Position numbers and translations under genes: made by a program
NCBI GenBank assembly: GCA_029204225.1
Contig: CM055096.1
Coordinates: forward strand, 42,741,901-42,805,900
Direction: 5' to 3'
DNA: 64,000 bases
Source of the DNA: Diphasiastrum complanatum
Taxonomy: Eukaryota; Streptophyta; Lycopodiopsida; Lycopodiales; Lycopodiaceae
In this document: positions 1 through 64,000 of the stretch, in pieces
How positions within the stretch are numbered: the stretch's first letter is position 1
Layout of the letters: each line of letters starts with the position of its first letter
Notes under the pieces: model-generated
The model's database searches: none
What the model saw: only the letters and a program-made list of their open reading frames with translations
Told to the model about the DNA's origin: nothing

Positions 1-621
1 TGATGACGGGCGTTCATCATCGGCTATTCATCATTTTGTGTGCCCGTGATGAATAGCACAAAAAAGGCTATTCCTTTGATGTGGCTCGAGACAACATTGT
101 CGAGTGGATCGGGTAGGCGAGTGGAGATAAAATCTGGCGATGGTGGTGGTGAAGGAAGGAACGTTTGCAATAATGAGTGGTGTGTGGTGAGAGATTCGAA
201 AGCCCTTGATTTAGCTCACCTACTACCATGGTTGCGATCTGGACCCCACAACCAATTTGGTCGTGGAGTGGGTGGGGCCTGGCTTCATACAATCATATTG
301 TAGTTCGAAGGAATCGGGTGCCAATGACGAGCGGCCACATCATAGCCAACTCATAGCCCGTCGATGAATCCAGACGGGTACACACCATAGCCAAGAAGCC
401 ACTCATAGAAACATAGTATTCTTCCAGCCTCCAGGCTTGAATGATCGTGCCGAGCAATTTGAATTTGAATTAGATGCATGCATGGGGAGGACGTTTTTGT
501 CATACCCACCATATGTTAGAGAGCTTTGAAGGTCATAATGAGAGTGAGGGGGAGGGAGGGGTGAGGAGGGTATGAGAAGGGCACAAATTTGTCATCGTGA
601 AGAATGACAAATAGTTAGTGC
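1..621. other. unassigned sequence
   Basis: I see no recognisable gene or element here. Short overlapping open frames on both strands lack any family motif. The stretch around 520-570 is purine-rich (GAGGG-type runs). A CA microsatellite begins at its right edge. Confidence 0.5.
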
Positions 622-642
622 CCACACACACACACACACACA
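622..642. repeat. (CA)n microsatellite
   Basis: About ten uninterrupted CA dinucleotides are seen directly. Confidence 0.9.
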
Positions 643-1619
643 TGCAGTTTTAAACCAAGGCACACATCTGTATACATTTTTGTTCAAACATATTTTTAGC
701 TTTTTCCTTTGCAAATGGGTGACATTTTTTGCAAGCAAAGCGTGACATTTTTGGCGACACAATGTCACATTTTTTACGGCAAACGTGAATTCTCTCTCTA
801 AAGTATCTTTAATATATGATATGTTTTTGGTTTCTATCATACTTAATCAAAATATAGTGCATATTGAATTGATACTTTATTTCATCAATGTCCATGCCTT
901 TAATGGGGGCTACAAAATGTGGGTTATTCATTCATGCCAATATCTTGAAACAGTAAGTCTAAATAAATATTAACGTTGATGAGAGAAAAGTTTCTTTGCA
1001 TCATGTGCACATCATTGAGCATGTAGAGTTGAAAAATAGTGAGAGTTTGAGGAGCTAATCCATCTACAATTACAATTTGAAGAGCTAATCGACAATTACA
1101 AAAGTGAAACCATTTGTTCATCAATTACATTGTAGAATGATAAACACACAAAACCATATGAGATTACACCTGAATGTTACTTTTTTTTGTACTAAAAACT
1201 ATACATTACAAAATTACAACAACACACTTCAGAGTCCATTTGTCACTATTTCCAACACTTGCCTTAATAACAGCTTTATTGGAGTTTTGACATGTCTTAA
1301 GGTACTAGAGCATAGTTCTTTTAAGCAAACATGAATACACATCTCCACATCTTGTACACATTCAGATCTACACATCTTCAAATGCTTTCACGTGATGTAG
1401 TTATATCAAGTGCCTTAATGTGCCCTATGCTTTATCATACTATATGACATCGTCAAGAGCCTTTATTTTATTCGTTGAAGTTATCTATCATTAACTTCAT
1501 TTAAAAGAAATGCTCATCTTTTTAAATGAGTGATTATTTAGCTACTTGAACATTATTTGAGATTAATGCTTGATCATAATCTGAAAACTGTATAAATATG
1601 AACAGCTATTTATACTAAA
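643..1619. other. unassigned AT-rich sequence
   Basis: No gene is recognised. Between about 710 and 780 the phrase TGACATTTTT recurs three times beside GCAAA/GGCGACA blocks. This resembles the GCGACATTTTT phrases in the copia LTR at 1800-2030, so part of this stretch may be decayed LTR sequence. Confidence 0.4.
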
Positions 1620-2143
1620 AAATTAGGTTGTCAAATGCGATCACCAGTTGGCTGGTGATCCGCTGGCATCCATCCGGTTGCTTGTCATTGATTGTTGATA
1701 AGCGGTGAAATTGATCATAAACATTCTGTCTGCATAAATGAATCAAAATTGTAGCTCTGTAGAAATGAACTAAAATAGCCATAGGGCGACACTATCGGAT
1801 TTTTTGCAAAAAATGCAAAAAAGGAGAAGGTTTTTCTTAAATCTCATTTAGGATTCCCCCACACTTTGCCAGAGTCATTTCCTTAACATTTGAGGCTCTT
1901 CTGAAAAAGTGAAAAATGCGACATTATGATTTTACACAAGATTTCTATCAGGCGAAAAATGCGAAAAATGTGACACTGCATTTTTCAACGGGATTCCAGA
2001 CAGGCAAAAAAGACGACATTGTTTCAAACTCCGTGTAATTCTGTAGACTGTGTAAACACACGGGAAAATCCACAGAACTGGATAAACAATGGATGAAGAT
2101 TAAAACCGATTAGTCGATTGGTAAGGAGGAGAATAATCCAACA
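1620..2143 (-). mobile_element. 3' LTR of minus-strand copia element
   Basis: Read on the minus strand, the sequence after the RNase H frame has a purine tract (2144-2154) and then TGTTGGATTATTC starting at 2143. The LTR at 61843 starts TGTTGGATTTATC after a matching purine tract. Both LTRs carry repeated A-rich phrases ending in GCGACA. The 61843 copy is about 878 bp, so this one may extend further left. The left boundary at 1620 is only where recognisable similarity fades. Confidence 0.6.
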
Positions 2144-4491
2144 CTCCTCCTTAATCTGAATCCTTGAATGCCTTGACCTTCAAACTTAGTTTTTCACATA
2201 ATCTTCTATGTGACTCCAAACTTAATGCTTTAGTAAAAATATTTGCTATCATATCTTGCATTCTACAGTACTGCAATCTGACCTCTTCGTTGAGAACTTT
2301 GCTTCTGACGAAATGATACTTCAGTTCAATGTGCTTACTCTTGGAATGAAATCTAGGGCTGGTTGATAAAGCGATGGCACTTTGATTCTCACAAAATAAT
2401 GTCGTCGGAGCATATTGATTCAAACCGATATCTGATAGTAAGTTCCTCAACCAAATTGCTTCCTTTGTAGCTTGAGAGGCTGTGATATACTTTGATTCAG
2501 TGGAAGATAGAGCTATCGAAGATTGCTTGCGACTGTTCCAAGAAATTGGACCATTGTTGAGGAAGAAGGTAAATCCGGAAGTGGATTTACGAGTGTCTAC
2601 ATCTCTGGCCCAACTCGCATATGTGTAACCAATGAGAAAATTGAGTTTGTTGTTCCAACTACTCCATAACAAATGCAAAAGTCCATAGTAGCTCGAAGAT
2701 ATCTCATGACTCTAATAAGAGCCTTCCAATGTGTTATACCAAGATTAGTCATAAACTGACTGAGAGAGCTGACTGCAAAAGCTATGTCTGCTCTGGTACA
2801 AATCATGGCGTACGTAAGAAATCCTATAATAGAATGGTAAGGATACTCACACATCTGCTGCTTCTCATGAATTGTTTGGGGACACTGGTCCTTTGACAAT
2901 CTGAGTACTGGTTCCATGGGTGAGAGAGCCAACTTGCAATTCATCAGATTATATTCGATTAACATGTTGTAGATGTACCTCTGTTGTGTAATGTAGACCA
3001 ACTTCTGTTTTCTGTCTCTGTGGATTTGTATACCAAGGCAGAAATGAGCTTCGCCCAATTCGGTCATGTCGAATTCAAAAGATAGCATTGTCTTGGCTTC
3101 TTTTAGCAGATCGGTACTATTGCTGAAAAACAATGTATCATCCATGTACAAAGTGATAATGATAAAAGACTACTACAGCGGCTTTGAAGTAAACGTTTGA
3201 ATATGAAGAGCTAGGTGTATAGTCGTGATCAATAAGAAAAGTATTGATCCTTTGAAACCATGCTCGAGCAGATTGCTTTATGCCATAAAGTGCCCTATGG
3301 AGTTTACAAACATGATTGTGCTGACCCTCGATAATATAACCTTCAGGTTGCACCATGTAAATGTCTTTTTCGATAACTCCATTGAGATATGTTGTCTGTA
3401 CATCCATTTGATGTATTTCCAAATCTGCTGCAGCGACAAATGATAGCAAACTTCGAATAGAAAAATGTTTGACTACTGGACTGAAAGTCTCAGTGTAACC
3501 GACACTGTATACCTGAGAAAATCCTCTGGATACAAGTCATGCCTTTCTCCTATTGATGCTTCCATTTGCTACTTGACTTTCAAAATCCATTTGCAATCAG
3601 CTACGTTTCTGCTGGCAGGTAATTTGACAATCGTCCATGTCTGGTTCTTGATAAGAGATGAATACTCTTTATCCATAGCTTCTTTCCAGAGATCTAAATC
3701 AGGCTGAGTGAGTGCCTCTTGGACAGATGTCAGTGCTTGAACAAGATAATCTACAGACTCGTCGATATACCGGTTAGGTGGTCTGCTAGTCCTTGAAGAT
3801 CTTCTGGGTAATACAAGAAGTTGATTATTTCCATCATACTATAGTTGCTAATCTGCAACATCATCATCTTCTAATTCGTCTTTGATTTGTTGTTTGTCAA
3901 GAGTAGAGGATCTTGGACCTTCAATAGGAATAGTCAACTGAGGAACTGGAAAGTTCAAAGCATCAAGGGAATCTGATAGGTTGGCTACATGGGGACTGCC
4001 CTTTCCCTTGAGGTCTTGAAACTAATCTTCGATGAAGATGACATTCCGACTAGTGAATATCTTCGACTCGATGGGATAGAACAACTTGTAGGCTTGATCT
4101 GAAGTAGTGTAGTTGATAAAACACACTTGATACTCTGGAAGTTGAGCTTCTTCTTGAGATCACAAGGAATCTGCGTAAAGGCAGTACATCTAAAAACTCA
4201 TAAGTTTGATAAAGAAGGTTTGGTACCTGTCCAAACTTCAAATGGTGTTTTGTCTGAGAGGCCTTTAGTAAGACATCTGTTCTGAATCCAAGTTGTTGTT
4301 GAAACAGTTTCAGCTCAGAAGGACTTCGAAAGTGCCACATGTGATAACATGCACTTTGCCGATTCAACTAAGGTTCTGTTCTTTCTCTCAGCAAGACCAT
4401 GTTGGAATGGCAAAGTGGAGCCACAACCACGCTCAAAGAAATCCCATAAGTAGAAGTGGGACTTTGTTCAAAGTGGATATAAGTGGTAAAA
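2144..4491 (-). pseudogene. decayed copia pol: integrase end, reverse transcriptase, RNase H
   Basis: This is a Ty1/copia polyprotein on the minus strand, broken by frameshifts and stops. From 5' to 3' (right to left) I can read the integrase C-terminus (about 4420-4320: GLAERKNRTLVESAKCML), the start of the RT domain (about 3710-3560: DLWKEAMDKEYSSL), RT core motifs (3449-3138: QMDVQTTYLNG, LHRALYGIKQSARAW), the polymerase box YMDD near 3145 (copia usually has YVDD), and RNase H (2678-2151: GYTYASWARDVDTRKSTSGF, SSTESKYI, CENQSAIAL, and FTKALS near the end). Frames change near 3150 and 2600-2680. The element is cut at about 4480-4491, where a plus-strand copia LTR begins, so gag, protease and its own 5' LTR are missing. 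It is not functional. Confidence 0.9.
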
Positions 4492-4727
4492 TGTCTAAGT
4501 GTTTAATGTCCCCTGGTACCAACCCCTTTGCGGGTAAGGGGGAGCACTTGGATTCGTGGGCGGCTAGGCGCTAGGGGACGGGATCCCGGAACACAGCTCA
4601 TGAAAGAGGCAAAAGGCTCCATGATTTTGGTGCAACCTTTGATCCAGAAAGGTTAAGTTGCATCACGATGTAACCTTTGAACCAGAAACGTTAAGTTGTA
4701 CCCGTGAAGGCCCACCGAATTCCTACA
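4492..4727 (+). mobile_element. 5' LTR of plus-strand copia element
   Basis: The sequence runs from a TG at 4492 to CA at 4726-4727, immediately before a canonical plant copia primer-binding site. That fixes the right end. The left end is inferred from where the minus-strand integrase homology stops. Inside it, 4630-4666 and 4667-4703 are two tandem copies of a 37-bp unit (GTGCAACCTTTGATCCAGAA and a close variant). The block 4510-4590 is strikingly GC-rich against the window background. Confidence 0.6.
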
Positions 4728-4740
4728 TGGTATCAGAGTT
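4728..4740 (+). promoter_or_regulatory. primer-binding site, initiator Met-tRNA type
   Basis: TGGTATCAGAGTT differs from the standard plant copia PBS TGGTATCAGAGC only at its end. It directly follows the LTR and lies about 145 bases before the gag ATG. Confidence 0.85.
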
Positions 4741-4883
4741 ATTTTCTGTAGCTTGATAAGCTTCCGCAGTAACAAGACTCTACTAGCCGATAGAGTAATT
4801 GTCTTCTTGTTCTGTGATTAAGCACCAAATTTCCATACTTAAGTCACTGATAATTATTCCTATCACCTAGACTAATCCTCCAC

Positions 4884-6874
4884 ATGGATTTCCAAGGAAA
4901 AGCCAGTCCTATCATGGACAAGCTTGATGGAACCAATTACCATCTGTGAAAATCTAAGATGAAAATAGTGCTAATTGCTAAAGAATTATATGATGTTATT
5001 ACAGGTGCAGAGGGGAAACCCAAAGCTGATGATGCAGCAATCGCCAGATGGAAGCTGATGGATGACAAAGCATTCGCACTGATCATCCTCAACATTTCGG
5101 ATACTCAGATCAGCCATGTATCTGAAGCCCAGACATCCAAAGAAGTCTAGAACATCTTGAGCACATTATATGAAGTGCGAAATATAGCTTCCAAGCTACA
5201 TCTCAAGAAAAAATTTTACTCCCTCAAGATGAGGAATGGTGATTCTTTGCGGAATAACATAAATCAAATCAAGAACATGCTGAAGCAAATGGCCACTGTT
5301 GGATCTATCATAGACGATTAAGACGCAGTGATGCAACTGCTTACAAGCTTACCAAGCTCATACGACAGCTGGGTGATGATCATCACGACACATCCAGAAT
5401 TGACACGCAGGAACGAAGCCTCTAGTTCCTTAGCTGATTCTCACGCTTTGTACACCAACAAGAGCATGACTAAGTAGAAAAAGAAGAAAGGCTCGAAGCA
5501 ATCAAAGCAAGACCAGAAACTAGCACAGCACAAAGAACAGTCGAATCCGCAGACAAAGACGAAGTTTTTTTGCAGATATTACAAACAAAACAACCACAAA
5601 ATTCAAGACTGTCGGATACTACAAGCAAAGAACAACAGCAAGGGACAGTCGAATCAAGTGGCCAATGCAGCCATAGAAGCTCCACAGCCCATTCAAGAAA
5701 CGGATCTTGATGCCTTCATGACCAGCCATCAAGGAGCATCCAATGACAGTTCTTGCTTCCTGGAGTCCAGTGCCACTCAACATATGACCAGTCTCATTGG
5801 TTGTTTCGAGTCCTATACACCCTACAGTACCAACAAATACGTTCACCTTGGCGATAATAGCACACAAGCTATTAAAGGTGAAGGTACTGTAAGATTCAGC
5901 TTTGCAAGTGACCAATCTAAGCTACTTTCCAAAGTCCTATATCTACCCAACTTATCTGCGAATCTCCTCTCTGTAAGCAAAAATCATAGATCTAGGACAT
6001 AAAGTAGAATTCGAATGTGATCAGTGCAAAGTACTTGATAAGACAGGCACTCAAAAAGAGACATGGATACTTGCATAGATTAAGTCATTGCTTTTCTGCC
6101 TCTAGTCAGGCACTCAGTACTTCTATTCATGCAAATAAAAGTTTACTTTGGCATTATAGACTTGGTCACTTGAATCATGTTGTTGTACAACAAATGTCTA
6201 AATATTCTATTGTTCTTGATCTAGACTATTCTAGTGATAAAGTCGAGTTACTTGTCTTTCAAGATTGTCTAGTTGGTAAACAGACTAGGAAACCATTTAG
6301 ATCAAGCCATCAGCATACCATTAGAAGATTGTTAGATGTTGTACATACATAAATTTGTGGCCCGATGAAAAATCCTTCTCTGAAGGATGCAAAGTATTTC
6401 ATAACTTCTATTGATGAATTCTCCATAAGGAGTATAGTGTATTTTATCAAGAAGAAATCAAAACTTTCAATTGCTTCAAAATCTTCAAGGAGCATGCAGA
6501 AAAGGAGACTGGAAGGACGATCAAGTTCCTAAGGTCAGACAATGGTGGACAGTACATCTCTACTGAATCTAAGGAGTACTGCTAGAGCCAAATCATTGAG
6601 CAACAATTCATCACTCTTTACAGTCCTCGGTCTAATGGCTTAGCCTAGAGAAAGAACTGTACCCTAGTTGAATCAACTAAATGTATGCTAGCGCATGCAT
6701 TGCTGCCCAAGAGCTTTTGGGCCGAAGTTGTCTCCACTGCAGCTTACATCCAGAACAGATGTTCGACCAAGGCCCTCTCAAGAAAGACACCCCATGAGGT
6801 GTGGACACGCTCTAAGCCTTCTGTGAAGAACCTAAGAGTGTTCCAATGCGTTGCCTATGCATAGATCCTGAAAG
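4884..6874 (+). pseudogene. decayed copia gag-protease-integrase
   Basis: The gag start is the ATG at 4884 (MDFQGKASPIMDKLDGTNYH). The Gag domain reads on to about 5480, interrupted by single in-frame stops. A zinc knuckle near 5570 is damaged (C-RYYKQNN-H-KIQD-C: the second Cys is Tyr and the usual Gly is Asn). The protease active site near 5765 reads LESSATQHMTS, where D-S-G-A is expected. The integrase follows from 6017: the zinc-binding HYRLGHLNH part is present, but its first Cys is Phe (VFQDCLVGKQ). The catalytic-core region then continues through several stops to VWTRSKPSVKNLRVFQC near 6840. No reverse transcriptase follows. The copy is dead and 3'-truncated. Several stops replace an expected Trp (for example the tga in CTGTGA at 4948). 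Confidence 0.9.
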
Positions 6875-6912
6875 CATTAGAGGAGTTTTCAATATCAAAA
6901 AGACCCTTTAAG
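6875..6912 (+). repeat. MITE-family terminus fragment
   Basis: CATTAGAGGAGTTTTCAATA and the following A-rich GACCCTTT closely match the terminus at 28457 and, less closely, the one at 60752. It sits exactly where the copia integrase reading ends. The matching inverted end was not found, so this is a partial copy. Alternatively the copia reading may continue through it by chance (a degenerate CxVGY motif follows). Confidence 0.5.
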
Positions 6913-7389
6913 GAATGCCATGTAGGATATAGAAAAATATCAAAATAAAAAAAACAATATTGTTTATTTGCTTGCCCACACCACTCCCAAGGCCTCCCCA
7001 ACTCCCAATGATCTAACCACAGTGTCTATAGTCACAGTTAAAAACTGTTAACAGTTCGCAGTATAACTTACTAAATTCAAAAATATTCCCTCCATTGGTA
7101 ACGAAAAGGGCAATATTTTCACTAGATCTAGAATATGACTGCCACCCCCAAATTTGAATCAGAAAAAATTGCAAAATGTTTACATATGCATTCCTTCCAC
7201 GAGAATGGAAATATGGGTGCCATCTCCAATTATGAATGCCATCATCACTTTGGAATGGAAATATGAGCGCCAACTACCTATTGGAATGAAAAAATGAGCG
7301 ACATTTTCAAATTTGAATTAAGCATACAAGCATGGAGTTTGGATTGATCGTACATAGTATATAATATAATCAAAGATGAGTGCTTTGTT
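6913..7389. other. AT-rich spacer with short degenerate tandem repeats
   Basis: No gene is recognised. Between about 7090 and 7310 a degenerate unit of roughly 55-60 bp recurs, with the phrase GAATGGAAATATG(A/G)G(C/T)GCCA appearing at 7194 and 7252 and a variant at 7284. It lies directly upstream of the transposase-type gene and could be a subterminal repeat region of that element (inference). Confidence 0.4.
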
Positions 7390-7449
7390 TTGCTTCATAG
7401 AATCTGGTCATAGTACTTTGATGCAACTGATTACTCTATTATTTTTTCT

Positions 7450-8071
7450 ATGATGACATTGTATCATCTACATGTGGATATCCCTATTGATTTGGCACCT
7501 TTGCAGAGAAGAGGAGGCAAAGGAGTTCAAATATTTGCTGAGGATCGTTCTCGTTACAGGGCAGAAGGAAAACAAAACTTGGATTTGTGGATAGATGGAA
7601 CATTATATCCACAAGATCCAAGCACTTTGACACATCCCATGTTCTCTTCAATAACTCATTTAGTTACATGGATATGCAATGGACATAGTGGATTACTAGG
7701 ATATTGTGAAAGATTGCAGAACCATGGAAACAACTTTATATGAATAAAGTTCACTTTTTAGAAGGTGAGTTAATTCGGATATCCTCTTATTGTCAGAATA
7801 GAGATTGTCATCTCCAAAAGACATTAGAAGAAAATGAACAACTTAAAAAAAATAATGAATCATTACAGAAGATAACAATCGATATCAAATCAGAACTAGA
7901 GCAAATGCAATCAGTCTTATAGTCTATTTGTATTGAAAACTTACAAGTATTGAAGGATGTGGATTTGGCAAAGAAGAAGGCTGAAAGTAAGAAGCGAAAG
8001 CAAAAAAGTTGCAAGGATATTCAAACGCTTTCAAAAGGAGGTTATCAAAATAGAAGGATCTGTGCATTCAA
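7450..8071 (+). pseudogene. possible 5' exons of the transposase-type gene (coiled coil)
   Basis: Two open stretches, 7450-7740 and 7740-8071, precede an intron and the transposase domain. The first is unrecognised. The second encodes a Glu/Lys/Gln-rich coiled coil (residues about 20-60 after the ATG at 7740), crosses one TAG at 7921-7923, and continues as a Lys-rich segment (KKKAESKKRKQK, near 7970-8005). It reaches a plausible donor AA|GTAAGC near 8070. The intron 8072-8167 ends in a long pyrimidine run and TTTGCAG. Assignment to the downstream gene rests on strand, spacing and these splice signals, not on recognised homology. Confidence 0.45.
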
Positions 8072-8167
8072 GTAAGCATATTCTGATTTTTGTAAGTTTT
8101 TCAATGACATTTGGATTTAATTTCAGCTATGGTGATATTATGTTAACTATCTGTTTTTTTTTTGCAG

Positions 8168-10030
8168 ATCTGCATTAGTAGCTCCTCGAAATATTTAAGA
8201 CAATGCTTCACTAGGAATGTCATTGGGCACAATATTGACTTGCAAATCCACTGAGTGCATCATGATGAACAATAGGATTTCAAATGTAAAGTGTAAAATA
8301 GCAGAGTCTTTGATGGTGGACATTCAAAATTTTTTAGATAAGACTATAGTTCAGGGTGCTTGTGATTTTGCGGGTATTAGCAGGGAAGCATATGCAACAA
8401 TATTTAAACTAATTAGACAAGCTTTTAAGCAAGTTCAAATTAGAAAAGTCCCAATCCCTAGGACATATCACTTGAAGAAAGAGAGGGATAAATTAAACAT
8501 AGGTATGCGTAAGATCACTGGAACTCCATTTCATATTGAGGAGGTGTATGAAACTGATGGAAGATCGATATTCTATAATTCATCAAACAATTTATTTGTT
8601 GATCTAAATTACTTGATGAGATACATCATCACATTCTATGATATAACCTATGAAAAGGTGAATGGCAAAATAATCATAGTACTTAAGCTAGATGAGTCAG
8701 AAATTGTGAAAGGACAGAAGATGGAGAGGGTTAGTATAACTCTCATGAATGGTGCTCTATCACAAATAGAGAACCAAGAAGATTTCAGATTCAGTGTCCA
8801 GTCAGAAAATGATATATGGTGGTTGGTAGCATTTCAGGTAACTAGCCTCATTATTACATTACATTCATTGAATAGTATTAATACATTGTAAATTAGGTCT
8901 GATTAATTTTTTTGGACACGTGCTAAAAGAGGATCATGATATATTATCATGGATATTCTCAAGGACATCTTATCCTAGGATCATCAAGGACCATATGGAT
9001 GGAGGACTTCTCAATGTTCCAGGAGTTGGAGACTTCAATGTTGAATGGCACTTAGCAGGTGATTTGAAAACATTGAAATGTATGTATAATGTCTCTCATG
9101 GTGCTACATCAAAACACCCTTGTTTGTACTGCATGAAAATGGCAAAAGATGTAACTAGGAGTACAGGAATTACTAGAGAATATGCAAATCCAAACTGGAA
9201 GCCTGTGCTGCCTATCCCCTTAAAAAATGTGCATGTTTGCACTCTTCATGTAGAAGTTAGATTAATAGAAAAGATCATTTATCTTCATATAGTTTTTGCT
9301 TGGAATAATAAGCCAGCATCATTAGCAAATGAAGCTATCTCTCGATTAGAAGATGTTTTATCAAAAGCAGGACTCCATAAAGGACATGTCAAAATTCAAA
9401 AAGATGAAAAGCTTTCAGGAAAGAATGGGAACATGCCAACTAAGCCAAGCATAGGAGGAGCAAAAGCACGTCGTTTCCTATCAAATCATACTGGTAGGGG
9501 TTCTAATATTCAACACTCAGTCTGGACAAATATTATTGCTGCTACTCAGGACTTCGAGAAAGACGGCAAAACCAGAGTACTAAAAGTTGATGTATGGAAA
9601 AAGCTTGATAGTATGATTGCTATTTTAAGAAAAGAAAAATACTCTGATATTGATAAGAAAGCTGTCCAAAGGACTTGTGTCGAGTTTGTTAATGTAGTAT
9701 CAAAAGCATGGGGAGATGATCACATCACTCATGACATGGTTAGTATTAAATTCTTAAATGCTTTCAAATTTTCATATATATTTAGATCCAAACATAAGAC
9801 TAACATTATGATTTTGACATATGCAGCACATACTAAGAGATCATACATCATTTTTTGCAAATACATATGGAAGCTTGAGTATATGGTCATCACGAGGGAT
9901 GGAGAAGTCACACTAGCAAGCACGAGCAGCATTTCATCGAAATACACAACATGGGGGAACCAATGAAAAATGAAACTACATTTGTCAATTGTTTCAGTGG
10001 TTCTACCGCAGAGTTCAGATTTGACATATA
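8168..10030 (+). pseudogene. DDE-type DNA transposase-like gene, spliced and decayed
   Basis: The order of motifs matches a eukaryotic DNA-transposon protein family that I recognise by pattern but cannot name. First acidic site: VLKLDESEIVKGQ (Asp at residue 159 of the 8217 frame). Second: HLAGDLKTLKCMYN (8920 frame, Asp48), followed by a CX2C knuckle, KHPCLYC (Cys68, Cys71). Then a Leu/His-rich helix, VHVCTLHVEVRLIEKII. At 9739 a donor GTTAGT and at 9825 an acceptor ATGCAG remove an intron, after which the frame reads a family-type C-terminus (GSLSIWSSRGMEKSH, Glu a candidate third catalytic residue). In that spliced frame there are stops at 9914-9916, 9971-9973 and near 10022. Another intron is likely around 8838-8929, but its acceptor is unresolved. 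The gene is probably inactive. Confidence 0.7.
9739..9825 (+). other. probable intron in transposase gene
   Basis: GTTAGT at the left and a pyrimidine-containing ...TTTTGACATATGCAG at the right. Removing it joins HITHDM to HILRDHTSFFANTYGSL, which restores the family C-terminal pattern. The unspliced frame loses it. Confidence 0.65.
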
Positions 10031-10231
10031 ACAAAGTCCACACAATACAACAAGTTTAGAAAAGCATGCAAGTTTATACAGGAAGAGAAAATTAGATGAT
10101 TGTTGAGTAGAAGATCATCATTGTCATCAAATCATGACATGTTCAGAATTGCTTTGCAAATTCATTGAACAAGAAAGGAGAAATACTCAATGTAAATATT
10201 GATTGTATTATATCAAAATACAAAGTGTCAA
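10031..10231. other. 3' flank between convergent genes
   Basis: No gene is recognised. The transposase remnant ends on the left and the minus-strand unknown gene ends on the right, so this is a convergent 3' region. Confidence 0.4.
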
Positions 10232-11745
10232 CTATTCATCATCAGATCTTGTGTCAAATTCTATGGCAGTATTGTCATGAAGAAATTCTCTGCTAGCGTA
10301 TGCATCTAATAGATGTGCATTATCCTTATTTCCACTAAGCTCAATATAAGTGGAATACAATGAATAATGGGAGCTCCTAAGGAACATTCCCATCAGTAAA
10401 GCCTAAAATGTTCAAAACATAAGATCTTTTGACAAAAATGATCTTATTTGTCTTTACAAATTTATGTCCTCCTAGGTAAAATGATAAAGCTTTAACTGCC
10501 ATTATAAGAGTCTCCCCAACTGGGCTCAGCTTGGAATGAGCAATACAGATCTCATTCTTCAGGAAATGCCTAAGATAGTGGCCAAGTCCACTATCTCTCT
10601 AGAAAGACGATGTGTGTTGTCTGAAACCACCTCGTCTCGCAGCAAAATCATCTATTATGAGAGCATCCTACACTAGAAAATATGCTAGCAAAAACACATT
10701 CAGTGATTAGAAATATCGTAATGCAAGGAAGTTTAAACACTTACACATTCTTCATCATCAGCAGCAACCATATCAGGATGATCAATATAATGACCACGTA
10801 CTGAACTGGAATCATCCGTGAAATGCAATAATGATGGACGAGGGAAGCCCATCTGGGATTGAAATGCCGTGAATTCTTCATCGGATGGTCTATCTCACCC
10901 ATCCTCAACTATATTTGATAAAGTCTTAGTCAAGCATTCTTCACTAGTCATAATTCCCTCCTCATCATCAAAATCAATACCAGCAACAAGATCATCTGTT
11001 TCAAAATCGACGCAGTCGGAGAATTTGGAAATTGTGCCGGATAATAAACATAGAACCTCGTCTTCACGATAGTTAAAAAATTTACATAGATCAGTAGTAG
11101 TAAAATATACATCGTCATTAATATAATATATAGGCAAATTGAATAGACATTTAGACTCCTCTATAGGGTTGGATTCATCAGCAGATGTATTTTGGCCAAT
11201 AAAAGAATCACGTAGAAAATCAATATATATATCAATAAAGTCACTTTCCTTATCAGGAGTGTCGATAAGAAAGTGACTAATATCCTTATAGCTGACTGAA
11301 CGGAGGATGATGCAAAAGGAGGGTCAGCAACAGAAATTTCATCATCATATGGGATCTGAACTAACATGAAAAGTACGAAACCACTCTGATATTCAACCAA
11401 TCGACATTTCTTGTTGCAATAAGGACACAGTGAACTGCTTTTGAAAAGATCAAACAATTTGGTGAATATTCTATCCAGTCTATGTCTGAAAGCTGGGAAG
11501 AAATGAACCAAATCAGTATAATGCATGTATTGGAGTGAACCTATGGAAAAAACAGACTTTCTAAGTATATCTCTGAATCTGACATAATGTTCATAAAATA
11601 CGTCAGAATTTGGTTGTGCAGTCTTGAAAACATGTAGATATGGTCTGAATAGGCTGTGGAAGAAGTCTAGGTTTTCAGTAATCCCAAATTCACTAAGAAA
11701 TGGACTCAAGCCTGAATCTCGTGAGGGTCCTGAGGAAGAGGCCAT
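10232..11745 (-). pseudogene. unknown spliced gene with a CX2C motif and acidic regions
   Basis: I do not recognise this protein. The ATG is at 11745 (MASSSGPSRDSGLSPFLSEF). Residues about 15-140 are aromatic-rich with a CPYCNKKC motif (near 11430-11410). A one-base frame slip near 11290 is needed to continue into SYKDISHFLIDTPDKESDF, and the frame then runs open to about 10890, with Asp/Glu-rich stretches near 11000 and 10750. One TGA (near 10888) interrupts it. An intron 10744-10668 (donor GTAAGTG, acceptor TGTAG) joins the next exon. A second, very short intron 10457-10403 (GTAAAG...TTTTAG) restores frame into the last exon, which ends with TAG at 10232. It is transcribed divergently from the histone gene. 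It could be an accessory gene of the neighbouring transposon. One frameshift and one or two stops suggest it is dying. Confidence 0.55.
10668..10744 (-). other. intron in the unknown minus-strand gene
   Basis: On the minus strand it begins GTAAGTGTTTAAAC and ends TTTTCTAGTGTAG, a good plant GT-AG intron of 77 bases. The flanking frames join as DDEEC / DALIIDDFAARRGG. Confidence 0.65.
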
Positions 11746-12577
11746 CAAAATAACGTGAATATCGGACTTGTGCGCGAGGGAGAAGAGAAACAGAACTAAC
11801 TATCAAGATGGCGCACAAGAGAGATATGTATGGCGGAGATACCGAATATTGCACTTGTGCGCAAGTAGGTGTCGTTGAGTGCAAACGGACAACAAAGCGT
11901 GCGCACAAGAGTGATATGCCGCGAATTTCGATAACGGAAAAAGGTAAAAAATTAATCGGTTTTTGTGCCATTTATAGTAAATTTTTGCACGTGCGGTCAA
12001 CAATCAATGGACACATGTCTACTTTCCATTCGAGTACAGCTACTCGCACGTGTGAGGTGACACCTGGACAAGTGTGAAATGACAACTGGACACGTGTCGC
12101 ATGTTCATTCATGTGCTCAAAAATACGTGTCGCTCTATCATTTGCTCATACAAATCTCACACGTGCAAAGTGACAACGTGACACATGTCGCTCTATCATT
12201 AGTTCGTACAACTTTCACACGTGTGACAGGACATTCTTTCGCACGTGCGAACTGCGATATAAAATCACAAACTTCGATGAATTTTTTTTACTTTTTTTTT
12301 CCGCTCCGCATATCGCACTTGTGCACGTCCTTCACAATCGAATTTCCACCCACCGCCTTCCATGCGCACAGGTCCAATACATCTGCCTACGTGTCCCCCC
12401 GTATCGCACTTGTGTGTGTTTCTTCAAGACTAATCTCTTTCTCTTATATTCAGCTCGCATAGGTCTGATATACCGTACGTTTTTTTCGTACATATCGATC
12501 CTCTGCGAGATTTTTATCACCCTTCCCTGCTCATCCTCGCCATCACACACAAGTCCGCTATTGCATAGTACACGTCC
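11746..12577. promoter_or_regulatory. divergent promoter region with clustered E-box/G-box-like motifs
   Basis: This 832-base spacer separates two divergently oriented genes. At least fifteen related short motifs are seen, many palindromic: GCACTTGTGCGC at 11851, GCACGTGC at 11988, CGCACGTGTG at 12045, GGACACGTGTCGC at 12088, CACACGTG at 12158 and 12217, GCACGTGCGA at 12241, CGCACTTGTGCACGT at 12314, CGCACTTGTGTG at 12405, and GCGCACAAGA at 11811 and 11901. Positions 12124-12182 and 12183-12241 are two copies of a 59-base unit. GATATAAAATCAC at 12256 could be a TATA box for the histone gene. CACGTG-type boxes bind bHLH/bZIP factors in plants (known). Binding here is inference. Confidence 0.6.
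12124..12241. repeat. two tandem 59-bp units
   Basis: The phrase GTCGCTCTATCATT occurs at 12128 and again at 12187. In each copy it is followed by a (G/A)CTC/GTTC-ATACAA variant and then CACACGTG. The copies differ at several bases, so the duplication is not recent. Confidence 0.8.
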
Positions 12578-13000
12578 ATGGATAGGAGAAAGCAGACAAG
12601 GAGAGACTTCTTCTCTCTTGGCTCGTCCTCAGCCCCTACGGTGGCCATTACCCCTCCTGCTAGACATAGAACGCGCAACCGCAGCAGGTGGCTCTCTGAG
12701 ATACGCAAGTACCAAAGATCAATTGCTCTGTTGATCCCAAGGGCTCCATTCTACCGTGCTATCCGAAACATAACAAGAAATGATCTCAGACAGCTGGTCA
12801 TATTTACACCCAGTGCTCTTCAATGCCTTCAGGAGGCTGCTGAAGACTACCTTAGTCTTTTTTTTGAAGATTCATTTTTGCTTGCCATCCATTCCAAGAG
12901 AGTCACCATAATGCCCAAGGATTTTCAGCTCCTGATGAGAATGAGGGATAGTTTGTATATGTTCACATCCCCTCGCACGTACACAAATTTGCGCAATTAG
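12578..13000 (+). CDS. histone H3 variant, CENH3-like
   Basis: An intact 140-codon intronless frame encodes a histone fold of the H3 family. H3 packages DNA with H4; CENH3 variants replace it at centromeres and recruit the kinetochore. Seen directly: a 37-residue basic tail that keeps a RxKQTxR phrase like the H3 tip (KQT at 5-7, Asp where Lys9 would be); the alphaN helix EIRKYQRSIALLIP (41-54); PFYRAIRNI (57-65); a loop 1 about one residue longer than in canonical H3; QEAAEDYL (85-92); FFEDSFLLAIHSKRVTIMPKDFQL (95-118, read in parts). LLIP, the longer loop and QEAAEDYL are CENH3-like; PF and MPKD are H3-like. The C-terminus is extended by about 17 unusual residues. Plant CENH3 genes normally have introns, so a retrocopy or transposon capture is possible. 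Transposase sequences flank it. The start is the first ATG of the frame. Confidence 0.85.
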   Translation: MDRRKQTRRDFFSLGSSSAPTVAITPPARHRTRNRSRWLSEIRKYQRSIALLIPRAPFYRAIRNITRNDLRQLVIFTPSALQCLQEAAEDYLSLFFEDSFLLAIHSKRVTIMPKDFQLLMRMRDSLYMFTSPRTYTNLRN

Positions 13001-13085
13001 TAATTTAACATATTCGCATGTCCAACATTCTGTATATTGGCTACTAGATTGTCTAACGATGGTGTGTCCCATCCTTTTAATAATA

Positions 13086-13215
13086 GAGAAGCTTCATATA
13101 GCTTTTTTCTTGGAATACTAAGCCATCATCATCTTTGAAGGAAGCTATCTCTCGATTAGAAGAAAGGGACATGTCAAAATACAGAAAGATGAAAAGCTTT
13201 CAGGAAAGTCAAGAA
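13086..13215 (+). pseudogene. second, internally deleted transposase fragment
   Basis: The sequence matches 9268-9425 of the transposase gene in the same orientation, sharing GAAGCTATCTCTCGATTAGAAG, AGGACATGTCAAAAT and GATGAAAAGCTTTCAGGAAAG nearly exactly (quoted in short pieces). About two dozen bases are deleted between the second and third blocks. It lies just 3' of the histone frame, so the histone sits between two pieces of one transposon family. Confidence 0.8.
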
Positions 13216-13224
13216 ATATGAGTT

Positions 13225-13387
13225 GTACATAACTAATTTGCATGCGCCTTAGGTTGGGCTTATACACACAGGAAGCCAGTGCCCTCGCACTTATTACTCT
13301 AATTGTACATTATTGTATTGTGGCAGGGCCCACTTGATAAGCTTGGCCAACAATACTTTAGTGGCGGCACCCACTAAGTGCCCAACA
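13225..13387 (-). mobile_element. LTR fragment of the Gag-only element family
   Basis: On the minus strand it starts TGTTGGGCACTTAGTGGG at 13387 and continues with ATTGTTGGCCAAG, AATAAGTGCGAGGGCACTGG and TGTATAAGCCCA. These phrases are shared with the LTRs at 22538, 25591 and 29607. It is truncated on the left beside the transposase fragment. Confidence 0.75.
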
Positions 13388-13404
13388 ATACCTATAGCAC
13401 CCTG

Positions 13405-13420
13405 CCACTTTGATACCAAG
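13405..13420 (-). promoter_or_regulatory. primer-binding-site-like sequence
   Basis: On the minus strand it reads CTTGGTATCAAAGTGG, close to the TTGGTATCAGAGC primer site. It follows the end of an LTR-like region at 13421 and directly precedes a purine-rich stretch and the LTR start at 13387, so almost no internal sequence separates them. Confidence 0.55.
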
Positions 13421-14194
13421 TTAACTTTCTGAGGATCTAGTGTAGTATACAAATCAAAACTACAATCACCATAGCTCAAGCACCTCAAGCTCTCAAAGTT
13501 AGCACAACAAAAGTTAATTGTATTAGAAAGAAAATTGTACATAGAGGAAACACTCAACTACATGTCTGTAACAAGTGGCATGATACTGGCCTACCACCTA
13601 TTAATCTACAATTAGGCCCAATATTGGCCACATATATTGACAAATTTGAGACATGCCCTCGAGGATAGCATAATGTGTTGAATTTCACACGTTCGGAAGT
13701 GCCCAAAAGTGTGATTGTGATCTCCTAAGATGTGGTGATTGCACATAGATCATACATAGATTGAAAACCAAGATCTATTCCATCAATCTAAGGCAAGAGC
13801 ATTTTTCTACATGCATAAATTAATCATACAAATACATTCACACGTGGAGACTTGTCCAAGAAAAAACTAAGTATGAAAATGCCTTTCTCTTGGGTAGAGA
13901 GAGGATCCACTATCAAGAACTCGAGTAGAGAGAGAATCCAATTTGACTCAAAATGTGTAGAAATCTGCACAAACTCCCATAATGTGAACAATATCACATT
14001 GGCCTAAGTTAACATTTGCAATGTTGTCCTACCTTGCCTTTGGCATACCTTGTCACATTGACCTAAGTTGGCATTTGCAAAGTCTTTCACAATTCCAACA
14101 ACCTAGTCTTTCTCCATGCTCAAGAAGTGTATGTCAAGTCTATCCCCAATAAGACATTAGATTCTAGTACTTTATTGTTGTTGAATTTCCAACA
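13421..14194 (-). mobile_element. LTR-like region, minus strand
   Basis: On the minus strand it begins TGTTGGAAATTCAACAAC at 14194 and ends at the PBS-like site, giving about 774 bases, a normal LTR size. The end bases are not the usual CA. Inside, around 13995-14080, the phrase CACATTG(G/A)CCTAAGTT(A/G)(A/G)CATTTGCAA occurs twice. The boundaries are inferred. Confidence 0.45.
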
Positions 14195-18501
<4,307 letters not shown>

Positions 18502-18885
18502 TCAGATATACCCATTTTGTATTGGATTTGGAGTGCTTGGCACTTGGTGTAAATCCTCCATCCCGCCATGTCCAGCTCTTGTGATTGGTGCTGGATATAA
18601 TGCAGCTTCGAAATTCAAATGAACAGCGCTCTCATGATTCTCTGCCTTTGCCACTTGCCCTGCCAATTTTCTGTAGATCAAGTTTTGAACAGGAGCTCTA
18701 TGCAAGATATTTCTCTCATGCAACTGAGAAAAACGCCTTGGTAACTTCAAAATCCTTCTATATTGAAGTTCCCCGGGCAACAAACTGCCAGCTGCAATTG
18801 CGTTTTCGCCTAAAATGGTCGGTACAGCTTGGTACGAAAGAAAAAGAAGTGATAAGACACAAAGGATCACACGGCTAAACTTCAT
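18502..18885 (-). CDS. CLE/TDIF-like secreted peptide precursor
   Basis: A 127-residue frame with the layout of a CLE prepropeptide. CLE peptides are cleaved in the apoplast and signal through LRR receptor kinases; the TDIF type controls vascular stem-cell activity. Residues 1-26 form a signal peptide (MKFSRVILCVLSLLFLSYQA...). A variable basic middle follows. Residues 113-124 read HQVPSTPNPIQN, close to the TDIF dodecapeptide HEVPSGPNPISN, with only GYI after it. The usual Gly at motif position 6 is Thr here, which is odd because that Gly is strongly conserved. I chose Met at 18885 because the signal peptide starts there. An in-frame upstream start at 18987 would add 34 residues. There are no introns, as in most CLE genes. 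A TATA-like AATATAAAAAGA lies at about 19041-19052. The frame is intact. Confidence 0.8.
   Translation of the reverse strand: MKFSRVILCVLSLLFLSYQAVPTILGENAIAAGSLLPGELQYRRILKLPRRFSQLHERNILHRAPVQNLIYRKLAGQVAKAENHESAVHLNFEAALYPAPITRAGHGGMEDLHQVPSTPNPIQNGYI
18514..18549 (-). other. 12-residue CLE peptide motif
   Basis: The codons give H-Q-V-P-S-T-P-N-P-I-Q-N. The conserved His1, Val3, Pro4, Ser5, Pro7, Asn8, Pro9, Ile10 and Asn12 of TDIF-type peptides are all present. Positions 2, 6 and 11 differ. Confidence 0.8.
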
Positions 18886-19040
18886 TCTTTTGAACTGGTA
18901 GCTTCTCAGAGGGCAGCAAAAAAGGAGAATGTCGAATCTTCTTTGCTGAATACTACACTTTCTACTGATAGAGGATAATTCACTCATTCCGGAGATAGAA
19001 TCAATCCAGTTAGTAGCTATACTTTCTCTTCGGCCAGTCT

Positions 19041-19052
19041 TTTTATATTAAG
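19041..19052 (-). promoter_or_regulatory. TATA box of the CLE-like gene
   Basis: On the minus strand the sequence reads TTAATATAAAAAGACTGG, about 160 bases before the chosen ATG. This leaves a 5' UTR of roughly 130 bases if transcription starts about 30 bases downstream. Confidence 0.55.
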
Positions 19053-20216
19053 TGCTGAGCTTGAATGGTGTGGACATGAAACGAGCACCCTATATTTTTG
19101 GAGTTAGGCATAGTACAGAAGTGCGTTCAAAATTTGAAAGAATAATATTTTGAATGGTTGCTAAAAGGCATAGCAATGAAAAAATGACTTATAGAATTCT
19201 GACGTTGTCGATTTTCAGCTTCACAAAGTCACGAATCGAAGTAATTTGTAGATTGTAACTGCGGTAAACAATCCCATCATTCTGAAATCAACCGACCCAA
19301 CACGTCCAATCATTTTGAAATCAACTACCCAGCAAGGTTTCCTTTCTCTACCTCATCGCAGCTGGGTATCAAAACACATGAGTCAGTAAATTCGAATGTT
19401 ATGCAGTTACCCAAGAACTGACTGGCCTAACTTGTAGCTACTGGAAGAAACAATCTTCCAAGGCGCATCACGTATCAGAAGAAAAAGCCATCAACTGAGG
19501 TCAGCTGTGGCTGTTGACTCTTACGTCTAGGCTTATCACATCAAGGTATATAGGTAAGAGACAAGAAAATTTTGCTGGCCAAGAACAAACCTCCCTCGTA
19601 CCCGCAAGCTTCTGCATAGAGTTCTATACAGACGATCAATGCCAAAAGCTGGCTATTGCGTGTCACTGGATCGCGTGCCTCGCAGCAGATCACAACAACA
19701 ACGAATTTACAGTACTACTGCAGATTGCAGGTAGTACAACTACTTCTGAGAGTTCAGCTGCGTGATCAGGTGCATCGCCAGGTTCCAGTGTCCGGCTGCG
19801 ACAGCGGTCCAAGCACTGCTACTGCTCCATCAGATCCAGGAACGCAAAAAGCAATAGCCTACCTCACCACTGCCAAAGCTCGCTCGCTTCCTCTCTCTCT
19901 TTCTCCCACGCTCTCTCGCGCTCTCTCTTTTGCTCGACCGCTATTGCTTTTGAATTTAAAAACATTTTTTCTTATAAAAAATACATAAACCTTTTGTAAG
20001 GATCGCTGGACTGTGGGCGGGCCGCGGTACCAAGACTTTTTGGCCCCAAGGCTTATATTGCTCAAACGTGCACCTTTGGCCACCACAAAATTCAAATCTC
20101 CCATGCAACTTATAGCATTATGCTCTCCATACACATTGCATGATTTGGCGAAGATGATTTTTTCAATTCACCATAGTACTATCATTTCTTTGACCCCATA
20201 CAGAGGCTTTTGACAT
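19053..20216. other. unassigned intergenic sequence
   Basis: Upstream of the CLE-like gene. Short open frames at 19514, 19656 and 19859 are overlapping and unrecognised. A pyrimidine-rich CTCTCT patch lies near 19885-19930. Confidence 0.4.
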
Positions 20217-20458
20217 CTTTTACTCTCCAAGCCTATTATATCTTGTACCATCCTTCACGAATACCTAGCTCCAAAACAGTAGCCCTTTTTGGAAACCTCC
20301 CATCTCGTGGTGCCATCTTTAGAGAGTATTCATTCCAGCTTTTACTCTCCAAGCTCATTCTGTCTTTTACTATCTTCACACATAAGTAGCTCTAAAGAGG
20401 TTGTCATTTCTAGCAACCTCGAATCACATGGCACCACGTTTTAGAAATATTCATTTGG
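20217..20458. repeat. two tandem copies of a ~121-bp unit
   Basis: CTTTTACTCTCCAAGC occurs near 20218 and near 20338. Each is followed by a TCTT(G/T)TAC/ACTATC-type stretch, AGCTC(C/T)AAA, a CAACCTC/GAAACCTC block, and (T/C)G(G/T)GGTGCCA or ATGGCACCA. The copies are diverged. Confidence 0.6.
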
Positions 20459-20460
20459 AG

Positions 20461-22537
<2,077 letters not shown>

Positions 22538-22829
22538 TGTTGTGGGTATTTCCTGTATACAAATAAATAAGTGGGTCCCACCACTTAAAATACTGTTGGC
22601 CAAGTCTTGCCTAGTGGGCCCCGCCACAGTACAGTAGACCAATAAGTGTGAGGCACTAGCTTCTTGTGTGTATAAGCCCAGCCCAATGAGCACACTAGTT
22701 AATATATTAAGTTGTGTTCTAGTGATTTGGGCCCTAGGTGTAAATAAATAAGTTCGAGGCCCAAGTTCTCAAAGTCAAGTTGAAAAATAAGAAATCTAAG
22801 TTGCACAAAGTAAGACTCAAAATGATGTT
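22538..22829 (+). mobile_element. 5' LTR of Gag-only LTR element, copy 1
   Basis: It starts TGTTGTGGGTATTTCCTG and is nearly identical to the sequence starting at 25591. Both contain GTGGGTCCCACCACTTAAAA, AATAAGTGTGAGGCACT and TTGGGCCCTAGGTGTAAATA. Identity ends near 22829, whereas the 3' copy carries on in LTR-type sequence for about 170 bases more, so this 5' LTR is truncated or rearranged at its right end. Confidence 0.8.
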
Positions 22830-23616
22830 TTCCATCAGTGATGAAGTCTGCAAGAGTTAGTTTCTAGTATTGAATGATCTGTAAGGAAAAAAATAATTTT
22901 TCATCTAAAGAACGTTCACTGACATCAGTAACTCTCGCACCACTGGGAAGAAACCTTCGCAAGCTTCACACAAGTTAGATCTATGACCTAGATCCAGCTA
23001 CTGTTAAGAGGGCGAGAGCTAGTTCCCAATAGATTGCAAGAAAAGTGGTCTTCTGACTGCAAAGCAGTACAAAGAACCCTCACATGACCAACCCTCGCAC
23101 TGAGTAACCTTCGCAAATAGGATCAATAGAAAGATCTACCTCAGATCTATCTACTGTGAAAATATTAGGCCAATCAGAGCTAGGATTAGAGAGATATCAA
23201 GAAAAAACCAAGAAAAAGGGCTAAAATCACACTATTAGCCATTGAAACTGATCAGATCTTGTCAAATCTAGGTTGCAGTCACAACATCCAATAAGATCCA
23301 ACACCCCTAGACTAAACCAAGTGAATGAACCTCTGATCAAGACGATCAGTACCAAGAAAATCAGTATCGCCCATACCATCCATTCATCACTTTTCCGTTA
23401 CATCCCTATTCCATCTTCCATCCCCCTTCTCGTTTGTTAAATCCATTTCTATTTTATTTCTCCATCCTTACTAATCAATCTTTTTACTTACTCTTTTCTC
23501 TTCTTCTTCTTCTTCTTCTCACTCACAAAAAAAAAAAGATTGGAACATCAGCACCATTGCACCATCACTGAAGCGATCCACCAACCAGCTAATTTGCGAC
23601 ATTATAGTGCTGAACT
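22830..23616 (+). mobile_element. leader region of Gag-only element, copy 1
   Basis: Noncoding between the LTR and the gag ATG. It holds a degenerate ~165-base internal duplication: CTCGCACCACTGGGAAGAAACCTTCGCA at about 22935 and a related CCTCGCACTGAGTAACCTTCGCA at about 23092, each followed by a GATCTA-rich stretch (described in pieces). A (TTC)n run lies at about 23500-23519. No clear initiator-tRNA PBS was found. Confidence 0.45.
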
Positions 23617-24845
23617 ATGGAGACCGCTCTTGCAAGATTATCTAAACTAAAGATGTTCCATGATGAAACAATCCGAGACTACACCTATCAGATCTTCCAT
23701 CTAGTGAAGGATTGTCTGATTCGTGAACAAATCATCATGGCAAAATACTATGCCGGACTGTCCAAAAAGATCAGATCTGGTATGGCAGAATTAGCATTCT
23801 ATGCGTCACTTGCACAACTCTGTATGGATGTTGCCATGATGGAAATCTCACATGGAATGAAGGAATTTTCCTATCGCTATGATGAATCATCAAATAGGGA
23901 ATCAGAGGAACAAAAGACATCAATGAGCAATGATCAAGCAAGAATGGAACTCTATGAAAGGCAACTAAGTGGAGCAGAGTCAAGCAGATCAAGTGCAGCG
24001 GAAGACCAAGAACCTTGCATTTCAAGTTCAGGCCGTCCTCAAGCTGATGCTTGCACGGTCAATTTTCTTGAAAAGGGTGAATGTAAATACTATTTTGGAA
24101 ATCATCCGAGTGCAAGATGTCCAATCAAGAATCCTCGACATGGACCAAAGGTGGAGCAGAAGGCCCGACAGCCATATTTTGTGGTTCAACAGTCAGAAGC
24201 AGAATCAAGCCGACAAGGAGCTCATCCGAAGGATGGATGTCAGAAGTTTTGGTTATATCCTCTTGCATGTCACTGAACTCAATGGAGGAACATAACCACC
24301 TACCAATCTACTTTGTGGAAAGTCCCAATGGGAATCTATTACCAGTGTATGCCTATCAATTTAGAGGCGATGATATACTACACTCGGTAAGATGCTATGG
24401 ATGCGGAGGAAAACATCGTCGAGCCAAATGTCCAGGGATCCATTAACATTCGAACCCTGTTGTGCACAATGCGGACAATCATCCATGCCGAGATTGCCCG
24501 ATGAGAAATTCACAAATAGCTAGGAGGCATTTCGCCTATGTAGACCGGCATGCACCTGTGGTGACCCTTCCACCTCAAACGCACTATAAAAGAAAAATCT
24601 TAGTGCCACCGGGTTATGAAACGAGTGATGAAGAAGACAATCTGACAAAAGTCCCAAAATACGCAGAGGTACCCTCGAGTAGACAAGCCACATCAACATC
24701 ACAGAAGGGAGAGCTGGTAGAATCTATTAAGCCAATAATAACTAAGGAAGTCAAGAAACCGACGAAGTTCAATGGATTTTACCAGGGCTCTTGGCATAAT
24801 CATTACAAAGATTTCTTAGTGATAAATCTCTCAAAAAATTTGTGG
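23617..24845 (+). pseudogene. Gag-like protein with repeated CX2CX3HX4C knuckles, frameshifted
   Basis: It opens at ATG 23617 (METALARLSKLKMFHDETIR). Residues 1-85 are helical and resemble a retrotransposon capsid segment. A Ser/Glu/Gln-rich linker follows. Knuckle 1 (about 24080-24120) is CKYYFGNHPSARC, with the second Cys replaced by Tyr. A frame slip near 24230 leads into knuckle 2, CYGCGGKHRRAKC (about 24392-24432). A stop and a one-base slip follow. Knuckle 3 (about 24460-24500) is recognisable as CxxCxxNHPCRDC by comparison with copy 2 at 27693. After it the frame runs on as RRHFAYVDRHAPV...ILVPPGYE to 24845. All three knuckles have three residues between the second Cys and the His, whereas retroviral-type CCHC knuckles have four. 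No protease, RT or integrase is seen, so the element depended on others to move. Confidence 0.7.
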
Positions 24846-25590
24846 TAACAAAGTGACTTGAAGGCAGATCAGCACCACATCTAAGGGAAAGTGCAATCAC
24901 GCAGCCTTCAACTGGGAAGTGCAATGACCAGGGGAAGACTAAAGTTGATGATTGCCCCTCAATAAGCAAGATTCAACCAAAGTCTAATTGTTCCACAATT
25001 CAACATACTCCCAAATTAATGCCAATTCAGGGTATATCCATTCTTCAAAGGCCAAATCTAGGGAATCCAAGCCCAAATAGGCCTCCAGTCCAACTAGAAC
25101 CAGCGCTCACAACGACAAAACCTTGTCCTCAATTTGTAAGATTGACTGCGGAGGAGAGTATTCAGGTTCAAGCATACCACGAATACCTGGATAGACAAAG
25201 TACTCAAACAAGCACGTCATAACCACATTACGAATTGGGAGAGTCCACGGCATTGGGACCAGTTGTGCCAATCAATCAATCTATGAGGACCCATATCAGC
25301 AAGTTTTATCTTGGGATACTCTGATGGAATGCCTCGACTACCCAATTGTCAATGAACAAGGTTATCCGGAATGGCCACCAAACCCTTATGGGTATCATTG
25401 AAAATCTGGCAAGTCGACATCTTGTTGATCGCCATCATCAAATAAAGCCTCAAATTTTACGTAAGCAAATTCTATCCACACTTTTCCTAAAGCATCCATG
25501 TCCCAGCAATAAACGAACCGACAACAGTACTCCTCCATGACAAATGCAAGCATAACGCTGAGGGACCCGCTTACTTTGGGCCAAGGACCT
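24846..25590 (+). mobile_element. 3' coding remnant and 3' end of Gag-only element, copy 1
   Basis: The frame is broken, but the segment near 25350-25415 (VNEQGYPEWPPNPYGYH) matches VNEQDYHEWPSDPYGYY in copy 2 (about 29370-29425). The encoded protein therefore extended well beyond the knuckles and ended in a conserved Tyr/Pro-rich stretch. The 3' LTR begins at 25591. Confidence 0.6.
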
Positions 25591-26000
25591 TGTTGTGGTA
25601 TTTCCTGTATACAAATAAATAAGTGGGTCCCACCACTTAAAATACTATTGGCCAAGTCTTACCTAGTGGGACCCGCCACAGTATAGTAGAGCAATAAGTG
25701 TGAGGCACTGGCTTCCTGCATGTATAAGCTCATCCCAATGAGCACACTAGTTAAATAGATTAAGTTGTGTTCTAGTGACTTGGGCCCTAGGTGTAAATAA
25801 ATAAGTTTGAGGCCCAAGTTCACAAAGTCAAGTTGAAAACTAAGGAATCAAAGTTGCACAAAGTAAGACTCACATGATTCACGTGACTTGTCTTGTGCTT
25901 TCTTAGAACCATTAGATTTAAGTTGTGTTTCTTTGAAAGGCTTGGATTAGAATCCTTGTCCCAATGAAGTGGCCAATCAGAGTGAAGGACCTATAGTGAG
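25591..26000 (+). mobile_element. 3' LTR of Gag-only element, copy 1
   Basis: It starts TGTTGTGGTATTTCCTG. The stretch past 25880, including GTTAGAACCATTAG-like and GGCTTGGATTAGAATCCTTG, also appears in the LTR of copy 2 (29860-29960). The right end is lost at about 26000, where the sequence changes to copia-type sequence. Confidence 0.75.
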
Positions 26001-26400
26001 CACGAACATAAAGAGAAAGTTGGATAATTTTGAGTGAAAGGATTCTAAACTTGCCCAGCTTAATTCTATGGGTACGATGAAATCTGGCCTTCTAAATACT
26101 AGGGGAATCGGAAAGGTTCCATTTGGAATTGAACCATGAGAAGGTAAAGAAGGGCTATTTCATGGCTGAGAAAACAAAAAAGTAGGAGATCTTGCCCATT
26201 TTATCTAAAGCTTTAAAAATCCATTTACTATCACAGTTAGTGACAGAAGAAGTGGAGAGGGACCAAGATTACCATGAGTGAAGGCAAAGGACAAGAAAAT
26301 CCATCCACATGTTAGTAGTTGATTAAGCCAATTTTGGCATTAGAGGCAACTTGAGCAAGTACACATGTAAAGTGATGATTAGGCCAAAAGTAGAGTTTAT

Positions 26401-27569
26401 GTGGCTTGTAGACAAGAAAACAAGCTTATGAGGATAGAAAAACTCTCAATCAATCATGATGGAGATGGCAAAGCTTTATTTGTCGAAGACAAGCACAAAG
26501 GGAGGAGCAAAGGCCAACACCAACAATTCTTCAACAAGGACAAAGCCAAAGACAAGGACAAAGATGAAGAGGAGGAGAATTTCTCTCAAGATTCTACATC
26601 AAAATTGAATAAAAATAAGATCAAGTGTTTCTTTTGTGGCAAGAAAGGCCATTATGCCACAAATTGCTTCAAGAAGAAGAACCAATCTAAGAAGCCAACA
26701 TCTCTTATGAGGGAGAAAGTGGTGAATTGCAAGTGATGGAGAAGGGTCTCTTATGGTATCAAGCTTCTCTTCTTCTCCTTTAGAAAAGGATGGTATGTGG
26801 TATATTGATAGTGGATCTTCCTCTCATATGTGTAGCTCCAAGGAGTCCTTCTCTACTATTATGCCTTATGAAGGAGTCAAGAAATCTATCTATACTGCAA
26901 ATGAATGCAAAATTGAAGGAGTAGGAAATATTCCCTTGAAAGTTTGCATCTTCCACAATTTTGTCTATCAATAGTGTGTTTTTTGTTCCAAAGCTCACTA
27001 AAAATCTCATTAGTGTTGGCCAATTGCTTCATAATGGCCTTGATGTCAAATTTTATATTCACACTTGTAATCAAAAAAGAAGATGAGATTATTGCATGTG
27101 GATCTCGATTTGGAGGCATCTACAAATTGAATCCAAGAGAGAGTGCAAACTCTTGTGATATTGCATATGTGACCAAGCTTTCCAAAGTAGAATTATGGCA
27201 TAGAAGATTGGGCCATTCAACTTTAAATCTATGCATTCTATGGTCAAAGAAGTCAAAGCAATTGGCTTGCCAAAGGTACTATCCAAGGAGATAAAGCCTT
27301 GTGAAGCATGTGCTATTACAAAGTCACATAGAATGCCATATCCAAGATCTTCTATCAAAACTCAATATCCATTGGAGTTAGTGCACTCGGATGTGCATTT
27401 CTCATCATGCAAAAACAAGGGAGAAGCCACTTGTTTTGTCACCTTTATTGATGACTACACAACATTTGTATCTTCTATCTTCAATAGTTATGGTGTTCAA
27501 TCAAATTCAAAGCTTATGTTGAAAAGCAATGGACACATAACACTTTTATCTAATACTATTTTTGAATGA
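26401..27569 (+). pseudogene. copia gag end, protease and integrase remnant
   Basis: The frame at 26401 encodes a Lys/Asp/Glu-rich Gag tail with a standard CCHC knuckle, CFFCGKKGHYATNC (Cys76, Cys79, His84, Cys89). After a slip near 26735, the protease motif WYIDSGSSSHMC follows at about 26800-26840. A stop at 26974 and further slips lead to the integrase zinc domain: LWHRRLGHST at about 27190-27225 and KPCEACAITKSHRMP at about 27296-27340. The core follows as LELVHSDVHF and FVTFIDDYT. The copy stops near 27569, where a Gag-only element copy begins. There is no RT. Sequence before 26401 (from about 26000) is probably more decayed gag. Confidence 0.85.
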
Positions 27570-28097
27570 ACCCAAGCACTTTGGCAATCCCAAATGGATG
27601 TCCTTTGCTATTTTATGAAACTAGAAGTGCAATGAGACTTCCAATTTGAATTTCATTCAAATCACCACACCACTTCAGCATTCGAATTTTGGTGTGGACA
27701 ATGTGGAGTTAACCATCCATGTTTAGATTGTCCAATGTGGAACCCACAAATAGGTAGGAGACATTTGGCTTATGTAGATCGACATGCACCTATACTGTTC
27801 AATCCACATGTAGATTTAATGCACTACAACCGAAAAATCTTAGTGCCACCTAGGTATGAAACAATTTGACAAAAGTCTGATTGTTCCACGATGCAACAGA
27901 CCACCAAAATAGTGTCAAATCCAAGTATATCCATTCTTAAAAGGCCAAATCCAAGGAATTCAAGCCCAAAAAGACGGACTATACAACGATATGTAAAATT
28001 GACTACAGAGAAGTATTCAGGTTCAAGCATAACACGAATACTTAGATAAGACAAAGTAGTCAAGTAAGCATGTCTTATCCACAGTCTATGACATTGG
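27570..28097 (+). pseudogene. Gag-only element copy 2, left part
   Basis: Homologous to 24450-25250 of copy 1. The third zinc knuckle is intact here at 27693-27731: CGQCGVNHPCLDC, followed by PMWNPQIGRRHLAYVDRHAP. A degenerate KILVPPRYE follows. The 5' LTR and the first two knuckles are missing. The right edge is the insertion point of the solo copia LTR at 28098. Confidence 0.7.
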
Positions 28098-29281
28098 TGT
28101 TGGATTTATTCCTCTACTCTCCTAAAACCCATGTTAATTTGGTTCCATTCAAATCGTTGCAGTTTTACATGCATTGTCGCACAGTCTGTAAAAATATTCT
28201 ATTATCGGAGACAGGCTTAAAGGACTCATCTGACTTGTCAACTTGCTCGACTTGATCGGGTGGTCCGACTTGTCGATTCTCTTGACTAGTCAACTTGTCT
28301 GACTTATCAGGGGGTCCGAGAAGACCATATTGTCCCCACTTTATCGACTATTGGCAGCAACATGCTCAACTCCGAATAGTCGAAGCCATTTCATGCTCAC
28401 TTCCTATATTATGCAACTACTTGACAATGACAGTAGCCATCACGATCTACTCCAGACATTAGAGGAGTTCTAAATCCAAAAAAGACCCTTTGTAAAGATT
28501 CTTTTTATATTTTTTCTTACACATGGACCAATCAAAACACTCAAATTTGAAATCTACGTAACATAACTTTTTGAGTCCACATTTTGATTCCACACTAAAA
28601 ATGACATAACTTTTTAGTGGTAAGTCCAAATTTAGCGGAGTTTAGTGCATTGGAAAGCGCTCAAAAGGGCTTCCTAATGATATGTTACATGACATATTTT
28701 TGAGCTATGATTAAAAAGTTATGGCAAGTCAAAAGTATTAGTGTTATAATATTTTAATAATATAAACTACATCTTGCTTGGAGCTCAAAACTCCTCTAAT
28801 GTGGCATAACGACTCCACGCCACTTTATTATACACTCATCTACACAAACGTAAATTGTATATAGTTGACCATTGTAAATCTAATTAATTAAGAGGTTAAT
28901 GAGACAGACTCAGTAGATGCTTTCACGCATTGATTCTTTCTTTTAGACTGATAGTCAATAATAAGATAGCTTGTACAAAGTGGAGTTAGCTTCTTGAGCC
29001 CTCGGTTTTGTCCGCTATTGTCTTGTGCTCATAGCATCAATCTGGCATGTATTTCTATACATTAATCTGAATCAATCTCTGTCTTTTATTGCGTTTATAG
29101 TTCTTGTTAGAATTGTATGCGTTCCTACTTTGTCTTCTTGTGTAATTCTCTTACTGCTTTGTCTGATTGTCTACTCTTCTGCTTCTGCAAACAACCGCGC
29201 AATTAAGCTCTACTCTTGTGTTTTCATAATGTTGTTGTAGTGCACGCACCGAGGATTCATCTTTCGCATCGAATCCCGACA
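28098..29281 (+). mobile_element. solo copia LTR inserted in Gag-only element copy 2
   Basis: It starts TGTTGGATTTATTCC and ends AATCCCGACA. The LTR at 61843-62720 starts TGTTGGATTTATCC and ends AATCCTAACA, with shared inner phrases (GTCGCACAGTCTG, AGTAGATGCTTT, GCATTGATT, TGTCCGCTATTGTCTTGTGC versus TGCCCGCTATTGTCTTGTGC). The five bases before it are ATTGG and the five after are AGTGG. Removing the LTR and one repeat gives CATTGGGAGCAGTTG, matching the unoccupied copy-1 sequence CATTGGGACCAGTTG at about 25252. This is strong evidence for a solo LTR with a target-site duplication. Its net length is about 840 bases without the nested insert. Confidence 0.85.
28456..28802 (+). mobile_element. 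MITE-like element nested in the solo LTR
   Basis: The ends are ACATTAGAGGAGTT (28456-28469) and AACTCCTCTAATGT (28789-28802), perfect 14-base inverted repeats. The sibling LTR at 61843 lacks this block at the equivalent position (about 62272). It has no coding frame. A clear target-site duplication is not visible, so the class is unknown. The inner phrase TTACACATGGACCAATCAAAACA recurs inverted near 61445-61470 (given in part). Confidence 0.75.
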
Positions 29282-29606
29282 AGTGGGAGCAGTTGCACCG
29301 ATCTACATAGATCACTATCAACAAGCTTATTCATGGGATCCTCTATGGATGGTGTCGACTACTCATTTGTCAATGAACAAGATTATCATGAATGGCCATC
29401 GGACCCATATGGTTATTATTTAAAATCTGGCAAGTCCATGTTCATGTTCATCATCATAAGATAAAGCCTCAGGTTTTACGTAAGCGATATCCTATCCACG
29501 TCTTTCTCGATGTATTTTCTCACCAACAATAAACATGTTGATAGCCTTCTTCCACAACAACGCAGGCAGGTGTCGTGGGACCGTTACCTATTTAGGTGGG
29601 GGATAT
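29282..29606 (+). pseudogene. Gag-only element copy 2, right part
   Basis: It resumes the Gag-only element after the solo LTR. The frame VNEQDYHEWPSDPYGYYLKSGKS (about 29370-29440, shown to indicate the conserved Tyr/Pro-rich end) matches copy 1. A polypurine tract TAGGTGGGGGATAT (29593-29606) directly precedes the 3' LTR. Confidence 0.7.
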
Positions 29607-30001
29607 TGTTGGGAACTTAGTGCGTCTCACCACTAAAAGTATTGTATGGCCAAGGCTTGCCAAAAAGATCTCGTCATAGTACACGGTACAGTTAGAGAAA
29701 TAAGTGTGAGGACATTGGCATCCTCCGCGTATAAGCACAACCCAATGAGCACATTGCTAGTTTATTTCAAGTTGTTTCCTAGAGAAATAAATAATGTAAA
29801 GGCCCAAAGTCACAAACTCAAGTTACAATGAGGAATTTAATTTTTGTCAAAGTGGGACTCACATGATTCATGTGAGTTACTTTGTGCTAATGTTAGAACC
29901 ATTAGTAATAGATTGGGTTTGTGTTAAGTTGACGAGCTTGGATTAGAATCCTTGCCTCAATGAAGTAGCCAATCAAGGTGAAGGAGGCTCACCTTTAAAA
30001 T

Positions 30002-30010
30002 CTATAAAAG
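30002..30010 (+). promoter_or_regulatory. TATA box in LTR
   Basis: CTATAAAAG within the LTR, upstream of the pyrimidine tract, as expected of an LTR promoter. Confidence 0.55.
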
Positions 30011-30070
30011 TGGGCCATTTCCTTTGTATTGTTTCTTCCCATCTATCCTAATAAAACTCTACCGATTTCA

Positions 30071-30175
<105 letters not shown>

Positions 30176-30200
30176 ATGCTATGCAAATTGAGGCAAGGTT

Positions 30201-31429
30201 GCCACTCCTAGTGACGATCCCATACTACAAATGACACAACATTGAAGTTTTTAAAACAAAATGCCATAATGCCACGTAGAAGTCAGTCCTCTAATGGGAT
30301 TTATATTGCCATTGGGAGTCCTAATACTATCATCTCCAATGCAGCAAGATAGCCATAAGTGTGGAATACCTTCATCATATCACCTTTTGCCCTTCGACCT
30401 TGAAAAAATGAAAGAACCAAATTGATTTGACCTTGGCCCTTCATTTAAGACCTTGTCTTGCAAATCATACTAGATCATTTTTAAAGTAGATATCAGGGTC
30501 ATGAACTTCTATGGCACTAAATTGTGCATCCAGACATGATGAAAGACTAACTACTCAGCCTATTTGGGTGTGTGATCCTGAATATGCCGCCCTGGAGGTT
30601 GTGATGGCGATAGCTACTTAGATGCAAATTTTTCCATTATCTATCGACCAATTAAACTCTGAAAATTGATAGTGGATCACCCTTTGACTGTGCATCAGAT
30701 GATATAACCAATTCTTAAAACAATGCACTCTCAGAAAATTTGTTAGAGGTTTTCAAACTACGGCTGAGTCCCTAGCCTCTTCAAGCTTTTGTTCTATTCT
30801 TCCAACATGGCTATCCATGAATCTATGGAGGTAGTACCAACACACTAGGATGCCCATTCTCAACAACTTACGACTCTAGAAAATATTGCCTACAGCTCAA
30901 GATAACGTGTTTTCTATCCACCTAATTTAGCTTGTTGACACAAGTTGTACAAAACATTTTCTTATGAAGTTATTTTAGATTGATGTTATGTGTTATGTCC
31001 ATGTCTAGTACAAAGGTTCTAGAACAATCCTTGATGTGTCTATTTGACACTACAATGTTGAATTTTATTAATTACACCTCAATATTATAGTCAAGGCTAG
31101 CTATGTAATGAATAATGTTAAGAGGGCACTCCAAATTTGACATGTGAATTAGTGCATGGAAGTTGACCATGAGTATATGCATGTTTTGGAGTCTTAATAG
31201 TAACTTCCTTCAAGTTAAGTAATGTGTTGGAATTTTGGATGCAAAATTTTCAGGCTATGGAGGCACAAAATTGAGCCCAAACTAATAGGAATATGTTGCT
31301 ATTCTGACAAAGTAGTGCACAATTTGATTGAAAAATAATCTATATCAGGATTTTAGGAAAAATTAAATTCATATTCTATATGTTGAGAAAAACATGTCAA
31401 TTTTATCCTTAAGAAGTTTATATCCATTT
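30201..31429. other. unassigned, possibly further decayed copia sequence
   Basis: No motif is clear. Because a decayed RNase H region of copia type follows in the same orientation, the right part may be an unrecognisable RT region. Confidence 0.35.
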
Positions 31430-31910
31430 CTACACCTATGGAGTCCAATGTAAAGCTAACTATAAGAGGTAATGAATCATCCTTTAAGGACATTACGCTC
31501 TAACGAAGCTAATTGGTTATCTCATATAGTTAACCATTACTAGGCTTGATCTAAGATATTGTGTAGGAAGGCTCAGTCATACATGCAAAATCCAATTGAG
31601 TCACACTAGAAGATTGCTAAGAGGGTACTCAAATACATCCATACATGCCTATGCATTCTTTCTTGGATAAGGAGTGGTATCTTGGTTGTCAAAGAAACAA
31701 GCAACTATCTTACTTTCATCAACCAAAGCCGAGTACAAAGCAATGACTACTTGTAAGAAAATGGGTTTTGAAAATCTACGAGTCAATCTTTTCATTCTAC
31801 TGATGGTTTAGCGATTATGTAGCACATGGCATGCCATGTAATATTAACTGCATTTTGTCTCTAACTACAAGAAGACACTTAAGTAGATGCAAAAATTTCA
31901 ATGGATTTCA
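31430..31910 (+). pseudogene. copia RNase H remnant
   Basis: Short in-frame phrases identify it: MQNPIESH-stop-KIAKRVLKYIH at about 31580-31640 (the stop replaces the expected Trp) and SWLSKKQATILLSSTKAEYKAMTT at about 31680-31755 (key part SSTKAEYKAM). The remainder is heavily mutated. Confidence 0.7.
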
Positions 31911-32661
31911 ATGTGAGACAACTTTGGAAGTGATATTATCTTTATTCACTCTATACTACTAATAATTCCCTCAATGTCTCTTAATAGGTTTCATGACAAT
32001 TTCTAGCACATCTTCCTTCTATGCTATCGTGTCCACTTTTTTTTTAACTTTTTTGTCATATATTTAAATTGGCTTTTCATTTTCCACAAAAGGCTTAATC
32101 ATTCACAATCATTCAACTTTCTCATGTAAAACAAATTTAAATATAGTCTATGCGATAATGGGAGTACCAAATTGTGTAATCTATGTGGCAATTCAAGTAT
32201 TAAACCATCATTGTCACAAACAATATCTACTCTTAAGGTGTTACATTGTATTTTTGTGGATACATTACAAGTTTGATAGGTTGAAAATTTTCAATTATGA
32301 AATAGAAAAGCTATTTTGACACATTTGAGAACCAAATTTGAGTAAAAGCATTATATCAAAATATTTTTTGCAACCTCCAAACATAGCATGCCAGTGTGCT
32401 AAGTAAATCAGCTAGAAAAAAAAAAATTGCAACCATGCTAAATGAAATAGGAAAAATTATTTTGCAACCTCCAAAGATAGATGCCGGTGTGCTATGTTTG
32501 GATGCTAAAAAATAATTTTAATTGAAAAAAATTCCTACTTTGGTATTCCACTATGGGATTTCTAACTATGTACCAAACCACAATTTTTAATGATAAACAT
32601 TAAACTAGTGGCATAGAAAAGGTAGCACACCATGTGCTATCTTTCTGTTGAATCATGGTAG
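31911..32661. other. unassigned AT-rich sequence with a short direct repeat
   Basis: The phrase TTTTGCAACCTCCAAA(C/G)ATAG followed by TGCC(A/G)GTGTGCTA occurs at about 32366 and 32460, 95 bases apart. No gene is recognised. Confidence 0.45.
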
Positions 32662-32666
32662 GCAAG
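32662..32666. repeat. target-site duplication GCAAG, left copy
   Basis: GCAAG directly before the left LTR. An identical GCAAG follows the right LTR at 38767-38771. Confidence 0.85.
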
Positions 32667-33161
32667 TGTAAGGATTGCCTAATGAAGATCTAACTAGATC
32701 CTGTTGCAAAACAACCAAAAGGACACCTGTGGAGCAAAACCACCCATCCAAACCTATATCCATCCTGGAGTTTCCTCCTGGACCTAGCCCATAAGCCATA
32801 GTGAAGAACCCAAGAGAGAGGAGGAGAAACTAGCTCAAGAAACTAAATTTCCAATAGGAGGATGGGCGAGTTTCCAATAAAAATGGACATATTCTTCCCA
32901 TGAAGGAGAGAATATTCTCCCTAGGATTCCCATGCAATCTATATTGAGCTATTGATCTCCTATTCTTGCATTAAAGCAGTCATTCACTATGCATGTGCTC
33001 CTATGTCCAATTATAGGTCTGGGCCCTCATATGATTATTAATTACATTACAGGCCAAGCCCGGAATGATGAGGCATAACTAATAACCATATACACCTGGA
33101 GTGACCAGCTATCCACGTCAGGAATTATTCTGATTCCCTTATACATGACATGGACGTAACA
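32667..33161 (-). mobile_element. 3' LTR of LARD-type element
   Basis: It runs TGTAAGGATTGCC...GTAACA on the plus strand, that is TGTTACG...CTTACA in element orientation. It is about 94% identical by eye to the LTR at 38279-38766. A purine tract (minus-strand TTAAGGGGGGGAAGAA, about 33162-33177) lies immediately outside it on the internal side, which fixes the element to the minus strand. Confidence 0.9.
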
Positions 33162-36100
33162 TTCTTCCCCCCCTTAAACCAGTTTTGTCCTCAGAACGAG
33201 TAACTAGGAAAAACCCAATTTGTATGCTTTAAACTCTTCTCGTGAATCATTATCCTCAATTTGACCAACCGACCTAAGCAAGCACACAGAGATAGAACAA
33301 TTTCTCAATTATTATCTCTGATCCTGAGTCCTCATTCAGGGTCCAAATGTACATTGAGCAATAAATCTTCCATATGGGCAAAATCTTCAATATATCAAAA
33401 TGTCATCATCATATAAACTAAATTTACATGATACATCGGATGAGCAGTCGACCAGAACTAAGATTAAGTTTAAAAGCTAACAAATCAATCATTTAACTTT
33501 CACAATTATCCTGAAAATCAATCTTTAGTCTGACTTCAATATCAAATAAATATTTAGAGATGGGATAATTCTCAAATTATTTGTCTCTACATTGAAATAC
33601 TATTTTGATCTTTAAAAGTACACTAAAAGATAAATTTTCCTATTGGGTTTGATTCTCTCCAATCTAATAACATCACCTTCATGTACTTCAATTTACATAA
33701 ATCACTGGGTGAGTCCTCACCTTACATTGAAAATCAATGTTCAAAAGTTAAAGATCCAAAACAATCATAGTCCAAGACTATCCACAAATTACTTGTAGAC
33801 CTGTCATAAATGTTTCTTCGTACAAAACTCATCCCACCAAAATCTCTTAGGATATCCATCAAGATAAAAATGACTTCAACTCAATCCGAGTACCCCAAAT
33901 ACTCTCCTGAGATAAGTGGTCTATCCCTAGCATCATATACCAGAAAAAAGCAACCATTCAATCTTGATAGACTTAACTGCTCCTAATTAACTAGAGATTT
34001 TAGGTTGAAAAACAATACACAAGCATTCCTTGACTACAATCTGTAAAGGTAAGCAAATTTTTCATACGTAAACAATTACTTAATGAAAATGCATGTGAGA
34101 TCCAAACAATCTCAAATTTGTATACAAATTTAGAGTTCAAATAACAAATCTAAATTTTAACTCCACCAATTGATGAAGAATTATTCATCATCTTAAGAAT
34201 CATCATATTCCCATATAATCATCTAATGACCTTTAAGTATCAATTTATGATCCGTCAATCATAAACATTTAGAATCTTATAATTCGTCAATCATAATCTA
34301 TCAGATTCTAAACCCATAATCATTTAGAGATACTGGAGTATATGCACAACATACCACTCATGAAATATAAGAAAAACATTCTGAAATCTTTTCCACAAGG
34401 AAAATTATCGGATTCCAAGAATATTCTTCCATCTCGATTCTTAACCAAATTATGAGTTCCAAATTCTACAATCAACCTAGTAATTAAAGACCATTATAAC
34501 ATTTGTCTTTAACAAATAAAAAACTTTATACAATCACCTAGAGCCACATCTAGAGATTATTAAGTTCTGCTGAATTCCAACTGAATTCAGTGGTTATCCT
34601 TGACATTAGTTAGAATCTGTCATCCAATATATGTATATGAGCTCACTAGGATATAGTCAATAACTTAGGATATTTCTCCTTCAAGAAATATTCTATATCA
34701 AGAATCTTCTATATTCTATGCACAGTTTTCATAAATGAATCCAAATGGCTCACTAATCGTGTGACCTATAAGCAATATAGATCAAAATAAACAGTTCCCG
34801 GTGAATTCTCTTCACACTGCCTATTTATCCAATTAACTTCTAATAAGGAGTAATCCAATTACTCAAGTCAATTGTAAATGATTCAGAAATCTTAAATGTC
34901 TAGGTGCAGATCCCAATTATACATGTATAACATCACATTTAGATCTTCTTCTAAACCATAAATAAGTTAATGAATTATCCTTTCAAGAGAAAGAGACATT
35001 AACCTGCAAGTAACTGTTCCTCACATCACTTGTTCATATGTCTATGCACTCTGACTAGTTTAAGTATACGATATAAACTCAGTACATAGGAAGCACATAG
35101 TAGATACACAAGATTAAGATGTACATAAGCAACTTATCCAACTATGTTCCTATACATAAACATAGGCTATAAACTGACAGAAATCCATAGTCTGCATATG
35201 TTACTCACATAATTCACTGAGAATCTTGCAACATAGCTACCAAAGAACTCTCTCATGAGTAAATAACATATCTGGGAAATCTTTGAAGTGAATAACTCCA
35301 CATCGCAAGTTTTCCAACCAACTGAGTCTTATTAACAAAATTTCTTCTACCAATCAGCCTACAACAGATCTTAGCGTACAAACCAAGATTAGGCTAACTC
35401 ATACAGACATCTTTGGACATAGAGTTAAGATTAAAACTTTATTCCACTGATCCAATCCATAACAAAATGGTACTTGGTAACAATCAATGAATCTTAATTT
35501 AATTTTTATCACTACTTCCCACATTAATGAATATCTCACAGCTCAATAACCCCAAAACTCTTCTAGTTCTAGATTACTCAAAATAATCACTTAGAGAATT
35601 TCTCTATTACAAACTGGATAGTTCTACCATTGCACACATACAAGATTTTTTTCCAACATCAATGCAACTGGTTGATTTTTCCAAAGACTTATCCCTATCT
35701 TTTATTCCTCCCTTTTAAAAAAGAAATTCCATATTTTTGATTTAAAAGTTCCCAGGAGACAACGTATAAGATACCAAAGATTTGAAAAAGTCAGTAATGA
35801 GTATCCAATACTATTACAAACTAGACTTTTTCCTCAGAATCGTAGAATATCTTATCCTAAATGATAGAAATATTACCTCTCAATAATCAACTATCAAATA
35901 GAGACTAACGTTAGGATTCAAAAAACCTAAATTTTGAGCCATATTCAAAAATCTTATATGGAAGTACAATTTCATATAATTATAAGAGTCCTTCAGAACA
36001 GAGTTCTACACTGGAAGGAATTATATGAATGTGAATCCGATTGTCATGTATTAAGAAAGTTCTAGAGATTAGAGGTCTAATAATAGAGAAATAGATTTAA

Positions 36101-38278
36101 GGGCTTCCATATTTTGTAATTAATGAGATACCATTAAGGGATCAATCTATATCTCATAATTCCCAAAATACCCTTAACAAAAACCAATGGACTCTGTTAG
36201 TATTACCATTACAACAATCACTAACCATTGGTCTATAGATCATTCTACCCAAGAAATCCCCTTTAGAATCACTGATGTCCCATACCACCAGCTTTTCCTC
36301 CAAGAATTCTCTGCATCCAGATCTGTTTTGGCCAAAAAGTCAAAAAAGATGATTTGGCTATCCTATACCCAGATATAGGATCAAATTCACAACCAATTCC
36401 AAGAGATAATCCTAACAATTGAAATCTCTCATGCTTCTTTAGTGTTACTCAAAGAATACCATTTCATATTGAACCCAACATGGATAAAACAGAATGTATC
36501 ATCCTAGTACAATAGAATGTATCACTAACCCAAAAGAAACATAGATTTCAACAAAACCGAACATCATACTATTTTAGATATCCAATATCTATTCCAGAAT
36601 CGGTACAAAGAACTTAAATTCTTTTAACAAGCTAGAACTCTCTTGCTCGTTACTATCATTATAGAGAAATACTCTATAACTAAAAAGAATCCAAATTACT
36701 AGATTCATGTATGGAACAACTTCTATCTGCATTACTGTGCAAGATCCAAATCCAATTGCAAAACAGAGATGGTTCCATAAATGGATTATCAGTCTTGCCA
36801 CTACTTTTTCCTTAGAATCCTCAAATTCTAGAAATTCTAATTCACACTGGGGAAAAGGAACCCAAATTCCCAGAGGCATCTTCTTAAACAATTCTCAATT
36901 TTATTCTCACTTGCAATTAGTTATACTTCAAGAATTGAATGTAAATTAAATAGTTGGATCAGTAAGACCAGCAATCATCTACATATCAGACTTCCAATCT
37001 TTTCTCCCCTTCCAAAAATGGTTCAGGTTAACAAAACCCTAATTTGTACTAGGAAACAGTTCAATCTGGTATCAGTAAATTTAACACTAATCACCCCGAC
37101 AGTTTTAATTGTTCATCATTAAGTGCCACACTTAATTTTTGGTAAATCCCCTTGTAGACCAGCATAAAACTGTTCTACTAGATTTACACTATTCTTGGTC
37201 CTTATTGATCCCCAGAACAAGAAATGCTCCTTAATTGACAGATTCACAAAATCTTCAACTAAAAGTAAAGGTTACATTGATCTTAAAGAACTGACCAATT
37301 ACATCATCAGAGGTTACAAGCACTCTAGTAAGGCTCATTAGGGAGGCATAGAAGCTTCTAATTGGTCCAGCAGGCAATCATAAGCTCAGATCATGCAAAA
37401 AATGCATTTTTGGCCTCCTTCAACAAGCAAAACTTCAACATGATGGTGTCTAATGCTCACCTATCCAAATTGGATGCATGATGGCTCAAAACATACGCAA
37501 ACCATATATATTTAAGCTTGTACAAGAAACAACAGGTTCAGACCCCCAATGTATTCATGCTCAAAAATCATCAAAAATACACTAATTTTTGGTGTTTTGA
37601 GCCCCCCTAATGGTGTCTAATCCCTTCCAAATTTCATTACAACTTAGGGCCAGCTTCATAACATCTCTAAAAACGTTCATACCAAGACTTACCTGAGAAT
37701 TTTGAGATCTACCTTCAAAATTAGTCCAAAAAACATCAAAAAACCTTGGTTTTTTTTTACCAGTTTTGACTAAAATTTGTGGGAAATATTCACAAATTTG
37801 TGCAATCAGATCCAAATCCATGTAAATCCATTGCATGCAAGCACTAAAAGTTTTGATTCTAGTCAAACATGGTTTCTATAGCCCAATTTTTTGTCCAAAA
37901 TCACTATCTAATCAACCTTTTGACTATTCCAACATCATGCAATCATTAGATCCAATCATTAATGACTGTAAAATAGCAAGTACAATCTAGAAAGCATAGT
38001 ACACCAGTACCTATGATCAATTTCAAGCAAAAACTTCAATTCTATGTGGAAAATCCACTAAAATCATCAAAAATCCTTTGATTTCCAACAAAAACTATGG
38101 AGAAATCCCATAATTATGATTTTTAGGCTGAAAGTACACCAAATTCAGAGAAGTTACCTACTTGGAGATCAATTCCACCACCTGGAAGTACCATGCAAGG
38201 AGAAATCCACAAAAATTGAAAAAATACAAGAAGTAGCTACACCTTCTGATTTATGCAAATCCATAGCTCTGATACCAC
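33162..38278 (-). mobile_element. noncoding internal region of LARD-type element
   Basis: About 5.1 kb between matching LTRs with no reading frame above 100 codons and no gag, RT or integrase motif. Short frames (36187, 36589, 37582) carry no family signature. Parts are nevertheless conserved in a second copy on the plus strand: the minus-strand phrase GGAAAAGCTGGTGGTATGGG (about 36295) matches GGAAAAGCTGATGGTATGGG at 44501, and palindromes ATGATC/TTCGTCAATCAT at 34247 and 34279 match those at 46527 and 46558. Conserved length without coding capacity is the hallmark of large retrotransposon derivatives, which use proteins from autonomous relatives. Confidence 0.85.
38262..38278 (-). promoter_or_regulatory. 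primer-binding site of LARD-type element
   Basis: On the minus strand the 5' LTR ends ...TTACA and is followed by GTGGTATCAGAGCTATGG. TGGTATCAGAGC is the exact plant initiator-tRNA PBS. Confidence 0.92.
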
Positions 38279-38766
38279 TGTAAGGATCGCCTAATGAAGA
38301 TCTAACTAGATCATGTTGCAAAACAACCAAAAGGACACCTGTTGAGCAAAAGCACCCATCCAAACCTAGATCCCTCCTAGAGTTTCCTCCTGGACCTAGC
38401 CCCCAAGCCATAGTGAAGAACCCAAGAGAGAGGAGGAGAAACTAGCTCAAGAAATTGCATTTCCAATAGGAGGATGGGCGAGTTTCCAATGGACATATTC
38501 TCCTCATGAGGGAGAGAATATCCCCCCTAAGATTCCCATGCAACCTATATTGAGTTATTGATCTCCTATTCTTGCATTAAAGTAGTCATTCACTATGTAT
38601 GTGCTCCTATGTCCAATTATAGGTCGGGGCCCTCATATGATTATTAATTACATTACAGGCCAAGACCGGAATGACGAGGCATAACTAATAACCATATACA
38701 CCTGGAGTGACCGGCTATCCATGTCAGGAATTATTCCGATTCCCTTATACAGACATGGACATAACA
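38279..38766 (-). mobile_element. 5' LTR of LARD-type element
   Basis: The 488-base partner of the 32667 LTR, starting TGTTATGTCCATGTC in element orientation and ending CTTACA before the PBS. The modest divergence between the two LTRs suggests a fairly recent insertion compared with the other elements here. Confidence 0.9.
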
Positions 38767-38771
38767 GCAAG
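38767..38771. repeat. target-site duplication GCAAG, right copy
   Basis: Identical to the five bases at 32662-32666. Confidence 0.85.
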
Positions 38772-41226
38772 AGACTTGCAAAACTCACAAAAAATTTACT
38801 CACAAAATGCCAAGGCTCTAAGAAAATGCTATGGATCAAAAGACTTTGATTAGAACTGGGAATTGAAGCAATACCAATCATATTTTGAGTTTTTCAACTC
38901 AAAGCTTGGCCAACAATCCTATCTTTCATGCTAGGAGTCAGAACATTGAGATTTCATATCTTCACCAAAGCATTGGTAAGAGACTTACTTATTAGACATA
39001 GATCAGATCTTGCAGTGATTAATAGACCTATATTTAAAATAGCAGGTTAGATCTAAGAGGCAATTTGAAAAGTCATGTACATTTCAAGTTGTCTAAGTTG
39101 GAGGCCAATGTAGTAGCTCAAGTACAAGCCTCATTTTGTATATGAGATACATTTAGATTCATGTATTTGAATTTTATAGAGGCATGTTTCTTATCTCTCA
39201 TTGGTTTGTAGTAGAGGTGCCATATCACCTTGAAACTTGTCAAGATTGTTTTTACGTCTCACATACACATTAGAAAGATTAGATGAACGAAGGGCTAAGG
39301 TGGACTCAACCTCGTAGACTAAGTTTGAGTGCTCTCCACTATATATGAGCCTCTTTTGTACATTCTTGTCATCCATTGAGTATTGAGACTGTTGGAGCTT
39401 TTCAAAGCTTGCTTGTAAGAAGTGAAACAATCCCATTAATGTTACTAATATCTATTATACATGTCAAGTTTTCCAAGAAATGATACAAAATGTGCTCCAT
39501 ATGTCAATATGCTATTGCTGCCAAGTAGACCATAACTGGCCAGCTAAGTATCATGTTTGGCCAAAATTACATCTAAGTTTTACAATTGAAGTGTGAAGTG
39601 AAAAAAAATAACTACAATGTATGTGTAGGTGTGCTCATGCATTTTGATTGTTTTCTAGCAACAAACTTGTCACTTTTAATTTTTCATGTGTAAATTCACT
39701 CCTAGACCTTTGGACAAAAATTTAGAAAACTCCCATTGTTCCAAAAAATAAGGTCACACCATTTGATGCAATGGAGTTGGATATTCTCATGGCCTAGTAT
39801 GCACCTACCAATTTCTGTTCAACAATTTCCCAAATTTTTGGCTCTATATTCATTGTTGAGAGATTCCATTGACACAAATTTACAAACTAAAGCATTAATG
39901 TCTCATTATAATGAGTTGCCCTCCTATGCAAAAAAAAAAAAATAGCTCGATTGCAAATTATTGTAAAACAAATAGAGTGTTGGTCACAAAAGAACAGAAA
40001 AATAACATGTAAAGCACAATGTGCTTGTTGATGAATAATGTAAAGTTGATACATAATACGTTTTTGTTCACTTTGTAGGAATATTGTTTCACGTATCTCA
40101 TGCATGAATCTATAGTTTGCTTCAACTTCAACTTTTTGTGCAAGTACATGTTTTATGGCTCTCTTGCAAAACAATCAATTTAAGGTGCATGAAAGTATTT
40201 TCAAGAGTTTTGTGTTTTGCTTCAATTTTATTTCGAATGTAGTTTTCCTATCTTTTTAAATAAAAAATAAAAAATGATAACAATTCTCATATCAATTTAG
40301 CTATTGAATGAAAAATAAGTTATGACTACAACATTAAAGCATGCCCACTCATGCACCAATAGATCATTGAAGTTTCTCTCTCCATAATTAAAAAAATTTC
40401 CTTTTTGACATTGCTATTATCCATTGTATCCCACATTTCTGCAATTTTAATTTTTTTGCCCTACAAGTCATGCAAAGCTTCAAGCACAAATTAGAAACAT
40501 AAAAAATCTGCTAGGGCACACGACCCTATAAGTTTTAGATCAAACATCAACGTTTTCTATATTTTTGAAGTGCAAATTTTGAAAATTGATTTGAATTTTC
40601 ACCTTCCAACTATTTTCTCAAAAATCACATCGATCATTAGGTTTAATCTTGAAGACAGAATAATTCATCTCAACAAAAGCAAACAAGTTCTTATCTCACC
40701 AGCCAAATTTTAAGAAAATTTATCCATAATTCATCCAATCTAAATAAAAAGATATCAACCTATAATAAATTTAGATAAAACAAGAACAACTTAATGTCCT
40801 TCAGTGGCAAAATTTGAACTTGCAAAGTTAAACTTTGAAAGGTTCAAAACATACCGTTTTACTATGCCAAACCATAAATATGTCACTCAAAAAAATTTCT
40901 CTTGAGATGATGAATATTTATCCATATTTAAATGCTTATAGGTTGAGACTTTCCCAATTCACAAAAAATATATATATATCAAGATAGTTCTAAACAAAAA
41001 AAAGGGTAGGCCCACTATCATCATGTACATGAGCACGTGGTCCATGTAAGTTCATGCATGGAATATATTAAAAGGTTCATATCATTCGTAACATTTCAAC
41101 AAAAATGGGTAGGCCCAATATTATGTACATGCATGTGGTCCATGTGTATACATGATGGAATATATCAAAAAACGTATCCATATTGTGGCCACTCTTCATG
41201 AGGTAAATTTTGAATCTCTTTTAAGT
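38772..41226. other. unassigned AT-rich sequence
   Basis: No gene or known repeat is recognised in about 2.4 kb. The phrase GTAGGCCCA(C/A)TAT(C/T)AT plus GTGGTCCATGT occurs at about 41007 and 41108, a degenerate duplication. Confidence 0.4.

Positions 41227-41255
<29 letters not shown>
41227..41255. repeat. (CA)n microsatellite
   Basis: A CA dinucleotide run of about 29 bases. Confidence 0.95.
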
Positions 41256-41257
<2 letters not shown>

Positions 41258-41739
41258 CTTGATACTTAACTAGGAATTGTACATCTAAATATCAAATATC
41301 ATTGTTTTAATAAATAAACTAGTGTGATATGTGAATGAAATTATGTTTTTATTTGGTTCTCTTTTGCATATATTACAGCTATGGAACTTTTCATCAGCTA
41401 AATGCATGTATACATTTCTTTTGTAATATGTGCTAGTGTTGGCTAATGACAAGGACTACAATGTTCATTGTATTTTGTTTCCTCTACTATGTTTTAGATT
41501 CAGGTCATATACCTGTGAACCTATTATTTAATAGATGTTCATCTTAGTCTATGCGGTGTCTATCTCCTCTCCCAATCCTTCCATGCTTGCTACTTCAACT
41601 ATTACTTTCTTTCTTCATCTAAACTGTTGTTGGAGGTGGTGTGTCGATTGGTTTTTTTTTCTCACTAACATTTTTCTGCCCTTAACCAAGGACACTAGTA
41701 CCTTTATCTAAGGCACCTACCCTTATTTCTAAGGGTTCC
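41256..41739. other. unassigned AT-rich sequence
   Basis: No gene is recognised. The right end passes into LTR-like sequence with repeated TATCCAAGGGT phrases. Confidence 0.4.
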
Positions 41740-42590
41740 CCTTATCCAAGGGTCACATGACTCCATATCTCTGACTAAGGTATAGTCACTCGCCTGTCCT
41801 TATCCAAGGGTACACACCCTTAATCTTAAGGGTACCTTGCCATGTAGCCCCCAACACTAAATGGACTAATAGGGGTCTGAAGTACTGCTAGTTACATAGG
41901 TATGTAACACTCTCTAAACAGGAACAATTTCTTTAAATTTCAATATTAACCGAGGAAGTCATTATTCTTAGTCTGACTTCCATATCAAACAAGTACTCAG
42001 AGATAAACCTATTTCCAATCGTTAATCTCTGCTCCGGAGTACAAACTCTGGTTTGAAAAGTATGCTAAGAGATATATTTTCTCGACAGGGTTACACTCAA
42101 CACAAGTTAGTAGCATCACCTTCATGTAAAACACTTACATGAAACACTGGGTGAAATAACCTAACTTAGGAAACTAAAGTTAAAGAAATAATAAAATAAT
42201 TATAATTCAATCTGAAATTATCCACAACTCTGACAAATAATTCATAAGCTTTCAAGTACAAATATCCTTAGAATCCGAATTCTAAGATATGATAATTCAT
42301 TTAGCTAGAATCTCTAAGAGAATCATTAAGATATAGAATGATTAAACTCAACTCTAGCTATTTTGACTTCTACAAATCAAGAAATCTTCGTTCTCAGCCT
42401 ATACTGCATCTTAGGATCAGTGTGAATCCTTAATGGAAGTCTAAGTGATGGTTTAAGACTGGTGGTAGCATCAATTTTGAGCTTGGGGAGGTGTTTGCAT
42501 GTTTTTGCATGATTCCTTCTTGTGGAAGTGTGCCCTACTATAGATTTTTGGCAGCTCTGATCTCGCACGTGTGAAGCTTAGGTGGCAAGA
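41740..42590 (-). mobile_element. internally deleted LARD-family copy, minus strand
   Basis: On the minus strand, 42590-42360 matches the sequence just after the LTR at 47966-48185 (shared GCAGTATAGGCTGAGAACGA, CTTGATTTGTAGAAGTCAAA). This joins directly at about 42360 to sequence matching the internal 3' end at 46960-47430 (shared TTAGAGATTCTAGCTAAATG, CCCAGTGTTTCATGTAA). An LTR-type end TGTTACATACC follows from about 41914 leftwards. So a short 5' internal piece is fused to a short 3' internal piece, like a TRIM-type deletion derivative. The outer boundaries are uncertain. Confidence 0.65.
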
Positions 42591-43399
42591 TGACATGGCA
42601 AGCATCTTGTTCACTTGGTCTCCCTTTGTACTGACTTTACAGCACCCAATTTGGTGTCCTGTAGCCAAAGTTATGATCATCTGAAGTTTTGCAGTTTTGT
42701 GAGTAAAATTGGCAAAATTTGGAATTGTTCTAATTGCATGCCAGTCATTTCCCTAATTTGTAGTAGTGAGTTTGCATGGATTAGTTGCATGTTGATTCTC
42801 AAAGTGATTCTGACATGCATGAGAGATTTACAATCGATTTGAGTGGTCATACGCATGTGCTCTGACAGTTGGGTCACAAATCAATGTTAATGGCTGACAA
42901 ATTCGGTAAAACTGAAGTTTACGTAAAAAATTCCATAATGACGGTTGTGACTGATGTAGTGTGCTTTGCATGCCAATTTGACATTGGGTTAGTAACATTA
43001 AAAATCGGACAGTGTCTCGATTTTTTCGACTCCAATTGCCTTTTGTACTAGCAGTATTTTCGTCAGAATTTTTGAATTACGTAAATTAAAGCAAATTTCG
43101 AGTTTTCTGGAAAAAATCAAAATTTCGGTCATTTTTTCGTTATCTATGGAATCAATTTAGATTACTGAATTGATTAAACTGAGTTTATTAGTCAAAATTG
43201 ATCACAGTGTTTTCACTAAGTCTAAATTATTTCTCTGTGATAGATAAGTTAAAATTGACAGAAGAAACCGCAATGAATTGCCGACAGTTTTTACTATGTT
43301 TCTTTCAACTTTTGGAGTTTGAAACTCCCAGATTGAAAGTTAAAATTTGTTTTTTTTTTCTTTTTGTTGAATTTTAAATTGGTTTAAATTTGAAATCAG
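42591..43399. other. unassigned, possibly LTR or internal sequence of the LARD family
   Basis: It lies between the minus-strand fragment and the plus-strand copy. No gene is recognised. Confidence 0.35.
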
Positions 43400-46300
43400 T
43401 TACTTGTCTGATAAGTTCTCTAATCGATGATGATCGATAGAAATCAGTCAAGTGAACGTTTGTGCAAGATACTCGTTAAATTTGATCAAAATCGTCAAAC
43501 AATATGAAATGACTAGGTTGAATGAATGGCAATAGTATTCTTTATCTAGTCAGTAAATCTGATAGGGTACGGATCAAGAATTACTAAAATCCTATGGGTG
43601 GGATTTCTATTCATGTAATTTCATATTTTGTGTTTGGATAAGTTTTGTCAATATTAACGGAGTAATGCCAAACCAATCAATAAAAAGGAAGAACAATCCA
43701 ATTTTATTGGAAAATTTGTAATAGTAGGAATTACATAACGGATTTCATTTCCACTAAAATCCTATGGTGAATTATATTTAAAAGATTAGATTGGTACTAT
43801 TTCATATACTAGTGAATGATTTTTGATATATCATATATTCAGCCTAGGTATAGGACAAAAATGAAATTGTTGTGGACTTTTTCCTACAATAATTAGTTTT
43901 TTAAAAACATTTACTAATGTCATTACGTCTTCTTGGTACCTTAGCTGAAATAGATTTTCAGGGAACTGAAAATTCTAAGGAGGGAAGAAGATTGGACATC
44001 AGAGGTAGTAAGTGTGATCAGGAAATGTATTTTGCAGTTAGAATTTTGATAATTCCTGTAAATAATTGCCTAATACTATTTTTAATTTCCTGGTTAGAAT
44101 TCATTCAATTGAATTCGTAACTGATATCTTTGTAACCATTGAGTTATCCAAGTTTTGGATGTCAACTGTGAGGTTTAGAATGGAATCTGATACGTGGATT
44201 AGATTGGATCTGTTAGTTGACAGAAGCTTGTCCCTAGATTTGATGCATCAGTAGGGGTTTGAAGCTTATCATTAACCAGGAAGGATCGGGATGTAATATT
44301 GAACCATGTTAATTCTTCTGTCTAAGTCACATAATTAGATGTGGATTTTGGATATCCATCTGATAGGCATGCCAATCATCCAAATAAATGGATTCTCCAG
44401 TGTTTGGGAACAAGAGATAATTTCCAATAGTGATTATAGGACAGCTAGATGATCAGTGGTTCTCTAGAATATTAGATAAGGTGGTTAAGGGTTTTCTGGA
44501 AGGAAAAGCTGATGGTATGGGACATCACTAATTTTGGAAAGGAGATTCTAGGACTATAAAGATCTGATGATCAATGGTATGTTTTAGTACCCAGTCGCGA
44601 TATGGGAAAGAAGAAAACCATTCAATCAAATGTGGGGTATTTTGAAAAATTTTGAGATTTAATCTAGATCCCAATGTGGTATCTCATTATTTACAAAATC
44701 AGAGGCCCTCAAATCTATTTCTTGCTTTCTTAATTAATCCTTTACTTCTTAGTAATTTCTCGAATATAGGATATCAGACTAATTTATATGATTCTTTCCA
44801 ACATGAAGTTATTCTTCTAAAAGACTGTTATGTCATATAAATTACTACTTGTAGGAATAGACTTGGAAGTCTGATAAATTCTAAGGTTTAAATGTTTCAA
44901 TTTCTTAAACCATGGAATATCTATGTTGCATAAATGGATTTCGATGGAATAGTAGCTTCTATCACTCAGAGTGAAAATATTTGAAGGAAAAGTCTTGTGT
45001 GTAATATGGTGAATCCTTTAGTGGAAGCACTTACTGACTTTTCTAGGATTTAGATATTTTCATATATCATCTTTCCAGTTAACTTTTATGGAAATTTATA
45101 ATTTCCTTAAAAGGAGGGGTGAAGTGGTGGGATGAAATTCTATTTGGGAATCTGTTGGTTGCATAGTTTTCGGAAGAGAACCAGCTAGGGTATAGAAATG
45201 AGATTGGATCTTAAAGGAATTTCAGATAGATTCAGAGTAAGATGCCTAATTGGAACTTTTTGAATAAGAGAAATTCTCTAGGGATTGTGTGGACAATCTG
45301 GAACTAGAACAGGTTTGGAATTTGAATCATTATCTATAAGTAGTACAGTAAAAGGTCAAAGGTTACTAATTCCATTTTGATTGGAATAGAAGTAAGTTTG
45401 ATCAGAATTTAAGTCTGAGAGTTCTATATTGGATCAACCTAATCTTAGTTTAGGTACTAGGATCAGAGAGGTGTTAATCAGTGGGACAAATTACGTAATT
45501 AGAGGTAAATGGGATTGGAAAACTGTTGAGAGTGAATTTTATTTGTCTCAGAGATTTTTCGGATATGTATTTACTCATGAGAAATAGAAAATATTTTGTA
45601 GCTGAGTTACAAGATCTCAGTGAGATATGTGAGTAGCATATGTGGGTTCTGGAGGAATCTGCCAGATAAGAATGCGTTTATGTACTGGGTCATAGTGAGA
45701 TTATTCACATATGTGCACAATTAATCTTCTATGAATCTACTGTGTAATCCTAGTTACTAAGGTTATCTGGTGCACTTAACCTAGTCGGTGAACATGAACA
45801 TATGATCAAGTATTGTTTTGATAGATACTTGCAGAGTTAACAAATCTTTGTATAGAAGATTTATGAATTAACTTATAAATGATTTGGGTAAGGATCTAAA
45901 TGTGGTGTTAGACTAGTATAATTGAATTCTTCACCTAGACATTTGAGATTTCTAAATCATTGGCAATTAACTTGAGTAGTTGCTTACTCTAGGATGAAGT
46001 TAATTGGTAAAACAATCAGTGTGGTGTGGATTCACCGAGAACTGATGGTTTTTTAATTATATTGCTTGTAAGACGCATGATTAGCGAATCATTTTGGTTC
46101 ATCAGTTGAAATTATGTGCATTGGATATACAGTATTCTTGGGATAAAGTATTCCTTAGTTAAGTAATAGACTCAGCTCATTAGTGACTGTATCCCAGAGA
46201 GCTCAAATGGATAATGAATCATAATGAATCCAAGAATAACAATTGAATTGATATTCAGCAGGACTTTGGGTATCTAGATGTGATTCTGGATTGTAATCTA

Positions 46301-47448
46301 AAGTTTTTGTAGTGAAGATGATTGTCATTTTTTATATACGATCAGTCTTTAATTACCAATGGTTTATAAAACTTGAATTTTGCACTTCAGTAAAAGAATT
46401 TGGAGAATGTTCCTAAAATCCAGTATTTTCCTAGTGGAAAAGATTTTAAAATGACTCTTACTTTTCCTGAGTTATGTTAGACATATACTCCAGTATCCTG
46501 TAAATGATTAAGTATGATTTGGATTTATGATTGACGAATCATATGAATCTAAATATTTATGGTTGACGAATCATAAATAGATACTTATTGTCAGAGGATT
46601 ATAAGGAATGGTTATGATTCTTAAGTGTGATGATTAATTCTTGATCTATTATTTGAGTAAGAATTCAAATCAGTATTTTGAATCTCTCTACTCCAGTACT
46701 TTATTTGAGAACCTAAGGATCTCATAGATATTCTCACAAGATAAATATTTGTGGGGAATTTAACTATCAAAGGGGTGTTATTCTACTACAGTTTATGGTC
46801 TGCATATGCTTGAGTACAGTTCTTCATTTGAATTGGATCTCCAGTTATCTTAGGAGACAAACAAGTCTATTAAGATGAATGAATGCTATTTTTCTTGCAT
46901 TTGGTGCTGGAAATAGGAACATTTAACTCAAAAGAGTATTTGGGATACTCAGGGTTGAGTTTTAATCATTCTATATCTATATGATTCTCCTAGAGATTCT
47001 AGCTAAATGAATTATCATATCTTAGAATCTGGATTCTAAGGATATTTGTACTTGAAAGCTTATCAATTACCTGTCAGATTTGTGGATAATTTCAGACTGT
47101 AATTATAATTATTTTATTATTTCTTTAACTTTAATCTCTTAAGTTAGGTTATCTCACCCAGTGTTTCATGTAAAAGCGTTACATGAAGGTGATGTTACTA
47201 ACTTATGGTGAATATAACCCAGTAGGAAAATTTATCACTTAGTGTACTTTTTCAAACCTGAGTTGTACTCCAGTCTGAAGCTTATCACTTGGAAATAGGA
47301 TTATCTTTGAGTACTTGTTTGATGTGAAAGTTAGACTAAGGATAATGATTTTCTAGGTTGATATTTAAAGTTAAAAAAATTGTTCCTCTTATTTTTTCCT
47401 ATTTGGAGAGTTTCTAAGGATAGAAACAGTTTAAGGAGTGAAGAATGT
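43400..47448 (+). mobile_element. LARD-family internal region, second copy
   Basis: Noncoding, and homologous in reverse orientation to 33162-38278. Matched landmarks: GGAAAAGCTGATGGTATGGG at 44501; two ATG(A/G)TTGACGAATCAT palindromes at 46527 and 46558; the CCCAGTGTTTCATGTAAAAGCGTTACATGAAGGTGATGTTACTAAC region near 47158-47202 (seen in part). A purine tract AGTTTAAGGAGTGAAGAA ends just before the LTR at 47449. The left boundary is approximate. No protein motif is present. Confidence 0.7.
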
Positions 47449-47979
47449 TATGTCCATGACCAGTAAGTAGGATTCAGTATACTTCTAGCCTTGGATACAC
47501 GGTACTCCAGTAAATCAAGCTGTTAGTTATGTCACATCATATTGGATGTGACCTTAAAGTAACTAATATCCTTGTGAGGCCCAGAACACACTAAATGGAG
47601 TTTAGACAAGGTATGAGACAGTGTACGCATGTGTAGAGTTATCAATAGCAATTCTATGAATAGTTGGTCCATGCATAGGACTCTATTCTAGGTGAATATA
47701 TCTATAGGGAACTATGCATGGCTATGTGCCCAGGTTGCTTTTGGCTCTATATTTTGAGGCCAAACTCGCCCTACTCCTCATTGTGATCATGGATTCATTG
47801 TCAGGGTTTCACTCTACATTCATGCCTCTTGTTCCTTGGCTTGGGGGTGAAGCTTCTAGAGTTAATTGGTTGCTTCTACTTGGTTGGGTGGTTGCTCCAT
47901 AGTGTGTTTTCCATTGTGTTTCGTCTTGTAAGTAGGATCTAGGGAGCTTCCCTTATACATGGGCTTCACACGTGCAAGA
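47449..47979 (+). mobile_element. LTR of LARD family, plus strand
   Basis: It starts TGTTATGTCCATGACCAG, like the LARD 5' LTR start TGTTATGTCCATGTC, after a purine tract. It ends near CACACGTGCA, before a PBS-like AGATCGGAG. The inner sequence differs from the 38279 LTR, so this is a divergent subfamily. Sequence 47980-48185 beyond it matches the element's 5' internal region, as if a second internal region followed the same LTR. Confidence 0.6.
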
Positions 47980-48190
47980 TCGGAGTGTCATAAAAACTGT
48001 AGTAGGGCGCATTTCCACAAGATAAAATCATGCAAAAATGTGCAAACACCCATTCTAGCCCAAAATTGATGTTACCAACTGTCTTAAACAACCAATTAGA
48101 CTTCCATGAAGCATTCATACTGATTCTAAGATGCAGTATAGGCTGAGAACGAAGATTCCTTGATTTGTAGAAGTCAAAATAGCTTCAAAC
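47980..48190 (+). mobile_element. 5' internal sequence of LARD family after the LTR
   Basis: Inverted copy of 42360-42590. Shared phrases include GTAGGGC(G/A)CA(T/C)TTCCACAAGA and GCAGTATAGGCTGAGAACGA. It follows the LTR directly, so this LTR behaves as the 5' LTR of a tandem, truncated copy. Confidence 0.6.
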
Positions 48191-49838
48191 TTGATGGAGA
48201 TTGTGCATAAGCCATGGCCATCAATTCATAGGTCTAATAGCTTGCTGGAAGGTACAAAGGAATGCTAATCATGCTATAAATAATTCTAGAATGATCTCCT
48301 TATGGATTTGGAGAGATCCATCCCACAAAAATCACCAAAAATGGTCATTTTTTGAACTTTTTTGACTTCCTACAAGTACAATTGCTGGAATTCTTAGTTC
48401 TAACTTCAGGAAAAGTTATGACATACAACTCTTTCTCTAACACATGCCAACCTATTTATAGCATTACAACCATCTAATTGATCTGATTTTGTTGGATTTT
48501 GCTTCTTACTATCTATTTTGTGCCAAAAAGCATGAAAAACCAAGCAATTTTGACCAAAACATAGCCTAGAATCATAAATCATTGGAGAGAACCGGCATGC
48601 ATCATTAATTTCAACATTGAAAAAGTTCTTGACATATTGAAGTCCCTGATCAGGATAAAAGCTTGAGGAAATCTGGATGACATGTTAAGGTGCTAAGGGC
48701 TCTCAAGTCTACATTGTTGTGGAACAGTTCATAGTGAGATTGGTATTGGATTCCACTCACCCCGTGACTATAATTTCACTAGTTAAGCAGTCGGTGACTC
48801 AACACTCTGATGGTACACACTTCACTTCTATACTTCCCAGTAATATGTGAGTTTATGTACATGCAATCTGATTATCTCAATGTGTATAGTGCCTCTAGTT
48901 TCTCTTGTTTATAGATTACGAATGATTGTTTGCATCTATGCTTACTTGTGGATTTCAGCAATGACTCTTTGTTAACTATCATTTCTATATCTAATTAACA
49001 TGAGTTGAGTGGGAGAAAATTAACATGAGTCGAGTGGGATAAAATTAAAGAGAAAAGGAAAAAAAAAAAAAAAAGAGAAAAGAAAAATTGTGTTAGGTAT
49101 ACAAAATTTTTAGTTTCAAGTTAATCTTGCTCTTATCTAGAAAATTCAAATCCAATTGTTAGTATTGTGATGTATATTTTGATAAATAATGTTGTTGTAC
49201 AAATGATAATTACTGTCATTTATGTTTAGCACTTTAATAATATAAATATGATTTCGTTAAAGTTGCATAAACCATCTCTCTTGGAATACAGAGAGAAGAT
49301 CATCTAAATGTCTATATGGGGTGGAATATCTCCTATAGCTTGGAATCAACCCCACATATTTTTCACATAGGAGGACTTGATGACACTTGTCGGAATATAC
49401 AAGTAACATCTCGTTCTTTTTGTTTTTTGTGTTTTTTTTCTTATTCAATCACACTCTCATTGGAAAATACGAGAGTCAAATGATTGATTTCATCCTATAC
49501 ATAGACTCCCAAATAACTCTAGACATTCTACAAATTGTAAATATATGAAATGATCAGAAATATCTCAAAAACCTTTTATTATGTGCTTGTTGACAAGTAT
49601 TCACCTGTTATGATAGAACAAATTTGAAAGATGAAAGTTTTCCAAAAATGGAAAAATCATTTTACTCACGACCAAACTCGCCATAATATCTTTTGAGTAA
49701 ATGACATTTGAGGAACATAAGATGCAGTAGAGAGAAGAAATCCTTCGTGAAAGGTGTATGTGACATCTTCCCTTTGTTGCATGCATCACAGTGTGTCAGG
49801 TTTGCATCCTTGATGTCCACTCCTATGTATGCATTGTG
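48191..49838. other. unassigned AT-rich sequence
   Basis: No gene is recognised. An A-rich run lies at about 49050-49085. Confidence 0.4.
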
Positions 49839-50812
49839 CTAGCTTGCTTTATATAGCGCTAGTGGGTTCATGTGGCATAGTCTCTTGTGCCACAGAACAT
49901 CTATAGACTCACGGACTTGGTGAGCCTGCTCTGTTGGTAGGCGTACCTTTAAGTGATACAGGTTTCCTCTTTGTCTGCCTTGTGTGATGAGCATATTGGA
50001 GCTGGCATCAACGATATTGCATGTCTGATCTGTGAAAGTCACACGCATGCTTGCATCTGCTATTCTAGCAATTAATAGCAGATCTTTTTGCAGTGTCGGC
50101 ACATATAGGACATCGTCCAGTCTTCTGTCTCTACCATTGGTGCTCAGCCAAAGTGCTCCAGTGCCGCTTACTTCATATCGCGATCCATCTCCTAGAATGA
50201 TATATCTGGAGGGGTCGGTTTGTCGAAAGTCGATGATCATCTGCCTTGTCGAAGTGTGACGTGGCTCCTGAGTCAAGAACTATGTCTTGAACATCAGATG
50301 CAGATGTTGCGCATAAGTCAGTGCATAGGTAAGCAGTGGAATTTCTACTAGTTCGATCTTCAGCCATCTTTGAGAATTTGGGCTCCTCCACGTAAGATGT
50401 GTTATCCGTGCTTTCCTTCTTGCTCTGTGTCTTCTTGTTCTTTGGATTGTCGTAGCAATCCGCGGCTGCATGACCTTTCTTATGACAATGTATACACTCG
50501 ATCTTTGGATTCAACCAGCATTTATCCACTGTGTGGCTGTCACGTCTGCATCTCTCACATGTCTCCTTGTCATTGCCTTGCTGTCTATTCCTTCCTTTTG
50601 ATCTGCTTTCTTGGGTCCATTATTTCTGTTGGTTCTGATCTGATCTCTTTGTCGACTCCTTCTTGGGTTGAGTCTTCTTCTTCGACTGGTCTCTATTGTT
50701 GTAGAGAGCTTGATCAGACTCATTCTTATCATCGTAGTGCTCTCTGGCTTCACTTCTTCTTTGATGTCAATGACTGCCTTGTCGAAGGTCATAGTAGGAT
50801 CTTTAGCCAACA
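49839..50812 (-). pseudogene. copia gag end, protease and integrase start, minus strand
   Basis: From right to left on the minus strand: the Gag C-terminus (LTLDK-like AKDPTMTFDKAVIDIKEE near 50810-50760), a damaged first knuckle with HTVDKC, and a clear second knuckle CIHCHKKGHAAADC (about 50500-50455). The protease motif DIVLDSGATSHF follows at about 50285-50250. After a frame slip, a post-protease segment (YIILGDGSRYEVSGTGALW, DDVLYVPTLQKDLL) leads to the integrase zinc motif start LWHKRLCHMN near 49870. It ends there. It abuts a gag fragment of opposite orientation at 50813. Confidence 0.85.
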
Positions 50813-50997
50813 ATGTTTGAGTTGTCTGAACATCAACAGCTTCAAGTCTTTATTGGATCAGTTATCAGTTGTAAGATGTGTTATTCAAGATGATGATGTC
50901 GTTATGACCTTGCTTTCTTCTCTTCCAAAGTCGTATGAACACTTCGTGGTGATGAGCTCCACACAACCTGAACTCACTCTTCAAAGTTATAATTAAA
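50813..50997 (+). pseudogene. copia gag fragment
   Basis: Plus-strand frame with the Gag core phrase LLDQLSVVRCVIQDDDVVMT, then LLSSLPKSYEHFVV and TQPELTLQSY, typical of copia Gag (UBN2-type). It is the mirror neighbour of the minus-strand copia on its left. Both pieces are cut within gag. Confidence 0.8.
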
Positions 50998-51010
50998 GTT
51001 AGAATCACTG

Positions 51011-51260
51011 TGTTACTGTACTATGGGTCCTATCAGTGAATAAGGATCAGTTGGCCTCGCCATGAGGCAAGTCGACGGGACACGTGTCCCGCCAACGGCA
51101 ACCTGGGTCATGCATTGGATTGCCTGAGTGAACAACTATATGTACAGTGTAATTTCATTTTGAGAAATACAGTTGTTATGTGAGTTTGCTGAGGAGAGTA
51201 TTTTCTGTCTGTGTTACTGTGTGGCATGATCTGTGTTCCTGTGCAAAGCAAATTCTAAGT
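51011..51260 (+). mobile_element. copia LTR
   Basis: From TGTTACTGTACTATGGG to just before a perfect PBS at 51261. The right end does not show the usual CA directly at the PBS. A palindrome GGGACACGTGTCCC lies at 51079-51092. Confidence 0.6.
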
Positions 51261-51273
51261 TGGTATCAGAGCC
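51261..51273 (+). promoter_or_regulatory. primer-binding site
   Basis: TGGTATCAGAGCC, an exact initiator-tRNA primer site for plant copia elements. Leader sequence follows to about 51480. Confidence 0.9.
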
Positions 51274-51479
51274 ATACAGGGAGTGTACACAATACAGTGT
51301 CGTCGTTGAAGAGAGCTTCGGGAGAACTGTCTTCTGAGAGTTCGGGGTTTACGGCAGGTTGAAGACGGAAAGAGAAGCACTGGTGCACGGTTTCTAATTT
51401 ATAGAGGCTTGCTAAGCTCAACAGAGGGATTATTAGCATGTGCGTAGCATCAGACAGGGAAAATTTTGGTAAAAAAGTG

Positions 51480-51762
51480 ACAATTTCGAAGCCAGGGAGA
51501 TCAAGATGGTGAAGAGGATGAAACAGCTCATCCCTCTAACTCAAAAACCAAGAAGAAGAAAGTGAAGTGCTTCTTCTGTGGCAAGAAGGGGCACTATGCC
51601 TCTAATTGCTTCAAGAAGAAAAACCAACTCAAGCAAGCTAATCTCTCCAAAGAGATTGAAGAAGATTCTATTGCAAGTGATGGAGAAGGATCACTTATGG
51701 TGTCCAGTTTTTCTTCATCACCTTTCAAGAAAGATGGAGCTTGGTACATAGACAGTGGAGCC
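51480..51762 (+). pseudogene. copia gag knuckle and protease, left half of an interrupted copy
   Basis: It encodes CFFCGKKGHYASNC (about 51568-51612) and the protease site AWYIDSGA at about 51738-51762. It is closely related to 26630-26840. The reading is cut after GAGCC by the gypsy element at 51763 and resumes at 56077 (TCTTCACATATGTGC, the SSHMC part of the same protease). Confidence 0.9.
51758..51762. repeat. target-site duplication GAGCC, left copy
   Basis: GAGCC precedes the element's TG at 51763. The same five bases follow its CA at 56071. Confidence 0.9.
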
Positions 51763-52846
51763 TGTTCATGGATTCCGTGAATCTGTGAACACGGTTTTCT
51801 GCTTCTTCTTATACTTCTGTAGTTATAGTTCTTTATGGTACTTCTTCTTATCAGAACAGTTAGAAGCAGAAGCGTTACTCAGTTTTCAGCATGTATTTTC
51901 CAGCCTGTCAATGGGAGACATGGTTTCGATACTCGGCTACATGCATAACCAGCCATGTAACCATCTATAGCTCAAGAAGATCAATGTTTTAGAATAGGGA
52001 GCAATCTTACCATTATCTACTAAATTAGAAACAATCAAAAAACAAGATTAACTACTAGAACAAGAAACAAGATTCAAGAAACAAGAAACAAGATTCCTAA
52101 CAGCATTTTAATAATCTAAGAATCAAGAAACACTCATTACTTGATGCTTAGATTACTCAAGAACAATCAAGAACTAGGTTGCAAGGGAGTATGCAAGATC
52201 TATACCACAAACCAGCCTATCTAGTTTACTTGAATGCTGATTACTACCTTATTCCACAAACAAGAACTGAATCCTAACCCGCAACTAAGCAAGAAACAAG
52301 AAACAAGAACCTAGTTAATCCACAATGCAAAGGAATCAAGCATGCTCATAGAAATCTCACTCAAGAACATTGCCATGAACAAGGAGCTTAGCTATCATCA
52401 CGAACTCGTGGAGGATCCTCTTATTAGCTCAAGAGAACTTGACAATACATTCAAAAGATCCCTCACAAGAGGGGGGGGGGGGCGGGGGGCGCCTTAAATA
52501 AGCAAGAATGCTGCCCATGTGGCAATTCCACCAAATTAGAAATTACATGTGAAATTTGCCCTTCTACTAAAGGTCACCATCAAAAGGTAGCTCACTCTAA
52601 CTAATTTAAGGGGGGTCTACCTTTACTACAATGCCTAGGAAATATTACTAGCTCCTACATGGCCATTCCTTCTTTGGAGTACACCATGTAGGCTCACATA
52701 TCCTAGCTAGTACTTTCTCGGCTCTCATGCTCGGTTCTCAGCTTCTTCTGCTCTCTTCCTTTTGAGACCTCCTCGATCATGGGTGAGAGATAGCTTGTGT
52801 CTTCAACTTGGCTTGGCACTTGGAGATTCTCTAGAATCTGGTAACA
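51763..52846 (-). mobile_element. 3' LTR of gypsy-type element
   Basis: In element orientation it starts TGTTACCAGATTCTAGAGAATC and ends ATCCATGAACA (quoted in short form). A purine-containing tract ATTAGGGGTAGATAA lies just inside (52847-52861 on the minus strand). The region 52219-52846 is nearly identical to 55455-56071. A G run of 12 lies at 52471-52482. Confidence 0.85.
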
Positions 52847-52929
52847 TTATCTACCCCTAATCTATTGCAGGACCCACTGCAACACCGGTGATGTCTTCTA
52901 CTTGGCACTTGGAAAAGCGTGGATTTTTG

Positions 52930-53200
52930 TTCAGGTGTCGGCTGAGATGGAAGGAAAATGCGTCGGTTGAGATGGAAGGAAAATGCTCGGTTGAGATGGA
53001 GTGGAAAAGGCGTCGGTTGAGATGGAAGGAAAATGCGTCGGCTGAGATGGAGTGGAAAAGGCGTCGGCTAAGATGGAAGGAAAATGCATCGGCTGAGATG
53101 GAGTGAAAATGCGTCAGTTGAGATGGAGTGGTGAGATGGAAAGAAAATGCATCGGCTGAGATGGAAGGAAAATGCGTCGGCTGAGATGGAGTGGAAAAGG
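52930..53200. repeat. minisatellite, ~25-bp unit, about 11 copies
   Basis: The unit is GCGTCGG(C/T)TGAGATGGA followed by AGGAAAAT or GTGGAAAAG. It alternates between two unit types with a few shortened units. Confidence 0.9.
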
Positions 53201-53804
53201 AATGGACTGTGAGAAACTGAGGATGGGAAGGAGGGTGTGTGAAACTTGAGGTGTTGTGGATGGAAGGGTATGGAGGATGTGTGGTAATCGAAGTATGGTG
53301 TGAACAATGGGTTATAGAGGTTCCAAAAAAGAAGATGTGAGTATATGGTTGTGACTAAGTGGAAAAGGTGAAGAGATGTAAAGAAAGTGATGTTTGGTTA
53401 AGACGGTTGTTTGGAGAGGATGAAAAGTGTGGAAGATTAAAAGTTGATGCTCAATAGTGTAACGGAAGCATTTGGAATGCTTGCGTGACACTATCCCTCA
53501 GCATGCGAAATGTATCAAATGCTTTGTTCTCCACTGGCGATATTAGGGTTGGAAATGGTTTGTGATGGCGCTCTCAATGAAAAACACACAAGGATGGCTG
53601 AAACTAGGTGGAGATGGTGTAGAAGCACTGACGGATGCACCAGATGAGAGAGCGCCAGGATCGTGTAGGAGAGTCTGAAAATCGTCAGAGGATCGTCGCC
53701 AAGGAGCTCCAGAGTTCGCACTTCGCTGAGGTGCGAATGTGGTCAAAGTGATGGCATTTATGGATGCCTTTGGGTGGGCGCGGGCACGATGGGATGTGTC
53801 TGTA

Positions 53805-54044
53805 GCGTCGGTCGAGATTTTAATGAAGTCACGTCGGTCGAGATCTTATGAATGTCCGTCGGTCGAGATCTTATGAAAGTCCGTTGGTCGAGATCTTATG
53901 AAAGTTCGTCGGTCAAGATCTTATGAAAGTCCGTCGGTCGAGATCTTATGAAAGTTCATCGGTCGAGATTTTATGAAGGTCTGTCGGTCGAGATTGAAGT
54001 GGATCCCATCGGTTGAGATTGAAGCGGATCCCGTCGGTTGAGAT
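53805..54044. repeat. minisatellite, 25-bp unit, about 10 copies
   Basis: The unit is GTCGGTCGAGATCTTATGAA plus AGTCC. The last three units change to GATTGAAGYGGATCC. It shares the core GTCGGTYGAGAT with the array at 52930. Confidence 0.9.
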
Positions 54045-54493
54045 TTGTCAAACCTCAATATGAAGGAATGGATCTGTTGTATGCAAGTGAAGAACTTCAA
54101 GGAGAAAAAATATGATTGTGGCCCAGAGTAGAAGTTCTTATGAAAATAGTGTATCCCCAAGGATGTTTGTATGCCAGAGATACTAGTTAGACACAGAGAT
54201 GAGGTGGCTAAAGTGTGAGAACCAGTTCCTATGGTGTAGCCTATCATTTGTTGATCTAGGACCTTCATGACCCATGAGTATGTACAGGAAGGAAACGAGG
54301 CATGCAAAACTAGAAGTAAAAATAAAATAAAATTAAAAATAATAAAATAAAGAGAAATGTAGAAAATGTACTAGGGAAAAGATGTTAAATTGGGTCAACA
54401 AAGAACAACTCTTTGTAATACCGTCGTAGACGACCACCGTTTACAACAGTGTCTAGGAGTATCCCATCAAGTGTTTGTAATTGGACGGGACCA

Positions 54494-55454
54494 TTAGAAA
54501 AAAAAAAATTTAATAACGTATGGCCCCTCACTTCTGAATTTCAATTTGCCGGGGTGCTTCTTTGATGTATAAAGAAGCACCTGGTCACCTAAGTGTAGAT
54601 CTTTATTGCGCAGGTGACGGTCATGCCAAGCCTTTTGGCGTCGTTTGTTAACGAGTTGTGCGTGATAAGATATTAGTCTTGTCTCGCATAACTGGGCTAA
54701 CGTAAATAGCTTGGTTTTGACTTGTTGTTCTATTGAAGCCTTTTCACAAAGATTTGTTGAAAAAGCTTCCGTAACTCTTAGTGAAGGTACTAAGAATTCC
54801 AAGGGCATTACCGCTTCTTGACCATATACTAAGTGGAAAGGTGTAATCCACCCAGTGGCTTTCTTCGGGGTGGTGCGGTAAGCCCAAATAGTTGAGAAAA
54901 GTTTTGTTTCCCAATCAGAGCGACTGGTTTTAACTATCTTGGTTAAAATTTTGTTAGTGGATTCAGCCTGGCCATTACACCTAGGATAGTACGGTGTACT
55001 TTTTCTGTGAACGACCATGTAATGGCGTAGGAAGTTATCAACGACAGCATTTAAAAAATGTGTGCCAGGATCACTAACAAGCTTTATGGGATAGCCAAAA
55101 CGTGTAATAATGTTTTCGTAAAGAAAACGTGCAACTATCTCTGCATTGGCATCCTTTGTTGCTCAAGCCTGCACCCACTTACTGGCGTAATCTGTGGCTA
55201 TGAGGATGTATCGAGCTTGGGTATGTTTTGTTGCTGGACTGATTGGGACAACAAAGTCAATTCCCACTTATGGAAGGCTTCGCCTTCTATAATGAGAGTC
55301 ATTGGCGTGAAGTCTGCTTTGGTATTTTTCTTTGCTCGTTGATAGACATCACACGCTTTTATGACAACAAACGTGTCCCTAAACAAAGATGGCCACCACA
55401 ATCCTTGCTCTAAGGATAATCTTCGTTGTGGCTTCAGCAGAAAAGTGGCCACCC
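54494..55454 (-). pseudogene. gypsy integrase remnant
   Basis: The minus-strand frame 55452-55198 carries the integrase zinc/linker region (GLWWPSLFRDTFVVIKACDVYQ). After frame breaks, 55018-54494 gives the end of the catalytic core (STPYYPRCNGQAESTNKIL, with the Glu of the DDE triad in GQAE) and the C-terminal domain (HLGDQVLLYTSKKHPGKLK). This is typical of Ty3/gypsy elements. The 5' side joins directly to LTR sequence at 55455, so gag, protease, RT and RNase H are absent. Confidence 0.9.
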
Positions 55455-56071
55455 ACTTGAATGCTGATTACTACCTTATTCCACAAACAAGAACTGAATC
55501 CTAATCCACAACTAAGCAAGAAACAAGAAACAAGAACCTAGCTAATCCACAATGCAAAGGAATCAAGCATGCTCATAGAAATCTCACTCAAGAACATTGC
55601 CATGAACAAGGAGCTTAGCTATCATCAAGAACTCATGGAGGATCCTCTTATTAGCTCAAGAGAACTTGACAATACATTCAAGAGCTCCCTCACAAGAGAG
55701 GGGGGGCCTTAAATAGGCAAGAAGGCTGCCCATGTGGAGCCCATGTGGCGATTCCACCAAATTAGAAATTACATGTGGAATTTGCCCTTCTACTAAAGGT
55801 CACCATCAAAAGGTGGCTCACTCTAACTAATTTAAGGGGGGTCTACCTTTATTACAATGCCTAGGAAATATTACTAGCTCCTACATGACCATTCCTTCTT
55901 TGGGATACACCATGTAGGCTCACATAGATAACTCATTGTTCCTCGGCTCTCATGCTCGGCTCTCAGCTTCTTCTGCTCTCTTCCTTCTGAGACCTCTGCG
56001 GTCATGGGTGAGAGATAACTTGTGTCTTCAGCTTGGCTCGGCACTTGGAGATTCTCTAGAATATGCTAACA
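55455..56071 (-). mobile_element. partial 5' LTR of the gypsy element
   Basis: It begins TGTTAGCATATTCTAGAGAATC at 56071 and matches the 3' LTR up to the position equivalent to 52219. The remaining ~456 bases of the LTR, the PBS and the first part of the coding region are deleted, joining the LTR to integrase at about 55455. Confidence 0.85.
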
Positions 56072-56076
56072 GAGCC
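56072..56076. repeat. target-site duplication GAGCC, right copy
   Basis: Matches 51758-51762. Confidence 0.9.
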
Positions 56077-56245
56077 TCTTCACATATGTGCTGTTGAAAG
56101 GAGTCATTTGACTCAATCTTACCTTTCAAAGGACTCAAGAGATCTATTTCTACTGCTAATGATCATGAGTGTCCAATAGAAGAAATTGGCAACATTCCAT
56201 TGAAACTACCAATTTCATCATCAAAAAGCTCATTGTTGTAATGGT
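56077..56245 (+). pseudogene. copia protease, right half of the interrupted copy
   Basis: It continues the frame broken at 51762: S-HMCC, ESFDSILPFKGLKRSISTAND, then EEIGNIPLKL (short pieces). It matches the equivalent part of 26825-26940 (STIMPYEGVKKSIYTANE, GVGNIPLK). It ends near 56245 beside unrelated minus-strand sequence. Confidence 0.85.
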
Positions 56246-56249
56246 ATTT

Positions 56250-57841
56250 GAATTTTGCATCAGTGTTATACCACTCGCTTAATCCATGTTCTGAAATAAT
56301 TCCATATAGATCATTATCAATAATATGGTCATAACCACTGATTTGTGGAGTATAGCATAATTCTCAGCAATCAAATTGTACTCCATGATTTAACTACAGT
56401 CGTAGAAGTTCATTCTGCTCATAGTATACCTCCTTGTTTTGACCTTGGTCATGATCGTTACAATTGTCGGAAAAGACTTGATCTGGATTCTCAAGTTGGT
56501 CTTCATCCACTTGTCCATTGGTGTTTTGCTAATATTGTTTTCTCTTTGTGGAAGATAGATCGATATTAAGAATTTTGTTTTCTTCCTTGAAACCATCAGC
56601 TTCATCAAAAGATTCATGATCTTGTCTGCTCAAAACATCTCGATTAATATATGCTTTTGGCTTGGAAGTTCTCCCTTGGAGTAGAGGGAACGTTGTTTCA
56701 TAGACATCAACAATGGTACACAATTCAGAATTAGTAGTTCGAATATCAATTGGCTGTTGTGGAATACCAGCTGATTGCAAGATAGAGTCAAAAACAAGCG
56801 ACCATCCTGTTGTACATTTCTTCCCATCTTTGCTCTGACCTTTCTTGTAATTGTTTCCCTGTTTGTTTCATTTGTTCAGTACTATCCTGTATGGCAGTTA
56901 AAAGTGTACCTAATATTTCCTTTGTTTCACCGGTCACTTTACTGATAGTAGGGTCTACACTATTATTTGATCTTCCATGAATACTGACCCACTGTTGTTG
57001 AGTTGATGGCATTAGACTTCCCACAAAATTGACATAGGGACTGAAAATTGTAGCTCCCCTTGCCAGAGTGACATAGGGACTAGAAATTGTCGCTCCACTT
57101 GCCACAGTGACATAGGGACTGGAAATTGTCGCTCCACTTGCCACAATAATATTCCTTCCCTCCTTAGAATCATTTGCATCGGCAAATGATGTTCCCATCA
57201 AAGAAGGACTAGTCATACATGTAGTGGCATAGAGAAAACACCCTTCATTGTTGTCAATTTCTTCACTTTCATAGGCATCTTCATAGATCTCATAATCAAC
57301 ATTATCATCCTCATTATGATCAAAATGTTGTTCTGCAACATGGTGACGTCGTCTTTTGAGTTCTTCAAGATCATAGAATTGATCCATGGGCTCATACTGG
57401 TCTTCTACTCCACAATGCACATGTTGTTGCTCATCCACACTTATCGCTTCAAACTGATCCTTATTAGTCAATTGGAATTGATCTTGACCTTGATAATCAC
57501 CATCATTGAAGTCCAGTTCATCTTGATCATCAGAGGGTTCAACTGCTTCATCTGTAGAGCCATCTTCAATGACTGCTTCGCGTTGTTCCTCGTTCTGCTG
57601 ATCGTTGTTGAAATCTTCAGAGTTATGGTCAGGTTCAAAAGTGTTGTTGTAGTCGTGATACCGATCATCATTAGCCAAATCATCGTTCTAGTCTTGATAC
57701 TGATTGTTATCAGTGATGTTGTCACCTTGGTTATAATCTTCGATGTAATCATCACCTTGATCCCAATATTCATCCACATCATTGTCACAATCGTCATGAC
57801 AGTATGATTGATCGTCATCCTCTTGTTCATAATGCCAATCC
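56250..57841 (-). pseudogene. very acidic repeat-bearing protein, disrupted, unknown
   Basis: The likely start is ATG 57841 (MDWHYEQEDDDQ). The frame is dominated by Asp, Glu, Asn and Gln for about 200 codons, crosses one TAG at about 57687, then carries three 13-residue repeats (VASGATISSPYVT type, 57028-57146) and an amphipathic coiled segment (about 56935-56800). It stops at 56788. A one-base slip near 56800 would continue it through an open stretch (SAGIPQQPIDIRTTNSELC...) to 56529, after which stops accumulate. I recognise no domain. It could be the Gag-like or ORF1 protein of a transposon, given its surroundings. A host gene is less likely because of the disruptions. Confidence 0.5.
57028..57146. 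repeat. three tandem 39-bp coding repeats
   Basis: The plus-strand phrase TGACATAGGGACT(G/A)(G/A)AAATTGT(C/A)GCTCC recurs three times at a 39-base spacing. It encodes 13-residue units on the minus strand. Confidence 0.9.
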
Positions 57842-60560
57842 ATTAGAATCGATGTAAAATAACTAAATCTTGTAACTGTGGATTGCAATCTTGGGAAGAA
57901 TTTGGAAATGGTATGGAAACCAGTTTTAACAAGGTGCAGTTAAGCGGTGACAATAGGCATGAGTTTTTTTCGATTAGAGCAACTAAAAAGGACTTTTGAA
58001 AAGGTCAAATTTTGATCCAAATAAGACTTCTACACTGACAATCTTGTTGAGCTAATGAAGTTTTCTTTCTACGGCACTGAAATCCGAACTCAAACGGATT
58101 GAGATATGGTCAATTGAATGAATAAAGCATAAAGTGTAAACAACTTAGGACCAAGGGTCCTAAAAAAAATATTAGTAATAATGACGAAAATGATGACCAT
58201 TGTACTCAGCACAATGAACTGAGCATTTTTTGTTTTTGTAGCACTGAATTTAGATGTCAAACGAAAAAGATATGAGGGTTTAACATGTAAACTTGAAGAA
58301 CTTAGAAATGGGCCTCTACAAAAAAATTTGGTTTCCTTGGAGAATTGAACCGTTGGGAAAAATTGGATCCTAAAAGTTTATGAAATTGTTGGTACTTAGG
58401 AAAGGGCTCATGTGCTCATGAAAGAATTAAAGGATCTTATAATATAGGGAAAGTCTTAATTTTTTTTTTCTGTGGCACCAGGGAATGCAATGAATCTTTT
58501 GAATTTCTTAAGAATATTCTGAAATCGTCAGTAGGAGAGGCGTTGGCCGCGTGCAGAGAGGAGGAAGACTGTGAAGCAAAGCAAATGCCATAGAGGGGTG
58601 TCGTGAGCGCAGTTCGGGGAGGGGCCAATTTGCGAAGGTAGGGTTAGAAATAGAGATATTGTTTTAATCTGTAACAAGCATAGTAAAATCACACACTTAG
58701 CGCACCAGTATTGTGAACCATTTTTTGGACACAAGATTCACCCATTCGTGATCTGATCGTTCTTATTACAATAACTATTATACAAATTCTCTATTTTCTT
58801 TACTTGCACTAACACTGTTGCTCTATAATTTGTTTCTCTCTTTCTTTACTGATACTCACTCAATTGACTAATGTAGAATAACTGATTCGAAGAGCACACG
58901 AATGTCACAGACATCTAACTGTTTGCTCTTTTCATGGCGTGAAGGATTTCTCCAAATGTAGTTCTCACAAACATATACAGTTCGAGGTACTGTTTACAAT
59001 GAATGGTTCTTCAATTTCATTTTGCTTCTTAGTCACGACTGCAGGTGTCTCAACCAGCAGCAAGTCTCTTTGTAAATTTCGGATCTTTAGCGATGCCGGC
59101 AGCGACTAGTCTCTCGTTTCATTCACTTGTTGATGATCAACGACTATCGGTCTGTTGCTAGTAAAACTCCAACTATTTTTCAAATGCAGCATTGCTTCTC
59201 ATTTATTGCTATGACTATGGAGTATTCAGACAGAGGCAGGGCAATCCTCATTGCTTCTCCACACAGAAATGTTCTTCGAAAAAACACCATAAACACTCCA
59301 ACGAACCATCAATGAAGTCGTCATGTATACAGTAGGAGTTCAGTGCTTCACAATAGCACTACCATGGAACATCCTGAAATTGAAGAGAGAAACGATTTCC
59401 CCACTACACTGATGCTGATCTTGCGAGCATCGCTATGAAAAACTTCCTCGCTCTATTCTCTCAAGCAAATCAGAAATGAACATGCATTCCTTCTTAGAGC
59501 TTCGTCTTCTTCCCTCGACCAACCTTCATAACTGACTTTCAATGAAGTGGGAAAAAATATTCAAGACACTTCATAACCCTTCATAGTGACAAAAAGGGCT
59601 GTTGGCCATTTTGACCTCAATAAACCATTTTGGCTCTATTTGTTGCCAAATCACATCTCCACTAATCCAACTCGCTTCAACTCATTTTGACATACATTGG
59701 CTTAAAACTCAGCATCCTCATCCGTGGTTCCAAATTCGAAACAAGAATAGCAACATTGAGTAATTATAAACATTCCAATTTCCAAACTCAGTAGAGGTAA
59801 GCTCATTCCACAATACAAGATTTCAAATTTGGCACAATTTTTCACCATCAATTTTTCTTCACATCGAGTTTGGATCACATTACATTAGTTCCAATTTGAA
59901 CATTGTCATAGTACTCAAAATGATAATTTCAATATGGTAATTACATTCTTGGTTCTTGGGGCAATAACTCGTGTCATTAGAAAATGCAACTCCTTTTGCT
60001 CATGTCTTCAGACCCTTAACCTTAGGACACCCCCTTGAAATTTAAGGCAATATCTAAAATCACCTAGGTATTTTTAGTGATTGTAACAATATGAATACAT
60101 TTTGATAAGTTGGGAAATTCTCAACAATGCCAAAAAATCGTAAAACTTAAAAACAAGTATTAAGCCAATTCTAAGACATTTTCTATTTTGTTTATCATAT
60201 CTGGCTTTCAAAAAGTCAAACTAGCGCCATGGTTAAATATAGCAATATCAATATTTCAATGCCAAAATACTCAACTAAAAATAATAAAAACATCACAAAA
60301 ACTTTAGTTTAGATCCAAATAAGCTTTAAAATTGAATATTAGCTCAATTTATATCATCAAATAATTGGCTAACACACAAAGAGCTCTTACCATTTATCAA
60401 CTTGTCGATGAGGAACCATATGTGCTCGCTCACATGAATGATGTGGCAACTCCAAAGGCAAGCATGAGACCTCGAATTTTTCTTGAATATTGTTCTTATG
60501 AACCAAGTCGAATAGTCACAAAGATTGGAAGTCAATGAGTGTATGGCAAGTTAGTTCACA
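57842..60560. other. unassigned sequence
   Basis: About 2.7 kb with no recognisable gene or repeat. Short frames (58437, 58528, 59127, 60344) have no motifs. Confidence 0.4.
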
Positions 60561-60731
60561 ATGAGAAAGAAGTTGCATGATGAATTACACGTGAGAGCTG
60601 AATTACTAAGAGACACTAAACTTATTCAATTTCGTTTGCCGAACTTGAGTGAAAATTATCAATGGCTACCCTTATTTAAGGAGTTGCAGAGCATAATGTT
60701 GCAAAAAGACTATCAAAAACATGTGTGAAAG
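60561..60731 (+). CDS. short open frame of unknown origin
   Basis: An ATG frame of about 56 codons (MRKKLHDELHVRAELLRDTK...), rich in charged and Leu residues, ends at TGA. It reads on in frame for some codons (KELKNMPC), as if the stop were secondary. It directly precedes the foldback element. It is probably a fragment of a larger decayed protein. No family is recognised. Confidence 0.25.
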
Positions 60732-60751
60732 GAATTGAAGAACATGCCTTG

Positions 60752-61490
60752 CATTAGAGAAATTTTGAATCCAAAAAAGACCCTATAAGAAATACATAGA
60801 TTGACAAAGTTTATTAATCTAAATTATCAAAATAAATTTATGTTCTGCTCAATGCTTTGTCATTTATGCATGCACTATTTTCGATATGTGTACATTAAAG
60901 TTTATAGTTCATCGCATAACTTATAAACCGTAACTCAAGTTGAGACGAAAATGGTGCCATTAGAAAGTGCTCGATGAGGGCTTTCAAATTACACCCTACA
61001 TGACCTAGTTCTGAGTTATCATTCAACAAGTTTCCATAAGATCCAATATCTCTTTAGTTCGAATAGAGGACCTTTTCAACACAATATCTCTTCTGTGTGT
61101 GGATAGATCATCCTCTCATTGAGAGGGTACTCTATCTGAGCATTAAAGACATATTGGGTCCTCTAAAAACTTTGACTGATTGTAACTTCTAAGCGATAGC
61201 TCAGAACTGTCATCTAGTCTGTCATTGGAAAGCTCTTATCGAGCACTTTCCAATGGTACAATTTAAGTCTCAATCAGAGCTACGGTTGAAATGTTAGACT
61301 ATTTTTTGATAAATTGCCTATTAGACTATAGACAACGTGTTATGCATGCGGGGTACCCCCGACGCTGAATTATAGTTTTATTGAAAAAAGTCTTTTTCAA
61401 TTTTAATGAGTTATGTTACATAGATTTTAAATTTGAATGTTTTGATTGGTCCATGTGTAAGAAATTTCTGAGAAAAAAATAAACAACATC
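60752..61490 (+). mobile_element. foldback-like element of the MITE family
   Basis: The left terminus CATTAGAGAAATTTTGAATCC plus AAAAAAGACCCT matches the family terminus at 28457. Its two halves are inverted relative to each other: left CCGTAACTCAAGTTGAGACG, then CCATTAGAAAGTGCTCGATGAGGGCTTT, then CTGAGTTATC (60932-61022). The reverse complement of the right half (61185-61290) gives CCGTAGCTCTGATTGAGAC, CCATTGGAAAGTGCTCGATAAGAGCTTT and CTGAGCTATC. The segment 61395-61475 is the inverse of 28505-28575. The right terminus is unclear. No coding frame is present. Confidence 0.6.
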
Positions 61491-61502
61491 ATACATTGCT
61501 AC

Positions 61503-61831
61503 TTCTCAATCTATTTAGGAAGCATTTTGATTAAGAAGTTTATTATTAGACGTTAATTTGTATCAATACATCCCTACAATTTTATCCTGTGATAATCAGA
61601 GTGCTATTACCTTATCGGCCAACCCTAGATTTCACTCTAGGAGTAAGCACATTGAAATCAGATATCACTACATCAGGGGCAAGGTTCTCAACAAGGAGGT
61701 GAGCTTAATGTACTATAGAATGCAGGACATGGTTGCGGGTTTATTCACGAAAGCATTAAGTATTAATTATTAGCATATAACAAATTTTGTGCATTGCTTA
61801 GTCTGAAGATCAAGGCATTCACGGATCTAGA
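61503..61831 (+). pseudogene. copia RNase H end
   Basis: It reads EAF-stop-LRSLLLDVNLYQYIP and then CDNQSAITLSANPRFHSRSKHIE, KVLNKEVSLMYYRMQDMVAGLFTKALS. This is the C-terminal RNase H of copia pol, closely related to 2151-2420 on the minus strand. The upstream pol is missing, replaced by the foldback sequence. Confidence 0.9.
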
Positions 61832-61842
61832 TTAAGGGGGGG
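61832..61842 (+). promoter_or_regulatory. polypurine tract
   Basis: TTAAGGGGGGG immediately before the LTR start. It primes plus-strand DNA synthesis in LTR elements. Confidence 0.85.
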
Positions 61843-62720
61843 TGTTGGATTTATCCTTAAGCCTATTTTAATCTGGCTCCATTCATGTTGCATTTTTACT
61901 CATGTTGTCGCACAGTCTGCATATTTACATATAAAATAAAACCGACAAATAAAACGTGACTGTCTGCATAAATACAAGTAAATTCTCACATGCGAAGAAA
62001 AAGCAAAAAATGCGACACCTTTTTTTACACGTGTTTTGTGATAGGCAAAAAAGGCGACACTGTCTTACAAAATGCCAAAGGTGCCCTAGGAAGCAAAGGC
62101 ACCCTCTAAATCAAATCCTAAGGCATTTCGTCAGAGTGACGCATTTTTCACATCTTCACCAACGTTCATTTCAGCAAAGGCTGACGTTGCATCCTTTTCA
62201 CGCTCATCCCATGCAACTATGCTAACAGACTTGACAATGATTGTAGCCACCCACGATCTCCTACAGATAGCACATCCACTTTGTACTTTCTTCATCTACA
62301 CACCTGTAACATTGTGTATATATATATATTGAATACCATTTGTGTATTCAATGATGAGATTGAAGATCAAGTGTGTATAAAATAATAGCATCAAAAGTTT
62401 ATCAGAGATAGACAAAGTAGATGCTTTGCGCATTGATTATTTATTGTCAGTAATAGATTCATTCCTTTTACAGACTGAATTAGCTTTGTAGAGCATGCGG
62501 TTTTGCCCGCTATTGTCTTGTGCATTACCGCATTATTGACATGTATATTTTGTTATACTTAATCTGATAACAGTCCTGTTGTTCTGTGTTCAGATTTTGC
62601 ATCGATATTGCTACGTTTTTCTTCTTTTGTCTGACTCTCTTGTTGCTCAATCGTAACTTGACAAAGTGGAAAGGATAAAACTTCATCTACGTGAACGACA
62701 TTTGTGATAGAATCCTAACA
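61843..62720 (+). mobile_element. 3' LTR of copia element
   Basis: It runs TGTTGGATTTATCC to AATCCTAACA, with imperfect inverted ends, about 878 bases. It is a sibling of the solo LTR at 28098 (minus its insert) and a relative of the LTR at 1620-2143. A TATA-like TATAAAATA lies near 62372. No second LTR is in the window. Confidence 0.85.
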
Positions 62721-62922
62721 ACACTGTATCACAAATCGAAGAGAAAAAAGAGGTAATTTGAAGCTTGGAGCCTATATCTCATAGTCGGTCCTACTGGCAA
62801 GGGCACACATAGAGGCCAGGGGCAGTTGGCACCCCCTCGGATGTGCCAACACGAGCAAAGGCGCATTGAGGCACCGTGCCCCCCCCCCCCCCCCCCCCTC
62901 CCCCTTTGTATGAGAGGACTTT
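62721..62922. other. spacer with a C homopolymer
   Basis: A run of about 20 cytosines lies at 62879-62898, followed by TCCCC. No gene is recognised. Confidence 0.6.
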
Positions 62923-63810
62923 TTGTTGCTTCACTATCGAGGCTATTATTTTAGAGCATGTTCACATTACCATTGGGATAAAGTAGGGATGTTCTCTTTC
63001 TCCTACATTATTTGGTCTTTATTTTGTCGAACTAAAGCTTACTATATCATAGGATGCATGCTATGTGATATTTTTATCTCATCCTTTTGTATGTTGATGA
63101 CATTGTGTCACTTTCATCTTCTATGGAGGGGTTATAGATACATTTGAACACTTTGAGTTCCTTTTGTAGACATTTCCTTGAGCTGAATATTCAAAAAATC
63201 AAAATTGTGGTCTTCAATATATCCATATCCTTCTTTTAGAGATAGTAATTTCACTTGGATGGACATGCTTTACCTTGGTGTTTTTCTATTCTGAAAGCAA
63301 TTTTTAGTATGTGACATGCTGCCATAGGTAGACTTGGGAAGTTTAAGGGCTCCCTAATCAATATGGGGAGCCTGTGTTTCTAGAGACATATCAGATATGT
63401 CGACAATAAATGTCTATTTATATTGGTCTCACCTATGGTTCTTCATGCATTTGAGATTTGGTGTACGAGTCTTTTCATTTTAGATTGGACTAGTATATCC
63501 AATTCCAGATAAGCATGTATTCTAGTCATGTTTATGTGAGCCTTTAGTTTTGCATGATATAATTTGGCAGAGTTTGTGGTACTATTTTTAGGTGGAAAGA
63601 AATTGTAGGGTCATTCTTTGTCTACAATGCATCAAATATTTGGGCATACCAAATGGTTCTATATATCCTTATATTGCTCTGAGAACTTTTTCAGATGGGG
63701 CTGATTGGGTGTTACATGTGTATGGGATTTCTAGTTGCCAAAGGTCACTTATTCATATAATTGATAATAATAGATTTTATGCACATATAGTTTGGTCTGG
63801 ATCACTTTAG
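62923..63810 (+). pseudogene. LINE (non-LTR) reverse-transcriptase remnant
   Basis: Across frame breaks I read a polymerase box LYVDDIVSLSSSMEGL at 63087-63135, followed by LNTLSSFCRHFLELNIQKIKIVVFN (in parts, to about 63220). This matches the LINE pattern of YxDD, then FC...L.LN..KTK..VF. A later segment (KYLGIPNGSIYPYIALRTFSDGA, about 63630-63700) fits the region after the RT domain. It has no LTRs. It probably continues to about 63900. Confidence 0.6.
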
Positions 63811-64000
63811 GCTAAGATGGATGTTTACAAATTGCATCTCTTATGCAAGATCCGATGGGGGGTTTTGACTCATGCACCATATCTTGATTTTGAGTTATTT
63901 TTTACTCTAAGACATATTTTTGGGCAATTGAGAAATTTTGTACACAATCTTTAGGTGGGAGTTGATAGTTTCCCAGGTTGATCATGAAAACATGATATAT
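63811..64000. other. unassigned, probably LINE 3' region
   Basis: No clear motif. It continues from the LINE remnant to the window edge. Confidence 0.3.

Follow-up and report, generated by a model that had tools for sequence, protein, structure and literature searches.

We found that the histone H3-like reading frame at positions 12578 to 13000 of the window, the 64-kb stretch of DNA analysed here, is, with a probability of about 0.9, the truncated N-terminal portion of an accessory gene carried by a DNA transposon of ~9 kb that has terminal inverted repeats (TIRs). In other copies of the element this gene joins an H3 domain to a Ulp1/C48 protease domain, and it is referred to below as the H3-C48 gene. 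The frame itself was as first described, with 140 open codons on the forward strand and an H3 fold recognised by the Pfam Histone family (PF00125, E=4.7e-28, 98.3 bits against a curated cut-off of 26.4). Its best sequence match in the PDB was 6ftx_E, an H3.3C chain (E=4e-23), and the nearest solved chains were H3. The features listed in the initial annotation, namely LLIP, QEAAEDYL, a KQT motif in the tail and, by alignment, a loop 1 one residue longer than that of H3, were all present.

The genome (1.745 Gb, 5,176 contigs) was searched with the H3 frame. This yielded 6,870 first-look candidates, and scoring was confined to the best 150. These were 82-91% identical to the window frame (the window itself apart), none of them matched past residue 129, and they were present on each of contigs C1-C24. 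In 23 of the 150 rows (counted by eye; some look like haplotype duplicates) the match was free of stops and lay in an open frame of 325 aa or longer, while 127 had a stop in the match or a frame shorter than 325 aa. The large number of copies, the end of the matches by residue 129 and the long open frames together showed that the window frame belongs to a repeat and to a longer protein. The initial annotation had raised two doubts about its own reading, that the frame was a host single-copy gene and that all its other copies were degenerate; neither agrees with this census, and the long open frames are joined by an open spliced product of 479 aa in one copy (c3, see below).

We then compared the window copy with four other copies, each read with 6 kb of flank on each side. 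It was 93.4-94.2% identical to three of them over about 6.1 kb, starting near 6872, and 86% identical to the fourth over 2.5 kb, and the block of identity included the transposase-like ORFs, a minus-strand gene and the H3 ORF. The search for further copies suggested by the initial annotation thus found the same element around the gene in all four copies with flanks read. The H3 ORF lies inside one continuous element copy, from about 6875 to 12954-12968, and not between two pieces of a transposon. We call the lineage of the window copy family A; B, B2 and C are related lineages in the same genome. The features of the window are as follows.

6875 to 12954, plus strand: truncated element copy, the left two thirds or so of a ~9-kb element (identity ends at 12954-12968, depending on the copy compared)
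6875 to 6909, plus strand: 35-bp terminal inverted repeat of the left end (copies c1 and c3 end in its right-hand complement)
7414 to 9966, plus strand: candidate transposase gene of several exons, from ORFs and conservation (best ORFs 8199-8891 and 8872-9966)
10377 to 11745, minus strand: ORF2, divergently transcribed, probably with more than one exon, from ORFs (3' part homologous in B and B2)
11746 to 12577, no strand: divergent intergenic region separating ORF2 from the H3 gene; ATATCGCACTTGTGCGC occurs here six times, on both strands, and G-boxes are clustered
12578 to 12955, plus strand: codons 1-126 of the H3-C48 gene, encoding the H3-like histone domain (PF00125, E=4.7e-28)
12956 to 13000, plus strand: last 14 codons and stop of the frame, unrelated to the element (no identity to copies past ~12954-12968)
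13093 to 13208, plus strand: remnant of a related but diverged transposase (73% identity to the transposase region of the element)
28457 to 28801, plus strand: MITE-like, non-autonomous element of 345 bp that has both terminal repeats of the ~9-kb element

This layout revised several points of the initial annotation. Of the transposase sequence placed on both sides of the gene, the left ORFs (~8199-9966) do share its orientation, but the right piece is a diverged relic and not the element's other end. What had been taken for a novel C-terminal extension is unrelated DNA: identity to other copies stops near codon 126, leaving residues 127-140 outside the element. Nor is the gene intact, since the window copy ends before the C48 part and also lacks the right-end gene and the right terminal repeat. 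In addition, its residue at the H3 R83 position is Ile, whereas Arg or Lys occupies this site in the other family A copies with a frame read. The absence of introns holds for the piece in the window, but the full gene has three, all of them 3' of the H3 domain.

The element begins with CATTAGAGGAGTTCTCAATATCAAAAAGACCCTTT, and the reverse complement of this sequence closes copies c1 (about 9.0 kb) and c3 (about 8.0 kb), giving the termini CATTAG...CTAATG. Inverted repeats were thus found at both ends of dispersed copies, as in a DNA transposon. Genome-wide, the 35-bp repeat had 2,378 matches at up to 3 mismatches (1,154 forward and 1,224 reverse), and the reversed control had 0. A consistent target-site duplication was absent: among the long pairs a 3-bp match occurred in one of six candidates (a seventh pair was excluded as an inverted duplication), and among 15 MITE-like loci none of the 14 with both ends (11 distinct) showed a 3-bp match, with 3 of the 11 matching over 2 bp. 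The 345-bp MITE-like element had 3,438 first-look candidates in the genome, of which 40 were scored. Scans of viral contigs with the H3 frame and with the transposase returned no relatives, and a viral origin was rejected. No RNA families or tRNAs were found in the 64-kb window, and ORFs at 2151-3169 and 54494-55162 (-), which by eye look like pieces of Copia and Ty3/Gypsy retrotransposons, are unrelated to the element.

Dense exact matches to the terminal repeat were seen on C1 at 65.0-66.7 and 95.0-100.6 Mb (read by eye); a Copia pattern used as a control on C1 gave no such cluster among the matches listed (to about 83 Mb). Two copies of an internally deleted element from the C1 clusters were 99.7% identical, including ~0.3 kb of flank outside the repeat. 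Segmental duplication accounts for at least part of this clustering, which was therefore not counted as evidence for the centromere targeting that the initial annotation had proposed.

The full H3-C48 gene, as read in other copies, encodes an H3 domain of ~126 aa, a proline-rich linker with basic stretches and a C-terminal Ulp1/C48 domain. In copy c3 it consists of four exons separated by three GT-AG introns and gives an open product of 479 aa, which matched both Histone (E=3.1e-24) and Peptidase_C48/Ulp1 (PF02902, residues 327-437, 32.1 bits against a curated cut-off of 20.7). The same splice model, when applied to other copies, failed at one of the patterns used, so that c3 is the only copy with a complete predicted product. 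A pattern search over 32 rows picked up the exon with the Cys motif 21 times, and 18 of these exons read CGWY; in copy c23, overlooked by the pattern, Phe replaces Cys. The HW motif of the protease is present, and lineages B and B2 have CGW. At the apparent position of the Asp of the Ulp1 triad we read Asn (MNS) in A, B and B2 (by eye). Since Asn seemingly replaces the triad Asp, catalysis by the C48 domain is not assured.

To measure coding constraint, we estimated dN/dS from 27 distinct copies among the 32 read. The H3 domain gave 0.22 (0.15-0.32, 27 copies), with 0.90 and 1.01 in the shifted frames; because the loci had been chosen by H3 protein similarity, this value is biased downwards and the other exons provide the fairer test. 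After removal of copies less than 75% identical to c3 in a given exon, dN/dS was 0.43 for C48 exon 1 (0.30-0.63; 23 copies, 4 of 27 dropped), 0.30 for exon 2 (0.20-0.48; 20 copies, 7 dropped) and 0.16 for exon 3 (0.08-0.35; 18 copies, 9 dropped), and 0.33 for the pooled C48 exons (0.25-0.45; 16 copies). The linker gave 0.86 (0.56-1.36), and the introns, taken in three frames, 0.99-1.42 (intron 1) and 0.65-0.89 (intron 2). Shifted frames of the exons ranged from 0.58 to 1.55. The minimum, 0.58 (0.41-0.86), came from exon 1 and overlaps its true frame, so that exon 1 alone is modest evidence. A sliding-window dN/dS over five copies was too noisy for exon definition. The comparison between copies called for in the initial annotation thus pointed to constraint, and the filtered values make the identification of the gene firmer and leave the mechanism unaffected.

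From left to right the element carries a transposase-like gene (forward), ORF2 (minus strand), the H3 gene (forward) and ORF4 (minus strand), the last of these at its right end. In a Pfam search of these genes only the H3 gene scored above cut-off; the candidate transposase, ORF2 and ORF4 had no match, and no known superfamily could be assigned to the candidate transposase by this route. As its pieces have no Pfam family, we infer a transposase from the TIRs, from conservation and from invariant acidic residues in LKLD, GDLK and QGMEKSHW. A structure prediction for part of it, made without an alignment, had a pLDDT of 39 and was disregarded. The 3' part of ORF2 is 39-53% identical in amino acids to its homologues in B and B2. 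Separately, the end of the ORF4 homologue in lineage C (~789-1150 of the joined stretch, C17:36123200-36126950) gave a below-cut-off match to the ubiquitin-like PB1 domain (E=0.052). This hints that the C-terminal part of ORF4 may be beta-grasp-like, which, if true, would be notable next to a Ulp1 protease.

Further lineages were recovered by a scan with the fold of a plant CENH3 (an approximate sequence), which returned canonical host H3 genes and repeat families. What follows on gene content rests on a single copy for each of B, B2 and C. Lineage B has the same genes as A in the same order and orientation (transposase, part of ORF2, H3 with the C48 Cys motif, ORF4), and the copy read has stops within the H3 frame and after the Cys motif. 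Lineage B2 also has the same genes, in a copy with an inverted block that comprises most of the transposase and part of ORF2; its joined exons matched Histone at 1.5e-24 and C48 at E=0.0022 (18.3 bits, below the curated 20.7). The fusion of H3 with C48 was thus present in lineages A and B/B2. Between A and B/B2 the transposase is 64-70% identical in amino acids over the best segments and about 46-57% over N-terminal segments, and the H3 domains are only 43-49% identical.

In lineage C the H3 domain stands at the C-terminus of a 394-codon frame rich in SR, Gln and Pro (C17:36123200-36126950). Upstream (5') of this frame, three colinear open pieces are homologous to ORF4 of A, B or B2, with E values of 4e-16 to 1e-7 in a comparison that used six stretches as the database and straight translations; 0 of 50 shuffles produced a match at 1e-3. 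Neither a KQT tail (in the frame read) nor a C48 domain was found in the 3.75 kb read. The fusion in A and B/B2, together with a C-terminal H3 domain near an ORF4 homologue in C, indicates that at least three lineages within a single transposon group have predicted H3-like genes, in two architectures. The end of the lineage C frame, KDLHLARRLR, resembles a partial host CENH3-like gene.

The tail of the predicted histone generally retains K4 and lacks K9 in the A and B/B2 copies read. Of 32 family A rows, 31 have Lys at the position of K4 and none has it at that of K9 (near-identical copies included); within the first 38 residues, 6 of 32 rows have one further Lys and 1 of 32 has no Lys at all. 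Lineages B and B2 have a tail of about MARTKQTARL, with K4 in 6/6 rows and Leu for K9 in 6/6 (read by eye), and three of the six rows have no other tail Lys. Within the fold, H113, R116, V117, T118, D123, L126, R129 and R131 are kept in all transposon rows of the table, and H113, R116, D123, L126 and R129 are what we take to be H3-H3 and H4 interface residues. The R49, K56 and R63 positions vary among the transposon rows.

The relation of these domains to H3 and CENH3 was less clear. The fold of the window frame shares 53% identity with host H3 and 49% with the CENH3 of Arabidopsis. Plant-CENH3-type residues, R63P and T107S/A, occur in the A, B, B2 and C rows, R63 being Pro in both plant CENH3 sequences. 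The phylogeny proposed in the initial annotation was informative in part: A joined B at 86/85, but the deep nodes leading to H3 or CENH3 were weak (66/69). The loss of K9 could have been inherited from a CENH3-like parent rather than selected. As for host genes, canonical H3 genes are present in the genome, and C3 has, at ~74.76 Mb (C3:74759000-74769000), part of an intron-containing host CENH3-like gene; two of its exons were read, one of them PKDLHLARRLRG, and no upstream exons were found in the 10 kb read. Intron-bearing H3.3-type genes or fragments were also seen on C20 and C22.

The divergent promoter shared by ORF2 and the H3 gene contains a cluster of repeated motifs. At up to 3 mismatches, ATATCGCACTTGTGCGC occurred six times in the 64-kb window, always within 11759-12417 and on both strands; 0.07 occurrences were expected, and six were reached in 0 of 100 shuffles. 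Four other long copies, read over 12 kb, each have the 13-bp core of the motif five to seven times at the corresponding position and lack it elsewhere. Across 30 loci, 27 had at least five copies of the core and three had 0-2. In the promoter of lineage B another motif, TATCGCTACCATGCGAG, which shares the TATCGC half, occurs six times at up to 4 mismatches (shuffle mean 0.1, for a motif chosen after inspection of B), and this motif also occurred three times at 3-4 mismatches upstream of the B2 H3 gene (shuffle mean 0.2). In addition, the window promoter has six CACGTG G-boxes against 0.14 in shuffles, a density increase of ~40x, and the promoters including that of lineage B have 6-8 against about 0.15. 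According to the accessible text of PMC13317346, the VANC-type anti-silencing proteins of Arabidopsis recognise family-specific motifs of this sort in VANDAL elements, and Ulp1 is found in some VANC genes.

Overall, the best explanation of the gene appears to be a transposon-encoded chromatin effector, probably an anti-silencing one, a reading to which we give even odds. That the H3-C48 protein itself has an anti-silencing function we would put at slightly under even. In such a scheme, the protein would pair with H4 and enter nucleosomes, perhaps over the element's own motif-rich promoter, with specificity supplied by ORF2 or the transposase. The H3 tail thus introduced could be methylated at K4 and could not be methylated at K9, and the C48 domain would bring a deSUMOylase onto this chromatin. 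SUMO- and H3K9-dependent silencing would be blunted as a result, and the element would stay expressible. The involvement of a SUMO-ligase-like protein, MOM1-PIAL2, in plant transcriptional silencing (PMC6084981, accessible text) offers a possible target for a C48 protease. KIU-carrying elements, moreover, induce hypomethylation of their own family, and a Ulp1 protein of transposable elements has been linked with loss of silencing (PMC13317346, accessible text). A more specific version can be put forward only tentatively: nucleosomes with a K9-less, K4-retaining H3 variant and a deSUMOylase over the motif clusters might form silencing-resistant chromatin that protects the whole family, each lineage having its own histone-motif pair that would diverge as if in an arms race. 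Lineage C, with a C-terminal H3 domain and with neither a KQT tail nor C48 in the 3.75 kb read, does not fit a single tail-plus-protease mechanism shared by all.

Other functions would use the same domains differently. The H3-like domain might tether transposition complexes to chosen chromatin, such as that containing CENH3 or another H3 variant, with the protease freeing SUMO-bound factors. The CENH3-type R63P and T107S/A in all four lineages would suit such targeting, as would retrotransposon integration directed to CENH3 chromatin, the subject of a published title cited in the accessible text of PMC13317346. However, the best 150 copies are spread over all of C1-C24, the C1 repeat clusters reflect segmental duplication at least in part, and the placement of the domain relative to CENH3 rests on weak deep nodes, so that we regard targeting as rather unlikely. 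Also unlikely is a role at the element ends in transposition or repair, in which the histone fold would be a DNA-wrapping scaffold and the protease would act on SUMOylated repair factors. Ulp1 or OTU domains do accompany several DNA transposons, for which such roles have been suggested (PMC2836005, accessible text); here, however, the H3-C48 gene shares its promoter with ORF2 and is not part of the transposase gene, and an accessory of this kind has no need of a K4-retaining tail. An objection of a similar kind, that neither the conserved KQT tail nor the protease would be needed, makes it quite improbable that a soluble H3-like protein sequesters H4 or H3 chaperones and disturbs host chromatin assembly without bulk entry into nucleosomes, even though the retention of H3-H3 and H4 interface residues while R49, K56 and R63 vary speaks for such a decoy.

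Two further readings would deny the gene any role in the element. A captured, functionless histone fragment multiplied with the transposon would account for the stops or short frames in 127 of the best 150 copies, and gene capture is common in plant transposable elements (PMC13317346, accessible text). Yet the fusion and the gene set are common to lineages whose H3 domains are only 43-49% identical, and dN/dS is well below 1 in the C48 exons and near 1 in the introns; this coding constraint is hard to reconcile with a pure passenger, which we consider very improbable. The possibility that the window frame is a host CENH3 or H3-variant gene with later transposon insertions is negligible. Its CENH3-like residues and the presence of host histone genes in the genome had made it worth considering, but the copy number (best 150 of 6,870 candidates scored) and the same position within the same repeat in all four flank-read copies refute it for the window locus, and a separate intron-bearing CENH3-like fragment lies on C3. 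The chromatin effector is our preferred reading. If it is correct, the element would permit a direct test of whether transposons in this plant are held back chiefly by the H3K9 and SUMO pathways, and would be a natural tool for making local silencing-resistant chromatin. Because transposon H3 genes are so numerous, histone and CENH3 annotation in this genome, and perhaps in those of relatives, is at risk of confusing host genes with them.

Several known systems share parts of this design. MULEs generate a 9-bp target-site duplication, and CACTA elements have CACTA termini and a 2-3 bp duplication. We assigned the present element to neither: Pfam found no MULE (or VANDAL) transposase domain and no 9-bp duplication was seen, and the termini are CATTAG...CTAATG with no consistent duplication. 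Like the VANDAL MULEs (KIU/Kaonashi, VANC-Ulp1), it is a DNA transposon of several genes with a Ulp1/C48 accessory gene and non-coding motifs that differ by family (PMC13317346, accessible text). It differs from them in its clear TIRs, its putative transposase pieces without a Pfam match and the fusion of C48 to H3, the word 'histone' occurring 0 times in the accessible text of that review. Ginger1 elements are likewise TIR DNA transposons, many with a C-terminal Ulp1, but there Ulp1 is attached to a Gypsy-integrase-like transposase (PMC2836005, accessible text), whereas here it is part of the H3 gene and Pfam detects no integrase in the transposase pieces, which argues against membership. CryptonF and CryptonS also carry a C48 domain or gene in a DNA transposon, but they are tyrosine-recombinase elements, and no H3 domain is described for them in the accessible text of PMC3212892.

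Plant CENH3 and H3 variants share with the H3-C48 protein the H3 fold, LLIP/LIP, QEAAE, the KQT tail (H3) and R63P (CENH3); in contrast to them, the H3-C48 gene is element-encoded, present in many copies, extended by a C-terminal C48 domain and devoid of K9. Viral histones, such as the H4 of bracoviruses and the histones of giant viruses, are cases of selfish or parasitic elements with a core histone of their own, although they belong to viruses and not to a TIR transposon, and none is known to us to be fused to a protease. Among the titles listed in searches of open-licence papers, none dealt with an H3 encoded by a transposon. We know of no transposon that encodes a core histone. The anti-silencing factors known to us from transposons, VANC among them (PMC13317346), target DNA methylation or small RNA; if our reading is right, this element would instead supply the carrier of a silencing mark without the residue that is marked, and would couple it to the removal of SUMO.
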